In this document: one piece after another, positions 1 through 64,000 of the stretch
How positions within the stretch are numbered: the first letter of the stretch is position 1
Layout: every line of letters starts with the position of its first letter
Assembly: GCA_028293625.1 (NCBI GenBank)
Contig: JAQGOL010000024.1
Coordinates: 186,001-250,000, forward strand
Direction of reading: 5' to 3'
DNA: 64,000 nt
Source of the DNA: Chthoniobacteraceae bacterium
GTDB taxonomy: Bacteria > Verrucomicrobiota > Verrucomicrobiia > Chthoniobacterales > Chthoniobacteraceae
Notes under the pieces: generated by a model
Told to the model about the DNA's origin: nothing
The model's database searches: none
Seen by the model: only the letters and a program-made list of their open reading frames with translations
Program-made: the position numbers and the translations under genes

Positions 1-2
1 AT

Positions 3-74
3 GAAGTGAACGCGGCTCATGGTCGCTTAAAAGAGCGACTCCAACGGGAGCTGAAGCTGTCGCTTCGCGAATAG
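3..74 (+). CDS. C-terminal tail of an unidentified protein (5' partial)
   Basis: An open frame enters from the left edge and stops at TAG 72-74, giving 23 residues ending in LKERLQRELKLSLRE. The tail is rich in Leu, Arg and Glu and looks like an amphipathic helix or coiled coil. It ends about 50 bases before the 6S RNA. In gammaproteobacteria the gene before 6S RNA is zapA, whose product ends in a coiled coil. The tail is compatible with that but far too short to identify, so I assign no function. Confidence 0.4.
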   Translation, partial: EVNAAHGRLKERLQRELKLSLRE

Positions 75-127
75 TTCTTTCAATATTTTCAGGGTCGGGG
101 ATTCGCCTCTTTCGACCTGCCAGATTT

Positions 128-305
128 GCCCTGCGTTGTTCGACCAATCGGTAGAAATCCCGAACCGATATTTAACATCAATCCAGGAGGCCGGGGTGGG
201 CGAGTGTATGTCATGCCTTCATTGGAAGACAGAACCCCGTCCCAGGTCACCGCCCGTTAACCTAGTGGGGGAACGGGAACTCTGCCGCGACGGCAATCGC
301 GGGGC
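128..305 (+). ncRNA. ssrS: 6S RNA
   Basis: A 178-nt candidate 6S RNA, the regulator that mimics an open promoter and holds sigma-70 RNA polymerase. The ends pair: GCCCTGCG at 128-135 is the reverse complement (one G.U) of CGCGGGGC at 298-305, and TTG at 136-138 can pair with CAA at 294-296. The 5' side holds GAACCGATATTTAACA (162-177), nearly the same as the E. coli 6S stretch GAGCCGATATTTCATA. The 3' side holds CTGCCGCGACGGCA (282-295), like the E. coli CCTGCGGCGGCA. An intrinsic terminator follows four bases later. Length matches the family (E. coli 184 nt). The ATG-initiated frame across this interval (136-561) has no protein-like sequence. The identification rests on motif recall, not a covariance search. 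Confidence 0.85.
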
Positions 306-308
306 AAA

Positions 309-361
309 AAAGGCGTCTCGGATTGCGACTGCTGTGTCGCTCCGAGGCGCCTTCTTTTTTT
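309..361 (+). terminator. Rho-independent terminator of the 6S RNA
   Basis: A 13-bp stem, AAGGCGTCTCGGA (310-322) with TCCGAGGCGCCTT (341-353), one G.U pair and an 18-nt loop, is followed by CTTTTTTT. The T-run lies only on the plus-strand side, so it ends transcription of the 6S RNA and separates it from carA. Confidence 0.9.
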
Positions 362-538
362 GTACAGCGAACCGGTTAAGGCCGGCCCGGAATCTTGCCC
401 GCCTGAAAGCGCGGCGGGTCGGATGCTCCTCCAATCGACGCCAATTCCCAGGCGTGAGCGCTCAAATGCGCCCTTCTGAATTTTTCGCGCATTTTGCAAT
501 TTTACTCGCGCCCCGGTTGCGCTTAATTGCCGGCCCAC

Positions 539-1717
539 ATGCGCGCAATCCTGGCCCTTGAAGACGGGCGACATTTTATTGGTGAAAGCTTCGGCGCCAT
601 CGGCTCTACGGTCGGCGAAGTCTGTTTTAACACGTCGATGACCGGCTATCAGGAGGTTCTTACCGATCCTTCTTATCGCGGGCAAATCGTCGCGATGACT
701 TACCCGGAGATCGGCAATTACGGCGTCAATGCGCTCGACCAGGAGAGTGTCGAACCGCACGTGCGCGGTTTTGTCATTGAAGAGCTGAGTCCGATTTCAA
801 GCAACTGGCGTTCGCACGGCACGCTCGACGATTACCTTAAGCGTTTTAAAATCCCCGGAGTTCAAGGGATCGATACGCGCGCGTTGACCCGTCATTTGCG
901 GGATAAAGGCGCCATGAAGGGGTGCCTGACGAGCGACGACATTTCCGTGGAGGAAGCCGTGCGCCGGGCCGTTGAAGGCGAGGGGGTGATCGGGATGGAT
1001 TACGTAAAGGAAGTCACGCCGGCCGCCGCTTTTGACTGGGATCCTGAGGACAAGTTGAGCCGCAAATGGACGATCGTTAAAGGCGATGGCGAAAACGTGG
1101 AGATCACCGAGGAGGGCGAGGTATTTGAGAAGCTCGCTCCGACCCGCCATTTCATCGTGGCGTATGATTACGGGATGAAACTGAACATCCTGCGCAGGCT
1201 GCGCCAGGAAGGGTTTAAAGTGCGTGTGGTTCCTGCGGACACCTCGGCGGCTGAGGTGCTTGCCATGAAACCCGAAGGCGTTTTTCTTTCCAACGGTCCC
1301 GGCGATCCGTCCGCTCTCGGTTACGTCCATGAAAGCCTGCGAGGGCTGATCGGACAGACGCCGATCTTCGGGATCTGTCTCGGACACCAGATGCTCAGTT
1401 ACGCTTTTGGAGGCAAGACCTTCAAGTTAAAGTTCGGACATCGGGGCGGCAATCAGCCGGTCAAAGATTTGCGGACAGGCAAGGTGACGATTACCTCGCA
1501 AAATCACGGTTTTGCAGTCGATCCGGAGTCGCTTCCGCCGGAGGTGGAAGTCACCCACATCAACCTCAACGATGGGACTGTCGAAGGGATGCGGCACAAG
1601 GAGCTGCCGATCTTCAGCGTGCAATATCATCCCGAGGCGGCGCCGGGGCCAAATGACGCGAGTTACTTTTTCCAACAGTTCGCCAATCTCATTGAAGAAT
1701 CCCATCGCAAGCCCTAA
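539..1717 (+). CDS. carA: Carbamoyl-phosphate synthase small (glutaminase) subunit
   Basis: The glutamine amidotransferase subunit that supplies ammonia to CarB for carbamoyl phosphate, feeding pyrimidine and arginine synthesis in the cytosol. The 392-aa protein starts MRAILALEDGRHFIGESFG, the usual CarA N-terminus, so I chose ATG 539 over an in-frame TTG at 527. The N-terminal CPSase_sm domain (about 1-150) carries NTSMTGYQEVLTDPSY. The class I GATase domain follows: SNGPGDPSAL, the nucleophile Cys in GICLGHQ, and the His-Glu pair in VQYHPEAAPGP. Length is normal. There is no Shine-Dalgarno motif before the ATG. carB is not in the window, so the operon differs from the carAB layout of enterics. 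Confidence 0.97.
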   Translation: MRAILALEDGRHFIGESFGAIGSTVGEVCFNTSMTGYQEVLTDPSYRGQIVAMTYPEIGNYGVNALDQESVEPHVRGFVIEELSPISSNWRSHGTLDDYLKRFKIPGVQGIDTRALTRHLRDKGAMKGCLTSDDISVEEAVRRAVEGEGVIGMDYVKEVTPAAAFDWDPEDKLSRKWTIVKGDGENVEITEEGEVFEKLAPTRHFIVAYDYGMKLNILRRLRQEGFKVRVVPADTSAAEVLAMKPEGVFLSNGPGDPSALGYVHESLRGLIGQTPIFGICLGHQMLSYAFGGKTFKLKFGHRGGNQPVKDLRTGKVTITSQNHGFAVDPESLPPEVEVTHINLNDGTVEGMRHKELPIFSVQYHPEAAPGPNDASYFFQQFANLIEESHRKP

Positions 1718-1740
1718 GGTTTGCGCCACCTCATTCCCCC

Positions 1741-2253
1741 ATGCCTAAGTTCCAGATTACTTTCCCGGATTCCACTGAATATTCCTTCGACCTGACTGAA
1801 GACTTGGTCACGATTGGCCGAATTTCAGAAAACATGATCGAGCTGCAGGATATCTCGGTTTCGAGTCATCACGCCGAGCTAAGCGCCAATGGTGGCGATT
1901 ATATTCTAAAAGACATCGGCTCCACCAACGGCACACGTCTTAATGGCAAGTCCGTTGCGCCGGATGAAGAGCATCCGCTTCGCGATGGCGATACCGTCAT
2001 GTTCGGGAAGGTGCAGGCTGTTTATGCTTCGGAAAACCCCGCCGATGCCAGCCCGATGCCGGACGAGGAAGCCGCGGTTGCAGTTGCCGCCGAGTCGAGC
2101 GTGCAGCCATCCGATTTCGTGAACGCTTCGCCTTTCCAGACCAAAGGAAAGAAAAAGACCGACAGCGGTGTGGGCTTTCTTGTCTTTGGAATCGTGGCGT
2201 TGCTGGCGTCGATTGGCGCCATCGCGACGGTTTTTATGATGAAAGCGCCTTAG
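1741..2253 (+). CDS. FHA-domain protein with C-terminal membrane anchor
   Basis: A 170-aa protein. Residues 1-100 form a forkhead-associated domain, which binds phosphothreonine peptides: VTIGRISENMI, VSSHHAEL and DIGSTNGTRLNGK carry the conserved Gly-Arg, Ser-x-x-His and Asn-Gly positions. A linker rich in Ala, Glu and Pro leads to one hydrophobic helix near residues 142-168 (GFLVFGIVALLASIGAIATV). The FHA domain would therefore sit in the cytoplasm, held by a C-terminal tail anchor. It lies 23 bases after carA and 5 bases before the next gene, so these may be cotranscribed. Its phosphoprotein partner is unknown; the only kinase-like protein in the window (19.7-22.2 kb) looks inactive. The start is preceded by a C/T-rich stretch and no Shine-Dalgarno motif. 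Confidence 0.85.
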   Translation: MPKFQITFPDSTEYSFDLTEDLVTIGRISENMIELQDISVSSHHAELSANGGDYILKDIGSTNGTRLNGKSVAPDEEHPLRDGDTVMFGKVQAVYASENPADASPMPDEEAAVAVAAESSVQPSDFVNASPFQTKGKKKTDSGVGFLVFGIVALLASIGAIATVFMMKAP

Positions 2254-2258
2254 GCCGA

Positions 2259-2909
2259 GTGATTGCCGGCTCCGAGACATCGATTCCTTTGCTGGAATGC
2301 CGGGCCGGCGAGTTGTGTGAATTAAGCGCCAACCCCGGCTCAATATTCTGGGAGTCGATCGCGCCGGTGACATTTCGTGAAGCGTTTGATGGCAAATCCC
2401 CACGGCAAGCCACTCATCTGCGTTGTGCATGGAATGCTTCCGAACTTCGTCTCCTCTTCCAGTGTGAGGACGATTACGTCTGGGCAACCTTGACCGAACG
2501 CGATGGAGCACTCTACACCGAGGAAGTCGTTGAGATTTTTCTCGATCCGGTCGGCGATCTGGAAAGTTACTTTGAGATTGAGGTTAACCCGCTCAACACC
2601 GTGCTCGATTTGGTTTTGCGTAAAAGCCCCAGCGGTTACCGCAAAGATTTCTCATGGCGATGCGAGGGGCTTCAAACGCGGGCGGAAAAGGATGATGCGG
2701 GATGGAATCTCGAAGTTTCAATTCCATTCGGATCTCTTACCGCTGAACCGCCCACAGCCGGCACGCGCTGGAGAATGAACTTTTGCCGGATCGACCGGCC
2801 ATTGGGGCGGGACCGGGAATTGAGCGCCTGGTCACCCCCGGGCCGCGGCTCTTTTCACACCCCGGAACGTTTTGGCACGGTTCAGTTCACCGACTCACTT
2901 TTCTTCTGA
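2259..2909 (+). CDS. CBM9-like (DOMON-fold) carbohydrate-binding family protein
   Basis: A 216-aa protein starting at GTG 2259, five bases after the FHA gene stops. It resembles the family 9-like domain found alone or on carbohydrate-active enzymes: ATHLRCAWNASELRLLFQCED is followed by EEVVEIFLDPVGD, YFEIEVNP, a WNLEVSIPF strand and WRMNFCRID, the order of strands in that fold. No signal peptide or membrane segment is visible, so it appears cytoplasmic or exported by an unusual route. Stand-alone proteins of this type are common in Verrucomicrobia and Planctomycetes; their ligand is not known. The assignment is fold-level. Confidence 0.75.
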   Translation: MIAGSETSIPLLECRAGELCELSANPGSIFWESIAPVTFREAFDGKSPRQATHLRCAWNASELRLLFQCEDDYVWATLTERDGALYTEEVVEIFLDPVGDLESYFEIEVNPLNTVLDLVLRKSPSGYRKDFSWRCEGLQTRAEKDDAGWNLEVSIPFGSLTAEPPTAGTRWRMNFCRIDRPLGRDRELSAWSPPGRGSFHTPERFGTVQFTDSLFF

Positions 2910-2936
2910 TTTGGAGCCCGAGAGAAGTAACGCGCC

Positions 2937-4094
2937 TTACTTTGCGAGCATGGTTTCCAACTTGCTCCGCACGGTAATCGCCTGACTCAAGTCCTGCTGG
3001 GTAAGAATCCCGACCAGTTTGCCCTCCTCAAGCACCGCCAACCGGCCGTCGGCAGGTGAGCGAAACAAGGCGCGCATGGCGATGCCAGCGGGTTGATCGA
3101 CGGTGAGTGTGGCCTGTTCAAAGTCGCCGATATCGAGATCGCCCGCCGAGGTGTATGGCCATTTTTCCAAAGGAACTTCCAGAATGGTGTCGAGTCGGAG
3201 AAATCCGCGGAAGTCGCCATCATCACTACAGACCGGACAGATCAACTGATGGCCTGCGAGGAAAAATTCGTCGACCGCGCGATTGAGCCGGGAGGTGGAA
3301 GAAAGTGCGATGGGATGGGGAGTCATGATGTCGCCAACCAAAACTCCGGCCAGCACTTCGCGCTCAACGGCATTGGCGTAACCGCTATCGGCCGCGCGTT
3401 TAAGAAAAATGGCGATCACAAAAAGGACCATCCCGTTCCACTTGCCCATTCCGAGCAGGAGAAAGCCGAGAGCAGCCAGCACGCCGCTAAATCCAATGCC
3501 GATACGCGACGTAATAAAAGTGGAATATCGCAGCCGCCCGGAGCGCGCCCAAATGATCGCGCGCAGCACACGTCCTCCGTCGAGTGGATAGCCGGGGATC
3601 ATGTTAAAAACCAGCAGGAACAAGTTGGCGGCCGACAACCACCAGCAGACCGCGCTGCCAGGCTCCCAATTCATCCAGGCGAACAATTCCGAAAGCGCAA
3701 AATAGATAACCACCAGCGCCAAGCTTACCAGCGGTCCGCCAAGTGCGATTTTTAATTCGGAACGGGCGTCGTCAGGCTCACGGGCAATTTCCGCCACGCC
3801 GCCAATCAGCATCAGAGTAATTCGAGGGACCGGGATGCCGCAGCGCTGGCTGACCAGGCTGTGGCCGAGTTCATGCAGCAGAATGCTAAGGAAAAAGAGA
3901 AACGCCGCGAGGATCCCCATCGCAACATAGACGCCGGATGCCTGGCCCTCGACAAAATCGCGGAAGTTGGCCGTGAGACTTGCACTGACAACCGCCGCGA
4001 TGAGGAACCAGGAGTAATCGAGGTAAAACTCGATGTCGAAATAGCGCCCGATGAATAATGCGCGTTTCCGTCCGTTATGCCCTGGATGACTCAT
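2937..4094 (-). CDS. Site-2 protease family (M50) membrane metalloprotease with CBS pair
   Basis: A 385-aa intramembrane zinc protease of the Rip3/SpoIVFB-like group. It has about six hydrophobic segments. The zinc site is LLHELGHSL (HELGH at residues 74-78) with the second motif NMIPGYPLDGGRVLRA near residue 170. After the last membrane helix, residues 245-385 form two CBS domains (GDIMTPHPIALSS; LAVLEEGKLVGILTQQDLS), which often bind adenine nucleotides and could gate activity. Length and domain order match the family. It lies 69 bases downstream of the large AsmA-like gene on the same strand and may be cotranscribed. The substrate is unknown; in other bacteria such enzymes cleave membrane-bound regulators. 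Confidence 0.93.
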   Translation of the reverse strand: MSHPGHNGRKRALFIGRYFDIEFYLDYSWFLIAAVVSASLTANFRDFVEGQASGVYVAMGILAAFLFFLSILLHELGHSLVSQRCGIPVPRITLMLIGGVAEIAREPDDARSELKIALGGPLVSLALVVIYFALSELFAWMNWEPGSAVCWWLSAANLFLLVFNMIPGYPLDGGRVLRAIIWARSGRLRYSTFITSRIGIGFSGVLAALGFLLLGMGKWNGMVLFVIAIFLKRAADSGYANAVEREVLAGVLVGDIMTPHPIALSSTSRLNRAVDEFFLAGHQLICPVCSDDGDFRGFLRLDTILEVPLEKWPYTSAGDLDIGDFEQATLTVDQPAGIAMRALFRSPADGRLAVLEEGKLVGILTQQDLSQAITVRSKLETMLAK

Positions 4095-4163
4095 GGCGAT
4101 AACTTCGCGCGTTTACCGGGATCGGCCAGATAAGAAATCGCCTGGCATTTTGTGCACGTCGGT

Positions 4164-7100
4164 TTATTGCACCGGAGCGGCCTCGGTCGGTTGGATCGCA
4201 GAACCCTCGATTGGCGCCCAGTCAAAAACGTCGATGTCTTGAGTAAATAATCCCGGAGCCGAGAGCGTAAACGAGTCTTCTTCCAAATCAGCCGCGGGCT
4301 CGCGCGCCAGGAACTCCTGGACCATCTCATTGGTAAGCGGAGGTTGGACCACAAAGAAATGCACCAGTTGAGTCAATGGCCCGACCGCGTAAGCATTAAA
4401 GGATTCGCCGGAAATCCAGCCGCTCGCATGGATATCAATGGTCGGATCGCGAGAGCGTTCACTTTGAAATGCAAGCGTCCCCTCGAGCAGCACGTCCTCG
4501 GGCTTCTGGCTGCCCGTCGCTGCTGCTTCTTCAAACTCAACGGTTCCTTCCAGAGTCGGCTCGGCGCAAGTTCCTCTTAAACGGGCGTTGATTGCAACAG
4601 TGCCCTGGGCGTTTAGCGGCAACGGCGCATCGCTCTGGCAATCGACATCCAATTGCCAGCCGCTCCATGGGGTGTTGGCAAAGGCAAAAAGCGGCGGCAA
4701 ACCGGGCAACGGCTCGCTTTTCCAGAGCGTTTTTAAATCGAGGGCGCTCTCCACTTTGGCAATGCGTGCCTTGCCTTGAAGCGATGCGGCACGGGTGGTC
4801 CCTTCAATTTTAAGTTCAAGCGCGGTTTCAATGAGAAAAGGGCTTGGCGCGCCTGCATTTCCCCCAAGCTCGCCAAAAAGCGGCAGCGACGAGCTGGCGC
4901 TGGTGAGCTGGAGATGCAGTTGCGGTTCCCGGGCGTTTTGCAAACCGATGGTGCCGCTGAGTTGCACATCGCCAAAGCGTTGCCGGGCCGTGAACGATTC
5001 CACGGTGATTTCCGCTCCCTGGAATGTGGTAACGGCTTCCACATCGCTCAGCGAGTCGCCTTTCCAGCCCAGCGGGAGCCTGCCTTTGATCACCGCGAGT
5101 TTTCCGCCGGTTTTTAATGCATTGATGGCACCGCTCACTGTGAGCGCGCCATCGACGATTCCCGCGATCGGAAAATTCCAGCCGGCGAGTTTGGAGGCGC
5201 GCGCAAGATCGAGCTGGGTGGCTGTCAGATTGACCTCGCTCACCGTGTCGTCCTTGAGCAGCGTGGCGAGGGAAGTATTTGGCCATGCCTGCCAGAGGTC
5301 AATTGCCAGGAGCGCATCGCCTACGAGCGCAACCTGATCGCCGTGGGTAAGCCGGATTTGTTTTAAACTCAGCGCCTTGTTGCCGATGCCCACATTGGCG
5401 CTGAAGGAGGATTCATCGTCGGAAAGCGCGAACCGGCTGAACTGCATGGCTCCCTGCGTGTAGCTCCCATCAATGTCAATATTGAGCGGATGAAGCTGAG
5501 ACGCCAGCGCGCCAAGGGAACGCACCTTGTTTAGCCGGGCGAGAATCTTTCCGTTGTGCCCTTTGGCGGAGCCGTCTCCGGACCATTCAATGATCGCGCC
5601 GCCTGCCAGCGGTTCGGGCACGATCGGTTTTTGCAGGATGGCCGCGTAGGTGGCGAGATCTTCGATGGAAGCCCTCAGGTCGCCTGAATAACGGAGGTCG
5701 CCAAGAATATTGACAACGCCTCGGCCGCGCACGTAGTCGCCATTATTAAACAGTTCCACGTTACTGATTTGGCATTCATTGCCAGAGAGCTTGAGCGCTG
5801 CATGTAGGTTCTCGATCGGCGCATTGTGCCAGGTCAGTTTTGAACCTGAAACAATGAGCTGCCCGTTAAACTGCTCGTTTCGTCCACGGATGGAGCCATC
5901 AATATTGGCTTTGCCGGCGGCATACTGAAACTCAGGCAGAAGCAGTGCGGAAAGCTCGGTGAGATTCTCAATGGTGGCCGCCACGTTGCACGTAAACTCG
6001 CTCTGCCACCATTTGACTCCGGGCAATGGGAGCGCCATTTCGCCACTGAGATTAAGCCGGTTATGGCCCTGGATCAGGTCGAGCTTGGAAACCTGCATCC
6101 GCTTTTCCATCAACGAGGCGCCCAGTGCCAGCGAATCCCATTGGCGCGATTCCCATTGAAAATTTGTCGCGTCCAGCCAGATCGAGGCTGTCGCTTTATC
6201 CAGATCGCGCGGCGCCCCGCTAAAGCCGAATGTGCCGTTCCTGATCGTGCCGCCCGCCGCATCGGAGAGCCGCAGAAAGATGGCCAGTTTGGCGATATCG
6301 ATCGAGTCAAAGGTGCCGTTCACATCAAAGGTGAGCGGATGGGAGTCCGGCTGGGAAAGCGCTCCGAAGCGGATCTTGCCGCCAAAAGCTTCGATCGCGA
6401 CGTCCATATTAAGGCGTCCCTTGGCCAAACCGGTAACGCCCGCTGTTAAGCTGGAAATTTCAATGCCAGGTTCCAGCGCGATGTTGGCGAGCCAGAGTTT
6501 GGAATCGTTCAGTCCGGTGGTGCCGCGCACGTCCCGAAAAGAGCGCTTGAGCCACGGTTCATCAATGGTGACACGGCCAATGCGGATAAAACCGCGTTCA
6601 AGTTCGCTTGCCTTGAAACGGACCTGATCGAGGCGGATGGAATTGGCCTGATTTTCGACAATCAAATCGACCCCATGCGCCTGGACCTGGGTTGGCGAGG
6701 GCACCCAGCGCTCCCGGGGCAGCTCCAGCATGGCTCTCCAGGCCGCGCGTTTGACTGCGGGCTCTTGAAGGGGCGCATTGCCGGGAAACGTAATCCGCCC
6801 GCTGACGCCATTCAGATTAAGCGCTTCAAACCAGCGTTCCGCGCCTCCGGTCAGAAGTTTTTGCCAATCAAACCGCGCCTCAGCCCGCGCAATTTCCATG
6901 TGGGTGATGACGCCTGCCGGGCTTTGATAATCCCAGCGTGAATCGCGCAGGACCAATGGTTCAAATACCGAGCTGTCGATTCGGCTGACCTGAATGGAAA
7001 TGCCACTGCGCCAGGCTTCAAAGGCGATCAGTTGGCGGACAACAAATTGAAAAATCCTTGGCTCAGCCAGCGATATAAGCGCTAGGATCAAAAGCAGGAA

Positions 7101-7190
7101 CGCGAGACGCACGGCTCGAAAACGACGGCGTGCCGTTCGCTTTTTCAACGCGGCGGTGGACTTGGGTGAGGTAGGGTCGGGCTTGCTCAA
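4164..7190 (-). CDS. Large AsmA/TamB/YdbH-like envelope protein
   Basis: A 1008-aa protein starting at TTG 7190 (no in-frame ATG lies close upstream). A basic N-terminus is followed by one signal-anchor helix at about residues 27-45 (LAFLLLILALISLAEP). The rest is a long array of beta-rich repeats with phrases such as LKLSGNECQISNVELFNNGD, GALTVSGAINALKTGGKLAVI and VQLSGTIGLQNAREPQLHLQ, typical of the AsmA-like superfamily whose beta grooves move lipids between the two membranes. The C-terminus (VHFFVVQPPLTNEMVQEFLA) resembles the end of YdbH/TamB-type proteins. Acting in the periplasm as a lipid bridge is inference from fold; no partner such as TamA is present. It is followed by the site-2 protease gene. 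Confidence 0.75.
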   Translation of the reverse strand: MSKPDPTSPKSTAALKKRTARRRFRAVRLAFLLLILALISLAEPRIFQFVVRQLIAFEAWRSGISIQVSRIDSSVFEPLVLRDSRWDYQSPAGVITHMEIARAEARFDWQKLLTGGAERWFEALNLNGVSGRITFPGNAPLQEPAVKRAAWRAMLELPRERWVPSPTQVQAHGVDLIVENQANSIRLDQVRFKASELERGFIRIGRVTIDEPWLKRSFRDVRGTTGLNDSKLWLANIALEPGIEISSLTAGVTGLAKGRLNMDVAIEAFGGKIRFGALSQPDSHPLTFDVNGTFDSIDIAKLAIFLRLSDAAGGTIRNGTFGFSGAPRDLDKATASIWLDATNFQWESRQWDSLALGASLMEKRMQVSKLDLIQGHNRLNLSGEMALPLPGVKWWQSEFTCNVAATIENLTELSALLLPEFQYAAGKANIDGSIRGRNEQFNGQLIVSGSKLTWHNAPIENLHAALKLSGNECQISNVELFNNGDYVRGRGVVNILGDLRYSGDLRASIEDLATYAAILQKPIVPEPLAGGAIIEWSGDGSAKGHNGKILARLNKVRSLGALASQLHPLNIDIDGSYTQGAMQFSRFALSDDESSFSANVGIGNKALSLKQIRLTHGDQVALVGDALLAIDLWQAWPNTSLATLLKDDTVSEVNLTATQLDLARASKLAGWNFPIAGIVDGALTVSGAINALKTGGKLAVIKGRLPLGWKGDSLSDVEAVTTFQGAEITVESFTARQRFGDVQLSGTIGLQNAREPQLHLQLTSASSSLPLFGELGGNAGAPSPFLIETALELKIEGTTRAASLQGKARIAKVESALDLKTLWKSEPLPGLPPLFAFANTPWSGWQLDVDCQSDAPLPLNAQGTVAINARLRGTCAEPTLEGTVEFEEAAATGSQKPEDVLLEGTLAFQSERSRDPTIDIHASGWISGESFNAYAVGPLTQLVHFFVVQPPLTNEMVQEFLAREPAADLEEDSFTLSAPGLFTQDIDVFDWAPIEGSAIQPTEAAPVQ

Positions 7191-7280
7191 AACGGGATGC
7201 GCATCCTAATAGCCGAAAGAGAAAAGGAAAGAGGAGCTTCAATAGACGCGCCAAAGCCCTTTGCATTCACCTTTTTCACT

Positions 7281-8333
7281 TCAGAAAAGTTCCAGCTGCG
7301 AGCCCGGGGCCTGAAAACCGGCCGTCGATAACCCCGCGCCCGCTCCGCTAAATCCGGCTTTTCGTTTTGCCAGGATAAAAAGGTTCCGCATCTGATCCGC
7401 CAAAAAGCCTTCCCCTCGCATTCGTGTCCCAAACTGCGCATCGTAAAGTTTGCCTCCGCGCATGTCGCGCACACGGTTGAGCACTTTTTCTTTATGACCG
7501 GGCGCGTGGCGTTCAAGCCATTGCTCAAAAAGCGGTGCCACGGCAAGTGGCAGCCGTAACGGCACATAGCACGCCTCGCAGGCTCCCGCTTGTGCGGCCG
7601 CCGCAAGCAGCGCCGGCATTTCGTGATCGGTCAGGCCGGGAATCACCGGCGCCATCATCACCCGAACCGGCACCCCGGCCCGATGCAGCGCTTCAATCGC
7701 TGCGAGTCTGCGCGATGGCGGCGAAGCGCGCGGCTCCAGCACTTTTGCTAGGTCCGCATCGAGGGTGGTGATTGAAATATTCACCGCCACGGCATGATGT
7801 CTGGCGAGCTCCGACAGCAGGTCGATGTCGCGTGTTACCAAATGGTTTTTGGTAATGATCGCCACCGGATTGCGGAACTCGAGAAAGACCGCGAGGCAAC
7901 GCCGGGTAAGCTCCAGTTTGCGTTCGATCGGCTGGTAACAATCGGTCACGCCACTCATCGCCACCACTTGCGGTTCCCACGATTTTTTCAAAAATTCCGC
8001 TCTGAGAAGCTCCGGTGCGCGCTCTTTGACCACGATTTTGGATTCAAAATCAAGACCGGCCGAAAAACCGAGATATTCGTGAGTCGGCCGCGCAAAACAG
8101 TAGGCGCATCCGTGTTCGCAGCCTCGGTAAGGATTGAGGCCGGCACGAAACGGGATGTCCGGGCTCTCGTTCCAGACGATGATCGACTGGGAATCGTCGC
8201 GAAGGAATTGCGTTCGGATCGCAGCGGTTTCCTCCTCCGGATCGGGAACGTATTCCAGCTTCTCGAAGCGGTTCTTCGGATTCGCGGCGGCCCCGCGTCC
8301 GCCGGGCGCATGTTGATGAGGCTGGAAAGACAT
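7281..8333 (-). CDS. PA0069-type radical SAM protein
   Basis: A 350-aa radical SAM protein related to spore photoproduct lyase. The cluster motif is GLNPYRGCEHGCAYCFARPT, with Cys-x3-Cys-x2-Cys binding the 4Fe-4S cluster, followed by HEYLGFSAGLDFESKI, the family signature. Downstream strands read VVAMSGVTDCYQPIERK, VAIITKNHLVTRDIDLL and VNISITTLD, as expected for the partial TIM barrel. The N-terminal phrase GRGAAANPKNRFE is also typical. The reaction of PA0069-type proteins is not established, so no gene symbol is given. It lies 90 bases upstream of the AsmA-like gene on the same strand. Confidence 0.92.
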   Translation of the reverse strand: MSFQPHQHAPGGRGAAANPKNRFEKLEYVPDPEEETAAIRTQFLRDDSQSIIVWNESPDIPFRAGLNPYRGCEHGCAYCFARPTHEYLGFSAGLDFESKIVVKERAPELLRAEFLKKSWEPQVVAMSGVTDCYQPIERKLELTRRCLAVFLEFRNPVAIITKNHLVTRDIDLLSELARHHAVAVNISITTLDADLAKVLEPRASPPSRRLAAIEALHRAGVPVRVMMAPVIPGLTDHEMPALLAAAAQAGACEACYVPLRLPLAVAPLFEQWLERHAPGHKEKVLNRVRDMRGGKLYDAQFGTRMRGEGFLADQMRNLFILAKRKAGFSGAGAGLSTAGFQAPGSQLELF

Positions 8334-8457
8334 TGGCTATGCACAGATGAACATATTCATTGGCGAAATGCGAATTGGATTCCGGCTCTAATCATTACGC
8401 GGAAGGTGATCGCGTCTGTTATTTTTCCGGCATTGCATCACACTGGCGCCCCCTCCT

Positions 8458-9762
8458 ATGAACATCCAACGTATCCTGTTTGGCGCCGCCTGGCTGGCCA
8501 CCCTTATCGTGGCTTACTTGCTTGGCGGCCAGCATTCCGCGCCCACTTTCTCCGGGGCCGCAATCGGACCGGATCAACTGGCGGAAACACGTCCTGTGAA
8601 GCCCTCCTCCACTGAATCCGCCGCGCCGTTGATTGCCAAAGAGGGAAAACCAAGTGTCGCATCGTTGATTGCACGGGCGCGTCTCGAAATGGGAAATGGA
8701 ATGGGCGGGATGATGAATTTACGCTCCATGCTGCGCGCGATCGGACCGATTGCTGAAATGGATGACGCGCAGATCCAAGAGGCTTTGGCGGAGGTGGAGC
8801 GCACGGTGCGCGAGCCACAGCAGAGAATGATGCTTTATTCGCTCCTGCTCGGGCAATGGGCCGAAACCGATGGAAAAGCGGCGATGACCTATGCCGAAGA
8901 GAAACTCGGTTCCAAATCGCCCTATGAATTGGGGATTAACGCTTCCATTCTTGGCACCTGGGCCAAACGCGACCCGGAGGCGGCATGGCGCTGGTTTCAA
9001 ACCGAACACGCTGATGATGGCGATGAGCGGTTGCGGATAATGTCGCTGGCAGCGATTTTTTCAGGTATGGCGGCAAATAATTTGGACGCCGCTTTTGCCC
9101 GGCTCTCCACACTGGACGAAACGAGCCGGGCCAGCGCCCTGAGCGGCATTGCGGGCAGCGCGACGGACGATTCCTCACGCCGCCATTTGCTTGACCGCGC
9201 GATGGGGCTGCCGGCGGATCAGCGCGCCACGGTCTGGCAGACCATTGCGAGCCGATGGGCGATGAGCGATCCCGACGCCGCCGTGCAATGGATCCACTCA
9301 CTGCCGCCCGACGAACAAAAGCCGTTGCGCAATTCAGTCTCTAACATGGTGATGATGGTGAACCCGGCCCTCGGCGCGAGCCTGCTGCTTGAAGGCGCCG
9401 AGGCGAAGGAAAAACCGCAGCTCTATGACCGCGTGGCCGGCCAATGGGCGCAGCAGGATCCACGCGCTGCCGGGGAATGGCTCCTTGCACAACCTCAAGG
9501 CGCCGAGCTTGATAAGGCCCGCCGCACCTTCGCGGCCGTTGTCTCGCGGCGTGATCCCGTTGTGGCAATGGATTGGGCTCGCAGCGTGCAGGATCCAGTC
9601 CAGCGCGACGCGTCGGTGGGGCAGATCTATCAGATCTGGAAAGCCAAAGATGCCCCGGCTGCCGAGAAAGCGCTTCTTGGAAGCGGTCTTTCGTCCGAAA
9701 AGATCAAGGAATTTCAGGCTGCGCCCTTGCCGAAAACGACCCGCGCCCCCGGCGCCCTGTAA
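8458..9762 (+). CDS. Membrane-anchored WA-DP repeat protein, function unknown
   Basis: A 434-aa protein with an N-terminal hydrophobic helix at residues 4-24 (QRILFGAAWLATLIVAYLLGG), a signal peptide or anchor. The rest is alpha-helical with about eight degenerate repeats of roughly 32 residues, each holding a core like W-A-x-x-D-P-x-A-A-x-x-W: GQWAETDGKAAM, GTWAKRDPEAAWRW, SRWAMSDPDAAVQW, GQWAQQDPRAAGEW, SRRDPVVAMDW. Such proteins are frequent in Verrucomicrobia; their fold is probably a TPR/Sel1-like solenoid and their role is unknown. The leader before the ATG is GCGCCCCCTCCT, with no Shine-Dalgarno motif. Location in the periplasm is inferred from the N-terminus. Confidence 0.85.
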   Translation: MNIQRILFGAAWLATLIVAYLLGGQHSAPTFSGAAIGPDQLAETRPVKPSSTESAAPLIAKEGKPSVASLIARARLEMGNGMGGMMNLRSMLRAIGPIAEMDDAQIQEALAEVERTVREPQQRMMLYSLLLGQWAETDGKAAMTYAEEKLGSKSPYELGINASILGTWAKRDPEAAWRWFQTEHADDGDERLRIMSLAAIFSGMAANNLDAAFARLSTLDETSRASALSGIAGSATDDSSRRHLLDRAMGLPADQRATVWQTIASRWAMSDPDAAVQWIHSLPPDEQKPLRNSVSNMVMMVNPALGASLLLEGAEAKEKPQLYDRVAGQWAQQDPRAAGEWLLAQPQGAELDKARRTFAAVVSRRDPVVAMDWARSVQDPVQRDASVGQIYQIWKAKDAPAAEKALLGSGLSSEKIKEFQAAPLPKTTRAPGAL

Positions 9763-9818
9763 GCTCTTAAAGATTCCGACGTGACCGCGCCGTTGGGAAT
9801 CGCTTCATTCTGCGGCGT

Positions 9819-10925
9819 ATGAAAACCCCCCTCGCGATTTTCCTGCTGGCCACGTCCCTCGCCGTGCGCGCCTCGGTGGATGATTCATTAAAGGCGCTGG
9901 TGACGGTGGGACGGGAAGGGCAGGGGAACGAAGCCGCCAGCATTGCCTGGAAAGAGCTCGTGAAGAGCGGGCCGCCGGCATTGCCGGCATTGCTTGGGGC
10001 CGCGGGAAAAGGAAGCCCGGTCGCGGACAACTGGCTGCGTCTGGCGGGCGATACGATCGTGGCCAACGCGCTTGTGGCCAGGCAGCCTTTGCCGATTGCA
10101 GAAGTGGAAGCGTTTTTAAAAGAGACCACGCATCTTTCAGCCGGCCGCCAGCTTGCCTTTGATCTGCTCCAGCAAGCCGATCGTACACGGGCCGATGCCA
10201 TTGAGCCTTCCCTCATCCGGGATCCCGTGCAGGAACTCCGGCGCGGTGCCGTGCAGCGGCTGATCAACTCGGTTAAAACCGAGGATGCCGCGGCGTCAAA
10301 AGCCACTTATCTCGAAGCGCTCGATGCCGTTCGCGACGAAGATCAGACCAAATTTCTCGCTGATACCCTTCGGAAAATCGGCGTTCCGGTCGATTTGCCG
10401 CGGCATTTTGGTTTTTTAACGAAATGGAACGTGCTTGGCCCTTTCGATAACACGGATCGCAAAGGTTTTGACACCGTGTTTCCTCCGGAAAAAGAGATCC
10501 GGCTCGACGCCGCTTATGAAGGCAAAGGCAAAACGGTCAAATGGCAGCCTTTTGAAAGCACGGACGAATACGGAAAACTCGATTTTAACAAGCCGCTTGG
10601 CATGGCCAAGGAAGTCACCGCTTACGCCGTGACCACATTCGAGTCGCCAACAGAGCGTGAAGCCGAGCTTCGGCTCGGTGGAAAGAACGCCTGGAAGGTG
10701 TGGCTCAATGGCGAGTTCCTTTTCGGCCGGGATGAATATCACCGCGGCCAGCAGATGGATCAGTACAAGCTCAAATGCAAACTTCGTAAAGGAACCAATA
10801 CGGTCCTCGTGAAGTGCTGCCAGAACGAGCAGAAGGAAGATTGGACCGTGGAATGGGAGTTCCAGCTCCGCGTTTGTGATCCCGCCGGCACCGCGATTCT
10901 GGCCACGGCAAATTCCCCGAAGTAA
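9819..10925 (+). CDS. Exported HEAT-like plus galactose-binding-like protein
   Basis: A 368-aa protein with a cleavable signal peptide (KTPLAIFLLATSLAVRAS). Residues 20-185 are helical, with HEAT-like phrases (PALPALLGAAGKGSPVADN; DPVQELRRGAVQRLINS). Residues 190-368 resemble the beta-sandwich domain common in planctomycete and verrucomicrobial secreted proteins: WNVLGPFDNTDRKGFDTVF, then ELRLGGKNAWKVWLNGEFLF and LRKGTNTVLVKCCQN, the usual order of its strands. The next gene, a PQQ-type beta-propeller, starts 15 bases later, so the two are probably one operon whose products act together outside the cytoplasmic membrane. No catalytic residues are recognised. Confidence 0.85.
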   Translation: MKTPLAIFLLATSLAVRASVDDSLKALVTVGREGQGNEAASIAWKELVKSGPPALPALLGAAGKGSPVADNWLRLAGDTIVANALVARQPLPIAEVEAFLKETTHLSAGRQLAFDLLQQADRTRADAIEPSLIRDPVQELRRGAVQRLINSVKTEDAAASKATYLEALDAVRDEDQTKFLADTLRKIGVPVDLPRHFGFLTKWNVLGPFDNTDRKGFDTVFPPEKEIRLDAAYEGKGKTVKWQPFESTDEYGKLDFNKPLGMAKEVTAYAVTTFESPTEREAELRLGGKNAWKVWLNGEFLFGRDEYHRGQQMDQYKLKCKLRKGTNTVLVKCCQNEQKEDWTVEWEFQLRVCDPAGTAILATANSPK

Positions 10926-10940
10926 ACGCACTTTTCGAAC

Positions 10941-12155
10941 ATGATCCGACTTCTTTCCACATTCGTTGTCCTGGCTCTCTCTTTTCCCGCTTTTGCTGGC
11001 GATTGGCCGCAGTTTCGCGGCCCAAACAGCGGCGGCGTCGCAGCCGATGCCACAATTCCCGCAAAGCTTAAAATTGAATGGAGCGCGCCTTTGCCGGGCC
11101 GCGGTCTGTCCAGTCCGATCATTGTGGGCGAAAAGGTGTTTTTGACCTGTTCAAGCGGACCCAGGCAGGAGCGGCTCCACCTGATTTGTTTTAATGCGGC
11201 CGATGGGGCAAAACTCTGGGATCGCCAGCTTCAGGCAACCGGCCGCACGATGTCGCATCCTAAAACCGCGGTCGCCGCCTGCACGCCCTGCAGCGATGGA
11301 GAGCATGTTTTTGCCCTCTGGAGCAGCAACGATCTTGCCGCCTTTGACCTTGAAGGAAATCTCCTTTGGGTCCGCGGGCTGACCGCCGATTATCCCAATG
11401 CAAGCAACAGCCTTGGCATGGCCTCCTCGCCCATCGTTGTCGGCCAGACCGTCGTGGCCATGATTGAGAATGACAGCGAGAGCTACTCGCTGGGTGTCGA
11501 TGCCAATACCGGTCGCAACCTCTGGAAGCTCGACCGTCCAAAAGCCGCGAACTGGACAAGCCCGGTTTCATGGCGAGCCGGCGCGTCTTCCACGCCGGTT
11601 GTGGTGCTGCAATCCTCGAAAGGGTTGCTTGGGGTCGATGCCTCGACCGGGAGCCAGCTCTGGGATTACACCGAAGGCGCTTCAACGATGAGCTCAAGTG
11701 TTGTGGCCGATGGCGTCATTTACGCGCCTTCCAATGGGATTACCGCCATCTCGCCGCAGTCAAATAACGCGCCGCCGGTGCAGTTATGGCGTTCAAAGCA
11801 GATCAATCCCGCCACGATCAGCCCGATTGTGCTGGGTGGCCGCCTGCTGAGCATCAATGGCGCGGGCGTTATTGCCACGGCGGATATCAAAACCGGCGAT
11901 AACCAATGGAAACTGCGGTTGGCAGGGCCATTCAGCGGTTCGCCCGTCGGCGCCGGTTCGCGCATGATTGCCGTGAACGAAAAAGGGCTCGTGCAAGTAG
12001 TCGACCTCGCGGGAGCGGAAGGAACCGTCGCCGGGCAGTTCCAACTTCCCCTCAATGGAGAATCGAAGGAACTGGTGCTCTGCACTCCGGCGCTCAACGG
12101 CCATCACGTTTTTGTGCGGGCTGACAGCGCCCTTTGGTGTTTGGGCGAAGAGTGA
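10941..12155 (+). CDS. Exported PQQ-like beta-propeller protein
   Basis: A 404-aa protein with a signal peptide (IRLLSTFVVLALSFPAFAG) followed directly by DWPQFRGPNSGGVA, the signature start of the large PQQ-binding-like propeller family of Planctomycetes and Verrucomicrobia. Blades recur with phrases such as ADGAKLWDRQL, LEGNLLWVRGL, ANTGRNLWKLDR and ASTGSQLWDY, the tryptophan docking motif of PQQ/BamB-like repeats. It is not BamB, because it lacks a lipobox and starts with the DWPQFRGP motif. Whether it binds a cofactor is unknown. It forms a likely operon with the preceding gene. Confidence 0.92.
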   Translation: MIRLLSTFVVLALSFPAFAGDWPQFRGPNSGGVAADATIPAKLKIEWSAPLPGRGLSSPIIVGEKVFLTCSSGPRQERLHLICFNAADGAKLWDRQLQATGRTMSHPKTAVAACTPCSDGEHVFALWSSNDLAAFDLEGNLLWVRGLTADYPNASNSLGMASSPIVVGQTVVAMIENDSESYSLGVDANTGRNLWKLDRPKAANWTSPVSWRAGASSTPVVVLQSSKGLLGVDASTGSQLWDYTEGASTMSSSVVADGVIYAPSNGITAISPQSNNAPPVQLWRSKQINPATISPIVLGGRLLSINGAGVIATADIKTGDNQWKLRLAGPFSGSPVGAGSRMIAVNEKGLVQVVDLAGAEGTVAGQFQLPLNGESKELVLCTPALNGHHVFVRADSALWCLGEE

Positions 12156-12264
12156 ACAAGTGGCCGGCCCGGTTTACGCGGTCGGCTGAACGCATCGATC
12201 AATCATGATGGGTGAATTTGTCGCTTGAAGCTCTTTTGCCCACAGCGTTTAGTGAAGTTCTCTC

Positions 12265-15200
12265 ATGTCCGAAAATCCCCGGCCTCATCCACTCCTTGAA
12301 CTGCTCCAAAATCGCGTCGTCATCATTGATGGCGCGATGGGGACGACGATCCAGCAATACAAGCTTTCCGAAGAACAATTTCGCGGGGAGCGTTTCCGCG
12401 ATTGGACGGGAAAAGATCTCAAAGGAAACAACGAGCTGCTTAACCTCACGCAGCCGCAGATTATCCAGGAGATTCATCGCCGGTATCTTGAGGCGGGTGC
12501 TGACATCGTGGAGACCAATACCTTTAACGGGCAATTTATCTCCCTGTCCGATTACGGGATGGAATCGCTCTCTTACGAGCTTTCGCGGGCAGGCGCCGAA
12601 TGCGCCCGCCGCGCGGCCGATGAAGTGATGGCGGCGCAACCCGGCCGCCAATGTTTTGTGGCCGGCGCGCTTGGGCCAACGACAAAAACATCGTCCATTT
12701 CCACCGATGTGAACGACGCCTCGGCGCGTGGCACGACATGGGATGAGCTTGTAAAAGCCTACGATGAGCAGGCTCGCGCGTTACTCGATGGCGGCGCCGA
12801 CATCCTGCTGGTCGAAACGATTTTCGACACGCTCAATGCGAAGGCGGCGTTTTTTGCCATTGAGAAGCTTTTTGCCAAACGCGGATTAACGGCGCTTCCG
12901 TATGGCCGGGAACCCGAGCCGGGCAAACCGATCGTGCCGATCATGGCATCGGTGACGTTTATTCAAAAAGGCGGCACCCGGGGCGTCACCGGGCAAACCG
13001 TAGGCGCGTTCTGGAATTCGATTTCGCATGTGCCGCTGCTGAGTGTGGGAATGAACTGCGCGCTTGGACCCGAGGAGATGCGTCCGCTTATTCAGGAACT
13101 GAGCGGGCTGGCTCCGCTCTATGTCAGCGTTTATCCGAATGCCGGCTTGCCCAACCCATTGCTGCCGACCGGTTTCCCCGAGACGCCCGAGACATTGGCG
13201 CCACAATTGGCCGAGTGGGGACGCGAGGGAATTTACAATATCGTGGGCGGCTGCTGCGGAACGACACCGCCACACATTGCCGCGATCAGCGAGGCGGTGC
13301 GTGGAATAGCGCCGCGCGTGGTGCCATCGGTGGAACCGTATCTGCGGTTAAGCGGCAACGACGAGCTGACGCTTACCCCGGAGACCAATTTCATTAATAT
13401 CGGTGAGCGTGCGAACGTCACGGGGTCGCCAAAGTTTTCGAAACTGATCCTGGCGGGCAATTATGAAGAAGCGGTAAGCGTGGCGCGGCAGCAGGTGGAA
13501 AACGGCGCGCAAATCATCGACGTCAACATGGACGAAGGGATGCTCGATGGCGTGGCGGCCATGACGAAATTCCTCAACTACATCATGACGGAGCCGGAGA
13601 TCGTCAAGGTGCCGGTGATGGTCGATTCCTCCAAGTGGAGTGTGATTGAGGCCGGGCTCAAATGCATGCAGGGAAAAGGGATCGTTAATTCGATTTCCTT
13701 AAAAGAAGGCGAAGAACGCTTCCTTCATTACGGGCGGCTGGTGCGGCGTTATGGCGCGGCCGTCGTTGTCATGGCGTTTGATGAACAGGGACAGGCGGAC
13801 ACTTTCGAGCGCAAGATCGCAATCTGCGAACGGAGTTACCGGCTGCTTGTCGACGTGGTCGGATTCCCGCCGCAGGACATTATCTTTGACCCGAACATCC
13901 TGACGGTCGCCACGGGCATCGAGGAGCATAACAATTACGCCGTCAATTTCATCGAGACGGTGCGCTGGATCAAAGCGAACCTCCCTTACGCGAAAGTCAG
14001 CGGCGGCGTTTCCAATATCTCCTTCAGTTTCCGTGGCAACAACGTGGTGCGCGAGGCGATGCATTCGGCTTTCCTTTTCCACGCGATCCGCGCCGGACTC
14101 GACATGGGGATTGTAAATGCGGGAATGCTCGAGGTGTACGAGGAGATTCCAAAAGAGCTGCTTGAACTGGTGGAAGATGTGCTGCTCAACCGGCGTCCCG
14201 ATTCAACTGAACGGCTGGTCACATACGCCGAGACGGTCAAGGCGAAGGACAAAGGACAGGTCGCCGTCGAGGAATCAGCCTGGCGCAAGACTCCCGTCGA
14301 GGAAAGGCTCTCGCATGCCCTGGTCAAAGGGATCGTCGAATACATTGATGCCGATACCGAGGAGGCGCGCGTCAAGTATGGGCGCCCGCTCGCCGTGATC
14401 GAAGGGCCGCTCATGGATGGAATGAACATCGTCGGCGACCTGTTCGGGGCCGGAAAGATGTTCCTGCCGCAAGTGGTTAAATCCGCGCGGGTCATGAAAA
14501 AAGCGGTCGCCTATCTCTTTCCATTCATGGAAGCCGAGAAAGCCGCCACACGCGCGGCCGGCGGGGAAGTGCGTGCGCAAGGCAAGGTGCTGATGGCCAC
14601 GGTCAAAGGCGACGTGCACGACATCGGCAAAAACATCGTGGGCGTGGTGCTAGGCTGTAATAACTACGAGATCATCGACCTCGGTGTGATGGTCCCTTGC
14701 GATAAAATCTTGCAGGTCGCCCGCGACGAAAACGTCGATGTGATCGGGCTTTCCGGCCTGATTACCCCGTCGCTCGATGAGATGATCCATGTGGCGCGCG
14801 AAATGGAGCGGCTCGGCATGAAACAGCCGCTTCTGATTGGCGGCGCAACGACGAGCAAAGCGCACACGGCGGTCAAGATCGCGCAAGGTTACTCCGAGCC
14901 TGTTGTTCATGTGCTGGACGCATCGCGCGCAGTGCCGGTGGTCAGCAGCCTGATCAGTAAGGAGCAGAAACCGGCGTTTGTGCAAAAAAATCGCGACGAG
15001 CAGGCATTGGCGCGCGCCGCGCATTCCGGGCAGGTGCAAAAGCTGATCGATTTGGAGAAAGCGCGCGCCAACCGGACCGCCATCGAGTGGCGCGCCGAGG
15101 AGATCTCGCAGCCCGAGTCGACGGGACTGCGTGTGTTGGATGAAGTGCCGCTCGAGATTTTGCGTGAGTTGATCGATTGGTCGCCCTTTTTCCATACCTG

Positions 15201-16071
15201 GGAATTGCGGGGCGTTTATCCGAAAATCTTCGAGAACGAGAAATACGGGGAGGAAGCGCGCAAGCTCTTCAATGACGCGCAGGCATTGCTCGACGTAATA
15301 GTCAGAGACAAGCTGCTCACCGCAAGAGCCGTTTACGGGCTCTTCCCAGCGAATTCGGTTGGGGACGATGTGGAGATTTACACGGATGAAACGCGCACCA
15401 AGCTGTTGACCACCTTCCATTTTCTTCGACAGCAGATGGCCAAAAAAGAGGGCGAGCCCAATCAGTCGCTCTCCGACTTTGTCGCGCCGAAAGAAACCGG
15501 TTTTGCGGATCACCTTGGCGTGTTTGCGGTGTCGACCGGTTTTGGTCTTAAGCCGGTGGTGGAGAAGTTCAAGGCCGATAATGATGACTACAACGCCATC
15601 ATGGCCGAGGCGCTTGCCGACCGTTTGGCTGAGGCGTTCGCGGAGTATCTCCATAAAGTCGCCCGCGAAGAGTGGGGGTTTGGACGCGATGAACAGCTCA
15701 CCGTTGAGCAATTGCTGCGCGAGCAATATCGCGGCATCCGTCCGGCGGCAGGTTACCCGGCATGTCCCGACCACACCGAGAAACGGATTCTATGGGAACT
15801 GCTCAATGTGAAGGAGCTGACTGGAATCGAGCTCACGGAGAACTGTGCGATGTGGCCCGGCTCCAGTGTGAGCGGCCTTTATTTTGGACATCCCAAGGCG
15901 CGCTACTTCGGGCTGGGCAAAATTGATCGCGACCAGGTAATCGATTACCACCTGCGCAAAGGGATGACGTTGCAGGAAACCGAACGCTGGCTCGGACCCA
16001 ATCTGAACTACGATCCGGTCGCGCCGGTGGAAGCCGGGCCATTTCGGTGCGCCTGCGGCGTCCCGCATTAA
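12265..16071 (+). CDS. metH: Cobalamin-dependent methionine synthase
   Basis: The 1268-aa enzyme transfers the methyl group of 5-methyltetrahydrofolate to homocysteine through methylcobalamin. All modules are present in order. The homocysteine domain (1-340) has zinc ligands in GMNCALGP and [10 protein letters not shown]. The pterin domain (about 360-620) starts [13 protein letters not shown]. The cobalamin cap precedes the B12 domain, with [20 protein letters not shown] near residue 780 holding the Asp-x-His-x-x-Gly axial-ligand motif. The AdoMet activation domain (about 930-1268) has [15 protein letters not shown]. Length is normal. The upstream 109 bases show no cobalamin riboswitch that I can recognise. 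A second homocysteine-methyltransferase domain lies 6 kb away, fused to MTHFR. Confidence 0.98.
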
Positions 16072-16268
16072 GCGCAGGCGAAACGCCTGGGGTTCGCCGC
16101 GATATGAACCTCAAGGCGGATCAGCCCGTTATTTTCTTGGCCAGCTGATTGGGCTTCCTATGCTCCGCGGCCATGAAAAGCCAAACGGGCATCGCTACTT
16201 CCGACGCGGGAAGATCGTGCTCGCATGCGGCAATGTGATTTCCGATTTGGCCCCTTACACATTTCGTC

Positions 16269-17777
16269 ATGCTGTTTGTTGAGTTCCGGTTCCTGGTTTT
16301 CTTTCTGATCGTTTTCGGGGTGCATTGGGCAATCCCGAGTAATACCTGGCGCAAAGCCTGGCTGCTTGCATGCAGCCATTTCTTTTATGCCTGTTTCTTC
16401 ATTGGCGATCCGTGGAGCTTCTACGCCAAGGTTCAGGAACACAAAGAGTTGCCGGCTGGCTGGTGGTTCCCGTTTGTGCTGATCGGTTCCACTTGCATGG
16501 ATTATGCCGTCGGCCTTGGGATCGCCGATGCCACAACCAATTGGCGCCGCAAAGCGTGGCTGATGACCAGCCTGGCCATCAACCTTGGCGTTCTGGTCAT
16601 CTTTAAATATTATAACTTCTTTGTCGGATCCGCCTCGGGTTTCCTTGACTGGTTCGGATTGCATACTTCGGATTGGACGCTGCAGATCTTTCTCCCGTAC
16701 GGAATCAGCTTCTATACTTTCCAGTCGATGAGCTACTCGATCGACGTCTACCGGCGTCGACTGGAGCCGGTGCGGCGGTTTCTCGATCTCGCGTTTTTTA
16801 TCTCCTTTTTCCCGCAGCTTGTCGCCGGTCCGATTGTGCGGGCAATGACCTTTCTCCCTCAGGTTTATGTCAAACGGCAATGGGCCGATGTCGATGTGCG
16901 CCATTGCCTGGTCCTTTTTTTCATTGGTTTTGTAAAAAAGGCGTGCGTGTCGGAAATGGTGGCGCCCGTGGTGGACAAATACTTCTCTTCACCCGGAAGT
17001 TTTAACCTCTATAGCAGTTTCATCGGTGTCGCGTTTTATGCGGTGCAGATCTATTGCGATTTTAGCGGATACACGGATATGGCGATCGGTGCCGCGCGGC
17101 TGCTCGGTTACGATCTAACCGTTAATTTTAATTTCCCGTATTTCTCGGAACACATCACTGAGTTCTGGCGGCGATGGCATATTTCGCTGAGCACGTGGTT
17201 GCGCGACTATCTTTACATTCCGTTGGGTGGAAATCGCGGCTCGACGCTTTTTACTTACCGCAACCTGATGGCAACGATGGTGCTGGGCGGGCTCTGGCAC
17301 GGAGCATCGTGGAATTTTGTCATCTGGGGCGCATTGCACGGCATCGCACTCGTGTTGCATCGAGAATGGCAGCGGCTCACCCAAAATGCCGCCCTCTGGT
17401 TTAAAAGGACGATGTCGTGGCTGGGACCGTTCCTGTGCTTTTATTGGGTCTGCATCACCTGGGTTTTTTTCCGGGCACAGCCGATATTTGATGAGAAAAC
17501 CCACGCGCTAAAGGCAACGGGATTTGAGGTGGCAAAAACCGTGTGCAGATCGTTTGTGTTTTTTACACGAAACGGCAAAGCGAGTTTCCCGCTTCATTGC
17601 CTTTATCTCTTTATCGCGCTCGCCGTAATCCATTGGCTTGCGTCGCGCCAGCTCTTTGCCAGGTGGTGGCGCCGAATTCCTGCCTGGGCGTTTGCCGCAT
17701 TATTGGGAACCGGAACCGCCGTGGCGCTTTCCTTTGTCCCGGCCAAATACAAAGCCTTCATCTATTTCCAATTCTAA
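16269..17777 (+). CDS. MBOAT-family O-acyltransferase (AlgI/PatA-like)
   Basis: A 502-aa multi-pass membrane protein with about eleven hydrophobic segments. The MBOAT hallmarks are FWRRWHISLSTWLRDYLYI followed by PLGGNRGS, and GGLWHGASWNFVIWGALHG, whose second His is the presumed catalytic residue. ISFYTFQSMSYSIDVYRR and AGPIVRAMTFLPQ are also typical of AlgI-like proteins, which move acetyl groups across the inner membrane to polysaccharide or peptidoglycan. Such proteins normally work with an SGNH partner (AlgJ, AlgX or PatB); none is adjacent, since the gene is followed by a tRNA on the other strand. The acceptor polymer is therefore unknown. Confidence 0.93.
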   Translation: MLFVEFRFLVFFLIVFGVHWAIPSNTWRKAWLLACSHFFYACFFIGDPWSFYAKVQEHKELPAGWWFPFVLIGSTCMDYAVGLGIADATTNWRRKAWLMTSLAINLGVLVIFKYYNFFVGSASGFLDWFGLHTSDWTLQIFLPYGISFYTFQSMSYSIDVYRRRLEPVRRFLDLAFFISFFPQLVAGPIVRAMTFLPQVYVKRQWADVDVRHCLVLFFIGFVKKACVSEMVAPVVDKYFSSPGSFNLYSSFIGVAFYAVQIYCDFSGYTDMAIGAARLLGYDLTVNFNFPYFSEHITEFWRRWHISLSTWLRDYLYIPLGGNRGSTLFTYRNLMATMVLGGLWHGASWNFVIWGALHGIALVLHREWQRLTQNAALWFKRTMSWLGPFLCFYWVCITWVFFRAQPIFDEKTHALKATGFEVAKTVCRSFVFFTRNGKASFPLHCLYLFIALAVIHWLASRQLFARWWRRIPAWAFAALLGTGTAVALSFVPAKYKAFIYFQF

Positions 17778-17817
17778 AAAGCGACTGCTGACCGGTCTGC
17801 CGAGTCGCCGTTATTGA

Positions 17818-17863
17818 ACAAAAAAAAGAGCGGGTGCGCATCCGAATGGATGGACGCACCCGC
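17818..17863 (-). terminator. Rho-independent terminator, minus strand
   Basis: A hairpin with GCGGGTGCG (17830-17838) and CGCACCCGC (17855-17863) as arms, extended inside by ATCC/GGAT. On the minus strand it is followed by CT and a run of eight T (17820-17827 complement). The plus-strand side is followed by CTGTTCCCC, so it works on the minus strand. The nearest minus-strand gene is tRNA-Arg, whose 3' end is 116 bases upstream. Confidence 0.85.
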
Positions 17864-17979
17864 CTGTTCCCCCCAGAACATGAATTAAGACTGCCGAGAG
17901 CCGTGTTCGTTAGAAAGTAATCGGAAAAAGTTTTTGAGGGCCGGAACCAAAACGGCATTCCATGGAAAAAAAGGAAATC

Positions 17980-18053
17980 TGCGCCCGGCGGGACTCGAAC
18001 CCACGACCTGCCGCTTAGAAGGCGGCTGCTCTATCCAGCTGAGCTACGAGCGC
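17980..18053 (-). tRNA. tRNA-Arg (anticodon UCU)
   Basis: On the minus strand the 74-nt sequence folds as a cloverleaf. The acceptor GCGCTCG (18053-18047) pairs with CGGGCGC (17987-17981), with discriminator A at 17980. The D arm has TAGCTCAGCTGGATAGAGC. The anticodon arm CCGCCTTCTAAGCGG has loop CTTCTAA, anticodon TCT. The T arm reads GTGGGTTCGAGTCCCGC. No CCA is encoded. It decodes AGA/AGG arginine codons. The strong terminator at 17818-17863 is the likely end of its transcript. Confidence 0.97.
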
Positions 18054-18129
18054 TATGACGCCGCAATGTATCCTACGATGCAGCGCTCTGGGCAAGCCGT
18101 TTCCAATTCCGGGATCTATCTGCTGCGAT

Positions 18130-18309
18130 TCAGGCGTCCTTGGAATTTCCAAGCTCTTCGGCGTCGTCATGCACTTTTTTGCGCTCAACCCCTTGCACGT
18201 GCTCAATCTCTCCACTGAGCTCAAGCGCTTTTTTTTGATCTTCAGAGAGATGTTCAATTGGCGAGGGCACCGCATTCTCAACGTGGCTTTTTGTGTCTTT
18301 GGGATCCAT
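18130..18309 (-). CDS. Small acidic hydrophilic protein, hypothetical
   Basis: An open frame of 59 codons from ATG 18309 to TGA 18130. The protein is hydrophilic and mostly helical in look, with phrases MDPKDTKSHVENAVPSP, EHLSEDQKKALELSGEIEHV and KKVHDDAEELGNSKDA. It has no cysteine, no signal and no membrane segment. The composition (rich in Glu, Asp, Lys, no aromatic residue) is like small stress or regulatory proteins and unlike a random frame. It lies between the membrane protein gene at 18363-18824 and the tRNA, on the same strand as both. I do not recognise the family. No Shine-Dalgarno motif is visible. Confidence 0.5.
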   Translation of the reverse strand: MDPKDTKSHVENAVPSPIEHLSEDQKKALELSGEIEHVQGVERKKVHDDAEELGNSKDA

Positions 18310-18362
18310 ACGCAGTCAATTCGGGGTTGGTGAAGAAAGTGGGTCCGCGCGCGGGGATCAAA

Positions 18363-18824
18363 TCAGGAGGCATCGCTGGAGAGCGGCCTGGGCACGGCAA
18401 AAGCCTTGTATAAGGCTGAGGCGATCAAACCGAAAATAAGGTGCATAAGAAAAGTGCGTCCTTCGGGACTTTGCTGGACAAATCCCAAGCCATAAAAGAC
18501 CACCGTATTGAGAAGATAAAGACCGATTACGATTCCAAGGCCGACCCCAATGGCAGGCAGCAGCGGGAGCTTGTAAATCACTTGGGCAATGATCCAGATG
18601 TAAGAAAAGGCCACTGCGAAATGCCAGAGAAGAAGCCATTGTAATGGGAGCGAGATATCGCGGCCCATGATGGCGTTCATCGTGCCGGCGGTGCTCCACG
18701 GGCCGCCTCCTGACATAATAAAAAAGATAACGCCCGTCAGCAACGTGGTTTTGAGAATGGCAGGCATGCTGACCTTTTGGCGTGCCCGGAGCTCTTGATG
18801 TTCTGGAGTTTCCATAGCATTCAT
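18363..18824 (-). CDS. Four-helix membrane protein, function unknown
   Basis: A 153-aa protein with a charged N-terminus followed by four hydrophobic segments: ILKTTLLTGVIFFIM, LQWLLLWHFAVAFSYIWII, LLPAIGVGLGIVIGLYLL and FLMHLIFGLIASALYKAF. Between the first two is SGGGPWSTAGTMNAIMGRD. The layout resembles small integral membrane proteins of unknown function in Verrucomicrobia and Proteobacteria. It sits 65 bases downstream of the receiver gene on the same strand and could be cotranscribed with it. An overlapping minus-strand frame (18358-18972) reads as non-protein and was set aside. Confidence 0.75.
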   Translation of the reverse strand: MNAMETPEHQELRARQKVSMPAILKTTLLTGVIFFIMSGGGPWSTAGTMNAIMGRDISLPLQWLLLWHFAVAFSYIWIIAQVIYKLPLLPAIGVGLGIVIGLYLLNTVVFYGLGFVQQSPEGRTFLMHLIFGLIASALYKAFAVPRPLSSDAS

Positions 18825-18889
18825 AAAAACGGGCCACGGCGAAAGTACGGTGGTGCCCGCAGCTGCCAGCCAGCAGGAAAAAGCGCGCC

Positions 18890-19261
18890 TTAGATCTGCA
18901 TGCTGGCGTCTGCCAGGATCGGATCAAGTTCGTCAGGCATGAACGGCTTGATGAGATGGTGGCGATAACCAACAGCCAGACTTTTTGCCCGATCGCTGTT
19001 CATTCCGAACCCGCTCATGGCAACCGCATAAATGGGGCGTACGGCGGTAAGCCGTTGAAGGAGTTCCCAGCCATCGCCATCGGGCAGTCCAATGTCGCTA
19101 ATCAGCAGATCAATTTCGAGAGCGGGAATCTGGTCCAGGGCGCTGGTCATGCTGGAGGCGACCTCGACATGATGCCCGAGCGTCTCAAGATACATACGCA
19201 TGTATTTGAGAGTGTCCGTATGATTTTCAACAAGGAAAATCCTAAGCGAAGACTTTTTCAT
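18890..19261 (-). CDS. Single-domain response regulator (receiver)
   Basis: A 123-aa protein made only of a CheY-like receiver domain. The phosphoacceptor is Asp56 in LLISDIGLPDGDGWE, the Ser switch is in AVAMSGFG, and the conserved Lys is in HLIKPFMP. The metal-binding acidic pair is incomplete: the usual Glu-Asp after the first strand reads Glu12-Asn13 (FLVENHTDT). With no output domain it would act by protein contact, as CheY and Spo0F do. It is divergently transcribed from the pseudokinase-SUMF1 gene with about 490 bases between the starts. No histidine kinase is in the window. Confidence 0.9.
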   Translation of the reverse strand: MKKSSLRIFLVENHTDTLKYMRMYLETLGHHVEVASSMTSALDQIPALEIDLLISDIGLPDGDGWELLQRLTAVRPIYAVAMSGFGMNSDRAKSLAVGYRHHLIKPFMPDELDPILADASMQI

Positions 19262-19747
19262 TTCGCAGGAGCGCAGTGGAGATAGACAAAGCGGAGGGGG
19301 GCCACGCTGCTGTCACCGGGGCAATGTGCGGGTAAACCGGAAGCAACTCAAGCGTCAATTGTGAAGCAGATTTTTTCGGCGCAATTACATCACTACGATG
19401 ATGTATAAAGGATGAGAGTGGCGGTACTGGTCACCAGTAAAAAAGGCGTTCAAAGTTACTTAATCCTTTGGAGCCTGTCGTCTTTCTCCATAAAAAGCCA
19501 TTTCAGGGAAGCCGGGCTCGCGACATCGCAAACGGTCCACACGGACGCCACGAGCTTGCTTCAGAAAAGTCCCAAAGGGGACTTAGTAAAGTCTGCCGGG
19601 CGCTTATCTTGCTCCCTGCGTGATTTTCACTTGGGCGCATGCGCGGAGCGTGTTCCTCTTGCATGGCGGCAGCGAGTCCGTTTCTTTCCGGACTTTTATT
19701 GCAGCCGCATCCGCCAATATCCTGTCAGGAAAACTAAGACTGTTGAT
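19262..19747. other. Divergent intergenic region and long leader
   Basis: No convincing gene is present between the receiver start and the chosen start of the pseudokinase gene. The frame of the latter stays open back to ATG 19412, but the sequence there reads as a non-protein mixture of Cys, Arg and Ser with no domain, so I treat it as untranslated. The region holds the palindrome at 19386-19405 and a small hairpin, AAGTCCC AAA GGGGACTT, at 19567-19584. Both promoters should lie here. Confidence 0.5.
19386..19409 (+). promoter_or_regulatory. Perfect palindrome next to a TATAAA box
   Basis: TACATCA (19386-19392), six bases, TGATGTA (19399-19405) is a perfect inverted repeat, the form of a dimeric repressor or activator site. 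It overlaps TATAAA at 19404-19409, a plausible -10 box for the plus strand. No good -35 element is seen 16-18 bases upstream, which would suit an activated or repressed promoter. It lies between two divergent regulatory genes. Assignment is by pattern only. Confidence 0.35.
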
Positions 19748-22237
19748 TTGAATACCAGAGATCCTCTTTCCATCAAGCCGCCCGGAGTCATCGCCCCCGA
19801 TTTCGTTGCGGGGCAAAAACTGGCGGGCTGTTATGTTCTGGGCCGCCGCGTGGAGAGCGGGAATGGAGCGGAGATCTGGCTGGCTTACGACGAGGTTCGC
19901 GGCCGGGAACTCTCGCTCTATTTCATTCCAAAGGCAGTGCGCGTCGATCAGCCTGCGATGGGGGAAATCCGCGTCCTGGTGGACCGCTTGCAGCGGCTGA
20001 TCCACCCCAATATCCTGCGCGTTCATACCCTGTTGGAGGAAGTCCAATGGTCGGCGATCGTGATGGATCATTTTGACGGTGAAACCCTCTGGGCAATTCA
20101 ACAGCGAAAAGCAGGCGGCTGCTTCGAGCCGGCGGAGATCAGCCCGTGGCTCGTCCAGATCTGCGCGGCCCTCGATGAAGCACATAAAATCGGGATAACT
20201 CATGGCGAGGTCTCGCCGTGGAATATTTATATTCAAAAGAGTGGCTCTCCACTGCTTGCCAATTTTGGAGTCGGCCGCTCGGTTCGCGCTCGTAATGAGC
20301 AAGCTCCGGCAATCGGTGAAGACATGCAGGCATTTGGAATCCTGATGCACACGCTCCTGGTTGGAAGCGCACCTGCTGTCGTGATTCCGAGTGTGCCTGA
20401 AAGCCGTCCCGCCGAGTTGGCCGAAACCTCCGTAGTCGGTCTGGGCGCGATGAAAATTCCAAGCGAGGCGCTTTCTTCCATCGGATATCGGCGGGCGGCA
20501 GTCAGAAAAACAGGTCTGGCCGCCATTTCGGCCGGTTGGGAAAAGATCGCGGCGGCGTGTCTGGAAAAAAATGCCGAACTTCAACCGGCGAGCATGGCGG
20601 AGATAGCGGTTCGACTGGTTCCGGAAAAAGCGGCGATGCCAAACCTGGTGTTGCCAAAAGGGTTGGCCAGGCAAGCTCCCTCTAAAGTGGAGGTGCCTGC
20701 TTTTGCCCGGCCCAAGATGCCTCCGATTGGAATGTTACTGGCCAAACCAAAACCGCCCACCCCGGTTCGGCCGGAGCCAGCTTTTTTACAGCCCCGGGAG
20801 CTTCCGATTGATCCCCCTTTGATTCCAAAACCTGCAGTTCCCGGATTGTCAATCGCGCCGAGGCCTGAGCATGACGTTGTACCAGTGGAGGCGCCGGCCG
20901 GAGTGAAGACGCCCGCCGCGGCGGAGACGCCTGCCGGAGTGGAACCATCTGAAAGCGAACGCGCGGCTCCTCCTCGTAAAGCGAGCAGAAGCAGGGCCGC
21001 GTTTGGGCTGGCGGCGGCGCTCCTTTTGTGCGCAGCGGGAATCTACGCGTATTGCATGCATGAAAAGCAAAAAGCGGTTGAGCGGAGACCCGTTGTCAAA
21101 ACGCAGGGCAAGGAAGTACCTCAAAAAATTGTGCCTAAAGAGTCGCGCGAAGTTCTCGGCGCGGCGCCCATGATCGAACCTCTAGCCGATTCCGGCGAGA
21201 AAGACGACGCGACACATTCCGCGCAGACCGATGCCGCCACCCCTGCTGCGGAGGAGGCTCGCGTCAACTCCGTCGAGGAACTTCGCGCCCTGGAGATTCA
21301 GGCCGCAAACAGCCGTTACGAGGAAAAGATGAAGGCACTGGCGGAAACGATGAGAAAATTCCAGGAACTTTCCCCAGCGGACGCTGCAACAGGTTCTGAA
21401 CCGCTGGCACCCGACGCCGAGGCGCCCAAGCCCGATTCCGCGCATGTCATCGAGCCGCCCAGGGAGATCGAGGAAATGAAAGCGCCGCCCGCCGCGAGCG
21501 AAAAAGCGCCTCTGGCCCCCGAACCGGTCAAAGAGTTCAAAAACAGCTTGGGCATGAAGTTTCTGCCGGTTGGAAAAGTGCTCTTTTCCATCTGGCCTAC
21601 GCGATTTTCAGATTTTGAGGCGTATGCCACGGCGACAAAGTTTCGCTCAAAGTTATGGAAAACAACGGATGCCAAACAGGCGCCCGATCACCCGGTGGTG
21701 TATGTGAGCTGGCTCGACGCGATGAGCTTCTGCAACTGGCTTACTGAAAAGGAACACCAGGAGGGGACACTTCCCGCCAATCAACGCTATCGGCTGCCGC
21801 ATGATCTGGAGTGGAGCGCAGCGATCGGACTTGCTCAGGAAAATGGCGAAACGCCCGCCGCTCGCGACATGGGGGTTCCCAATATTTATCCCTGGGGCGA
21901 CGCGTGGCCACCTACCGCCGGCGCAGGCAATTATGCCGGTGAGGAAACACGCATGGCGGCCGCAATCAAAGGATACAAGGATGAATTTCCCCAGACCTCG
22001 CCGGTCGGCAGCTTTTTGCCCAATTCAAACGGCCTCTACGATATGGGCGGCAATGTCTGGCAATGGTGCATGGAAGCGTGGAGCGCCGGGGATGCGAAAT
22101 CCAAAGTGCTCCGTGGCGCTTCGTGGAGCGATGGACGTCTTAAGCCCGCTCTGCTTTCTTCCTGCAGGATCCGATCGCAACAGGATAACAAAGCTGAAAA
22201 CTTTGGTTTCCGTTGTGTAATCGAAACGGCCGATTAA
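19748..22237 (+). CDS. Pseudokinase-TM-SUMF1 (formylglycine-generating-enzyme-like) fusion
   Basis: An 829-aa protein from TTG 19748, the first start before the kinase-like domain (start uncertain; ATG 19412 is the alternative). Residues 29-300 follow a Ser/Thr kinase fold: YVLGRRVESGNGAEIWLAYD as Gly loop, HPNILRVHTLLEE as helix C region. The catalytic HRD reads HGE (152-154) and DFG reads NFG (172-174), so both catalytic Asp are missing and it is probably a pseudokinase. A Pro/Ala-rich linker leads to a membrane helix near 417-437, a Glu/Lys-rich helical segment, then an SUMF1/FGE-type domain from 598: NSLGMKFLPVG, HPVVYVSWLDAMSFCNWL, RYRLPHDLEWSAA, NIYPWGDAWP, GLYDMGGNVWQWCMEAW, FGFRC. The latter faces outside the membrane if the kinase part is cytoplasmic. 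Confidence 0.88.
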   Translation: MNTRDPLSIKPPGVIAPDFVAGQKLAGCYVLGRRVESGNGAEIWLAYDEVRGRELSLYFIPKAVRVDQPAMGEIRVLVDRLQRLIHPNILRVHTLLEEVQWSAIVMDHFDGETLWAIQQRKAGGCFEPAEISPWLVQICAALDEAHKIGITHGEVSPWNIYIQKSGSPLLANFGVGRSVRARNEQAPAIGEDMQAFGILMHTLLVGSAPAVVIPSVPESRPAELAETSVVGLGAMKIPSEALSSIGYRRAAVRKTGLAAISAGWEKIAAACLEKNAELQPASMAEIAVRLVPEKAAMPNLVLPKGLARQAPSKVEVPAFARPKMPPIGMLLAKPKPPTPVRPEPAFLQPRELPIDPPLIPKPAVPGLSIAPRPEHDVVPVEAPAGVKTPAAAETPAGVEPSESERAAPPRKASRSRAAFGLAAALLLCAAGIYAYCMHEKQKAVERRPVVKTQGKEVPQKIVPKESREVLGAAPMIEPLADSGEKDDATHSAQTDAATPAAEEARVNSVEELRALEIQAANSRYEEKMKALAETMRKFQELSPADAATGSEPLAPDAEAPKPDSAHVIEPPREIEEMKAPPAASEKAPLAPEPVKEFKNSLGMKFLPVGKVLFSIWPTRFSDFEAYATATKFRSKLWKTTDAKQAPDHPVVYVSWLDAMSFCNWLTEKEHQEGTLPANQRYRLPHDLEWSAAIGLAQENGETPAARDMGVPNIYPWGDAWPPTAGAGNYAGEETRMAAAIKGYKDEFPQTSPVGSFLPNSNGLYDMGGNVWQWCMEAWSAGDAKSKVLRGASWSDGRLKPALLSSCRIRSQQDNKAENFGFRCVIETAD

Positions 22238-22307
22238 GCGCCCGGCTGCGTCTGGAGGGGAACCCCTTTTATCGCCTCGACGCACGCACAAGACGCCCTC
22301 ACCACTC

Positions 22308-24140
22308 ATGGATCTGCTCGATGAATTGCAAAATCGTGTTTTACCGGCTGATGGCGCAATGGGGACGCTCCTCATGGAGCGTGGCATTCCGTTGGAGCAG
22401 TGCTTTGAAGAGCTCTCCCTGAGTGATCCTGCGCTGGTAAAGGGAATTCATGAGGAGTATATCGCCGCCGGAGCGCGCCTGATTGAGACCAACAGCTTCG
22501 GGGCGAACTCAGTGCGTCTGGCAAAACATCGGCTTGAGCATCGGGTTGTTGAAATCAACGGCGCCGCAGCGTGGCTGGCCCGCACCGCTGCTCACGGCAA
22601 AGGCGTTTATGTTGCCGGGAGCATCGGGCCGCTCGGGATTTCCGCCGAGCAGGCAGGGGAACGCGGGATCAATCGAACCGCGGTTTTTGCCGAGCAGATG
22701 GGCGCGCTGCTTGATGGAGGAATTGATGTGATCCAACTGGAGACGTTCCTTAATCTGAATGAAATGCTTCTTGCTTTGGAAGCCAAGCATTCATTGAGCG
22801 ATTGTCCAGTAATCTGTTCACTGTCATGTAATGAAGAAGGACGCTTGCCGGGAGGAATGCCATTGGCCGATGCGTTTTTAAAACTGCGCGCCGCCAAGGC
22901 GGATGTCGTGGGTGTAAATTGTGTTAATGGCCCTCAAGCTATGTTGCGGCTCTTCGAACGGTTGCCGGTCGAAGGCGTCGTCTCCGCGTCTCCTAACGCG
23001 GGTTACCCGCAATATCATGAGGGTCGCTTTCTTTATTCCACCACCCCTGACTATTTTGCACAGGCTGCATCGCGTCTGGCCCAGTCTGGTGTGCGGTTGG
23101 TTGGGGGGTGTTGCGGCACAGGCCCAAGGCATATCGCGGCGATGGCTGTCGCCTTTAAAAAGCTTTCACCCGTGGCGGTGGGAGAAATGCCACGCACACC
23201 GCTGGAAGTGGTTGCTCCGGAAAAAACTCTCCAAGGCACTCATACCGAGCGGCCGACCATTCTGGAACTGATGAAGCGGGGGGATACGGTTGTCGTAACC
23301 GAGCTCGACCCGCCTAAGACGTTGGAGCTTGAAAAGTTCTACACAGGCGCGCGCGCCCTTCGCGATGCCGGCAGCGACCTCATTACCCTCGCTGATAACT
23401 CGCTGGCGATCCTCCGGGTGAGTAACCTGGCGATCGCGGCAATTCTTCAGCAGCGATTCCAGATCACACCGCTTGTGCATTTGAGCTGCCGCGATCGGAA
23501 TGTGATCGGTTTACAAAGTGAGCTTCTGGGCATGGCCGCTCTTGGCATCCGCCACGTGCTGCCGTTGACGGGCGACCCGGCTAAAGTCGGCGATCATCCC
23601 GGAGCAACCTCCGTTTATGATGTCACATCTATTGAATTAATTCGGATTATTGGACAGCTAAATCTAGGGTTAAATGCTGGGGGTAAATCGATAAAGGAAG
23701 GCGCACGGCTTGTGGTGGGATGCACGTTTAATCCGAATGCCAAAAATCTCGATGCCCAGCTGCAACGTCTGGAGCGCAAGATCGCCGCCGGCGCCCAGTA
23801 TGTGATGACGCAGCCGCTCTTTGATACGCGCCTGGTCGAAGAGACGGCGCGGCGCACGAAAGGGCTGGGGGTTCCTGTTTTGATCGGCGTTTGGCCATTG
23901 TTAAATGGCAGGCAAGCCGAATTCCTTCACAATGAAGTGCCCGGAATCGTGATTCCCGAATCGGTGCGCACGGCGATGCGGGGAAAAGAAGGAACCGACG
24001 GGCGCTCCGGGGGGATGATGATAGCGAAGGATGTTTGCCGATCTGTTTTGGATCATTTCCCCGGCGTTTACTTAATCACACCTTTTCTTGTGTATGAGAC
24101 CACGGTTGAGCTGGCGCACTTCGCAAGGGCGGAAAAATGA
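22308..24140 (+). CDS. Bifunctional homocysteine S-methyltransferase / methylenetetrahydrofolate reductase
   Basis: A 610-aa fusion of the YitJ type. Residues 1-300 are a homocysteine methyltransferase domain: LPADGAMGTLLMERG, LIETNSFGANSVRL, VGVNCVNGP and VGGCCGTGPRH, which carries the zinc cysteines. Residues 320-610 are a MetF-like flavoprotein: VVTELDPPKTLELEKF, DAGSDLITLADN, LVHLSCRDRN, VLPLTGDP, VGCTFNPNAKNLDAQL and MTQPLFDTRLV. It could make 5-methyltetrahydrofolate and use another methyl donor such as S-methylmethionine on homocysteine. No separate metF is in the window, so it probably supplies MetH (12.3-16.1 kb) with its folate substrate. The ATG follows a C/T-rich leader. Confidence 0.95.
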   Translation: MDLLDELQNRVLPADGAMGTLLMERGIPLEQCFEELSLSDPALVKGIHEEYIAAGARLIETNSFGANSVRLAKHRLEHRVVEINGAAAWLARTAAHGKGVYVAGSIGPLGISAEQAGERGINRTAVFAEQMGALLDGGIDVIQLETFLNLNEMLLALEAKHSLSDCPVICSLSCNEEGRLPGGMPLADAFLKLRAAKADVVGVNCVNGPQAMLRLFERLPVEGVVSASPNAGYPQYHEGRFLYSTTPDYFAQAASRLAQSGVRLVGGCCGTGPRHIAAMAVAFKKLSPVAVGEMPRTPLEVVAPEKTLQGTHTERPTILELMKRGDTVVVTELDPPKTLELEKFYTGARALRDAGSDLITLADNSLAILRVSNLAIAAILQQRFQITPLVHLSCRDRNVIGLQSELLGMAALGIRHVLPLTGDPAKVGDHPGATSVYDVTSIELIRIIGQLNLGLNAGGKSIKEGARLVVGCTFNPNAKNLDAQLQRLERKIAAGAQYVMTQPLFDTRLVEETARRTKGLGVPVLIGVWPLLNGRQAEFLHNEVPGIVIPESVRTAMRGKEGTDGRSGGMMIAKDVCRSVLDHFPGVYLITPFLVYETTVELAHFARAEK

Positions 24141-24175
24141 TTTCCAACAGGTGACCGCAGCTTTCCTGGACTAAA

Positions 24176-24913
24176 ATGAGCCGCGCCAAAGCTCTTCTGT
24201 ACGCGCAGCTTTTTGGGATGGCCCTGGCTGCCGGCATTGCGATTTGGGCCATTCGCACGCTCCCCCTTGTCGATTACCTGCTGCAGGTTCAAAGGCGAAT
24301 CGTTCAGATGCATGTATGGGGTATTGTGTTTTATCCAATGCTTTATGGCGTTAGTAATGTGTTTTTGCTGCCGGCCGGCGTGCTTGCAATCGGCAGCGGA
24401 CTCTTTTTTGGGCTCTGGTGGGGCTTCATAATCAACCTTGCGGGGAACATTGGCGGAGCGGCGGTAGCTTTTTTTATCAGCCGGAAATTGGGCCGCAAAT
24501 GGGTCGCTCAAAAGTTTTTCCAGCACCGGAAATGGGCTCTCCTGGATGAAGCAATCGGTCGTGATGGATGGAAGATTATCTTTCTGAGCCAGGTTCACCC
24601 GCTCTTTCCGACCAGCCTGCTCAATTACCTCTATGGAGTTACCAGGATCGGATTTGGTTCCTGCATGCTGTGGATTGCACTCGGCCAGGCTCCCGGGTTG
24701 TTTCTCTACGCTTACCTCGGCACACTTGCACAGTTTGGCATTCAAGTCTGGCAAGGCCGGAGTCATCCGCGCTCCTTGGAATACTGGCTTTGGATCGGCG
24801 GCCTTGCGCTTACATTTGTGACAACGACGCTGCTGGCGCGCCTTGCATTCAGATTGCTTGGGAAAGCTGCTGAAGAAGACAAGGCGACGCAGACACACTC
24901 CAGTGCTCTCTGA
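24176..24913 (+). CDS. TVP38/TMEM64-family (DedA-like) membrane protein
   Basis: A 245-aa protein with about six hydrophobic segments. The family core is present: NVFLLPAGVLAIGSGLFFG, GNIGGAAVAFFISRKLGR, FLSQVHPLFPTSLLNYLYG and GQAPGLFLYAYLGTLAQFG, with the Gly-rich and Pro-containing re-entrant loops of the VTT domain. Members of the DedA/TMEM41/VTT superfamily are now linked to phospholipid flipping; the substrate here is not known. It starts 35 bases after the methyltransferase/MTHFR gene and may share its transcript. Confidence 0.93.
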   Translation: MSRAKALLYAQLFGMALAAGIAIWAIRTLPLVDYLLQVQRRIVQMHVWGIVFYPMLYGVSNVFLLPAGVLAIGSGLFFGLWWGFIINLAGNIGGAAVAFFISRKLGRKWVAQKFFQHRKWALLDEAIGRDGWKIIFLSQVHPLFPTSLLNYLYGVTRIGFGSCMLWIALGQAPGLFLYAYLGTLAQFGIQVWQGRSHPRSLEYWLWIGGLALTFVTTTLLARLAFRLLGKAAEEDKATQTHSSAL

Positions 24914-25050
24914 ACACGCTTTGCGGCGGTAAATGCCCCAGACCATCCTGCTATTTTTGGATGAGCTCTTTGAGAAGTGGGCAGCCGCAAAAGAGTGCTG
25001 CGATTCCTCCCGCAGCACGCCGCCGCAGTGGAAGAAAGGTTCTAAAACGC

Positions 25051-25086
25051 AAAAAGCCCCCGCGACTCGGAGGAGTCGCGGGGGCT
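25051..25086 (-). terminator. Rho-independent terminator of the Ala-rich secreted protein gene
   Basis: Arms AGCCCCCGCGACT (25055-25067) and AGTCGCGGGGGCT (25074-25086) are perfectly complementary around a 6-base loop. On the minus strand the hairpin is followed by a T-run (complement of AAAAA at 25051-25055) and it lies 28 bases after the stop of the gene at 25115-26272. On the plus strand the T-run TATTTTT starts five bases after the stem, so weak action on that strand is also possible. Confidence 0.9.
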
Positions 25087-25114
25087 GGAGTATTTTTGAC
25101 TCTACTGGCTAAGA

Positions 25115-26272
25115 TCAGTTGATCTTGGTGACTGCATGGGCAACACCGTCAGCGAAGTAAACTCCACGGCGGCCTGATCCACCAGCGCTGTCAGAGGTGG
25201 CATAAGCTTTCGTGATGCCATCGATGACTGACGTTTCCAGATCTTTGCCCAAGTTCTGGCCCTTTGTCTTGGAAGGAGCAGCAAACTTCTTGGCGTTGGC
25301 AGGGCTCAAACCGGAATTGATCGCAGCGACGATGTCAGCAACGTTGCTGGCAAGGAACTCAGGGAGACCCACTTCGGCCGCTTGACCGGAAAGGGTGGCA
25401 TGAGTCTGACGATACGTGGTTGCGAAGGCATAACCGGCTGCCTGTGCAATTTCAAGCGCATGAGTGGAAGCGCTCTTGGCGGCTGTTTTCAGAATCGCTT
25501 TGACGACTGCATCGTTAGCCGTGACAGCATCCTTGATCGAGGAGTTATTGGAGCCTGCGGTCTCGTAGATTGCACCAGCGACTGCGCCGGAAACACCATT
25601 GTGCTCGAGATCAGTCGACTTGACTTTGATCGCTGCTTTGACGGCTGCGGTCACGACGACCTGCAGAGGGCTCGGCAGTTTAGGATCGGTGCTGATAATC
25701 AGTGTGGCAGGATTGCCAAGGGCGCTCACATCCTTGAACGTGATCTGCGTGGCGATGTCGGACTTGTCACCAAATCCGGCAAACGAGTTGCCATTGGGCA
25801 GCTTGCCAACTTTATAAGTCGCCAGTCCTTTCGAGAAGGCCGTGCTCACGATTGAACTTACCTGCTTATTCTTCTTTGCAGGAGTGTTCAGGGCCGGAAA
25901 GACTGTTGTGCCATATACCTTGGCCAATGCCGCTTCCGAAATGCTGGCAGCGAATTGAGGAACACGGTTCAGAGCGGCGGTTACGATGGTCGCCGGAAGG
26001 ACTTTCGAAGAAGCCTGCAGTGCATTGATTGCGTCGATCGCGGCATCCGCGATAAACTGCGAGTCCACGGTGGTTGTCTTGGCAACCTTCAGGGTGACTC
26101 CATTGTGCTTTGCCTGAAGCTGCGCATCAATCAATGTGTCAGCCGCATTGAGTTTTGGAATGCCGGCGGCAAAGGAAGCCGTAGCGCTCGTTAGCAGCAG
26201 AGCCGCTGAGAATCCCACAATCCGGCCAAGCCGGAATGTTGGGGTGGATGGTATTTTTAGGGTGTTGATCAT
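25115..26272 (-). CDS. Ala-rich secreted protein, function unknown
   Basis: A 385-aa protein with a signal peptide (GRIVGFSAALLLTSATASFAAG; cleavage likely after AFAA-like SFA). The mature part is rich in Ala, Val, Thr and Lys and poor in Cys and Trp, with many predicted helices: DAAIDAINALQASSKVLP, TAALNRVPQFAASISEAALAK, VTAAVKAAIKVKS, AVVKAILKTAAKSASTHALE. The pattern of short alternating helices may be an internal repeat. I do not recognise the family. AAGGAT lies 8 bases before the ATG, one of the few Shine-Dalgarno-like sites in the window, and a very strong terminator follows. Both fit an abundant single-gene transcript. Confidence 0.85.
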   Translation of the reverse strand: MINTLKIPSTPTFRLGRIVGFSAALLLTSATASFAAGIPKLNAADTLIDAQLQAKHNGVTLKVAKTTTVDSQFIADAAIDAINALQASSKVLPATIVTAALNRVPQFAASISEAALAKVYGTTVFPALNTPAKKNKQVSSIVSTAFSKGLATYKVGKLPNGNSFAGFGDKSDIATQITFKDVSALGNPATLIISTDPKLPSPLQVVVTAAVKAAIKVKSTDLEHNGVSGAVAGAIYETAGSNNSSIKDAVTANDAVVKAILKTAAKSASTHALEIAQAAGYAFATTYRQTHATLSGQAAEVGLPEFLASNVADIVAAINSGLSPANAKKFAAPSKTKGQNLGKDLETSVIDGITKAYATSDSAGGSGRRGVYFADGVAHAVTKIN

Positions 26273-26538
26273 GAGACTAAATCCTTAGAGGGGGTTCGGA
26301 GGTTTGGGGCTCGCCCAGCCGGGCTATATTTCGAGTAAGCGAAAACCATCGGAATGGAAAGGTTTGTTTTTAAAATTATCGCTCTGCCTTGCTCCTTACA
26401 TCTCAAACCAGAAGTGACCGGCCGGTGGCAAGATTATTGAGAGAAATGTGAGCGAATTCAGAGGCATTCCCAGGAAAAGAACTTTTTTTTGGAGTGCGCC
26501 CTTGCCTCGCCGGTGGCTCTGGACGTAGAGAGCGCCCA

Positions 26539-28488
26539 ATGAAGTATCTGGGACTCACTCTATTAGTGCTCGCGTTCGCCACGAGCCAACTTTTGATTGG
26601 CGGGGCGCGAATGCTATTTTGTCTTCCTGTATACGGAATATTAGCCATCGTTTCGGTCTGCGCGGTCGTGCCGCGGTGGCGTCCGGTCGGTAAACTTCCG
26701 TTTGGCAGTTTGCTGACAAGCCTGCTGTTTTTTGGCTACATCGTCGTCCAAACACGGTTTGCCCCGGTGGAGTATCTCGCCCGTAATGATCTTTTTATCG
26801 TGCTTGGCAGCTTGATGGTGTATCTGTTAACGGCTGTTTTTTTTGTGCGTGCCGAGGAACGCCGTTTCGTTCTTTTTGGCCTGCTTGGATTGGCCGCCGC
26901 GCAGCTGATCCTGGGGGCAATTCAGTTTCGTGAAGGCAACCAATATATGCCTTTTGCGTGGATGCAGCGCTCGGACACCTGGTGGCGGGCCAGTGGATTT
27001 TACATTTCACCCAATCATTTCGCCGGTTTGGTGGAGGTTATTGGACTTATGGCTATTAGTATGGCGCTATGGAGTAAACGATCCGTTTTGGAGCGGCTCG
27101 TGATGGCCTACCTGGGCGCTTGTTGCGTGATTGGCGTTGCCATTTCAGGCAGCCGGGGCGGATATCTCGCTCTGATCTCGGGCTCGGTATGCCTGCTCGT
27201 TTTGAGTTTATGGACGTGCCGTTATTTTTATCGCGGCCGATGGGCGCTCATTGCCGTCTCAACCGTGGTCGCCGCCACGCTGGTGTGCGCAATTGCTGTT
27301 AGTTTGATGTTTCAAAGTGCTTCACTCCAAAAGCGTTTTTTTGACATCCGTGATCCCGGCAATATGCGCTTTCTTCTATGGGGTGCGGCTTTGGAGCAAT
27401 TCCATCTTGAACCGATCTGGGGTACTGGCAGCGGCACCTACATTTCTTATGGCCGCACATATCGCGATCCGCAGGTTCAGAATGATCCGGTTTTTGTACA
27501 CAACGATTATCTTCACCTGCTGGCCGAATACGGGATGGTGGGAGCGGCGGGTTTCCTGCTTTTTTTCGCGTGGCACGGAGTGAGCAGTTTCAGGTCAATC
27601 GGGAAGTTGGCGCGCCAGGTGCGTGAGATGGGAGAGACCCGGGGCGACGCCCTGGCGTTGCATCTTGGAGCCATGAGTGCCGTTAGCGCGTATGTGGTGC
27701 ATTCAGTTGTTGACTTCAATTTGCATATCCCTGCCAACGCGCTGGTAATGGCGATGGTATTTGGGATAGTCGCAAATCCGGGCGTGACCCAGGCATCATC
27801 CAAATGGAGCGCTAAAGTGGGTGAATGGACAATTAAGATTGCGCTATTTGCTATCGGAATGTTTGTGCTTGTATATGGAGTGCCTCTTATTCGTGGCGAA
27901 TGGTATGCGGAATTTACTCGGCGCGCGTTGCTTAGCTATCAGCTCGCTGAAACACGCGCGCTGGCCGGTGAAGCGATCAAGCTCGATCCCTCAAATCCCG
28001 AAGTCTATTTTTATGCGGGCGAGGCCGCGCGCGAGATGGCAAACAACCAAACGGGCGATGTGCCCGCGCTTCAGGAGGAGGCAATCGGGATGTTTAAGAG
28101 GGGGCTTGAATTGTTTCCAGACGACAGCCGCACGATGGTAAAACTGGCCGAGGCTTATGATCAGGCAAAGCGATTTGACGAAGCCGAGGAGATTCTGGCG
28201 CGGGCTTACGAAATCGATCCTAACTCGCTTTATGTGCACGCCTATTACGGGATGCATTATCGGGATCAGGGGCTTATTTTAGAAGCTGCCAACGAATTCC
28301 AGATTGCCAAGGAACTCGATCGCGACAGCGTATTTAAGGTCGCCCAGATTGGTTTTGCCGAAGTCCAAAAAGTGCTCGCTACCTTGCCCTTAACTCCGCA
28401 GCCGGAGGAGAGTGAGTCGATGGATCCGGAAGCGGACTCGCAGGCTGAGCCGTCCGACACGGAAGATCCTGTCGAGCCCCCTCAATAA
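26539..28488 (+). CDS. O-antigen-ligase-like membrane protein with C-terminal TPRs
   Basis: A 649-aa protein. I chose ATG 26539 (MKYLGLTLLVLAFATSQLL) over GTG 26494 because it starts at the first membrane helix. Residues 1-450 hold about ten to twelve hydrophobic segments. The Wzy_C/WaaL-like loop contains GTGSGTYISYGRTYRDP and VHNDYLHLLAEYGMVG, whose His is the conserved catalytic candidate. Residues 460-620 are tetratricopeptide repeats: LAGEAIKLDPSNPEVYFYAG, MFKRGLELFPDDSRTMVKLAE and ILARAYEIDPNSLYVHAYYG. The tail is acidic. The family joins or polymerises surface glycans in the outer leaflet of the inner membrane; this TPR-bearing type may instead glycosylate exported proteins or polymers. 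No other glycan genes adjoin it. Confidence 0.88.
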   Translation: MKYLGLTLLVLAFATSQLLIGGARMLFCLPVYGILAIVSVCAVVPRWRPVGKLPFGSLLTSLLFFGYIVVQTRFAPVEYLARNDLFIVLGSLMVYLLTAVFFVRAEERRFVLFGLLGLAAAQLILGAIQFREGNQYMPFAWMQRSDTWWRASGFYISPNHFAGLVEVIGLMAISMALWSKRSVLERLVMAYLGACCVIGVAISGSRGGYLALISGSVCLLVLSLWTCRYFYRGRWALIAVSTVVAATLVCAIAVSLMFQSASLQKRFFDIRDPGNMRFLLWGAALEQFHLEPIWGTGSGTYISYGRTYRDPQVQNDPVFVHNDYLHLLAEYGMVGAAGFLLFFAWHGVSSFRSIGKLARQVREMGETRGDALALHLGAMSAVSAYVVHSVVDFNLHIPANALVMAMVFGIVANPGVTQASSKWSAKVGEWTIKIALFAIGMFVLVYGVPLIRGEWYAEFTRRALLSYQLAETRALAGEAIKLDPSNPEVYFYAGEAAREMANNQTGDVPALQEEAIGMFKRGLELFPDDSRTMVKLAEAYDQAKRFDEAEEILARAYEIDPNSLYVHAYYGMHYRDQGLILEAANEFQIAKELDRDSVFKVAQIGFAEVQKVLATLPLTPQPEESESMDPEADSQAEPSDTEDPVEPPQ

Positions 28489-28562
28489 GACGGTTGGCCA
28501 GGTGAGTGCGCGAGCAGGGTGGTTCCTCCGGAGATAAAACCATCACTTTAACGCACGCCGTG

Positions 28563-28592
28563 TTGTCAATTGCGTTGCGGCTCGGATAGATA
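28563..28592 (+). promoter_or_regulatory. Candidate sigma-70 promoter
   Basis: TTGTCA (28563-28568), 18 bases, TAGATA (28587-28592) stands just before GTG 28600. If used, the transcript for the membrane protein and dGTPase would have almost no leader. Spacing and hexamers are acceptable but not strong. Confidence 0.35.
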
Positions 28593-28599
28593 AAACCTC

Positions 28600-28917
28600 G
28601 TGCTGAAATTAATCCTTCAAATCAGCAAAGGTCTGATTCGCAACGGGAATGCCCGGAGAACACTCATGTTTTACGGCATGCTGGTCGCACTGGGGATGCT
28701 TTTTGCAGGCTCGACGTTTCTCGATGGCTGCTTGCGCGAGCATGCTTTGCTTTTTCTTGGATACTGGGCCGCCTGTGCCTGGATCACTTTTTCCGCTATG
28801 CTTTTGGCGTTTTTCGATCTGCTCCTGGTACGAGCCGCGGCTCGCCGGGAGCGGCGGCGCCTTGAGCGTGATGCCCTGGGCCAGGCCGCTCCCTCACATG
28901 ATGAGAACCCGCGTTGA
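28600..28917 (+). CDS. Small two-helix membrane protein, hypothetical
   Basis: A 105-aa protein from GTG 28600. Two hydrophobic segments (MFYGMLVALGMLFAGSTFL; LLFLGYWAACAWITFSAML and on) are followed by a basic cytoplasmic tail (VRAAARRERRRLERDALG). A basic N-terminus before the first helix suggests both ends face the cytoplasm. It overlaps the start of the dGTPase gene by 20 bases, so the two are translationally coupled. The family is not recognised; small proteins like this often sit before dgt in related genomes, but that is memory, not tested here. Confidence 0.75.
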   Translation: MLKLILQISKGLIRNGNARRTLMFYGMLVALGMLFAGSTFLDGCLREHALLFLGYWAACAWITFSAMLLAFFDLLLVRAAARRERRRLERDALGQAAPSHDENPR

Positions 28918-30115
28918 AGTCGAACAGATCGAACGGGAAAAACTCGCTCCGTATGCTCAGAAATCAGGCGATTCGGGGGGACGCGAGCACCCGGAGCCAA
29001 GGCATCCCTTTCGCACCGAATACGAGCGGGATCGGGCGCGAATCATTCATTCGCGGGCATTCCGGCGGCTTGAATATAAAACGCAGGTTTTTTTAACGGG
29101 CACCGGCGATCATCTGCGCACGCGGCTCACCCACACGATGGAAGTGGCCTCAATCAGCCGCACCATCGCGCGCGCGCTGGGATTAAATGAAGATCTCACC
29201 GAGGCGATCGCGCTTGGGCACGATCTGGGGCATTCGCCGTTTGGGCATTCGGGCGAGAAAGAACTCAATGAGCTCATGCGCGAGCACGGCGGGTTTAACC
29301 ACAACACCCAGAGCCTCCGCATTGTTAAGCTCATTGAGGAGAAGTATCCGCGGTTTTCGGGGCTGAACCTTTCCTGGGAAGTGCGCGAGGGCCTCTCAAA
29401 GCACTCAAAATTTTATGATCTTCCCTCCTCGGCGTCGCTGGATGAGGGGCGCGTGTCGCCTTCGCTTGAAGCGCAAATTGCCGATCTGGCTGACGAAATT
29501 ACCTATTACAGCCATGACCTTGATGATGGTCTCGATTTTTCACTTATCACCGCGAGGCAACTTTCCGGTTTGGAAGTCTGGCAGCAAAGCGCGGAGGAAG
29601 TGCGCGCTCATTTTCCAAAGCTTCGCGGCAAGGAACTCGCAAGTTATGCGATCCGCTTCATGATCGATCGTCAGGTGCACGATGTGATCAACACAAGCTC
29701 GCAGCTTATTCGCGCGGCTGATGTGCAAAGCGTCGAGGCGGTGCGTCGTCACGCCACCCCTCTCATTGCTTATAGCGAGCAGCTCCTGCACGCGAACCGA
29801 AAGCTGCGGCGGTTTTTATACAAAAATCTTTATTACAACACGAAGGTCGATTCCGTGAATCTGCGAGCTTGCGCCATGCTGCGCGCCGTGTTTGAGGCAT
29901 ACCTGCGCGAACCCAAATTACTCGGTATCTCAACCACTCGCCGCCTTCGTAAAGAGGGGCTCCACAGAACGGTCTGTGATTACCTTTCCGGTATGACTGA
30001 CCGTTACGTTCTTGAAGAGTACGAACGGCTTTGCCTGCCCCGGCACGATTCGATTGGTCCCCGGATTGAGCCCCTCCAGCCGTGTCCCAGCCGGCTCAGC
30101 CGTTTTCGGGAATAG
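28898..30115 (+). CDS. dgt: Deoxyguanosinetriphosphate triphosphohydrolase-like protein
   Basis: A 405-aa HD-domain dNTPase that cleaves dGTP or other dNTPs to nucleoside and triphosphate. The metal site is RLTHTMEV, LGHDLGHSPFGHSG (His-Asp pair) and EITYYSHDLDDGL. The N-terminal phrase FRTEYERDRARIIHSRAFRRLEYKTQVF is the family start, so the true start is ATG 28898 or the adjacent ATG 28901, not the longer frame from 28649, whose extra residues are a shadow of the preceding gene. Length fits the type II dgt family. It overlaps the upstream membrane protein gene by 20 bases. Confidence 0.95.
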   Translation: MMRTRVEVEQIEREKLAPYAQKSGDSGGREHPEPRHPFRTEYERDRARIIHSRAFRRLEYKTQVFLTGTGDHLRTRLTHTMEVASISRTIARALGLNEDLTEAIALGHDLGHSPFGHSGEKELNELMREHGGFNHNTQSLRIVKLIEEKYPRFSGLNLSWEVREGLSKHSKFYDLPSSASLDEGRVSPSLEAQIADLADEITYYSHDLDDGLDFSLITARQLSGLEVWQQSAEEVRAHFPKLRGKELASYAIRFMIDRQVHDVINTSSQLIRAADVQSVEAVRRHATPLIAYSEQLLHANRKLRRFLYKNLYYNTKVDSVNLRACAMLRAVFEAYLREPKLLGISTTRRLRKEGLHRTVCDYLSGMTDRYVLEEYERLCLPRHDSIGPRIEPLQPCPSRLSRFRE

Positions 30116-30135
30116 GCCTGCGCCCGGCGCAGCGC

Positions 30136-30774
30136 TCATCCCACCAGCCGTTCTTCATTCAAATGACGGATAAGGGAGCGGAGCCGGTCGCTGATGCGAA
30201 GCCGGGTGAGCAGCTCCTGCCGGCGCTGGGCATCGCGAACGAAGGTATGGGAAACGATGTCGGCAATCATCTCCGGGTCGGAAACCTTGGCGAGCTGCTC
30301 GTCGATCGACGCCGGGATATTAAGTCCGTCCTCACGCAATTCAGTGCAAAGTTGAAGCACTTTGTTGCTGAGCGCTTCGGTTTCGATGGTGTCGCTCGAC
30401 TCGCTTTTGAGCTCCTGGTACTCAGCAATCCGGAACGGCTTTTCCTGCACGAAACGCGTCAGCTGCACACGGGTCAGTCCAAGCAACACCAGGTTGGAGG
30501 TTCCGTCAGGCTGGCCTACGCAAGCGCGCACCAGTCCGAGCCCGGCTATGTGATGGAAATCGTCCGCGGTGCGCGCTTCCTCCACGCCGGGTTTCATCAG
30601 CGCGATGCAAAACATTCGGTGATGTTCCAGGCAAAAGCTGAGCATCTGACGATAGCGGGGTTCAAATATCCGTAATGGCATCAGCGTCTTGGGAAAAAGG
30701 GTCGCGCCGGGCAGCACCATCAGCGGAGTTTCGTGCGGCAATGGAAGGGATTGGGATTGGGCGATGTTTTTCAC
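30136..30774 (-). CDS. Lon N-terminal (LON substrate-binding) domain protein
   Basis: A 212-aa protein formed by the LON_substr_bdg domain without the AAA+ and protease parts: LMVLPGATLFPKTLMPLRIF, EPRYRQMLSFCLEHHRMFCI, GLGLVRACVGQPDGTSNLVL and RVQLTRFVQEKPFRIAEYQ. It ends with a helical segment (LLTRLRISDRLRSLIRHL). Stand-alone members are widespread and of unsettled role. The start is GTG 30774. It ends 20 bases from the dgt stop in tail-to-tail orientation and its start faces the methyltransferase gene at 30832. Confidence 0.93.
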   Translation of the reverse strand: MKNIAQSQSLPLPHETPLMVLPGATLFPKTLMPLRIFEPRYRQMLSFCLEHHRMFCIALMKPGVEEARTADDFHHIAGLGLVRACVGQPDGTSNLVLLGLTRVQLTRFVQEKPFRIAEYQELKSESSDTIETEALSNKVLQLCTELREDGLNIPASIDEQLAKVSDPEMIADIVSHTFVRDAQRRQELLTRLRISDRLRSLIRHLNEERLVG

Positions 30775-30831
30775 TCCAAGAGAGATTAATTATAGCACAC
30801 CGATTGCCCGATGGCCCGCTAGGATAGTTGG

Positions 30832-31683
30832 ATGAAGAGCGATCCCGCCGTATTTGAACTTGTGAGCGTAAAATCGGGGGTCCAAAGCCTCCGGTGCCGG
30901 ACCACGGGCGAGGTTTTTCATCCGGTGGTTGGCCCGATGATCGAGGCGCGCATTCTCCATGTGCGCCAGCAGCGGTTGATTGAGCGTGCGGCCACGGTCA
31001 ACGGCCCTTTCATCATTTGGGACGTGGGCCTTGGCGCCGCGGCCAATGCAATCGCGGTCATTGAAGCGTTTGAAGAGACTGATTCCCGTATCGAGTTGCA
31101 TAGCTTTGACCAAACAACCGAGCCGCTCCGTTTCGCACTTGAACACGCGAGTGAACTTGGATACTTGGCGCCACATCTCGACAAGGCCGCCGGATTGCTC
31201 ACCAATCAAACGCGGCCCGGCCCGCTTCAATGGAAACTGCATGTGAGCGACTTTCGAGAGTTGATCAAGAGCGCCCCGTTGCCGGCGCCGCACGCCATTC
31301 TCTACGATCCCTATTCGGCCGGAAAAAACCCGGGAATGTGGACGCTCGAGCATTTTGAAAACCTCCGTGCCCGCCTCGATGAGGAGGTGCCATGCATGCT
31401 GACCAATTACACCCGTTCGACCGCGGTCCGCGTCACATTGCTGCTGGCGGGCTTTTTCGTCGGACACGGCGAGGGTGTTGGCGAAAAGGATCAAACCACC
31501 GTCGCTTCCAATTCAACCACGTTGATAGACAAGCCGCTCAATGCCACCTGGTTGAATCGGGTCCGATTTTCGACCAAAGGAGCGCCGCTGCGTGCAGGGG
31601 AGAAGGAGGGCCCGATTGGCGAAAAGGATTGGACGCGGCTGCTTGAGCATCCTCAATTCCGGGCACAAAATGCGTCCGCTTAA
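30832..31683 (+). CDS. MnmD/MnmC-type tRNA methyltransferase domain protein
   Basis: A 283-aa Rossmann-fold methyltransferase related to the methyltransferase half of MnmC, which adds the last methyl group of mnm5(s2)U34 in tRNA. The family features are [21 protein letters not shown] near the N-terminus, the AdoMet site [16 protein letters not shown] (Asp-Val-Gly-Leu-Gly), [13 protein letters not shown], then [17 protein letters not shown] and [19 protein letters not shown]. The oxidase half is absent, as in other stand-alone MnmD proteins. AGGAT lies 7 bases before the ATG. Its stop codon TAA overlaps the ruvB stop on the other strand. Confidence 0.88.
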
Positions 31684-32696
31684 AGAAGATTGCCCTCACG
31701 GAGAGGGGGAGTAAGGCCGAGTTTGCGGTAGGCTGCGGGCATGGCGACACGGCCCTGTGGAGTGCGTTTTAAGTAGCCTTGCATGATGAGGTAGGGCTCG
31801 TTGACATCCTCCAGGGTGCCGGCTTCTTCGCCAATCGCGACGCCCAGTGAGTTTAATCCCACCGGCCCGCCGCCAAACTTGTGCACAAGCGCTTCAAGAA
31901 TGCGCTTATCCATTTCGTCAAATCCATCGGCGTCGATGTCGAGCATGGCGAGGGCGGCATCGGCAACGTCGCGGGTGATGCGGTTATCGGCGCGCACCTG
32001 GGCAAAATCGCGTACCCAGCGCAGCAGATTATTGGCGACGCGTGGCGTGCCCCGGGCACGGGCGGCAATCTCCAGGGCGCCTGCTTCGTCGATAGTCACG
32101 CTGATCAGTCCTGCGCTACGAAGGATAATTATTTGAAGCTCAGCAGCGGTATAATAATCGAGCCGCGGATTCATCCCAAAGCGTGAACGGAGCGGTGCGC
32201 TGATCATCCCTGAGCGGGTCGTTGCTCCGATGAGAGTAAACTTCGGCAAATTTAATCGCACACTGCGCGCGTTGGGCCCTTGATCAATAATGATGTCGAG
32301 TTTGAAGTCTTCCATCGCCGGATAGAGATACTCCTCGATGGCAGGCTGAAGCCGGTGGATCTCGTCGATAAAGAGAATGTCGCCACGTTCCAAGGTTGTA
32401 AGCAGACCGGCGAGATCGCCCGCTTTTTCGATGGTCGGTCCGCTCGTGCTCTTAACCTTGACGCCCATTGCGTGGGCCAGGATGTAGGCGAGCGTTGTTT
32501 TTCCCAAGCCAGGCGGTCCGCTAAAAAGCACATGATCAAGCACATCGCCGCGCTGGAGGGCGGCCTGCACCATCAGTTCGAGACGCAGGCAGATTTTTTC
32601 CTGTCCAGCAAACTCGCTGAACATCGGGGGGCGCAACGAAACGTCAAAGGGTGCGTCGGGCGATTGGGGAAGGGATTGAGCGGGATGATCAGCCAA
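31680..32696 (-). CDS. ruvB: Holliday junction DNA helicase RuvB
   Basis: A 338-aa AAA+ motor that drives Holliday-junction branch migration with RuvA. The N-terminal [21 protein letters not shown], Walker [20 protein letters not shown], Walker [12 protein letters not shown], sensor [20 protein letters not shown] and the C-terminal winged helix ([30 protein letters not shown]) are all present. Length is normal. The start is TTG 32696 after CCATTCCC. ruvA and ruvC are not in the window. The stop codon is shared tail-to-tail with the preceding methyltransferase gene. Confidence 0.97.
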
Positions 32697-32747
32697 GGGA
32701 ATGGAGTGGGATGTGCAGTCGAGCTGCGTCGGCTTCCCATTTATCCA

Positions 32748-33149
32748 TCAATCCTTTAATCCATCAATCTCCTCTTCCTCCGCAGGCTGAGCGAGCCGGG
32801 CCTCAAGCATCTGTTCGTGAAGGGCTTCGTCCATTCCTTCGGCCAGCAATTCCTCGGCGATGTTCACTCCGTCGTCGGGCCCCATGTTTTCAACATGATG
32901 GCCAGCTTCGCAGATAATCATATCGCGTTCGGAAACCATGATACTCATTTCATTTTCCTCGTCGCCGCTATTGCTGACATGCCCGCCGTGCAGTTCACAT
33001 TTTGCCTGCTGCCAATCTTCGTCGCTGAATTGCGAGTGCCCGTTGATTAGAGCGATCTCGTGCGCGCGAATCCGCACGGTATCCGCGTTGGGGGTGCCCA
33101 GCCCTTCAGAGTGCTGGAGGATTTTAGCGGAGGTGGGTCTCATACTCAT
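32748..33149 (-). CDS. DUF2934-like protein with acidic tail
   Basis: A 133-aa protein from ATG 33149 (MSMRPTSAKILQHSEG); an in-frame ATG at 33194 is possible but adds hydrophobic residues unlike the rest. Residues 18-50 (VRIRAHEIALINGHSQ, then DEDWQQAKCEL) match the DUF2934 pattern of Arg-x-x-A-x-E-I, Gly and W-x-x-A-E-x-x-L. The remainder is acidic: MVSERDMIICEAGHHVENMG, and a Glu-rich end. Function is unknown. DUF2934 proteins are frequent in Acidobacteria, Verrucomicrobia and Proteobacteria. It lies 51 bases upstream of ruvB on the same strand. Confidence 0.65.
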   Translation of the reverse strand: MSMRPTSAKILQHSEGLGTPNADTVRIRAHEIALINGHSQFSDEDWQQAKCELHGGHVSNSGDEENEMSIMVSERDMIICEAGHHVENMGPDDGVNIAEELLAEGMDEALHEQMLEARLAQPAEEEEIDGLKD

Positions 33150-33261
33150 ATCTACAAGTAAGACGATCCGGGAAGGGAGCAAGGTCGACTTCAATTTGGA
33201 AAGCGGAGGCGTTGGCCTTGCGTGCCTTTCTTTTTCAAACTATCGGGAACCGTTCACTTTT

Positions 33262-33528
33262 ATGAAACAGATCAAACTCAGCGGTCGTGAAAGGGCGGTA
33301 GTGCGAGCCATGGATTTTACCAACGGTTCCGTTGGGGAGGAATTGCTTTACCGCACCAATCTGGATCCCGAAGACCTTGTCGATACGTTGAACGCTTTGG
33401 TTGGCCTCGGTTATGCCGAGATGGTTCCACCCGCCGAGGAAACCACGGTGGCAGAATTCCGGACCGTGCTCTTTGAAATGAATCCATCGTACGCGTTTGA
33501 GCTCCGCGCGGCTATTGCGCGGCTTTAA
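33262..33528 (+). CDS. Small hypothetical protein, winged-helix-like
   Basis: An 88-aa protein from ATG 33262 (MKQIKLSGRERAVVRAMDF). Helices and turns such as NGSVGEELLYRTNLDPEDLVD and TLNALVGLGYAEMV resemble a small winged-helix domain, with a C-terminal part FRTVLFEMNPSYAFELRAAI. It is found as a small stand-alone gene here; the family is not recognised. Its stop TAA overlaps the stop of the ABC ATPase gene on the other strand. The frame continues upstream to 32938 but that part is the shadow of the DUF2934 gene. Confidence 0.75.
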   Translation: MKQIKLSGRERAVVRAMDFTNGSVGEELLYRTNLDPEDLVDTLNALVGLGYAEMVPPAEETTVAEFRTVLFEMNPSYAFELRAAIARL

Positions 33529-34517
33529 GAGGGAGCTTGCTCGTTGCGCTGTTCCTGAAAGAGCTGGCGGATAACTTCCTCAACGGGCGGCTCATGCACG
33601 CTGATATCGGTCACCTTGCATGTGGTAAGTATCTCGCGGCAAATCTCACTGACCTTTGCGCGCGGCACCTTGATGCGGACCGTTTGCGCGCCTTGTTCAA
33701 GTACTTCGCCAAAAAGCCCGAACGCACATTGGTGCGTTCCTTCAAGGGTAAGATCAATAATCTTATGGGTGGCAAAACGGTCATGGATGGAGCTGAGGGC
33801 GCCATCGAAAAAGATTTTCCCTCGGTCAATAATGATCACCCGCGCGCAAAGGGCCTCAATATCCTGCATGTAATGGCTGGTGAGCATCGTCACAATCCGA
33901 TGCTCGCCATTGTAGAGCCGGAGAAATTCGCGCACTTTTTTCTGGCTGGTGACATCGAGACCGATGGTTGGTTCATCCAGAAAAAGCACCTTGGGCGAAT
34001 GCAAAAGCGCGGCGATGAGCTCCATCTTCATTCGTTCTCCAAGGCTTAACTCGCGTACCATCACATCGAGCTTGTCCGTGACATCGAGCAGTTCGGTAAG
34101 CCCGCCCACCATGCTTTTGAACTGATTGCGGTCTATGCCATAAATAGCCCTGTTTAACTCAAGCGATTCACGCGCCGGCAGATCCCACCAGAGCGCGTTT
34201 TTTTGCCCCATCAAAAGTGAAAACTGACGTTTTAACACATCCGGCCGCTCCCAAGGAACGTGGCCAAGCACCCTGGCTGTGCCGCTGGTTGGATTTAATA
34301 ACCCGGAGAGCATTTTAAGGACCGTCGTTTTTCCTGCGCCGTTGGGTCCCAAAAAACCGACAAACTCGCCTTCTTCGATTGAAAAAGTCACGTCGTCGGC
34401 CGCGCGCACGTCCTGATAGTCACGCCGGCCAAGACCCTTGATTGCGCCCCATAGCCCGGGCGCCTTTTTATAGGTGCGATAGACTTTTGTTAATCCGTGG
34501 GCTTCGATGGCGCTCAT
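33525..34517 (-). CDS. ABC-2-type exporter ATP-binding protein
   Basis: A 330-aa ATPase from ATG 34517 (MSAIEAHGLTKVYRTYKK); ATG 34556 in frame is an alternative. Walker A is FLGPNGAGKTTVLKMLSG, the Q loop LLMGQKNALWWDLPA, the signature LSLGERMKMELIAALLHSP, Walker B VLFLDEPTIGLD, and the His switch MLTSHYMQD. The C-terminal 90 residues are the extension typical of ABC-2 exporters. The YKKAPGLWGAIKGL phrase recalls ATPases that pair with two ABC-2 permeases, but no permease adjoins; the neighbours are convergent and divergent genes. The substrate is unknown. Confidence 0.93.
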   Translation of the reverse strand: MSAIEAHGLTKVYRTYKKAPGLWGAIKGLGRRDYQDVRAADDVTFSIEEGEFVGFLGPNGAGKTTVLKMLSGLLNPTSGTARVLGHVPWERPDVLKRQFSLLMGQKNALWWDLPARESLELNRAIYGIDRNQFKSMVGGLTELLDVTDKLDVMVRELSLGERMKMELIAALLHSPKVLFLDEPTIGLDVTSQKKVREFLRLYNGEHRIVTMLTSHYMQDIEALCARVIIIDRGKIFFDGALSSIHDRFATHKIIDLTLEGTHQCAFGLFGEVLEQGAQTVRIKVPRAKVSEICREILTTCKVTDISVHEPPVEEVIRQLFQEQRNEQAPS

Positions 34518-34704
34518 TGTAAGGGGCGACTTTGCACATTCGCCGGCATCCGACAATCTTTCGCGGCAAGCGCCTCAGATTTGAGAGGGGATTTGCGCGC
34601 TTCGCTATTGATTGCCGTTAAGTAAAAATAGCTAACCGAAATCGTATAGATGCAGGCTCGTTTGGGGAGGCAGTTCCGATTTTGCCTTGGAAAAACCCAC
34701 CAAT

Positions 34705-36246
34705 ATGACTATCCCTCCCAAGATCTGCTTTGGCCCCGCGCTTCCACTCTCATTTATAACCGCTCTGATTTTTCCGATTTCAGCAGCGTATTCGCAATCG
34801 CCCCGCCAAAATGCAACGGATGCGGTCGAGGAGGCGCAGACCTCGAAAACCGTCTCTTTAAAGCGGCCCGAGCAGCAGCTAAACGAGCACGATAAATCGG
34901 ACGTATTCGCCGCGGCCAAGGCGCCGGTCTCGGCTCAGCCTATTAAGAAGCAGCCGGATGAGGGGGAGGTGAAGGGGTTCGACTTTGCGCGCGATCCTCT
35001 TAATGCAAAAGCGCCAATGCAAACTCCCGAGGAGATCACTGCGGCGGACAAAGAGGCCAAGCCGAAAGTCATGGAGGCGCAACGCAAGCTGCTGGAGAAG
35101 CGCTATAATCTCACCCCAAAACTCGATAGCGAAGTAAAGATGTCGCGAGGTAAACCCATTCCAGTGGGACCAACCGCGCGACTTCCGGAGGGGATGACAT
35201 GGGAAGCTCTTGCCAAACTCTCTCCTGAGCAGATTCGCAAGGATGGCGTGTTCCCTTATCCTTCGTTGCCCCATCCCAAACACGTTGCGGGTGGACAGGT
35301 ATTTCCTCCGATGCAGATCGAGATGTTTCCCCGCCTGGCGCGTTTTGATGTCGATTTCGATTTGCCTGAAGCGTTCCTGCCGGAATTTCCCCCTGCGATC
35401 TTTCTGCAGAATCGTCCCGAGTTAGGTGACGTATCGCGTGGACAAGTAATCTCGATTAACAACTACTACGCACTTTTCAAGGACATCCTTACTCCGGTGC
35501 AACTGGATGGTCTGCGGCTGCTTCTTACTCCATTTCCCCAGGAGGAATTTAATCCCACCGACGATCGCAAAAGTGAGCAACCGAGCCTCGGCGTCACCTG
35601 CTTTGATTGCCATGTCAACGGCCACACCACCGGCCAGTTTCATCTCAATCCCGATGATCGCCCGCAGCAGCGTCGATTCCGGCTCGATACGGTTAGTCTT
35701 CGCGGGCTCTTTAATCAGCAGATACATGGCTCAAAACGCAGCTTGCGATCCGTGGAGGATTTCACGGAATTTGAACAGCGGACGGCTTACTTCAACGGCG
35801 ACCAGATCCATGCCTTTAAAAAAGGCGCCATGATCTTTGATCGCGTGCAGGTCAGCCACATGGCGCAGTTGCAAAACATGCTCGATTTCCCGCCGGCCCC
35901 AAAGCTGAATGTGCTGGGCAGGCTTGATCGCGGCAAGGCGACTGAAAGTGAGATTCGCGGCGAGGAGCTATTCTTTGGAAAAGCCCAATGCGCGACCTGT
36001 CATCAGGGGCCTGCCTATTTGGATCACCAGATGCACGACTTGAAAGTCGAGCGCTTTGTTAATGAATCGCCCGTCGGTCCGATCAAGACTTTCAGCTTGC
36101 GCGGAATCAAAGAGAGTCCTCCCTATCTGCACGATGGCCGCTGCCTGACTTTGGAAGATACGGTGGAATTCTTTAATCTGGTGTTGGAGCTGAATCTGAC
36201 AAATCGCGATAAGGCGGACCTTGTCGCATTCATGCGGTTGCTCTAA
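34705..36246 (+). CDS. Exported di-heme cytochrome c peroxidase/MauG-like protein
   Basis: A 513-aa protein from ATG 34705 with a signal peptide (CFGPALPLSFITALIFPISA). A charged 140-residue linker comes next. Two c-type heme motifs are visible: CFDCH in SLGVTCFDCHVNGHTTGQF near residue 300 and CATCH in LFFGKAQCATCHQGPAYL near residue 433. The latter is followed by FSLRGIKESPPYLHDGR, a family hallmark in which Met or Tyr/His ligands lie, and the C-terminal TLEDTVEFFNLVLELNLT with AFMRLL. The enzyme would act in the periplasm, reducing peroxide or oxidising an organic substrate; the N-terminal heme domain is diverged. No partner is adjacent. Confidence 0.9.
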   Translation: MTIPPKICFGPALPLSFITALIFPISAAYSQSPRQNATDAVEEAQTSKTVSLKRPEQQLNEHDKSDVFAAAKAPVSAQPIKKQPDEGEVKGFDFARDPLNAKAPMQTPEEITAADKEAKPKVMEAQRKLLEKRYNLTPKLDSEVKMSRGKPIPVGPTARLPEGMTWEALAKLSPEQIRKDGVFPYPSLPHPKHVAGGQVFPPMQIEMFPRLARFDVDFDLPEAFLPEFPPAIFLQNRPELGDVSRGQVISINNYYALFKDILTPVQLDGLRLLLTPFPQEEFNPTDDRKSEQPSLGVTCFDCHVNGHTTGQFHLNPDDRPQQRRFRLDTVSLRGLFNQQIHGSKRSLRSVEDFTEFEQRTAYFNGDQIHAFKKGAMIFDRVQVSHMAQLQNMLDFPPAPKLNVLGRLDRGKATESEIRGEELFFGKAQCATCHQGPAYLDHQMHDLKVERFVNESPVGPIKTFSLRGIKESPPYLHDGRCLTLEDTVEFFNLVLELNLTNRDKADLVAFMRLL

Positions 36247-36266
36247 AGCGCAACTGCCGGTGTTTC

Positions 36267-36310
36267 CTGCTCGCAGTTCGCGATCCTTAAAAGGAGCGAA
36301 CTGTGAGCAG
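36267..36310. other. Long stem-loop after the cytochrome gene
   Basis: CTGCTCGCAGTTCG (36267-36280) pairs with CGAACTGTGAGCAG (36297-36310) with one G.U, and the loop itself contains TCCT/AGGA (36284-36287 with 36292-36295). It lies 20 bases after the cytochrome stop. No T-run follows on either strand, so it is not a standard intrinsic terminator. It could stabilise the 3' end of the mRNA or be a palindromic element. Confidence 0.6.
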
Positions 36311-36428
36311 TGGGTGATTGTATTCGGGCAATCGGGGCACGGATTTTAACTGCGTTGCGTCCAAGCGCCGCGCAGTGACGATGGCAACTTCACGCGGACT
36401 TCAAGTTGTCACGAAAATCCTAAATATC

Positions 36429-37820
36429 ATGAGCCATATCGAACGTGCCGAATTCGAGGAACTCAGGAAAGAGGTCAAGGAACTTCGTGCGTTTGTCATG
36501 CGATTTTTGGGTGCTACCTCCAGTGAGGGGCCGGGTGCAGTAACGTGTGAAAGCATCGCCTGCAATTCCATTGTCTTAAAGGGGAACGATGGCCGGAATC
36601 GGGGCTGTTTTGGAGTTGATAATGAAGGGCCGTATCTCACGCTTTTGGGAGAGGATCAAAAGCCGCGGTTGGTTCTCAAGGTGAATGAAAAAGTGGGCCG
36701 CATTCACATCTGCGGTGATGATCTTAAATCGACGCTGGAGCTATGGACCGATGATGCAGGGCACGGAAACTTAGCCATCTACTCGTCTGGCGGGATCCCC
36801 CGCGTCGGTATTCGCGGCTTGGATGACGGCGGAGTCGTTACCCTGATTGGCTCGAATGGAACACCACGGGCGGTGATCCATTCCATCAATGACAAAGGTG
36901 AGGTGGCACTTTTTAACGAGAGCCATTTACTTGCCAAGATGAGCGCTGCCGAGCATGGCGGCACAATCGGAGTACTCGATTCCATGGGACGCCGGGCATG
37001 TGTGATTCTCGCCGCCGAAAAAGGGAACAGCATGCTGGTTTACTCGCCGGATGGGGAGGAAGCTATCACCCTGATGGCCAGCAAACACGGGGCATTGCTT
37101 TGCATGGGAGCAAATGGAGTCGAGAAGGAAACCGAATCGGCTATTAGCTTGATGGCATTGTCAGGCCATGGAGGCGGAATCCGGATCAACAACAACAACG
37201 GCACTCCAGCCATTGAATTGGATGCGGTCGACAACGGAGGCTCATTAAGCATTCATTCCAAAGAGGGAGATGCGCTGATTCAAATGAGCGTTGCTGAAGG
37301 AGGCGGCTTTTTGAGTGCAAGCCATATCAACGGACACGGACTCGCGCATTTTATGGCCCATGAACATGGGGGAACAATCAGCATCACTGGTGAAGATCGA
37401 AACCTGGTGATGCAAGTCGCTGAGCGGACAACTTCGTTCATGATTATGAAAGAAAGCCATGTGCAGGCGATCATCGGAACCAGCGGCGAGAACGATTATG
37501 CGACTTTCATGCTTACCAATCTGGATAACAGCCCGGCCGTAAATCTCATGGCTTCGGCCGGAGGCGGCAAGGTAACTATCGGCGGCAGCGACGGCACAAC
37601 CCAGGCTGGCCTTGGATCAACCGACGAAGGTGGGTTCATTGCCGTTTACAGCGAACTTGGAATCGAACGGGCAACCCTCGCATCCAAAGCCGACGGAGGC
37701 GGGTTCAAGCTCAAATGGGGCGGCACCGACGGGCTTTTTGCGGTGGCGACCGAAGCCGGCGGCTGTATCTTTATCAACGATCGCAATGGACGGACTATCG
37801 ACACCCTGCCGGGTGAATAG
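36429..37820 (+). CDS. Protein of about fifteen 22-aa beta repeats with N-terminal coiled coil
   Basis: A 463-aa protein from ATG 36429 (MSHIERAEFEELRKEVKEL), the start that gives a clean coiled coil; ATG 36381 is possible. After the coiled coil (about 1-30) the chain is a tandem array with a period near 22 residues: an acidic turn with GG, a strand, a G-x-x-G turn and a second strand. Examples are DDGGVVTLIGSNGTPRAVI, EHGGTIGVLDSMGRRACVI, DNGGSLSIHSKEGDALIQM and DEGGFIAVYSELGIERATL. The pattern suggests a solenoid or beta-helix. There is no signal peptide and no cysteine-rich part. I do not recognise the family; function unknown. Confidence 0.85.
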   Translation: MSHIERAEFEELRKEVKELRAFVMRFLGATSSEGPGAVTCESIACNSIVLKGNDGRNRGCFGVDNEGPYLTLLGEDQKPRLVLKVNEKVGRIHICGDDLKSTLELWTDDAGHGNLAIYSSGGIPRVGIRGLDDGGVVTLIGSNGTPRAVIHSINDKGEVALFNESHLLAKMSAAEHGGTIGVLDSMGRRACVILAAEKGNSMLVYSPDGEEAITLMASKHGALLCMGANGVEKETESAISLMALSGHGGGIRINNNNGTPAIELDAVDNGGSLSIHSKEGDALIQMSVAEGGGFLSASHINGHGLAHFMAHEHGGTISITGEDRNLVMQVAERTTSFMIMKESHVQAIIGTSGENDYATFMLTNLDNSPAVNLMASAGGGKVTIGGSDGTTQAGLGSTDEGGFIAVYSELGIERATLASKADGGGFKLKWGGTDGLFAVATEAGGCIFINDRNGRTIDTLPGE

Positions 37821-37856
37821 GTCCGGGCATGCTAACGACTGAACGCACGCGGCCTT

Positions 37857-39770
37857 CTATGCCGCATTCATTGGATGCGTGGCCGGCTGGCTCTTAAGCA
37901 AAGCCAGAACCTTTTCAACCGCATGCGAGGCAGTAAGGCCATGCTTGTTGCGAAGAACGTCGACTGAGCCATGCTCAACAAATTGATCGGGCCATCCGAT
38001 TCTCACTACGGGGGTTTTGATCCCCGCGTCATTGAGGTGCTCAATCACCGCGCACCCGAAACCGTTGTGGAGGACATGATCCTCGATAGTGCAGATAACG
38101 CTCGCGCTGCGGGCGAAAAATTCGATGGTGCCGCCATCGAGCGGTTTGATCCAACGCGGGTTGATAACAGCCGTGCTTATACCTTGCGCTTCAAGAAGGC
38201 GGGCGGCTTCCTCAGCCATCTGGCACATTCCTCCAAGGCCGAAGATAGCAACCTGGGTGCCATGCTTGACGACCTCCGCTTTGCCGATCTCCAAAAGGCG
38301 GGGTTGTTCTTTTGGAGTAACTCCGGTGCCGATGCCGCGCGGATAACGAATGGCGATAGGGCCGGCATTGTAATTGGCCATCGTCCATAGCATATCGACG
38401 AACTCGTCTTCATCCTTGGGCTGCATATGCACAAGATTCGGGATATGGCGCAAATAGCCGATATCAAAGAGCCCATGATGGGTTGGACCATCGTCTCCAC
38501 TTAAGCCGCCGCGATCCATGCAGAGGGCGACATTTAGTTTTTGGAGCGCGATATCGTGCACAATCATATCATAAGCGCGCTGCATGAACGTTGAATAGAT
38601 TGCCAGAAAAGGCTTGAAGCCCTGGGTGGCAAGACCGGCTGCGAAAAGTGCGGCGTGTTCTTCGGCGATGCCGACGTCGTAATACTTGTCGGGATGTTCT
38701 TTGGCAAAAAAAGCGAGTCCGGTTCCTGATGGCATTGCGCCGGTGATAGCGCAAATCTTGTTATTGGATTCGGCGAATTTGGCCAGTGTCCTGCCGAAAA
38801 TTTCGGCGTAAGTCGGAGTGGCTGTCGAAGCGGTTTTACCAGTCTTGGGCTCGAACTTGCCGAGGCCATGGAACTTGTCAGGCTGTTGAAGGGCGGGGGC
38901 GTAGCCTTTGCCTTTCTGCGTAAGAATGTGAAGGATGACCGGCTCGTTTTGAGTTTTCAGAAACTCAAAAGTCTGGATCAGGAGCGGGATATTATGGCCG
39001 TCAATCGGGCCGTAATAACGCAGTCCGAGCTCTTCAAAAATCACGCTTGGCAGGAGCAGGTTTTTAACTCCGGCTTCAATACGATGGGCGAGATCCTTGG
39101 CATGTTTTCCGCCAATCATCTCAATAAATTGAGCTGCCTTATCGTGCAGATGCGCGTAGGTAGGGTGGGTGGCGATTCGATTGAAATAGGTGGCCATCGC
39201 GCCAACGTTTTTGGCGATGGACCATTCGTTGTCATTGAGGACAACGATAAAACGTTTGGTATTCTCTGCGACGTTGTTAAGCGCCTCATAGCTTACTCCA
39301 CAGGTAAAAGCCGCGTCGCCAGCCACGCAAACCACATGCTCGTCACTGCCGCGTTTGTCGCGTCCGACCGCCATTCCAAGTGCCGCACTCAATGCCGTGC
39401 CGGCATGTCCGGCGCCAAAGCAATCGTGTTCACTTTCGCTGCGGAGCAAAAAACCGTTGAGCCCGCCATATTGACGGATGGTGTGGAAGCGCTCGCGCCG
39501 GCCGGTCAGTATTTTATGGACGTAGCCTTGATGACTTACATCAAAAACAAATTTGTCCTTCGGCGTCTCAAAGACCCGGTGCATAGCTATGGTCAATTCC
39601 ACCACCCCGAGATTGGGCCCCAGGTGGCCGCCCACCGAGTTGGGATTCTCTTCAGAAAGCACGCGAACCAACTCATCCCGGATTTCCTGCGCCAGAACCG
39701 GCAAATCCCTCTCGGGCACGGATTTCACATCGGAGGGATAAGTGATGGTGGAAAGAATAGACGTCTGCAT
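37857..39770 (-). CDS. dxs: 1-deoxy-D-xylulose-5-phosphate synthase
   Basis: The thiamine-diphosphate enzyme that condenses pyruvate and glyceraldehyde 3-phosphate in the first step of the MEP isoprenoid pathway. The 637-aa protein has VGGHLGPNLGVVELTIAMH, FVFDVSHQGYVHKILTGR, GHAGTALSAALGMA, the second half with FAKEHPDKYYDVGIAEEHA (catalytic Glu), DRGGLSGDDGPTHHGLFDI and a transketolase C-domain. The thiamine motif reads GDAAFTCGVSYEALNN where E. coli has GDG, with the matching Asn in VVLNDNEWSIAKN. The ATG follows TTCCTCCATTTTTTC, with no Shine-Dalgarno. It lies 104 bases downstream of xseB, the pairing known from other bacteria. Confidence 0.96.
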   Translation of the reverse strand: MQTSILSTITYPSDVKSVPERDLPVLAQEIRDELVRVLSEENPNSVGGHLGPNLGVVELTIAMHRVFETPKDKFVFDVSHQGYVHKILTGRRERFHTIRQYGGLNGFLLRSESEHDCFGAGHAGTALSAALGMAVGRDKRGSDEHVVCVAGDAAFTCGVSYEALNNVAENTKRFIVVLNDNEWSIAKNVGAMATYFNRIATHPTYAHLHDKAAQFIEMIGGKHAKDLAHRIEAGVKNLLLPSVIFEELGLRYYGPIDGHNIPLLIQTFEFLKTQNEPVILHILTQKGKGYAPALQQPDKFHGLGKFEPKTGKTASTATPTYAEIFGRTLAKFAESNNKICAITGAMPSGTGLAFFAKEHPDKYYDVGIAEEHAALFAAGLATQGFKPFLAIYSTFMQRAYDMIVHDIALQKLNVALCMDRGGLSGDDGPTHHGLFDIGYLRHIPNLVHMQPKDEDEFVDMLWTMANYNAGPIAIRYPRGIGTGVTPKEQPRLLEIGKAEVVKHGTQVAIFGLGGMCQMAEEAARLLEAQGISTAVINPRWIKPLDGGTIEFFARSASVICTIEDHVLHNGFGCAVIEHLNDAGIKTPVVRIGWPDQFVEHGSVDVLRNKHGLTASHAVEKVLALLKSQPATHPMNAA

Positions 39771-39874
39771 GAAAAAATGGAGGAAGTAAACGTGATGGAA
39801 TTACTCGCGCAAGCGCGTGGGAGGAAACAGGGGGAGTTGAAAAACGCTGACGGAGAACCGCGAAATCAAAGGGG

Positions 39875-40171
39875 TTAAAAGAGGCTGACTCCCGAGGTTG
39901 CCGATTCGGATTTGGAATCCTGGGAGGGTTCAAACTCGGTGGTCTGCGGCTTGCCCGCCGCGTTACGGGTGATGATGTCGATCCGTTTTTCCGCAGTCTC
40001 GAGTTTTTCCTGGCAGACCTTCACCAGCTTGATGCCTTCCTCGTAGCGGGTGAGCAGCTCTTCGAGTGGCATTTTGTCAGATTCCATCGTCTGAACAATG
40101 TTTTCGAGCCGCTCAATGGCGGTTTCAAAAGTTTGTTCGGAATCTTTCTGGTTAGGCAGTTTATTGGCCAT
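39875..40171 (-). CDS. xseB: Exodeoxyribonuclease VII small subunit
   Basis: A 98-aa protein from ATG 40171. The XseB core is clear: QTFETAIERLENIVQTMESD, KMPLEELLTRYEEGIKLVKV and CQEKLETAEKRIDIITRN. It binds XseA and is needed for the single-strand exonuclease. A short polar tail follows. An in-frame start at 40213 would add residues with no family match. xseA is not in the window. The 108 bases upstream contain an 8-bp inverted repeat, CCTCCAAT/ATTGGAGG, at 40196-40227. Confidence 0.95.
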   Translation of the reverse strand: MANKLPNQKDSEQTFETAIERLENIVQTMESDKMPLEELLTRYEEGIKLVKVCQEKLETAEKRIDIITRNAAGKPQTTEFEPSQDSKSESATSGVSLF

Positions 40172-40279
40172 GGGGCAGGGGTACACCTTACTTGTCCTCC
40201 AATCGCGTCTCAATGCGGAATTGGAGGTGAGCCAAGGAATTGCGCAAGCCGATAACGAGCTGGGGCACGCGGTTCCGCC

Positions 40280-42049
40280 TTAGTCTTCAACGGCGGACCA
40301 GCGATCACGATCGGCATAAAAAACGCATTCCTTTTCAATTTCCATACCCGTCATCGCATGCAGCGGGAAATCTTTGAGGCTGCCAACCTGGCGCAGGATG
40401 AAAGGAGCCCATGCCTTATACTCGCCTTTGACGACCCCGGCGAGAAACGGCTTGTTCCCGGTGATGGGCGTCAAATAAAGACCAATGATTCGGCCCCCGA
40501 GGTGTTCCCAGTCTGTCAGGGTGATAAAATCGTTCACCGTCATCGGCACCCAGAGACTTTTTCTATCGGCATACCACGCCACGGCCCATGGCATGTCCGA
40601 CATGATGATTTCGTTGGGCCGCGTCCATGTGTTGAGCATGGAGATGGAAGGCGGCACGTATGGCGGCCACTGCACCCGGCCCGTGGGCAGCTTCTGCAGG
40701 TCGATAAACTGGATGATAAACGGCAGCGAAGAGATCAGAAACAGCAGGGTGACAAATCCGTAGCGGAGCAAATTATTATAAATTTCGAGCCGGCTCCAGA
40801 GGACCAGCACAAACGCCAGGCCATAAAAGGTCATGAGCGGAATGAACAAGACATTGATGTCGTTGGCCTTGACCGGAGAGGGCGAGGTATATTGCTCGTA
40901 CGGTTCAAGCCCAAATACGGCCATTCCAAAAACAGCAAACAGCCACATGCAAAGCACCCACCATCGGAAAAGCGCAGTTTCGGGCTTTTTGAAAATATGA
41001 AGCAGAGCCAGAAAAAAGACCGGCGCCACCACGATGCTGCCCAATGCCCGATAGATGTCGGAGAACTGACCCATTAACTGGGTGCGTAATTTAAGCGTGA
41101 AATTGCGTGGCGTAATTTCTTTGAGCGTGTCGTCCAGCGACATCGTGCGCATGATTTTGCTCTCGCTGCCGGTCACCTGGGCCAACCCCGAGTACCAGCC
41201 GATTCCGACCGGACTTCCGCAAATGCGGTAATTGCGAACCATCCAAGGAACGTAGAAAAGAGCGCAAACCGCGAGAATCACGGCGGCATCGCGTCCCCAG
41301 GGACGGAAAAAGCAGATGGCGAAAACAAGCGCCCCTAGAAAAATAAATAAGGTTAATCCATGGGCCAATGCCAGGAGTCCAAAGAGTGCGCCCAGGGCGG
41401 CGCTCCAGCGCAGTTTGGGCTGCATCTCGGTATGCGCTTCAACGAGGCGAATCATGACGTAAGTCGCGCCGCTGAAAAGAAACAGCATTAACATTTGCGG
41501 CAACCCCGACATAGAGAAGTCCCAGAAAAGCTCACACAGAAGAAGCAACCCGGTGCCGATCAGTGCCAGGCGTTTATCGAAAAGTCGCTTCGCCGTAAAG
41601 TAATTGACAAGCACCGCCAGCAGGAAAAAACCGAGCTGCACAGCCACCAGGATTTTATCGCAGATATAAACCAGATCTTTTTGCGTCATCAGCCACGATT
41701 TTTTGACCAGCAGCAAAAAAAACGAGTTGATGTACGGGTTGAGCGGCGCGTGATAGGTGTCCGGGATAATCTCCATCGGCAGCGCCCCTTTTTTCGCTTG
41801 AAACTGCCAAAGCGCCGCGGGCCGGATCATTTTGGTTGAAAATCCGTTGCCGCGGGCAATCTCGCGGGAGATCTGCGCTTGTTCCATCGCTTTTTCATGC
41901 GCCAAACCCTTAAAACCGCTCTCCTGGAACAGCCAAAGAGTGCCGACATAAAAAACCACAGCCACCAAAAGCAAGCGACGGATCCAGGATGCCCAGCCGC
42001 CCTGTTCCAGTTTGTGAATCAGTGCCTGAATTTTGTTTTCGTCATTCAT
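40280..42049 (-). CDS. Multi-pass membrane protein, GT-C (PMT/ArnT)-like
   Basis: A 589-aa protein with a membrane helix near residues 25-45 (LLLVAVVFYVGTLWLFQE), then a periplasmic loop with EKAMEQAQISREIARGNGFS and at least nine further hydrophobic segments. The first loop with acidic residues, followed by YHAPLNPYINSFFLLL, has the look of a GT-C glycosyltransferase (dolichyl-phosphate-mannose or aminoarabinose transferase group), which uses a polyprenyl-phosphate sugar. The C-terminal 120 residues are soluble. The fold call is by pattern only. It overlaps the 3' end of the sigma-54 regulator gene by 8 bases, so they are one operon. Confidence 0.7.
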   Translation of the reverse strand: MNDENKIQALIHKLEQGGWASWIRRLLLVAVVFYVGTLWLFQESGFKGLAHEKAMEQAQISREIARGNGFSTKMIRPAALWQFQAKKGALPMEIIPDTYHAPLNPYINSFFLLLVKKSWLMTQKDLVYICDKILVAVQLGFFLLAVLVNYFTAKRLFDKRLALIGTGLLLLCELFWDFSMSGLPQMLMLFLFSGATYVMIRLVEAHTEMQPKLRWSAALGALFGLLALAHGLTLFIFLGALVFAICFFRPWGRDAAVILAVCALFYVPWMVRNYRICGSPVGIGWYSGLAQVTGSESKIMRTMSLDDTLKEITPRNFTLKLRTQLMGQFSDIYRALGSIVVAPVFFLALLHIFKKPETALFRWWVLCMWLFAVFGMAVFGLEPYEQYTSPSPVKANDINVLFIPLMTFYGLAFVLVLWSRLEIYNNLLRYGFVTLLFLISSLPFIIQFIDLQKLPTGRVQWPPYVPPSISMLNTWTRPNEIIMSDMPWAVAWYADRKSLWVPMTVNDFITLTDWEHLGGRIIGLYLTPITGNKPFLAGVVKGEYKAWAPFILRQVGSLKDFPLHAMTGMEIEKECVFYADRDRWSAVED

Positions 42050-43433
42050 TCTGCGGTGGAGTAAGGGGCGGTTGCTTAAGCTCTTTGATCTTGCGATGAA
42101 GCGTTCTGCGGCTGATCCCGAGCTTCTTGGCGGCGGCGGTCACGTTCCCTTTTGTCTCTTCAAGGGCCTGAATGATCAACTCGTGCGCGTGACTTTGCAG
42201 ATCAAGCGGCTTTTCTTTCGGCGCGGGGAATTTGCCGGCAGCCCCCCCAGTCGTTGCGCCTCCCTGGCGCACGGCCATCGGCAGATCGCGGAGCGTGATT
42301 TTTGGGCCGGTTGCCATAACAACACCATGTTCAACCGCTGTGCGCAGCTCGCGCACATTGCCTGGCCAGTCGTACCGCAGAATCGATTGCATTGCCTCAC
42401 TTGTAAATTCTGCGATCGCTTTGCCGTTTTCCTCGGAAAACCCTTTCAAAAACGCAGACACCAGCAATGGAATATCTTCCTTTCGAGCCCGCAGCGGCGG
42501 CATCGTGATCGGCACGACGCTCAATCTGAAAAAAAGATCGTCGCGAAATTTCCCATCGGCCACCAGCTTGCCGAGATCCTTGTTGGTGGCGGCCACCAGT
42601 CTTACATCCACCTTGATTGGGGTGTTGCCGCCGACCCTTTCAAAAGCGCGGTCCTCGCTCAGCACGCGAAGCAGCTTGACCTGCGTTGTCGCGTCAATCT
42701 CCCCGATTTCGTCCAGGAAAATTGTCCCTCCGTTGGCCTGTTCAAAGCGGCCGATCCGTTTTTCGAATGCGCCGGTAAACGCTCCTTTTTCATGCCCAAA
42801 GAGTTCGCTTTCGAGCAATTGGGGAGAGAGCGCCGCGCAATGAACGGTCACGAATTTTGCTTTGGGCCGTCCGCTTAATGTATGGGTCGCCTGGGCGGCG
42901 AGTTCTTTTCCCGTGCCGCTTTCCCCGAGAATGAGGACGGTTGCCCGGGTGGGGGCCACTTGTTTAATTGTGTTAAATACCTCGTGCATCGCCGCTGACT
43001 CACCGATCAGGCGCGCAAGGCCGAACTTGTTCTCAACCACCTTTTTAAGTTCGATGACTTCCTTTTCAGTATCGCGGCTTCGGAGCGCGCGCTGGATAAG
43101 GATTTCGAGCTTATCGATATTGAGCGGTTTTGTGACAAAATCGTAAGCGCCGCGTTTCATCGCCTCGACAGCTGTGTCGACTGAGCCATACGCGGTCATC
43201 ATGATGATGATAGGCGGGTGGGGCCGGTCGAGAACCTTGTCGATTAACTTCATGCCATCCTCGCCGCCAAGGCGAAGGTCGGTCAGCAGCAAATCGATCG
43301 AATCGGCTTCCAGAATATTCAGCGCGCCCTGGATATCGGCGGCCACATAGACCTCGAAATTATCCTCCAGCGACGTACGCAGCCCTTCCCTCGTATGTTT
43401 CTCGTCGTCAACGATGAGGATCGTGGGGTTCAT
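42042..43433 (-). CDS. NtrC-type sigma-54-dependent response regulator
   Basis: A 463-aa regulator from ATG 43433 (MNPTILIVDDEKHTREGLRT). The receiver domain has DD at 9-10, phosphoacceptor Asp52 (LLLTDLRLGGEDG) and Lys in FVTKPLNIDKL. The AAA+ domain has Walker A LGESGTGKELAAQ, the sigma-54 contact loop GAFTGAFEKRIG, FLDEIGEI, and RDDLFFRLSVVPITMPPLR. The C-terminal Fis-type helix-turn-helix is GNVTAAAKKLGISRRTLHRK. It would drive transcription at -24/-12 promoters. No histidine kinase is adjacent; the next gene in the operon is the GT-C-like membrane protein, which may be one of its targets. Confidence 0.95.
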   Translation of the reverse strand: MNPTILIVDDEKHTREGLRTSLEDNFEVYVAADIQGALNILEADSIDLLLTDLRLGGEDGMKLIDKVLDRPHPPIIIMMTAYGSVDTAVEAMKRGAYDFVTKPLNIDKLEILIQRALRSRDTEKEVIELKKVVENKFGLARLIGESAAMHEVFNTIKQVAPTRATVLILGESGTGKELAAQATHTLSGRPKAKFVTVHCAALSPQLLESELFGHEKGAFTGAFEKRIGRFEQANGGTIFLDEIGEIDATTQVKLLRVLSEDRAFERVGGNTPIKVDVRLVAATNKDLGKLVADGKFRDDLFFRLSVVPITMPPLRARKEDIPLLVSAFLKGFSEENGKAIAEFTSEAMQSILRYDWPGNVRELRTAVEHGVVMATGPKITLRDLPMAVRQGGATTGGAAGKFPAPKEKPLDLQSHAHELIIQALEETKGNVTAAAKKLGISRRTLHRKIKELKQPPLTPPQNE

Positions 43434-43538
43434 TCGAAAGTGAGGGGCTCCTAGTAGTGGCGGGCGCCGCGCTTGGCAAGCGCAGGCCGAGCCCGGGAGA
43501 GGCCGCAAACCGTGCGGCGCTCCGCCCTTAAAGGCCGA

Positions 43539-45113
43539 TTATTCCCACTCGATGGTTGCCGGCGGCTTGCTGCTGATGTCGTAGCAAACGCGATTGACGC
43601 CCTTGACCTCGTTGATGATGCGAGTGGAGATTCGCGCCAGAATCTCATAAGGAAGCCGGACCCAATCGGCTGTCATGCCGTCCTGACTTTCGACGATCCG
43701 CAAGGCCACGGTGTTTTCGTAAGTGCGTTCGTCGCCCATTACGCCGACGCTGCGCACGGGCAAAAGGACTGCGAAGCTCTGCCAAACTTTGTAATACCAG
43801 CCGGCCGCCTTCATCTCACTCACCACGATCGTGTCGGCTTCACGTAAAACACGGAGCCGTTCCCGGGTGATCTCACCCAGGATTCGCACCGCAAGGCCGG
43901 GTCCCGGAAACGGCTGCCGCTGGACGATTTCCGGGGGCAACCCCAATTGGGCGCCAACCAGACGAACCTCATCCTTGAAGAGCTGGCGGAGCGGTTCGAC
44001 CAGCTTGAACTTCATGTTCTTTGGCAGGCCGCCTACGTTATGATGGCTCTTAATCAGCGCGGCCGGGTTGCCGCCGATCGCCACCGATTCGATGACATCG
44101 GGATAAAGCGTGCCTTGAGCCAGGAATTTGAATTTCGATTTGCCCTTGGTTTTTGTCGTGAGCGCCTTGGTGGCTTCTTCAAAGACCCGCACAAACTGGT
44201 TGCCGATGATTTTGCGTTTGCGCTCCGGATCGGTGATTCCCTTGAGTTTGCTTAAAAACTGGGTGGTGGCGTCCACATACTTGAGTTTCATGTGGAAATT
44301 GTCTCCGAAAACGCGCTGCACGGTTTCCGCCTCGTTGGCGCGCAGCAGCCCGTTGTTCACAAAAACGCAGGTTAGCTGATTGCCGATTGCTTTGTGCAGC
44401 AGCGCCGCCGCGACACTGGAATCGACGCCGCCGCTTAAGCCAAGCACGACATGATCTTCGCCGACCTGCGCCTGGATTTCCGAACAGGTCTGCTCAATGA
44501 ACGAGCCCATCGTCCAATCCATTTTGCAGCCGCAGATTTCATAAACGAAATTCTGGATGAGTTCCTTGCCGCGCGGGGTGTGGGCTACTTCGGGGTGGAA
44601 TTGAAGTCCGTAGAAACGCTTTTTTGGATGTTCGATCGCAGCAAACTCGCTGTTGTCCGTGGTGGCGACGGTGCGAAATCCACGCGGCAGCTTGGTAAGC
44701 TTGTCGCCATGGCTGTTCCAGATGTCCAGCATCTCACCGAGGCCGTGGAAAAGTTTGCACTCGGGCACCGCGACATGGAGTTGTCCGGACCCGTATTCGC
44801 GCCGCTCGGAATGCTCGACTTTGCCACTGAGATGATGGCCCATGAGCTGCATTCCGTAGCAGATGCCAAGGATGGGAATACCGAGCTCAAAGATCGCGGG
44901 ATCGAGCTGCGGGGCGTCCTTGGCATAAACGCTGGCGGGGCCTCCGCTAAAGATCAGGCCGTTGGCGCCGAGCGCTTTGATTTCATCCGCCGTCGCATCG
45001 TGGCGGACGATTTGGGAATAGACTTGGCATTCGCGTACCCGCCGGGCAATGACCTGCGTGTACTGTGAACCGAAGTCGAGGATGGCAATTTTGGAAAAGG
45101 AAGAGTCTGTCAT
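43539..45113 (-). CDS. guaA: GMP synthase (glutamine-hydrolysing)
   Basis: A 524-aa enzyme from ATG 45113 ([20 protein letters not shown]) that turns XMP into GMP. The class I GATase domain has the nucleophile in [11 protein letters not shown] and the His-Glu pair in [10 protein letters not shown]. The ATP-pyrophosphatase P-loop is [17 protein letters not shown]. The C-terminal dimer domain ends in KPPATIEWE, as in nearly all GuaA. Longer in-frame starts upstream cover the lipoprotein gene and were rejected. It begins directly after the small lipoprotein gene stops (one base between stop and ATG), so translation is coupled. Confidence 0.98.
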
Positions 45114-45114
45114 G

Positions 45115-45306
45115 CTAATAGCCGACGCGAGATTGTTCGCGGATAACTGGATCGTTGGAGCGATCGGGTTGATAAACGGTGCCCCGGCCAGTGATCCCTC
45201 GTTCAAATTTATTGGCCGCCTCGCGGCTCGGCGGAACATCGCTTTCGCAGCCGGTCAAGGCAACGCCGGCGCCGGTAAGGACGATCAAGGCAAATGTGGC
45301 TTTCAT
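45115..45306 (-). CDS. Small lipoprotein, hypothetical
   Basis: A 63-aa protein from ATG 45306. The N-terminus [20 protein letters not shown] is a lipoprotein signal with lipobox L-T-G-C. The mature part is short and polar ([34 protein letters not shown]). It would be anchored to a membrane by the Cys lipid. The gene abuts guaA with one base between, an unusual pair. Family unknown; very small lipoproteins of this form are common in Verrucomicrobia. Confidence 0.7.
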
Positions 45307-45394
45307 AGGCGAGTGATAAAGGGAGCGTGGAGCGCTGGCAAGAACAGCAACCAACCGAACGCTAATGGACAACGATGACTGAAGAATCCGGTCA

Positions 45395-46024
45395 ATGTCT
45401 CGCGCGATCTTTTTTTATTCGAGTTTCGACTCTCTTTTGTTACGCGCACTTATGCTCTCCGCCGAACTCCTCCTCCATGCCTACCGTAGTTCTGTCTTCC
45501 CAATGGCCCTTGAAGACGGGGAAATTGGATGGTTCTCGCCGGATCCGCGGGCAATTATTCCGCTTGAAACCTTTCACACCCCGCATGGTCTTAAACGGGC
45601 GTTAAAAAAGCAGCGGTTCGAGATTCGGATCGATACGGCTTTTGAGGCGGTGATGCGATCGTGCGCCCGGCGCGATGAGACCTGGATCAGTCAGGAAATC
45701 ATCGAGAGCTTTTCAAACCTGCACCGGCTCGGTCACGCCCATTCGGTGGAGAGCTGGCTTGGGGAGGAGCTTGTCGGCGGCCTTTACGGAGTGGCAATCG
45801 GCGGCGCGTTCTTTGGCGAATCGATGTTTCACCAGGAAACTGACGCTTCAAAAATAGCGCTGCACGCCTTGGTGGAACGCTTGCGGCGCAACCACTTCGC
45901 GCTGCTCGACACGCAGTGGGTTACCTCGCATCTGCTGACGTTTGGCACGATCGAAGTGCCTCGCGCCGTCTATCGGCGGATGCTGGAATCATGCATCGAC
46001 TGGGAACGCGATTTTACCGCGTAA
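45395..46024 (+). CDS. aat: Leucyl/phenylalanyl-tRNA-protein transferase
   Basis: A 209-aa enzyme that adds Leu or Phe to N-terminal Arg or Lys of proteins, marking them for ClpS-ClpAP (N-degron pathway). Family motifs are AYRSSVFPMALEDGEIGWFSP, DPRAIIPLETFHTP, the long stretch after SWISQEII: LHRLGHAHSVESWLGEELVG, GLYGVAIGGAFFGESMF and LDTQWVTSHLLTFGTIEVPR. Most Aat proteins begin close to the LLLHAYRSSVFPM part, so ATG 45452 is a serious alternative start; the upstream 19 residues are only weakly supported. The gene is divergent from the guaA operon. Confidence 0.95.
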   Translation: MSRAIFFYSSFDSLLLRALMLSAELLLHAYRSSVFPMALEDGEIGWFSPDPRAIIPLETFHTPHGLKRALKKQRFEIRIDTAFEAVMRSCARRDETWISQEIIESFSNLHRLGHAHSVESWLGEELVGGLYGVAIGGAFFGESMFHQETDASKIALHALVERLRRNHFALLDTQWVTSHLLTFGTIEVPRAVYRRMLESCIDWERDFTA

Positions 46025-46055
46025 CCGTGCCGTGCAAATTCAGCAGGGTAGCCGC

Positions 46056-46724
46056 TTACTGGGGCGCCTCGCCCTTCGGGTACCAACGCTTGAGGCCGTC
46101 CGGGGTCGAGATGTCAGCGTATTCGATCCAGGGGATGCTCGACACACGTGAATCGGCGAAGAGCACATTGATCTGTGAACGGCTCGTGTGGGTGCCTTGT
46201 TTGTTGCTGGGGCTTCCCGGACTGAGCGGCAACGCAGGGTTCGAGGTGGAGAGGGCGTCAAAATGCAGCTCATTGCCATTGCTCGGCGTCAGAAGCGGCG
46301 CCATCACGATAAGCTGTGAAGTGGATTTGAATTTGGAAGCGTTAATATCAAACGTATTGGTATTGATCCCGTAGCTGACAGGCACCGATTGTGCCGTATC
46401 GCTGGCTTGCGGCCGGCTTGGGGTCACCAGGTCAAAGGGCGAACGGAAAATTTTCCAGTCCGGCAGATATTTCTCATGCAGTGTGACCGGCCACGAAGCC
46501 ACGGCTCCGCCATCGGAGGCCGCCGTCAGTGGGAACATCTGATCGTCGTTGTCGGCAAGATAACCGGCGATTCCAATCCCAATCTGATGCAGATTCGCCC
46601 CGCAGGTTGTGGCTCGCGATTTTTCCATGGTCTTCTGGAAGACCGGCAGCGCGATTCCGGCAAGGATCGCAATGATGGAAATAACAACAAGCAGTTCAAT
46701 GAGGGTGAAAGCGGACTTTTTCAT
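46056..46724 (-). CDS. Type II secretion-like pseudopilin (H-X9-DG-like)
   Basis: A 222-aa protein from ATG 46724 with a class III signal: MKKSAFTLIELLVVISIIAI, cleaved before Phe6. The residue before the cut is Ala, where Gly is usual, a variant common in Verrucomicrobia. The N-terminal helix continues LAGIALPVFQKTMEKSRAT. The C-terminal half contains the phrase INVLFADSRVSSIPWIEY, close to the H-X9-DG motif of this large PVC-group family, in which His-to-Gly-Asp features are degenerate here. Such proteins are often present in many copies per genome. Their role may be in the secretion apparatus or as surface fibre parts. Confidence 0.88.
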   Translation of the reverse strand: MKKSAFTLIELLVVISIIAILAGIALPVFQKTMEKSRATTCGANLHQIGIGIAGYLADNDDQMFPLTAASDGGAVASWPVTLHEKYLPDWKIFRSPFDLVTPSRPQASDTAQSVPVSYGINTNTFDINASKFKSTSQLIVMAPLLTPSNGNELHFDALSTSNPALPLSPGSPSNKQGTHTSRSQINVLFADSRVSSIPWIEYADISTPDGLKRWYPKGEAPQ

Positions 46725-46875
46725 GGTCTTGGGAATGGGGCGCAATCTAGGTAAACTATGGAGAAGTGCAATGCGGAAACTCCGGGAACCGAATGGCAAG
46801 TCAGCTTAAAGTTGTAAAATTGGGTGCGTCTGCCGCTCTTCTTAGGCTATCACGCATTCGGCATCTGAAATTTAT

Positions 46876-47994
46876 ATGATTCTCATCCTCACTGCCGGTT
46901 ATGGAGAAGGTCACAACGCTGCTGCCCGGGGATTGCACGCCGCTTTCACTCAGCGTGGAGTCAATTGCGAAGTCGTCGATGCATTCGCTTTGGTGGGCGG
47001 CAAGGCATACGATCGGAGCCGGCGCGGTTATATTGAGCTTATTAATCGCGCCCCATTGATCTGGGCTGCCGTTTTTCAGCTGATCGACCGCGTGCCCGTT
47101 GCTTCATTAACCATTGGTGCATTCGGCAAAGTGCAGCGTGCACTGGCTGCTTTATTGCATGAACTCAAGCCGACTGCCGTCATCTCTGTTTATCCGGCGT
47201 ATGGCTATTTTTTGGAACGGATCTATGGGGCCGGCCGCAAACACCCCTTCGCTTTACACACGGTTGTAACGGATTCTATTACCGTTAACAGTGTTTGGTA
47301 TCGTTGCTTGAGTGATACTTTTCTGCTCGCAAACAACGACACTGCCCGCGTCATGGCTGCCGCCGGAGTTCAAAAGGAAAAACTTCACGTCCTCGGTTTT
47401 CCCGTCCCTCCGCGTTTTGCCATCGACCGGCCTGAGCGTCCTTTGCCTGGCGGTTCTGTAAAACCGAAGGTTTTATTCATGATAAACGCCGGAAAAGCAA
47501 CCGCGCCGGCTATCGTCTCGCGCCTGCTTGCCATCGACGGCATTGAGCTTTCCGTCACTGTGGGGCGTGACGAAAAACTGCGCACCCGCATTGAACAAGC
47601 CGCGGCGGGCCGGGCGATTCAAATCCATGGCTGGACGGATCGGATGCCCGAGCTGTTGATGACTCACCATTTGCTCATTGGCAAAGCCGGAGGCGCAGCC
47701 GTGCAGGAATCGATCGCCGCATGCACTCCGATGCTGATCACCCATGTCGTGCCGGGCCAGGAAGAGGGGAATGCCCAGCTTTTGGTGGAAAACCATTGCG
47801 GCGCGGTCCGCGATGGGCCGGAAGCACTGGCGCGCACAACGGAAAAGCTTTTTGCCGAAGAAGGGCGTTTATGGCGCCAATGGGCCGAGAACATCGCTCG
47901 GCTAAGCCGTCCTGATGCCGCGCTTCAAATCGCCGATTTTGTGCTCGCCGCTACGGCCGCGTCCGGGCACACCGAAGGATCCGGTCCACTCTAA
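46876..47994 (+). CDS. MGDG-synthase-like glycosyltransferase (GT28)
   Basis: A 372-aa glycosyltransferase related to monogalactosyldiacylglycerol synthase and UgtP. The N-terminal motif TAGYGEGHNAAARGLHAAF is the family signature that binds the lipid acceptor. The central part has VISVYPAYGYFLERIYG and VVTDSITVNSVWYR. The nucleotide-sugar domain has QIHGWTDRMPELLMTHHLLI, GKAGGAAVQESIAACTPMLI and PGQEEGNAQLL. It probably glycosylates diacylglycerol at the inner membrane surface, but the sugar is not predicted. The HAD phosphatase gene follows 24 bases later and may be in the same operon. Confidence 0.88.
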   Translation: MILILTAGYGEGHNAAARGLHAAFTQRGVNCEVVDAFALVGGKAYDRSRRGYIELINRAPLIWAAVFQLIDRVPVASLTIGAFGKVQRALAALLHELKPTAVISVYPAYGYFLERIYGAGRKHPFALHTVVTDSITVNSVWYRCLSDTFLLANNDTARVMAAAGVQKEKLHVLGFPVPPRFAIDRPERPLPGGSVKPKVLFMINAGKATAPAIVSRLLAIDGIELSVTVGRDEKLRTRIEQAAAGRAIQIHGWTDRMPELLMTHHLLIGKAGGAAVQESIAACTPMLITHVVPGQEEGNAQLLVENHCGAVRDGPEALARTTEKLFAEEGRLWRQWAENIARLSRPDAALQIADFVLAATAASGHTEGSGPL

Positions 47995-48018
47995 CATCTC
48001 ATTTTTTCTCCGCCCAAC

Positions 48019-48642
48019 GTGACACCTCCTGCAATTCGCGCCTTCCTCTTTGACATCGGCAATGTGCTCCTGCGATTTGATTTTTTTCTCGCGCTAAAAG
48101 CCGTCGCCACCCATAGCAAAATCCACGATCCGTTGGAAATCATGGTGGCCGTGGAGCGGATCAAGATCGCTTACGAGGATGGGAAGATTGATCGGCCGGC
48201 ATTTCTGCGCTCCGTATTCGATGTGCTAAATTACACCGGCACCGAGGCGCAGTTTATTTCCGCATGGGAGGAGATCTTTGAGCCCAACGCGCCGATGCTT
48301 GCCTTGGTTGAAAAGCTGGCGGGACGTTATCCGCTCTTTTTATTGAGCAATATCGGCGATATTCATCGCGAATACATCTTCCGTAAGTATCCGGTTTTTC
48401 AGCGGTTTACGGGCGGCGTTTACAGTTATCTGGCGTGTGCATCAAAGCCGGGGCGCGAAATCTTTGAAATCGCCTGCCGCGATCTCGGGCTTGAGCCGGC
48501 AACCACTTTTTACATTGACGATTTGCTGCCCAATATCGAGATGGCGCAGGCGCTGGGATTTGTCTCCCATCATTACCATCACGACCGGCATGAAGCGCTG
48601 CTTAACCAACTGCGCGCCACTGGGATCAGCCTTGTGGATTAA
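48019..48642 (+). CDS. HAD-superfamily hydrolase, YihX-like
   Basis: A 207-aa protein from GTG 48019. The first motif is FLFDIGNVLLRFDF, with the nucleophile Asp followed two residues later by Gly, the FDxGNV form of YihX-like sugar phosphatases. The cap has FLRSVFDVLNYTGTEAQF. Motif II is YPLFLLSNIGDIHREYIFRK, motif III Lys is in CASKPGREIFEIACRDLG, and motif IV is TTFYIDDLLPNIEMAQALG. It likely dephosphorylates a sugar phosphate. It overlaps the next gene tail-to-tail by 17 bases. Confidence 0.92.
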   Translation: MTPPAIRAFLFDIGNVLLRFDFFLALKAVATHSKIHDPLEIMVAVERIKIAYEDGKIDRPAFLRSVFDVLNYTGTEAQFISAWEEIFEPNAPMLALVEKLAGRYPLFLLSNIGDIHREYIFRKYPVFQRFTGGVYSYLACASKPGREIFEIACRDLGLEPATTFYIDDLLPNIEMAQALGFVSHHYHHDRHEALLNQLRATGISLVD

Positions 48643-49309
48643 GCGCGTTCTCTTCTTCGGGAAGTTCCATGGTGAAAAGGACCCGCAGCTTTCGATCTTC
48701 CGCTTTGCCTAGTTCAAGCAGCCTGCTTTTGGCCGGCCAGTAATCGCTGCAATAGACCCCGCGCAAGGTCTCTTCCATTTCGTCAAAACGGCCAAGGTGC
48801 CGGAGAGCTTCCGCCCGGAAAAGCAGGAGATCCTCGTCGCTCTCGTGCATCATCTCAATAAGCCGCTCCATGTTGGCACACGCTTCAGGGGAGGTTGCGT
48901 GACCGACCGGCGCATCTTCGCGGCGGAATGCATCATTCCCGCGCCACCAGATCGCTACGCGCAGTTCGAGTTCCAACTCGGCGCTGCATCCAAGTCCCTC
49001 GGAAAGCGCATTCATCAGGCCCGCTTCATCCAGGGGCTCCAGATACGGGGCCGCCTGCCATTCCGGTTTTCGCTGCGCGTCGCCCTGCTCGGGCAATAGA
49101 TAACCAATTGACTGCGCCTGGCCCGTCCAGAATGCCTTGCCGCAACTTTGACACCGCGCAATCCGGGGCGCGGTCGGCATCATGGGCGAATCCCGGTAAC
49201 CGTCGCTCCATCCGATTGTCCCGAACGGGTTGCCCGATGCGATCGAGAAAACTTTGGCCAGCGCCTCGCAATGAGGGCAGGTGATAATCAGGTCCGCTCC
49301 GGAAATCAT
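48626..49309 (-). CDS. Zinc-ribbon plus TPR-like protein, function unknown
   Basis: A 227-aa protein. The N-terminal 60 residues carry two CxxC pairs, LIITCPHCEALAKV and IARCQSCGKAFWTG, likely one zinc ribbon. The rest is helical and resembles TPR: LMNALSEGLGCSAELELEL, ALRHLGRFDEMEETLRGVYC. It ends PEEENALNPQG. The family is a verrucomicrobial hypothetical. It overlaps the HAD gene by 17 bases at the 3' ends and leads a minus-strand tract of four short genes whose partners are unknown. Confidence 0.8.
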   Translation of the reverse strand: MISGADLIITCPHCEALAKVFSIASGNPFGTIGWSDGYRDSPMMPTAPRIARCQSCGKAFWTGQAQSIGYLLPEQGDAQRKPEWQAAPYLEPLDEAGLMNALSEGLGCSAELELELRVAIWWRGNDAFRREDAPVGHATSPEACANMERLIEMMHESDEDLLLFRAEALRHLGRFDEMEETLRGVYCSDYWPAKSRLLELGKAEDRKLRVLFTMELPEEENALNPQG

Positions 49310-49334
49310 GAAATCAAAGGGGCGGGAGCGCCGA

Positions 49335-49799
49335 TCAGCGCGAGATATCCGATTGGGAAAGGAGCGTGAACCCTTCGCTTTTCAGAACCGCGCTGGCGCA
49401 TTCGTTGTCTTCAACGTGAAGGGCGAGAGCGGTTTTCCCCTCAGGCCGGGCGAGAAGCGCGTAACTGCCAAAGATATTCACCTCAGCCTGGAGCAACGCG
49501 GCCAGAAGTTTGCCGAGCTCCGCGGCTTCCTTAAGTTCCACGACGCAGAGTTCACAAACCGCGTAGGGAATATCGTGCCGGTGAAAAATGTCCTGCACGC
49601 TCTCCGGATCGCTGACCACGATGCGCACAATGGCGGTGTCGGCGGAGTCCTGCACATTGATGGCGAGCACGTCGATATGCCCTTCATTGAGCTGTTTAAC
49701 GACTTCCCGTAGCGCCCCGACTTTGTTTGCGAGGAAAATGGAGAACTGATTAACGCCCGATCCCGAGAGCCGTTCGGTGGTGTGTGAGGATTCAAACAT
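49335..49799 (-). CDS. Double ACT-domain protein
   Basis: A 154-aa protein made of two ACT-like domains. The first (residues 16-90) reads NQFSIFLANKVGALREVVKQ, LNEGHIDVLAINVQDS and AIVRIVVSDPESVQDI. The second (about 90-150) reads VVELKEAAELGKLLAALLQA, EVNIFGSYALLAR and TALALHVEDNECASAVLK. ACT pairs bind amino acids and act as sensors or small regulators; the ligand is unknown. It lies between the zinc-ribbon gene and an exported protein gene, all on the minus strand and closely spaced (25 and 4 bases). Confidence 0.9.
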   Translation of the reverse strand: MFESSHTTERLSGSGVNQFSIFLANKVGALREVVKQLNEGHIDVLAINVQDSADTAIVRIVVSDPESVQDIFHRHDIPYAVCELCVVELKEAAELGKLLAALLQAEVNIFGSYALLARPEGKTALALHVEDNECASAVLKSEGFTLLSQSDISR

Positions 49800-49803
49800 G
49801 GAC

Positions 49804-50241
49804 TTATTTGTAAGAGTAAATCAGACAGAAAGTGGAAGCGGCACCCACCACTTCTTTTATCTGTAGGTAATACGGACCGCTTGCCTCGGGGGAAAATCCA
49901 GCGGCAGCCTTTCCTTCGTCGTTATATGGGTCAACGACCATTGGCTTGCCTGCTTCATCATATAGCGTGATGGAAAGCGTCTTTGCCTGCGAAGTGGCTC
50001 CGGCCGAAAACCAATACTGATTGCCGGCGTAAAGATTAATTTGAATGACCTGGGCTTTTCCAACTTCCAGCGTCCCGGTCCAATGCCCGTCGCGCAGCTT
50101 AAATCCGTCATTGCCGAACGCTCCCGCCAGATCGAGCGCGATTTTGTGAGCGGCGGCTTGATCGTCGGTTTCCAGCGCCCTGGCACAGGGTGAAAGCGCC
50201 AGTACGACGGCGGCCGTTAACTGAAGAGAAAAATGGTTCAT
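49804..50241 (-). CDS. Small exported protein, beta-rich, function unknown
   Basis: A 145-aa protein with a signal peptide (NHFSLQLTAAVVLALSPCARA). The mature part is beta-rich: HWTGTLEVGKAQVIQINLYA, NQYWFSAGATSQAKTLSITL, DEAGKPMVVDPYND and GPYYLQIKEVVGAASTFCLI. This resembles the pre-peptidase C-terminal or similar beta-sandwich domains of secreted proteins that sense or bind small ligands, but the match is weak. Its start overlaps the stop of the upstream gene by 4 bases (ATGA), so the two exported proteins are translationally coupled. Confidence 0.8.
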   Translation of the reverse strand: MNHFSLQLTAAVVLALSPCARALETDDQAAAHKIALDLAGAFGNDGFKLRDGHWTGTLEVGKAQVIQINLYAGNQYWFSAGATSQAKTLSITLYDEAGKPMVVDPYNDEGKAAAGFSPEASGPYYLQIKEVVGAASTFCLIYSYK

Positions 50242-51071
50242 TTTGGGTCTTTGCGGGAAATGTCTTTCAGAAGTCCGCTTACCAGCGCGTTGAGCTTTTT
50301 CACCGACTCAACGCTGGGAGCGGTGTCCCGGGGAAAGCTGACGGCGGTTTCAATGTCAATCATCCGGCCGCGGGTTTTTTTGACGGCCCAATCATCGCGC
50401 ATTTTCTCAGGCAACGCATCGAGGCGCTCATTTAAAAAATGAACAATGGCAGGCTGCCTCAGCAACTTGGCACCGGCGGGGGTATAATGTTCGACCAGAT
50501 ACCCGCTAATCGCATCCGTGGCGCGCAGCCACGCTCCGATGGTCACCAGCGTCACCAGGTTGGGATCCTTGTTGTCGGCCATGGCGTTTTTGGCCTCGTT
50601 TTGGGTCGCCTCCAATTCCTCCTTGAGGACATCCCATTTATTTTCGGTGGCAAAATCGGTCAGGCTTTTGCCGCGATTGATAATTTCCTGCTGCACTCCA
50701 AGCGGCTTGGCAATTGCCACAATGTCCTTGCCGATATTTTTGACCTGCTGCGCATCCTGGGCCTCCACCGCAATGTAACCGTCGGCAATCAGGCCGCCAA
50801 GGTTGAGTGCCATCTGCGGGCGGCTCGAAAAATTCGTGGAGATGGGCGGCCGGTAGCGGGAGGACCAATCCAGTTTACCCAGTTTATTGAGCGCGGCTAA
50901 AAGCTCGCCTGGGGTGGGGATGGAAAGCGTATCGACACGAGCGGCCCCTTCAATTCCCTCTTTCTCGAGCGGAACCTCCGAAGGATCGGGCGGCGCCGTT
51001 TGAGCCGTGCAGAGAGCTGAAAAACAAAAGAGCGCCAGCCCATTGGCCAGGATCCGGAAACAACGAAGCAT
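50238..51071 (-). CDS. Exported helical protein, function unknown
   Basis: A 277-aa protein from ATG 51071 with a signal peptide (LRCFRILANGLALFCFSALC). The mature chain is mostly helical, with QMALNLGGLIADGYIAVEAQ, DAQQVKNIGKDIVAIAKPLG, VTIGAWLRATDAISGYLVEH and FLNERLDALPEKMRDDWAVK. I recognise no domain. The stop overlaps the start of the next gene by 4 bases. An extended frame to 51143 adds a non-signal sequence and was not chosen. Confidence 0.8.
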   Translation of the reverse strand: MLRCFRILANGLALFCFSALCTAQTAPPDPSEVPLEKEGIEGAARVDTLSIPTPGELLAALNKLGKLDWSSRYRPPISTNFSSRPQMALNLGGLIADGYIAVEAQDAQQVKNIGKDIVAIAKPLGVQQEIINRGKSLTDFATENKWDVLKEELEATQNEAKNAMADNKDPNLVTLVTIGAWLRATDAISGYLVEHYTPAGAKLLRQPAIVHFLNERLDALPEKMRDDWAVKKTRGRMIDIETAVSFPRDTAPSVESVKKLNALVSGLLKDISRKDPK

Positions 51072-51457
51072 AAGCGACACTAGACAAAACGTTTGGCCAT
51101 TGTCACCCGGCAATTTGTGCCGCGCCACCGCATCCAACCGCATTTCTCATCCTCTGAGCGTGAATTGGCCCGCGCCGCTCCCTTTCATGGGAGTTTGATC
51201 CCGCTCCGCAAAGACCGGTGGAGCCCGATCGTGCCTCAATGCGTGAATTTTTTGCGCGAGGCCCATCCGCGCCGCCGCCGGCCGATTGCAGGCGAATAGC
51301 CCTGGCGCGATTTATATCAAGTGAGTCTGCGGAATAGCGTCCGGTCCGGATGCCGGATGGCCATATCGGTTTGCCATTTCTGATATAATGTTTTACACGT
51401 AGTTTCCCCTCGGTCTCCTGTCATAATGGCGCTCTGCCTGCTACCTGATCGTTCTGT
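51072..51457. other. Divergent intergenic region without a gene
   Basis: No gene is visible between the exported protein gene (minus) and the amidohydrolase gene (plus). Short open frames here read as random sequence. The only clear signal is the extended -10 box at 51381-51389. Some CG-rich short repeats near 51260-51300 have no stable fold that I could find. Confidence 0.5.
51381..51389 (+). promoter_or_regulatory. Extended -10 promoter element
   Basis: TGATATAAT gives the TGN-TATAAT extended -10 with a perfect -10 hexamer at 51384-51389. The hexamer at the right distance upstream does not resemble TTGACA, which extended -10 promoters tolerate. It would start transcription near 51396, about 60 bases before the amidohydrolase ATG. 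Confidence 0.5.
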
Positions 51458-52504
51458 ATGTCCATCGACCCGCCCCTTGATCCAATCGTGAACCGTGCCG
51501 GGAACAAGCCGCCGCGTAAATCGGCCAAACTGCTTGATGCCCACGTCCATATCGTCGGAAACGGAGCCGGCGGCACCGGCTGTTGGATGCGCACCGGCCT
51601 GTTGCGGCGTCCAATGCAGTCGCTCATGTGCAAGCATATCGGCTTGCCTTTGAGCGCCCTGAGTGGCGATTTCGATCGGCTCTATGTTGAGCGGCTTCTA
51701 GAGTTGGTCCGGACTTCTTCTTTGGATGGCGCTGTAATCCTTGCGCACGAACAGGTCTACGACGGGCACGGCAACTTAATGGAAGGCGCCGGTTCATTCC
51801 ATGTCCCAAACAGCTACGTGCTTGAGCTGGCCGGCCGCTATCCGGACTTTCTTCCCGCAGTTTCCATTCATCCGGCCCGTGCTGATGCGCTGGAGGAATT
51901 GGAACGCTGCCTTTCCGCCGGAGCCGTGATGCTTAAGCTTCTGCCCAACTGCCATAATGTCGATGCCAACGATCGCCGTTATACCAGGTTCTGGGAACGC
52001 ATGGCGGAGGCCGGACTGCCGCTTTTGGCGCATACCGGAGGCGAACATTCAGTGCAGGTCATGAATGCCAGTTATGCAGATCCGCGGGTTCTTGAGCTTC
52101 CTTTGCAATGCGGAGTCAAGGTGATCGCGGCCCATTGCGCGACAAAAAGCGGCCTTTTCGATCCGGATTATCTTTCGGTGCTTATTGAAATGATGAACCG
52201 CCATCCAAACCTCTATGCCGACAACAGTGCTTTTAATATTCCAATCCGCAGCCGTGCCATTCCAACCTGCCTCAAGTCGCCGGTCGTAGATCGCTTAGTC
52301 CACGGGAGCGATTTCCCGGTTCCAATCTACGGACATTGGGCGTGGATGCGGGGATTGATTGATTACTCCACCCTAAAGCGTCTCCAGCATGAACCTAACG
52401 TGCTTGAACGCGATTATCAGCTGAAGCTTGCAATGGGGTTCCCGTGGCCGGTTTTCACCAGGGTCTGCGAGCTGCTTCGCCCGTTGCCGCAGGTCGTGCC
52501 CTGA
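51458..52504 (+). CDS. Amidohydrolase-family metal-dependent hydrolase
   Basis: A 348-aa TIM-barrel hydrolase. The metal-site residues are visible: DAHVHIVGNG at the N-terminus (His-x-His), LLAHTGGEHSVQ, KVIAAHCATKSG and the late Asp in LVHGSDFPVPIYG. FLPAVSIHPARADALEELER and GAVMLKLLPNCHNVDANDR follow the amidohydrolase_2 (decarboxylase-like) pattern. The substrate is unknown. The unusual stretch HVHIVGNGAGGTGCWMRTG suggests a specific subfamily. Its promoter is the extended -10 at 51381-51389. Confidence 0.85.
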   Translation: MSIDPPLDPIVNRAGNKPPRKSAKLLDAHVHIVGNGAGGTGCWMRTGLLRRPMQSLMCKHIGLPLSALSGDFDRLYVERLLELVRTSSLDGAVILAHEQVYDGHGNLMEGAGSFHVPNSYVLELAGRYPDFLPAVSIHPARADALEELERCLSAGAVMLKLLPNCHNVDANDRRYTRFWERMAEAGLPLLAHTGGEHSVQVMNASYADPRVLELPLQCGVKVIAAHCATKSGLFDPDYLSVLIEMMNRHPNLYADNSAFNIPIRSRAIPTCLKSPVVDRLVHGSDFPVPIYGHWAWMRGLIDYSTLKRLQHEPNVLERDYQLKLAMGFPWPVFTRVCELLRPLPQVVP

Positions 52505-52527
52505 GTCTTCCGGCAACCCGCGGCTCA

Positions 52528-52716
52528 ATGCAGACCACCACGGATCCGCTCAATGGGCGCCCGAGGGTTGTTGCTTCTTATCGAGTGGTTGATTCTTTGG
52601 TGGATGTTTCGGCGCAATCTTTTCCCGCGCATTTAATCGAGAACGCGGTAAACGGTTTCCAGGGCCGCACGAGGGATTATTTTGTGGTGAACGGATCTGT
52701 CGCTGGTACTGACTAA
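52528..52716 (+). CDS. Small hypothetical protein
   Basis: A 62-aa frame from ATG 52528 to a stop 12 bases before the S10 peptidase gene. The sequence (MQTTTDPLNGRPRVVASYRV; FPAHLIENAVNGFQGRTRDY) is polar and compact, with no signal or membrane segment. Position between two plus-strand genes and regular codon usage support it; the family is unknown. A longer frame from 52444 overlaps the amidohydrolase gene and was not used. Confidence 0.5.
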   Translation: MQTTTDPLNGRPRVVASYRVVDSLVDVSAQSFPAHLIENAVNGFQGRTRDYFVVNGSVAGTD

Positions 52717-52728
52717 GCGGACTTCCCT

Positions 52729-54303
52729 ATGGCCCTACTCCGTTTTCTGCCCATCTGTATCGCCCTTTTGATTTCTCTTCCGCTCCAGGCGGAGGAAGAG
52801 CCCCCAGCTCCGCCGCATGAACAAGGCGCGGAAGCAAAAAAACCCGCCGGCAGTGAGCCTAAAAAAGAGGACTCAAAAGAGGAGGGTAAAAGTGAGAAGG
52901 CGAAGGAAAAGCCTGGAAAGGTATCCCTGGGCGGAGCCGGTGTTTCTTATATCGTGCAAACCGGAACCATTCCTGTTTTTAAAGAAGACGGTTCCATTCG
53001 CGCGAACGTCTTTTATGTCTACTACGCCGTTACTGACGAGCAGGGCAAACGTTTGGGAGTAAAAGATGCGGGGGCGCGTCCAATTACATTCTGTTTTAAT
53101 GGCGGCCCCGGCGCTTCGTCCGTGTGGCTGCATCTTGGCGGGCTCGGTCCAAGGCGGCTTGATCTTCCCGCCGAAGGCTTAACGCCCGCTTCGGTTGCAA
53201 AGGTTGTCGATAACCCCAACTCGATCTTGGATGCGACAGACCTTGTATTTGTTGATCCGGTCAGCACGGGGTTAAGCCGCGCCGCCAAAGGCGAGAAGCC
53301 TGAACAATTTTTCGGAGTCGATGAAGACATTCAGTCAATCGGTGAGTTTGTTCGTCTTTTTACCACACGTGAGCAGCGTTGGAGTTCTCCAAAGTATCTC
53401 TGCGGCGAAAGCTATGGAGTCACACGCGTCTCCGGTTTGTCGGCTTATTTGCAGGATAAACACGGCTTCTATGCCGAGGGCCTGATTCTCATGTCGGGCC
53501 TGGTGAATTTCCAAACGCTCTCCGCCGATAACGGCAATGATCTGCCTTATATTCTCTTCCTGCCCGGGATGACGGCGACGGCTCATTATCACAAGAAATT
53601 GACGCCGGATCTCCAGGCCGATTTCGAAAAGACGATGGCCGAATCAAGGGCCTTTGCGGAGAGTGACTATGCCCTGGCGCTTTTAAAGGGAGCAGATCTT
53701 GAAAAGGAGAAACGGCATTCAATCGCGGAGAAAATCGCGCGGCTTACAGCTCTTTCCGTTGAACAAGTCGAAGACCAGGATCTGCGAATCGATCCCTCGT
53801 TTTTCCGCAAAGCGCTTTTACGGGATCAATCGAAAGTAGTTGGCCGCTTCGATGGGCGGGTGACCGGCGAGGAGAGCGATCGCTCGGAGACGCGAGCCGA
53901 TTTTGATCCATCGTATTCGAATATCGCGGGAGGATTTTCCTCGGCAGTGAACGCCTATGTGCGCGGTGAACTAGGATATGAAAGCGATCATCCCTACCAT
54001 ATTCTCACCGGACTGCCCTGGCGCTGGACAAGCTATGAAAATCGGTACGTCTCAACCGAGGGAAAACTGGCGCGCGCGATTAAAACCAATCCGCGGCTCC
54101 GCGTGCTTGTCCTGACTGGATTGCGCGATCTTGCTGTGCCCGAAGGTTCAATGCGTTACAGCATTGCTCATCTGCCCATTCCACAATCCCTGCGCGGCAA
54201 TATTGAGTTTAGTCGATATGAGAGCGGCCATATGATGTATCTGTTTCGGCCGGATGCGGAAAAGCTTCGCCGCGATCTATTGGAGTTCCTAAAGAAACGC
54301 TAA
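52729..54303 (+). CDS. Exported serine carboxypeptidase (peptidase S10 family)
   Basis: A 524-aa protein with a signal peptide (RFLPICIALLISLPLQAEEE) and a low-complexity Lys/Glu/Pro linker. The S10 hallmarks follow: FNGGPGASSVWLHLGGLGPR as oxyanion region, NPNSILDATDLVFVDPVSTG, the nucleophile Ser in YLCGESYGVTRVSG, the Asp in LTGLRDLAVPEG and the His in RYESGHMMYLF. It removes C-terminal residues from peptides, presumably in the periplasm or outside. The bacterial members with this plan are often in oligotrophic soil or host-linked bacteria. The next gene, an exported esterase, starts 70 bases later. Confidence 0.95.
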   Translation: MALLRFLPICIALLISLPLQAEEEPPAPPHEQGAEAKKPAGSEPKKEDSKEEGKSEKAKEKPGKVSLGGAGVSYIVQTGTIPVFKEDGSIRANVFYVYYAVTDEQGKRLGVKDAGARPITFCFNGGPGASSVWLHLGGLGPRRLDLPAEGLTPASVAKVVDNPNSILDATDLVFVDPVSTGLSRAAKGEKPEQFFGVDEDIQSIGEFVRLFTTREQRWSSPKYLCGESYGVTRVSGLSAYLQDKHGFYAEGLILMSGLVNFQTLSADNGNDLPYILFLPGMTATAHYHKKLTPDLQADFEKTMAESRAFAESDYALALLKGADLEKEKRHSIAEKIARLTALSVEQVEDQDLRIDPSFFRKALLRDQSKVVGRFDGRVTGEESDRSETRADFDPSYSNIAGGFSSAVNAYVRGELGYESDHPYHILTGLPWRWTSYENRYVSTEGKLARAIKTNPRLRVLVLTGLRDLAVPEGSMRYSIAHLPIPQSLRGNIEFSRYESGHMMYLFRPDAEKLRRDLLEFLKKR

Positions 54304-54373
54304 GCGCGCGGCAAGTCGATGGCAGTATAGGCTTGTGAGAATGCGCCGGGAGTGCTGCCTTGGTAGTCCCCTT

Positions 54374-55507
54374 ATGAAACTTCTCCCCGGTCTCTTTGTC
54401 GTGCTTCAATCACTCGTCGTCATTGCAGATGCGCAGACGACGCCGCCCACGCCGACTGCCCGGCCCGTGCCGATCAGTTCACCGGAGATCAAGGAGGATC
54501 ATCATGTGGTATTTCGACTTAAGGCTGCGCAGGCCCGCGAGGTGAGCGTATCCGGCCAGGGCTTTGCGCGCGCGCCAATGACCAGGGATGCCGCAAGCGG
54601 CGAATGGAGCGTGACGGTTGGTCCTGTGGAACCAGGCGTCTGGGAGTATTCCTTTAACGTGGATGGCGTCGACATGATCGATTCAGCCAACCCGGCGATC
54701 AAGCCGCAGCGTCAGCCTAAGACCAGCATCCTCCAGATTCCCGGCACTCCTCCTTTGGTGTGGGATTTCCAAAACGTCCCGCATGGAACATTGCATGAGC
54801 ATACTTTCCAGGCGGCTCATTCGGTTCGCCGCTTTCACGTCTATACTCCGCCCGGTTATGAGCGCGATTCCGCCGGCAAATTCCCTGTCCTTTATCTTGT
54901 GCATGGTTTCGGCGACAACGACGCCTCCTGGAGCGCCCACGGCAAAGCAAACTGGATTCTCGACAACCTCATTGCCAAAGGGAGCGCGAAACCGATGATC
55001 GTCGTCATGCCCGATGGACATCCATTGGCGCCTGGCACCGGTCCGCGCGGCGACTACGGGAAGGCGAACTCCGAGGCTTTCGAAGCGGAGCTTGTGAATG
55101 AAATCCTCCCGCTCATTGAATCGACTTACCGGGTTCGCGCCAGCGCTGATGGTCGCGCCATTGCCGGGCTTTCCATGGGCGGCGGACATTCCCTTTACAC
55201 TGGTCTAAGGCATTCCGATCTCTTCTCCGCGATTGGCGCGTTTAGTGCCGGGGTTCCCTCGCAGGAGAGTTTAAATCAGGCCTTTGATAACGCAGGCAAC
55301 CTCAATGAAAAACTCAGGCTCTTTTGGATTGCCTGCGGCAAGAGCGATTCGCTTGTTGATCGTAACCGCAAGCTCGACGCGCAATTAACCGAAAAAGGGA
55401 TCAATCATACTTGGGTTGAATCCGAAGGCGGCCATGCATGGCCCGTCTGGAGGCAGTATCTGGCGCAGTTTGTGCCGCTCCTTTTTGTGGAAGCTAAAGC
55501 GCCTTGA
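54374..55507 (+). CDS. Exported esterase of the enterochelin/feruloyl-esterase type with E-set domain
   Basis: A 377-aa protein from ATG 54374 with signal peptide (LLPGLFVVLQSLVVIADAQ). Residues 35-120 are an immunoglobulin-like E-set domain (VVFRLKAAQAREVSVSG; WSVTVGPVEPGVWEYSFNVD). The alpha/beta hydrolase domain has PVLYLVHGFGDNDASWSAH, VVMPDGHPLAPG, the nucleophile elbow in AIAGLSMGGGHSLYTGL, and the His in VESEGGHAWPVWRQYL. Proteins of this layout de-esterify plant polysaccharides or siderophores; here the substrate is not predicted. An in-frame start at 54335 has no signal peptide and was rejected. Its stop overlaps the next gene by 4 bases. Confidence 0.93.
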   Translation: MKLLPGLFVVLQSLVVIADAQTTPPTPTARPVPISSPEIKEDHHVVFRLKAAQAREVSVSGQGFARAPMTRDAASGEWSVTVGPVEPGVWEYSFNVDGVDMIDSANPAIKPQRQPKTSILQIPGTPPLVWDFQNVPHGTLHEHTFQAAHSVRRFHVYTPPGYERDSAGKFPVLYLVHGFGDNDASWSAHGKANWILDNLIAKGSAKPMIVVMPDGHPLAPGTGPRGDYGKANSEAFEAELVNEILPLIESTYRVRASADGRAIAGLSMGGGHSLYTGLRHSDLFSAIGAFSAGVPSQESLNQAFDNAGNLNEKLRLFWIACGKSDSLVDRNRKLDAQLTEKGINHTWVESEGGHAWPVWRQYLAQFVPLLFVEAKAP

Positions 55508-55929
55508 TTCTGTTCACGCGCAAGCGAGACTCGATTCACACGCCGCGTCTCGTATCGGGATTGTGCGCATTGCTTGTTGTTTGCCTGGGGCTCGCCGTCC
55601 GATCCCACTTCGTTTCGCTGTCGTCGTTTTTTACCAAATACGCAGGAGACGCTTTATGGGCAGCCATGGTCTTTTTCGGAATCGCTTTCTTATTTCCCAG
55701 ACAGCGGCCCCGGATTACGGCGGTGTGCGCGTTTGTCTTTAGTTGTGCTGTGGAATTCAGCCAGATCTATCACGCCCCATGGATCGATTCGATCCGCCAT
55801 ACAAGGCTTGGGGCGCTGGCTCTTGGAAGGGTCTTCTCGTGGCCGGATATGGCAGCTTATGCAGTTGGCGTATTGTTTGCCCTTCTTATCAGCGTCTTGA
55901 GCGACCGCGTTCGCCGATCATCGGGATAA
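55504..55929 (+). CDS. DUF2809-family membrane protein
   Basis: A 141-aa membrane protein with four hydrophobic segments: LVSGLCALLVVCLGLAVRSH, ALWAAMVFFGIAFLFP, ITAVCAFVFSCAVEFSQIYH and MAAYAVGVLFALLISVLSD. The family marker is the AVEFSQIYHAPWIDSIRHTR stretch that follows the third helix. It starts with TTG 55504, overlapping the stop of the esterase gene (TTGA). DUF2809 proteins have no known function. Translation is probably coupled to the esterase gene. Confidence 0.9.
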   Translation: MILFTRKRDSIHTPRLVSGLCALLVVCLGLAVRSHFVSLSSFFTKYAGDALWAAMVFFGIAFLFPRQRPRITAVCAFVFSCAVEFSQIYHAPWIDSIRHTRLGALALGRVFSWPDMAAYAVGVLFALLISVLSDRVRRSSG

Positions 55930-56254
55930 CAAGGGGTGGCTCACCACGCGGCAAGCTATCTCCTGTTTTTTGGCAGGGAAAGCTCGACCGGCAAGACGCC
56001 TCCAAAAGGATTGGATGGTCGGCCGATCATTGCGATGAACGGTTTCCGGGACGCTATGGATTGATTTCCTGAGGATTCCGGACGGTTCCATCGATTGACA
56101 ACAATGCTCTGATTGTTGATGGAATGAACAAAATTTCCTTCCGGTTAGAACATTGAACTAATTTCTGCTGGCAATAACGACTTCATTAAGGGAGACACAG
56201 GCACGCAAGTCGCGAAGTGAAAATGCTCAAGCGTTTTCAAGTATTCCTCCCAAT
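55930..56254. other. Intergenic region before the three-gene cluster
   Basis: No gene is visible over 325 bases. It holds the TTGACA/palindrome element at 56095-56118. The frame of the next gene reads open upstream to a TAA near 56158 with no start codon. A short plus-strand frame (55743-56072) is a shadow of the DUF2809 gene. Confidence 0.6.
56095..56118 (+). promoter_or_regulatory. Consensus -35 box overlapping a palindrome
   Basis: A perfect TTGACA (56095-56100) overlaps a perfect inverted repeat, CAACAAT (56099-56105), six bases, ATTGTTG (56112-56118), in the layout of a dimeric repressor or activator site. The matching -10 (GATGGA or ATGGAA, 17-18 bases on) is weak. This would be the promoter of the cluster at 56.2-59.7 kb. 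By pattern only. Confidence 0.4.
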
Positions 56255-56797
56255 ATGATCAGCGATGCAAATATCCTCAACGTACATGCAGGCTCTCCTG
56301 ATCGGCGGGACCGGATTTATACTCCCAGCCTGCGGCTCCTGGAGCGTGCTTGTCATCCGCAGCCGTTTGCAGACCCGGCTTGGTTGGCACGCGTTGGCAA
56401 AATCAAGGCTTACACTCAATTCCATCTAACTGATAAAGTAGAACGCCGGGATACTTGCGTGAGCATCTATCGGCACTCCCTGCTTTACCTCGTTTCCAAT
56501 GTATTCGAGCAGCGGCGCGGTGTCCTGATTCTTGGCATGGAGAAGTTTTTTTCTGCGCTTCCTCCACTCACCAGGGAGCGTCCCGAGCGGGACTGGATCG
56601 CCTCTCCCGTCACGTCCAACGCCATCACCAAACGCAGCTACTCCACCACCCATGGAGGTTTTGACAACGGCGCCGATACCCGCATCGCCGTCATCAAACG
56701 GATCGCGCGACCGCAGGGCGACGGCATTGCCGCTGCAGAGAAACGCCCCGGGCCATCGAAAAAATCGAAACTCACAAAAGCGAAAAACCAGCAGTGA
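56255..56797 (+). CDS. Hypothetical protein, possibly the C-terminal part of an alpha/beta-hydrolase-like family
   Basis: A 180-aa protein. Key phrases are NILNVHAGSPDRRDRIYTPS, VGKIKAYTQFHLTDKVERRD, HSLLYLVSNVFEQRRGVLIL, GMEKFFSALPPL and KRSYSTTHGGFDNGADTRIA. The last one recalls the end of large proteins with a hydrolase domain, so this could be a separated or truncated C-terminal domain; that is inference from memory only. It ends with a basic tail (KKSKLTKAKNQQ). No signal or membrane segment is visible. It starts the cluster and overlaps the next gene by one base (TGATG). Confidence 0.65.
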   Translation: MISDANILNVHAGSPDRRDRIYTPSLRLLERACHPQPFADPAWLARVGKIKAYTQFHLTDKVERRDTCVSIYRHSLLYLVSNVFEQRRGVLILGMEKFFSALPPLTRERPERDWIASPVTSNAITKRSYSTTHGGFDNGADTRIAVIKRIARPQGDGIAAAEKRPGPSKKSKLTKAKNQQ

Positions 56798-58125
56798 TGT
56801 TCCGGCGATCCACCTGCTTTTTCATGATCCGCTACCTCAGCATTCTTGGTCTCTGTCTCGCTCTGGCAGGTTGCGCCAACACCGACAAGCTCACGTTTTT
56901 TAACTATGGAATTAATCCGAACCCGGGCGCTAGGGCGCCTGAGTTCCCCATGAGCGCACCTCCTGTGAGTGACGGATTGGCGATCAATTATGCGAACAGC
57001 ATGCAGATTGTTATGCGCTCAAATGCCACGGGAAGCCGTATTGCCCGGGAGGTTTCTTCAACGGCGCAGGTGGCTCTCGCCGCGTTCGGTGGCGTCGGTG
57101 CTGCGTTCAATTATAGTTCCACGACTCTGGCTATTCTTGGTTTGGGGAGCGCAGGAGTTCCGGAGCTTCAAAGGATATTCAATGCCAAGGCGCGTGCCGA
57201 GATCTACACGCAAGCCGCTGAAATGATTCAGGATTCGGTGTTTGATTACTATTCGTACAATCCCGCGCCTTCGAGCACGGACTTCACGCCAAATGGACTG
57301 ACCTTGGTTAAGAATGTCTCTGCAGCGCTCAGCTTGGTTGAGAATACGCTCATTGGGCAATTGCCTTCGCAGCGGCAAATGCTGCGCGCCGTTGAGGAAA
57401 TGAGTATCGAAGGAACACGGCGACAAAACCCCCGGCTTGCGCCGGTGAACAGTCGCACCTTTCGAATCAAGGCCTCTTTGCCCGAGCCGAGCCGGCCACA
57501 AGTTTACAATCGGGCGGACATCGCCGGTAATCCGAATCGTGTGCCGGTGGACGTACAGGAAGACCAGCGGCGGATCGCTCGTTGGATTAGTGACAAGCAG
57601 GCGGCAAAGGATTTCGAAGCGCTGCAACTCTTTGTACAGCGAGCGGTGAAGGAGACTCCGTCGGGGTCCGCTGCCGCCTCAAGGGCGCGCCGCGTGGTGC
57701 GCGATGCAACAACTCGTGGGAAGATCGATCTGCTGCTGCCGCTGATACAGCCTGTGGAAAAACCTCCTTTCCCGCCTGTATCCCAGCCTGAAGCCGCAAA
57801 CTCCGGAGTGCCGCAAGATCGGATAAAGCCGGATTTTCCCGGCGCTTCCCAACCAGGCGATCCGAACGCGCCTGTGACAGGTGGTCAGCAGAAACCCGTT
57901 TTTCCGGGTGCTTCGCAACCAGGCGATCCCAAGGCGCCTGTGACAGGTGGTCAGCAGAAGCCCGTTTTCCCCAACGCTTCGCAACCAGACGATCCCAAGG
58001 CGCCTGTGACCGGTGGTCAGCAGAAACCCGTTTTTCCCGGCGCTTCCCAACCAGACGATCCCAAGGCGCCTGTGACCGGTGGTCAGCGGAAACCCGTTTT
58101 TACCGGCACTTCCACGCCCCGGTAA
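56797..58125 (+). CDS. Lipoprotein with C-terminal 22-aa tandem repeats
   Basis: A 442-aa protein from ATG 56797 (an adjacent GTG 56794 and ATG 56824 are alternatives; the last gives the cleanest signal). The lipoprotein signal MIRYLSILGLCLALAGC ends in lipobox L-A-G-C. The body has helical, hydrophobic parts (STAQVALAAFGGVGAAFNYS; TLAILGLGSAGVPELQRIF) and Val/Leu-rich helices (LVKNVSAALSLVENTLIG). The C-terminal part is Pro-rich, with four perfect-length repeats of KPVFPGASQPGDPKAPVTGG plus QQ and a partial fifth. It sits in a membrane with the repeat tail exposed, as a spacer or binding stalk. Family unknown. Confidence 0.8.
   Translation: MFRRSTCFFMIRYLSILGLCLALAGCANTDKLTFFNYGINPNPGARAPEFPMSAPPVSDGLAINYANSMQIVMRSNATGSRIAREVSSTAQVALAAFGGVGAAFNYSSTTLAILGLGSAGVPELQRIFNAKARAEIYTQAAEMIQDSVFDYYSYNPAPSSTDFTPNGLTLVKNVSAALSLVENTLIGQLPSQRQMLRAVEEMSIEGTRRQNPRLAPVNSRTFRIKASLPEPSRPQVYNRADIAGNPNRVPVDVQEDQRRIARWISDKQAAKDFEALQLFVQRAVKETPSGSAAASRARRVVRDATTRGKIDLLLPLIQPVEKPPFPPVSQPEAANSGVPQDRIKPDFPGASQPGDPNAPVTGGQQKPVFPGASQPGDPKAPVTGGQQKPVFPNASQPDDPKAPVTGGQQKPVFPGASQPDDPKAPVTGGQRKPVFTGTSTPR
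57826..58122 (+). repeat. 66-bp in-frame tandem repeat
   Basis: Four 66-bp units start at 57826, 57892, 57958 and 58024, then a 33-bp partial unit at 58090. The units are nearly identical at the DNA level and encode the 22-residue Pro/Gly-rich repeat of the lipoprotein. The number of units may vary between strains by slippage. Confidence 0.9.
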
Positions 58126-58164
58126 TCCATAATTTCTCGTAATTTTCCAACCCTCCTTACACCG

Positions 58165-59697
58165 ATGCCCACTGAAAATCGCAACCTCGAGCTCACCATT
58201 ACCCTGGAACAACTGCAGAACAGCATCCGCAACGAAGAGAACTCCGGATTTCTGCTCCGCAACATGTCGATCACCAAAGGAGGGGAGGCAAATCAGTTAA
58301 TCGTCGAGGAAGGGGCACCTCCTGTTTCGCAGATGGTGGTGCAGGAATTGATCGGGGCAGAGACGGAAGCGGAGGCAACGAAATTGGCGAGAAAGCTGCA
58401 TGACGAACTGCCAGTCGATGCAGGGGTAGTGGCTTTCGGCAAGTTGAGCATTGAGAGCAAACTGGTCTGGCTCGCGGCGTTCCGCCGGGCCGGAATGGGT
58501 GTGGAGCCACCGGATGCAGGTACCGAGAAAGCAGGCTTGACCGGGGTGATCGTATCGAAGGCGGATGAAGAGTGGGTCTTCTTTGGCCGTCAGGAAGTGG
58601 ACGTAAATGGCAAGCAAGTAAGGGAAGGAAAAAAAGAGTTCAGCGACGATGGCTCGGAGCGCGTCGCCAAGTATTGGCTGCTCGGCACTGGAAACCCCAA
58701 CCTCAGCGGGAAGGATCGCACCCAGCCGTGGTCTGCTGCGTTTATTTCCTATCTGATGGCGTCGAGCGGGGTGGGGAAACGCTTCCTCCGGAGTGAGGCG
58801 CACCAGGTTTATATCTATGCCGCAATCAAGGCACAGGAGGAGAGGTCAACCGATTACGGTTACTGGGGATTCCCGCTGGAAAAAGAGAAGCCGAAAGTTG
58901 GCGATTTAATTTGTGCCTGGCGTCCTACAAAGGACTCACCCGGGCCTGTCACGTTCAAGATGGCCAAGGATGGAAAAGAGTATGCGTCGCATTGCGACTT
59001 GGTGGTGGCTGTTACGGCGGATTCCATCGCAGTCATTGGGGGAAATGTTGATCAATCCGTGACCAAGAGGCACTTCAAGCTCGATGACGGATTTCTTCGT
59101 GCCGCTAACTTCCCCAAAGGCTTTGCGCTCCTGCAAAATAAGCTGGCCGGTGTGGAAGCTCCGGACCTTGTCAAAGAACCCAAGCCGGTCATTGCCCCCG
59201 ACGCAGGAACTTTTCAGCATTGCAGCCGCGGCTGGGAGATCACGGGCTACTACACGCCGGTGGAAAAAGATTATTCCGGCGCGGCTCATTTTGTTGCCGT
59301 CGTCGGAGTAGGTGAAGAGGCTTTTGTAGAGGACTTTTTGAAAGACGTCAAAATAGAGGGTTGGGGCCGCACCCGGTTCGGGTGGTATTTAGGCTTTTTC
59401 TCAGATGCCTATCACAAGGCAGCTTTTGCCCAGGATGCCCTGGGACAACCCCTGGTGATCGGCTCCGTGGCTGTCGATCGCAACGAGATTCCTTTTAAAC
59501 GTCAACTAACCCTGCCCGATCTGCCCAACGATTGGGGAAAGGCAATCTATACAGCGACCGATGTGGGTGGAGCGATCAACCAGAAGCACATTGATGTTTA
59601 TTGTGGCGAGGGAGTAGCCGCCGAAAAGCTAACGAAAAAACTGACGATTAAGAAGAACGCGAAGTTCCCCCAGCTCGGCCAGGTCTGTTTTGCCTAA
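58165..59697 (+). CDS. DUF2272-3D fusion protein, possible peptidoglycan-acting enzyme
   Basis: A 510-aa protein with no signal peptide. Residues 1-170 are an unrecognised domain. Residues 186-325 match DUF2272, a CHAP/NlpC-P60-like fold: DRTQPWSAAFISYLMASSG, KRFLRSEAHQVYIYAAI, KVGDLICAW, ASHCDLVVAVTADSIAVIGG and NVDQSVT. The position of the catalytic Cys in CHAP enzymes carries Ser here (PWSAAF). Residues 355-510 match a 3D domain (MltA-like): WEITGYYTPVEKDYSG, GSVAVDRNEIPFKRQL and TATDVGGAINQKHIDVYCGE, holding the three conserved Asp at 438, 466 and 477. Two peptidoglycan-related folds in one chain without a signal suggest a secreted effector, a phage-like lysin, or delivery by an unknown route. 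Confidence 0.85.
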   Translation: MPTENRNLELTITLEQLQNSIRNEENSGFLLRNMSITKGGEANQLIVEEGAPPVSQMVVQELIGAETEAEATKLARKLHDELPVDAGVVAFGKLSIESKLVWLAAFRRAGMGVEPPDAGTEKAGLTGVIVSKADEEWVFFGRQEVDVNGKQVREGKKEFSDDGSERVAKYWLLGTGNPNLSGKDRTQPWSAAFISYLMASSGVGKRFLRSEAHQVYIYAAIKAQEERSTDYGYWGFPLEKEKPKVGDLICAWRPTKDSPGPVTFKMAKDGKEYASHCDLVVAVTADSIAVIGGNVDQSVTKRHFKLDDGFLRAANFPKGFALLQNKLAGVEAPDLVKEPKPVIAPDAGTFQHCSRGWEITGYYTPVEKDYSGAAHFVAVVGVGEEAFVEDFLKDVKIEGWGRTRFGWYLGFFSDAYHKAAFAQDALGQPLVIGSVAVDRNEIPFKRQLTLPDLPNDWGKAIYTATDVGGAINQKHIDVYCGEGVAAEKLTKKLTIKKNAKFPQLGQVCFA

Positions 59698-59705
59698 ATC
59701 TGTAA

Positions 59706-62306
59706 CTATTCGGCAGGAACTTCTTCCACTTCCTCTGGCGCTTCATCGGTTTCTCCGCTGACCACGGGGGCGATGCCTTTGAGTTTTTCGCCTTTCTTGA
59801 GCTCGATAAGCTTCACGCCTGAAGCGTTGCGGCCCGTTTCGCGAATGCTATCGATGCGGATGCGAACCATCTGCCCCTTGTTGGTGATAAGCATGAGCTC
59901 GTCCTCAGCGTGAACGGAAAGGGCACCGACGAGATTGCCGGTTTTATCCGTGGTCTTCATCGTGATGATTCCTTTTCCGCCGCGCGATTGGAGCCGGTAT
60001 TCCTCAAACATGGTCCGTTTGCCGATGCCGTTCTCGCCTGCCACCAGCAGCATGTGCTCGAGATTGACGATCGCCGCGGCCACGATGATATCGCCTTCAT
60101 CCAGCCGCATGCCCCATACGCCGACTGTGTTGCGGCCTTGATCGCGGAGTTCTTCCTCACTGAACCGGAGGCTCATCCCGAGCTTGGTAATCAACACGAT
60201 CTCGTTGGCTCCCGTGGTCATTTTGCAATCGATCAGCCGGTCGCCTTCCTCGATCTGGATGGCGATGATGCCGCCTTTGCGGATGTTCTTGAAGTCGTTC
60301 AGGTTCGACTTCTTGACGATGCCGCTGCGCGTCGCAAAGACGATGTGCAACTGGTCGGTCCACGTCTCTTCATCGGTTTTTTGACCTTGCACACGCACGG
60401 TGCCGGCAATTTTCTCATCGGCTCGCAATTCAAGCAGGTTCGCGATGGAACGGCCTTTTGACGCCCGGCTTCCCTCGGGGATTTCATAAACCCTATCGAC
60501 ATAACAGCGGCCCGATTCCGTGAAAAACATCAGGAAATCGTGCGCGGTGGCGGTGAAAAGGTGCTCCACGAAATCGTCATCCCCGTCGGAGGCTCCCTCG
60601 CGGGTGGTCATTCCGATGACGCCCTTGCCGCCGCGCCGCTGGGCGCGGTATTCGCTGACAGCGGTGCGTTTGATAAAGCCGTTGTGCGTGATGGTGATGA
60701 TGAAGCCTTCATCGGCGATAAGATCCCAATCGTTGATGTTATCGCCGCTTGGCCCGATCTGACTTAAGCGATCGCTGCCGTATTTGGTCTGAATGGTCCG
60801 CAACTCATCCTTGATAATGGCCAGGACGCGCGATTCCTTGGCCAGGATATCGAGCAGATCTTTGATCGTCTCAAGGAGCTTATCGTATTCCTGTTTGATG
60901 CTGTCCCGCTCCAGGCCAGTCAACTGATAGAGGCGCAGGTCGAGGACGGCATTGACCTGGCGCTCGCTGAAAACGTAGTTCCCATCCACAATCCGCGCCT
61001 CGCTATGGATCAGGATGCCGATCTGTTCCACCGCTTCCCGTGTCCAGTGAAGGCCGAGCAGTTTACCTTTGGCTTCGTCCCGGTTCTGCGAGCCGCGGAT
61101 GATTTTGATGAAATCATCAAGATTGGCGAGGGCGATGAGGTAGCCTTCCAGCACCTCGGCCCGGTCTTCGGCCTGCCTGAGAAGAAAGCGGGTCCGGCGC
61201 AGGACCACTTCACGCCGATGCTCAATAAAGCAGGCAATGGCTTCCTTCAGGCTGAGCAGCTTTGGTTTGCCGTGATCAATGGCCAGCATCGCCACCGCAA
61301 ACGACGATTCCAGTGCGGTGTGTTTGTAGAGATTGTTGATGACGACCTTCGGCAGGGCGTCACGCTTAAGCTCAATGACGACCCGCGTGTTTTCATCGGA
61401 TTCATCGCGAATGGCGGTGATGTCGGTGAGGATCTTTTCATTGACCAGATCCGCGATCCGCGTCACGAGCACCGCCCGGTTCACGTTGTAAGGAATCTCG
61501 GTGATGACGATCTGTTCCCGGTTGCCTTTGATCTCTTCGATCCCGGCAACGCCACGCACTTTCACACTTCCTTTGCCGGTCTCGAAATACTGCCGGATGC
61601 CCAAGGTGCCGCCAATCACGCAGCCTGTGGGGAAATCGGGTCCTTTCACATACTCCATGAGCCCGTCGAGAGTGATCTCCGGGTCATCGATCTGTGCGCA
61701 GACTCCATCGACAATTTCGCGAAGGTTATGCGGCGGAATATTTGTCGCCATGCCGACCGCGATGCCGGTGCCGCCATTGACGAGCAGATTTGGAAACGCC
61801 GCCGGAAAGACGGTTGGTTCCTGCCGGGTCTCGTCGTAATTGGGGACAAAATCGACGGTGTCCTGCTCCATGTCGTCCATCAGCGCAGCGCCGAGATGCC
61901 GCAATCGCGCCTCGGTATACCGCATCGACGCGGGTGGATCGCCTTCGACTGAGCCGAAATTGCCCTGGCCTTCAATGAGCATTTCCCGCATCGCCCACGA
62001 TTGCGCCATGTGGACGAGGGTCGGGTAGATGGCCTGATCGCCGTGGGGATGATAGTTACCCATCGTTTCGCCGACGATCTTCGCGCACTTAAGATGTTTG
62101 CGATTGGGCTGCACGCCCAGTTCGTTCATGGCAAAAAGAATGCGCCGCTGGGAAGGTTTGAGTCCGTCGCGCGCATCCGGCAGTGCCCGGGAAATAATAA
62201 CCGACATCGAGTAGTCGAGAAACGACTGCGACATCTCGTGGGCCACATTGACAGGGATCTCGTTGCGCGGATTAACAGGTTCGACTTTTTCGTTTGGGTT
62301 GGACAT
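59706..62306 (-). CDS. gyrA: DNA gyrase subunit A
   Basis: An 866-aa breakage-reunion subunit that works with GyrB to introduce negative supercoils. The N-terminal SFLDYSMSVIISRALPDARD, the catalytic Tyr130 in ASMRYTEARL and the C-terminal beta-pinwheel with the GyrA box AQRRGGKGVIGM (near residue 555) mark it as gyrase, not ParC. The quinolone pocket reads HPHGDQAIYPTLVHMAQ: the Ser83 and Asp87 of E. coli are Gln91 and Pro95. The C-terminus is acidic (ETDEAPEEVEEVPAE). The ATG has no Shine-Dalgarno motif (leader CCCTTTCCGTCCCG). It follows gyrB after 191 bases with no gene. Confidence 0.97.
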   Translation of the reverse strand: MSNPNEKVEPVNPRNEIPVNVAHEMSQSFLDYSMSVIISRALPDARDGLKPSQRRILFAMNELGVQPNRKHLKCAKIVGETMGNYHPHGDQAIYPTLVHMAQSWAMREMLIEGQGNFGSVEGDPPASMRYTEARLRHLGAALMDDMEQDTVDFVPNYDETRQEPTVFPAAFPNLLVNGGTGIAVGMATNIPPHNLREIVDGVCAQIDDPEITLDGLMEYVKGPDFPTGCVIGGTLGIRQYFETGKGSVKVRGVAGIEEIKGNREQIVITEIPYNVNRAVLVTRIADLVNEKILTDITAIRDESDENTRVVIELKRDALPKVVINNLYKHTALESSFAVAMLAIDHGKPKLLSLKEAIACFIEHRREVVLRRTRFLLRQAEDRAEVLEGYLIALANLDDFIKIIRGSQNRDEAKGKLLGLHWTREAVEQIGILIHSEARIVDGNYVFSERQVNAVLDLRLYQLTGLERDSIKQEYDKLLETIKDLLDILAKESRVLAIIKDELRTIQTKYGSDRLSQIGPSGDNINDWDLIADEGFIITITHNGFIKRTAVSEYRAQRRGGKGVIGMTTREGASDGDDDFVEHLFTATAHDFLMFFTESGRCYVDRVYEIPEGSRASKGRSIANLLELRADEKIAGTVRVQGQKTDEETWTDQLHIVFATRSGIVKKSNLNDFKNIRKGGIIAIQIEEGDRLIDCKMTTGANEIVLITKLGMSLRFSEEELRDQGRNTVGVWGMRLDEGDIIVAAAIVNLEHMLLVAGENGIGKRTMFEEYRLQSRGGKGIITMKTTDKTGNLVGALSVHAEDELMLITNKGQMVRIRIDSIRETGRNASGVKLIELKKGEKLKGIAPVVSGETDEAPEEVEEVPAE

Positions 62307-62497
62307 CGGGACGGAAAGGGAATTCTGACTAAAAAAGAGGATTCGCCGGTTTAGACAGGATTAAAGAATAGGAGATGGATGCTTGAATTCCGTATAACGG
62401 TATTTCAGGCGGCGGTCAGCGAAAGAGCTCGATAATCGCGGTCAGCTTGCAAGCCGCGGCTCCGCGCTGCATGGCAGAAATCGGCGCGAGGTCAGCT

Positions 62498-64000
<1,503 letters not shown>

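Follow-up and report, generated by a model that had tools for sequence, protein, structure and literature searches.

The window analysed here, a stretch of 64,000 nt from contig JAQGOL010000024.1 of a Chthoniobacteraceae bacterium (assembly GCA_028293625.1), contains a gene in which a kinase fold is joined through a membrane helix to a fold of the FGE/SUMF1 type (Table 1). The start of this gene is unsettled, because its reading frame continues without interruption upstream to an ATG at position 19412; the codon-position GC pattern of the extra 112 codons is weaker than that of the gene body, and the TTG start adopted here is therefore plausible, not proven. The fused methyltransferase/MTHFR gene downstream occupies the same place in another genome of the set (G001). 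The MBOAT and Wzy_C proteins encoded nearby are suggestive of surface polymers and are no evidence by themselves. A search for the template of a diversity-generating retroelement found no long direct repeat in the 8 kb scanned (window positions 19000-27000).

Table 1. The pseudokinase-FGE gene, its parts and its neighbours; positions are counted from the first nucleotide of the window and aa numbers from the TTG start.
Feature	Position	Strand	Basis or remark
MetH-like methionine synthase	12265-16071	+	By reading; other side of the pseudokinase region
MBOAT protein	16269-17777		Within 5 kb of the pseudokinase gene
Stand-alone CheY-like receiver, divergently transcribed	18890-19261	-	Pfam, E 1.7e-18; weak candidate partner
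Pseudokinase-TM-FGE gene	19748-22237	+	829 aa from TTG; frame and Pfam
Pseudokinase domain, aa 17-296	19796-20635	+	Pfam, model and PDB matches; predicted cytoplasmic
Tyr58 at beta3 Lys position	19919-19921	+	Alignment
Leu77 at alphaC Glu position	19976-19978	+	Alignment
HGE (aa 152-154) at HRD position	20201-20209	+	Alignment
NFG (aa 172-174) at DFG position; most of the activation segment absent after it	20261-20269	+	Alignment
Pro/Ala-rich linker, aa 297-418	20636-21001	+	Composition
Membrane helix, aa 419-437	21002-21058	+	Hydropathy
Short charged stalk, probably helical, aa 506-544	21263-21379	+	Inspection of sequences
FGE/SUMF1-fold domain without catalytic Cys pair, aa 599-824	21542-22219	+	Predicted extracytoplasmic
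Fused homocysteine methyltransferase/MTHFR gene	22308-24140	+	Pfam; downstream of the pseudokinase gene
385-aa Ala-rich protein, signal-like start	25115-26272	-	No Pfam match
Wzy_C (O-antigen-ligase-type) protein, C-terminal TPR repeats	26494-28488	+	Within 5 kb of the pseudokinase gene

Both ends of the protein are recognised by Pfam, with Pkinase matching aa 33-184 (E 8.3e-12; 45.5 bits against a cut-off of 31.7) and FGE-sulfatase (PF03781) matching aa 627-824 (E 2.9e-31; 109.5 bits against a cut-off of 23.3). A second hydrophobic stretch, from aa 195, falls within the kinase fold, and in the full-length relatives compared the membrane helix likewise lies between the kinase and FGE domains; the stalk between helix and FGE domain is far longer in many relatives. 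The AlphaFold2 model of the kinase part (pLDDT 83, pTM 0.81, residues 201-226 below pLDDT 50) matched, best among the PDB entries listed, the kinase domain of PknA (Z 24.7, 243 residues aligned, rmsd 2.7); further Ser/Thr kinases of bacteria are also among the matches listed. The model of the FGE part (pLDDT 91, pTM 0.90) was matched by PvdO (Z 23.3), Treponema variable protein 1 (23.0), human FGE (21.1) and PorK (21.0), the FGE-type folds among the matches listed, including the paralogue SUMF2, spanning Z 20.8-23.3. The E-values, the models and the conservation described below exclude a chance origin of this architecture. The first-pass annotation had proposed a kinase fold tethered through the membrane to a SUMF1 fold, and Pfam, hydropathy, the AlphaFold2 models and the PDB matches agree on it; we are close to certain that the gene encodes these two folds with one membrane helix and that the kinase is a pseudokinase. 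The kinase part would lie inside the cell and the FGE part outside.

Protein kinase catalysis was assessed by the beta3 Lys, the alphaC Glu and the HRD, DFG and APE motifs. A kinase fold that lacks at least one of the three catalytic residues (beta3 Lys, HRD Asp and DFG Asp) counts as a pseudokinase; the window protein lacks all three, with Tyr58, Glu154 and Asn172 in their places, and does not class as an active protein kinase. HGE for HRD and NFG for DFG had been read at the outset, with the conclusion that both catalytic Asp are lost; the motifs are where they had been reported, and the alignments, examined for a catalytic Asp placed elsewhere, put no Asp at either position of the window protein. 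By alignment, the kinase is more degraded than had been stated, given Tyr58, Leu77 and the largely missing activation segment: the stretch from NFG to helix F, of about 16 residues, is too short for a normal activation loop with APE. The first-pass annotation had also suggested that the kinase likely binds a signal or nucleotide and passes it across the membrane; the absence of beta3 Lys, alphaC Glu and DFG Asp speaks against ordinary Mg-ATP binding, and the protein is predicted to be non-catalytic. Alignment by HMMER with the human C336S structure places Cys336 and Cys341 of human FGE opposite Asp795 and Ala801 of the window protein, and no Cys occurs in the active-site stretch of any of the 31 rows aligned, including three (L076, L083 and L088) from outside the pseudokinase lineage. 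The absence of the catalytic Cys pair, suspected in the first-pass annotation, thus holds, and the reading as a formylglycine-generating enzyme was rejected on this ground.

Relatives were sought in 57 genomes including the window's own; genomes are numbered G and loci L, f1 denotes the family of the window's genome, and g2 and g4 are genera. Some match was present in 55 of the 57, many to the FGE part alone, and the loci taken further were the best 80 of 525, found by FGE patterns, so that relatives located elsewhere could have escaped. A single gene with both the kinase and the FGE part of the pseudokinase lineage occurs in 28 of the 36 f1 genomes, a count that takes in G018 (split frames), G034 (gene truncated where the contig begins) and G010 (its halves lying on two contigs). 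Among the eight other f1 genomes, five of genus g2 carry six kinase-FGE loci with intact K, HRD and DFG (L183-L187 and L189), which score 91-104 bits against the pseudokinase family profile and were not placed on the tree. No pseudokinase-FGE gene was present in G016 among the matches listed, and two of the three congeners of the window's genome showed no orthologue: G002, as judged among the matches listed, and G003, from which an FGE protein was retrieved without a kinase match.

In the kinase-domain tree of 64 rows, the window protein belongs to a pseudokinase clade of 28 rows (support 100/98), on a long end branch of 1.44. The beta3 Lys is lost in all 28 rows (26 His and two Tyr, the latter being those of L099 and the window protein), as is the DFG Asp (21 Asn, three Gly, two His, one Ser, one Ala). 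The alphaC Glu is retained in 23 rows and the HRD Asp in 15, the remaining rows having Asn (nine), Tyr, Ser, Gly and Glu (one each) in place of the latter; residual chemistry may, on this count, be possible for the clade. Outside it, L172 has Arg for the beta3 Lys and Tyr for the DFG Asp, and the state without beta3 Lys (29 rows including L172) needs one change on the tree, at a node with support of only 68/86. Several nearer outgroups are imperfect at HRD (HRK in L076, HGN in L151, HGA in L160, HGH in L046 of the window's genome), and erosion of HRD may therefore predate the clade; many kinase-FGE fusions outside it retain K, HRD and DFG. In eight pairs of relatives, dN/dS (Nei-Gojobori) was 0.018-0.224 for the pseudokinase and, for the FGE domain, 0.032-0.109, with several dS values above 1 and near saturation; such low ratios indicate purifying selection that maintains the gene in these relatives.

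The surroundings of the gene in relatives point towards polysaccharide export. A barrel-protein group follows the pseudokinase gene in 10 of 29 loci, and by coordinates a gene for an outer-membrane barrel stands immediately after it in 11 genomes (G005, G009, G010, G013, G018, G022, G025, G026, G028, G029 and G035). Eight of these show a Wza-like gene (SLBB, Poly_export) next and seven show a Wzc-like gene, the others running off the contig. The Wza-like protein of L104 scores above the cut-offs of both Poly_export and SLBB_2, that of L119 above the SLBB_2 cut-off and slightly below that of Poly_export (24.8 against 28), and the Wzc-like protein exceeds the cut-off that NCBIfam sets for tyrosine autokinases of the polysaccharide type (131.6 against 108.05). 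Along the pseudokinase-barrel-Wza-Wzc run, L119 has intergenic gaps of 79, 14 and 13 nt and L104 has gaps of 90, 19 and 14 nt, small enough to suggest one operon whose genes would be co-transcribed. A close barrel relative is present in 15 of the 36 f1 genomes, all of which also have the pseudokinase (Fisher p 0.011, kinship ignored); in four of the 15 (G007, G014, G017 and G033) the barrel is on another contig. Thirteen of the 28 pseudokinase genomes are without a close barrel relative, among them the window's genome and eight of genus g4; these eight g4 genomes gave no barrel match at all, and seven of the eight that carry the pseudokinase gene have as its neighbours, instead, genes that on reading encode a PilT-like ATPase and a methyltransferase. 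The window's genome has a barrel-Wza-Wzc group unlinked to the pseudokinase gene, on contig C37, with a barrel about 31% identical, apparent sugar-transfer genes around it and a different gene upstream. A link between the small gene upstream of that group and the Ala-rich protein of the window was considered and discarded (best E 0.36).

Upstream of the pseudokinase gene in relatives stands a divergently transcribed gene of about 460 codons (L119:8125-9528 and homologues), whose product has no match in Pfam, NCBIfam or PDB sequences and gives the impression of a discoidin-like, secreted protein. It occurs in 16 of the 36 f1 genomes, all with the pseudokinase, and in 14 of the 16 on the same contig (in G010 judged by the kinase half); in G007 and G033 the pseudokinase gene lies within about 470 nt of the contig start. 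Three genomes that belong to two other families of the order (G042, G044 and G052) have the divergent gene beside barrel-Wza-Wzc and no pseudokinase gene in between, the simplest reading of which is that the pseudokinase gene entered an older export locus.

The window protein probably serves the cell surface as a sensor or a scaffold. The reading we favour, to which we give a probability of roughly 0.45, is a non-catalytic membrane adaptor, most likely linking an extracytoplasmic cue or assembly state to the export of envelope polysaccharide. Its adaptor part is drawn from the two conserved, catalytically stripped ends and the membrane helix, and its link to exopolysaccharide export from the gene order in relatives. 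Inside the cell, the pseudokinase, stripped of Lys, Glu and metal-binding Asp, would offer a platform for protein binding; outside, on its stalk, the FGE fold without a Cys pair would bind a ligand or an envelope partner, and the cue or assembly state perceived there would be coupled to export, in keeping with the position of the gene in related genera, where it heads a run of outer-membrane barrel, Wza-like export protein and Wzc-like tyrosine-kinase protein. The binding of a ligand or partner, the export role and its retention by the window copy are predictions of this reading, and the window gene's own neighbours, a methionine-pathway gene and a receiver, count against the export role, as do the pseudokinase genomes in which a close barrel is absent or unlinked and the two congeners in which no orthologue appeared. 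A more specific history, which we put forward tentatively and hold to be rather doubtful, is that the pseudokinase family has a single origin, within Chthoniobacteraceae, in a kinase-FGE receptor that was still active, was recruited to the first position of an operon for exopolysaccharide export and acts on the Wzc-type tyrosine kinase or the export complex; if it were true, a catalytically dead receptor would control a live, kinase-driven polymer exporter.

The receiver beside the gene invites another, unlikely, interpretation, that of a two-component sensor in which this CheY-like receiver or another one binds to the pseudokinase, and input from outside comes through the FGE domain. The receiver gene adjoins the pseudokinase gene divergently, and receiver-kinase-TM-FGE fusions with degraded HRD and DFG are encoded in the window's genome (L090:3353-5485, contig C3) and in G009 (L101:4611-6698); since such fusions exist, the receiver is retained as a partner under this interpretation. 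The two fusions are 36% identical over 553 residues and have HSP/NIA and HAG motifs, respectively, with DFG absent in both; they loosely support a tie of receivers to kinase-FGE proteins, and may represent a second lineage in which a dead kinase carries an FGE ectodomain. However, these fusions, which are absent from the tree, score only 62 and 45 bits against the pseudokinase family profile, and the one of the window's genome keeps a Lys at the beta3 position. The first-pass annotation had pointed to the adjacent receiver as a gene partner, a proposal that did not survive comparison: no receiver homologue was found in 29 other loci, several with little upstream sequence (at least four with almost none, L064, L071, L074 and L078 beginning less than 400 nt from the contig start) and two (L076 and L088) outside the pseudokinase clade, and the receiver was rejected as a conserved partner.

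GldK/PorK is a ring lipoprotein of the T9SS and a structural element of an envelope machine, and the window protein could be an element of such a machine rather than a sensor, an explanation that we likewise judge improbable. The FGE part matches PorK at the Z of 21.0 given above and the GldK model of NCBIfam at E 1.9e-19, and relatives with long stalks and export-gene neighbours would suit a structural part; however, the GldK match reaches only 70.3 bits against a cut-off of 350, which excludes it from that family, a membrane helix and a pseudokinase are present, and PvdO and FGE match as well as PorK. A poorer prospect still is that the protein is an enzyme, either because the kinase fold works by an unusual mechanism or because the FGE fold acts as a PvdO-like oxidase. 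Pseudokinases that AMPylate or glutamylate exist (PMC12599244, in the text excerpted from it), the HRD Asp persists in about half of the clade, and PvdO is the top fold match listed for the FGE part, yet the window protein retains none of Lys, Glu and the two Asp, and the PvdO model of NCBIfam gives 42.1 bits against a cut-off of 500. It is very improbable that the copy in the window is drifting and in decay, despite its long end branch, its additional losses (Leu77, HGE and the activation segment), its short stalk and its distance from export genes, for its 829 codons are open, the codon-position GC pattern of its body is unlike that of the upstream extension, and it has retained the FGE residues invariant in 26 rows.

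The adaptor reading has counterparts among known proteins in its parts. PASTA-type receptor kinases combine a kinase domain with a membrane helix; PknA and kinases of this type (PknB, Stk1) are among the closest solved kinase folds listed, but they are active, and the ectodomain of PknB is PASTA (as its NCBIfam name also has it) whereas that of the window protein is FGE. The FGE part shares its fold with FGE/SUMF1, SUMF2, PorK, Treponema variable protein 1 and PvdO; unlike the FGE enzyme, it lacks the catalytic Cys pair, and it forms one end of a membrane pseudokinase. The domain order of the window protein recurs with K, HRD and DFG intact in L102 of Chthoniobacter flavus (where the membrane helix was checked) and in the six g2 loci.

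Precedents for a non-catalytic adaptor in bacteria may be seen, by analogy, in MviN and EssB/YukC as described in excerpts of a 2025 review (PMC12599244). Like the window protein, MviN (ActPs3) of mycobacteria is a membrane protein whose kinase-like domain is without catalytic motifs, acting as a non-catalytic recruiter in cell-envelope synthesis; unlike it, MviN is primarily actinobacterial, has a carbohydrate-binding domain and no FGE fold mentioned in those excerpts, and has the beta3 motif VALT (PMC12599244), against LSLY in the window protein and xxLH in most of its relatives. EssB/YukC of type VII secretion is likewise a transmembrane pseudokinase and a scaffold of an export machine, but has other motifs, belongs to Firmicutes and is described there without mention of an FGE fold (PMC12599244). 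Motifs were compared by eye with the descriptions, in the same excerpts, of the pseudokinase families ActPs1-3, GLW, CP1, DYD and DLHK; by these descriptions, the family with beta3 His/Tyr, lost DFG Asp and an FGE ectodomain may stand apart from all of them. The review, in the parts drawn on, calls bacterial pseudokinases experimentally largely unexplored and mentions no FGE-linked or verrucomicrobial pseudokinase family, and the words FGE, formylglycine, sulfatase and Verrucomicrob are absent from its text, figures apart (PMC12599244). Chlamydial Pkn1, considered as a possible described FGE-kinase, was dropped, the PKN1 of PMC7232420 (in the part of that paper retrieved) being a host kinase. 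Among the open-licence PMC papers listed in searches, none was seen to describe a pseudokinase-TM-FGE protein.

The pseudokinase-FGE protein is kept across much of one bacterial family, intact-motif relatives of the same layout exist, and in many relatives the gene lies beside genes of recognisable function. One relative is carried by Chthoniobacter flavus Ellin428, which we take to be a cultured strain. With a conserved family, intact-motif relatives, recognisable neighbours and a named strain, the role of a dead receptor kinase in bacteria becomes approachable by gene removal. In Ellin428 the pseudokinase-FGE gene (L104:9944-13197) lies in two overlapping frames, which may be a real split or an error of the draft sequence.
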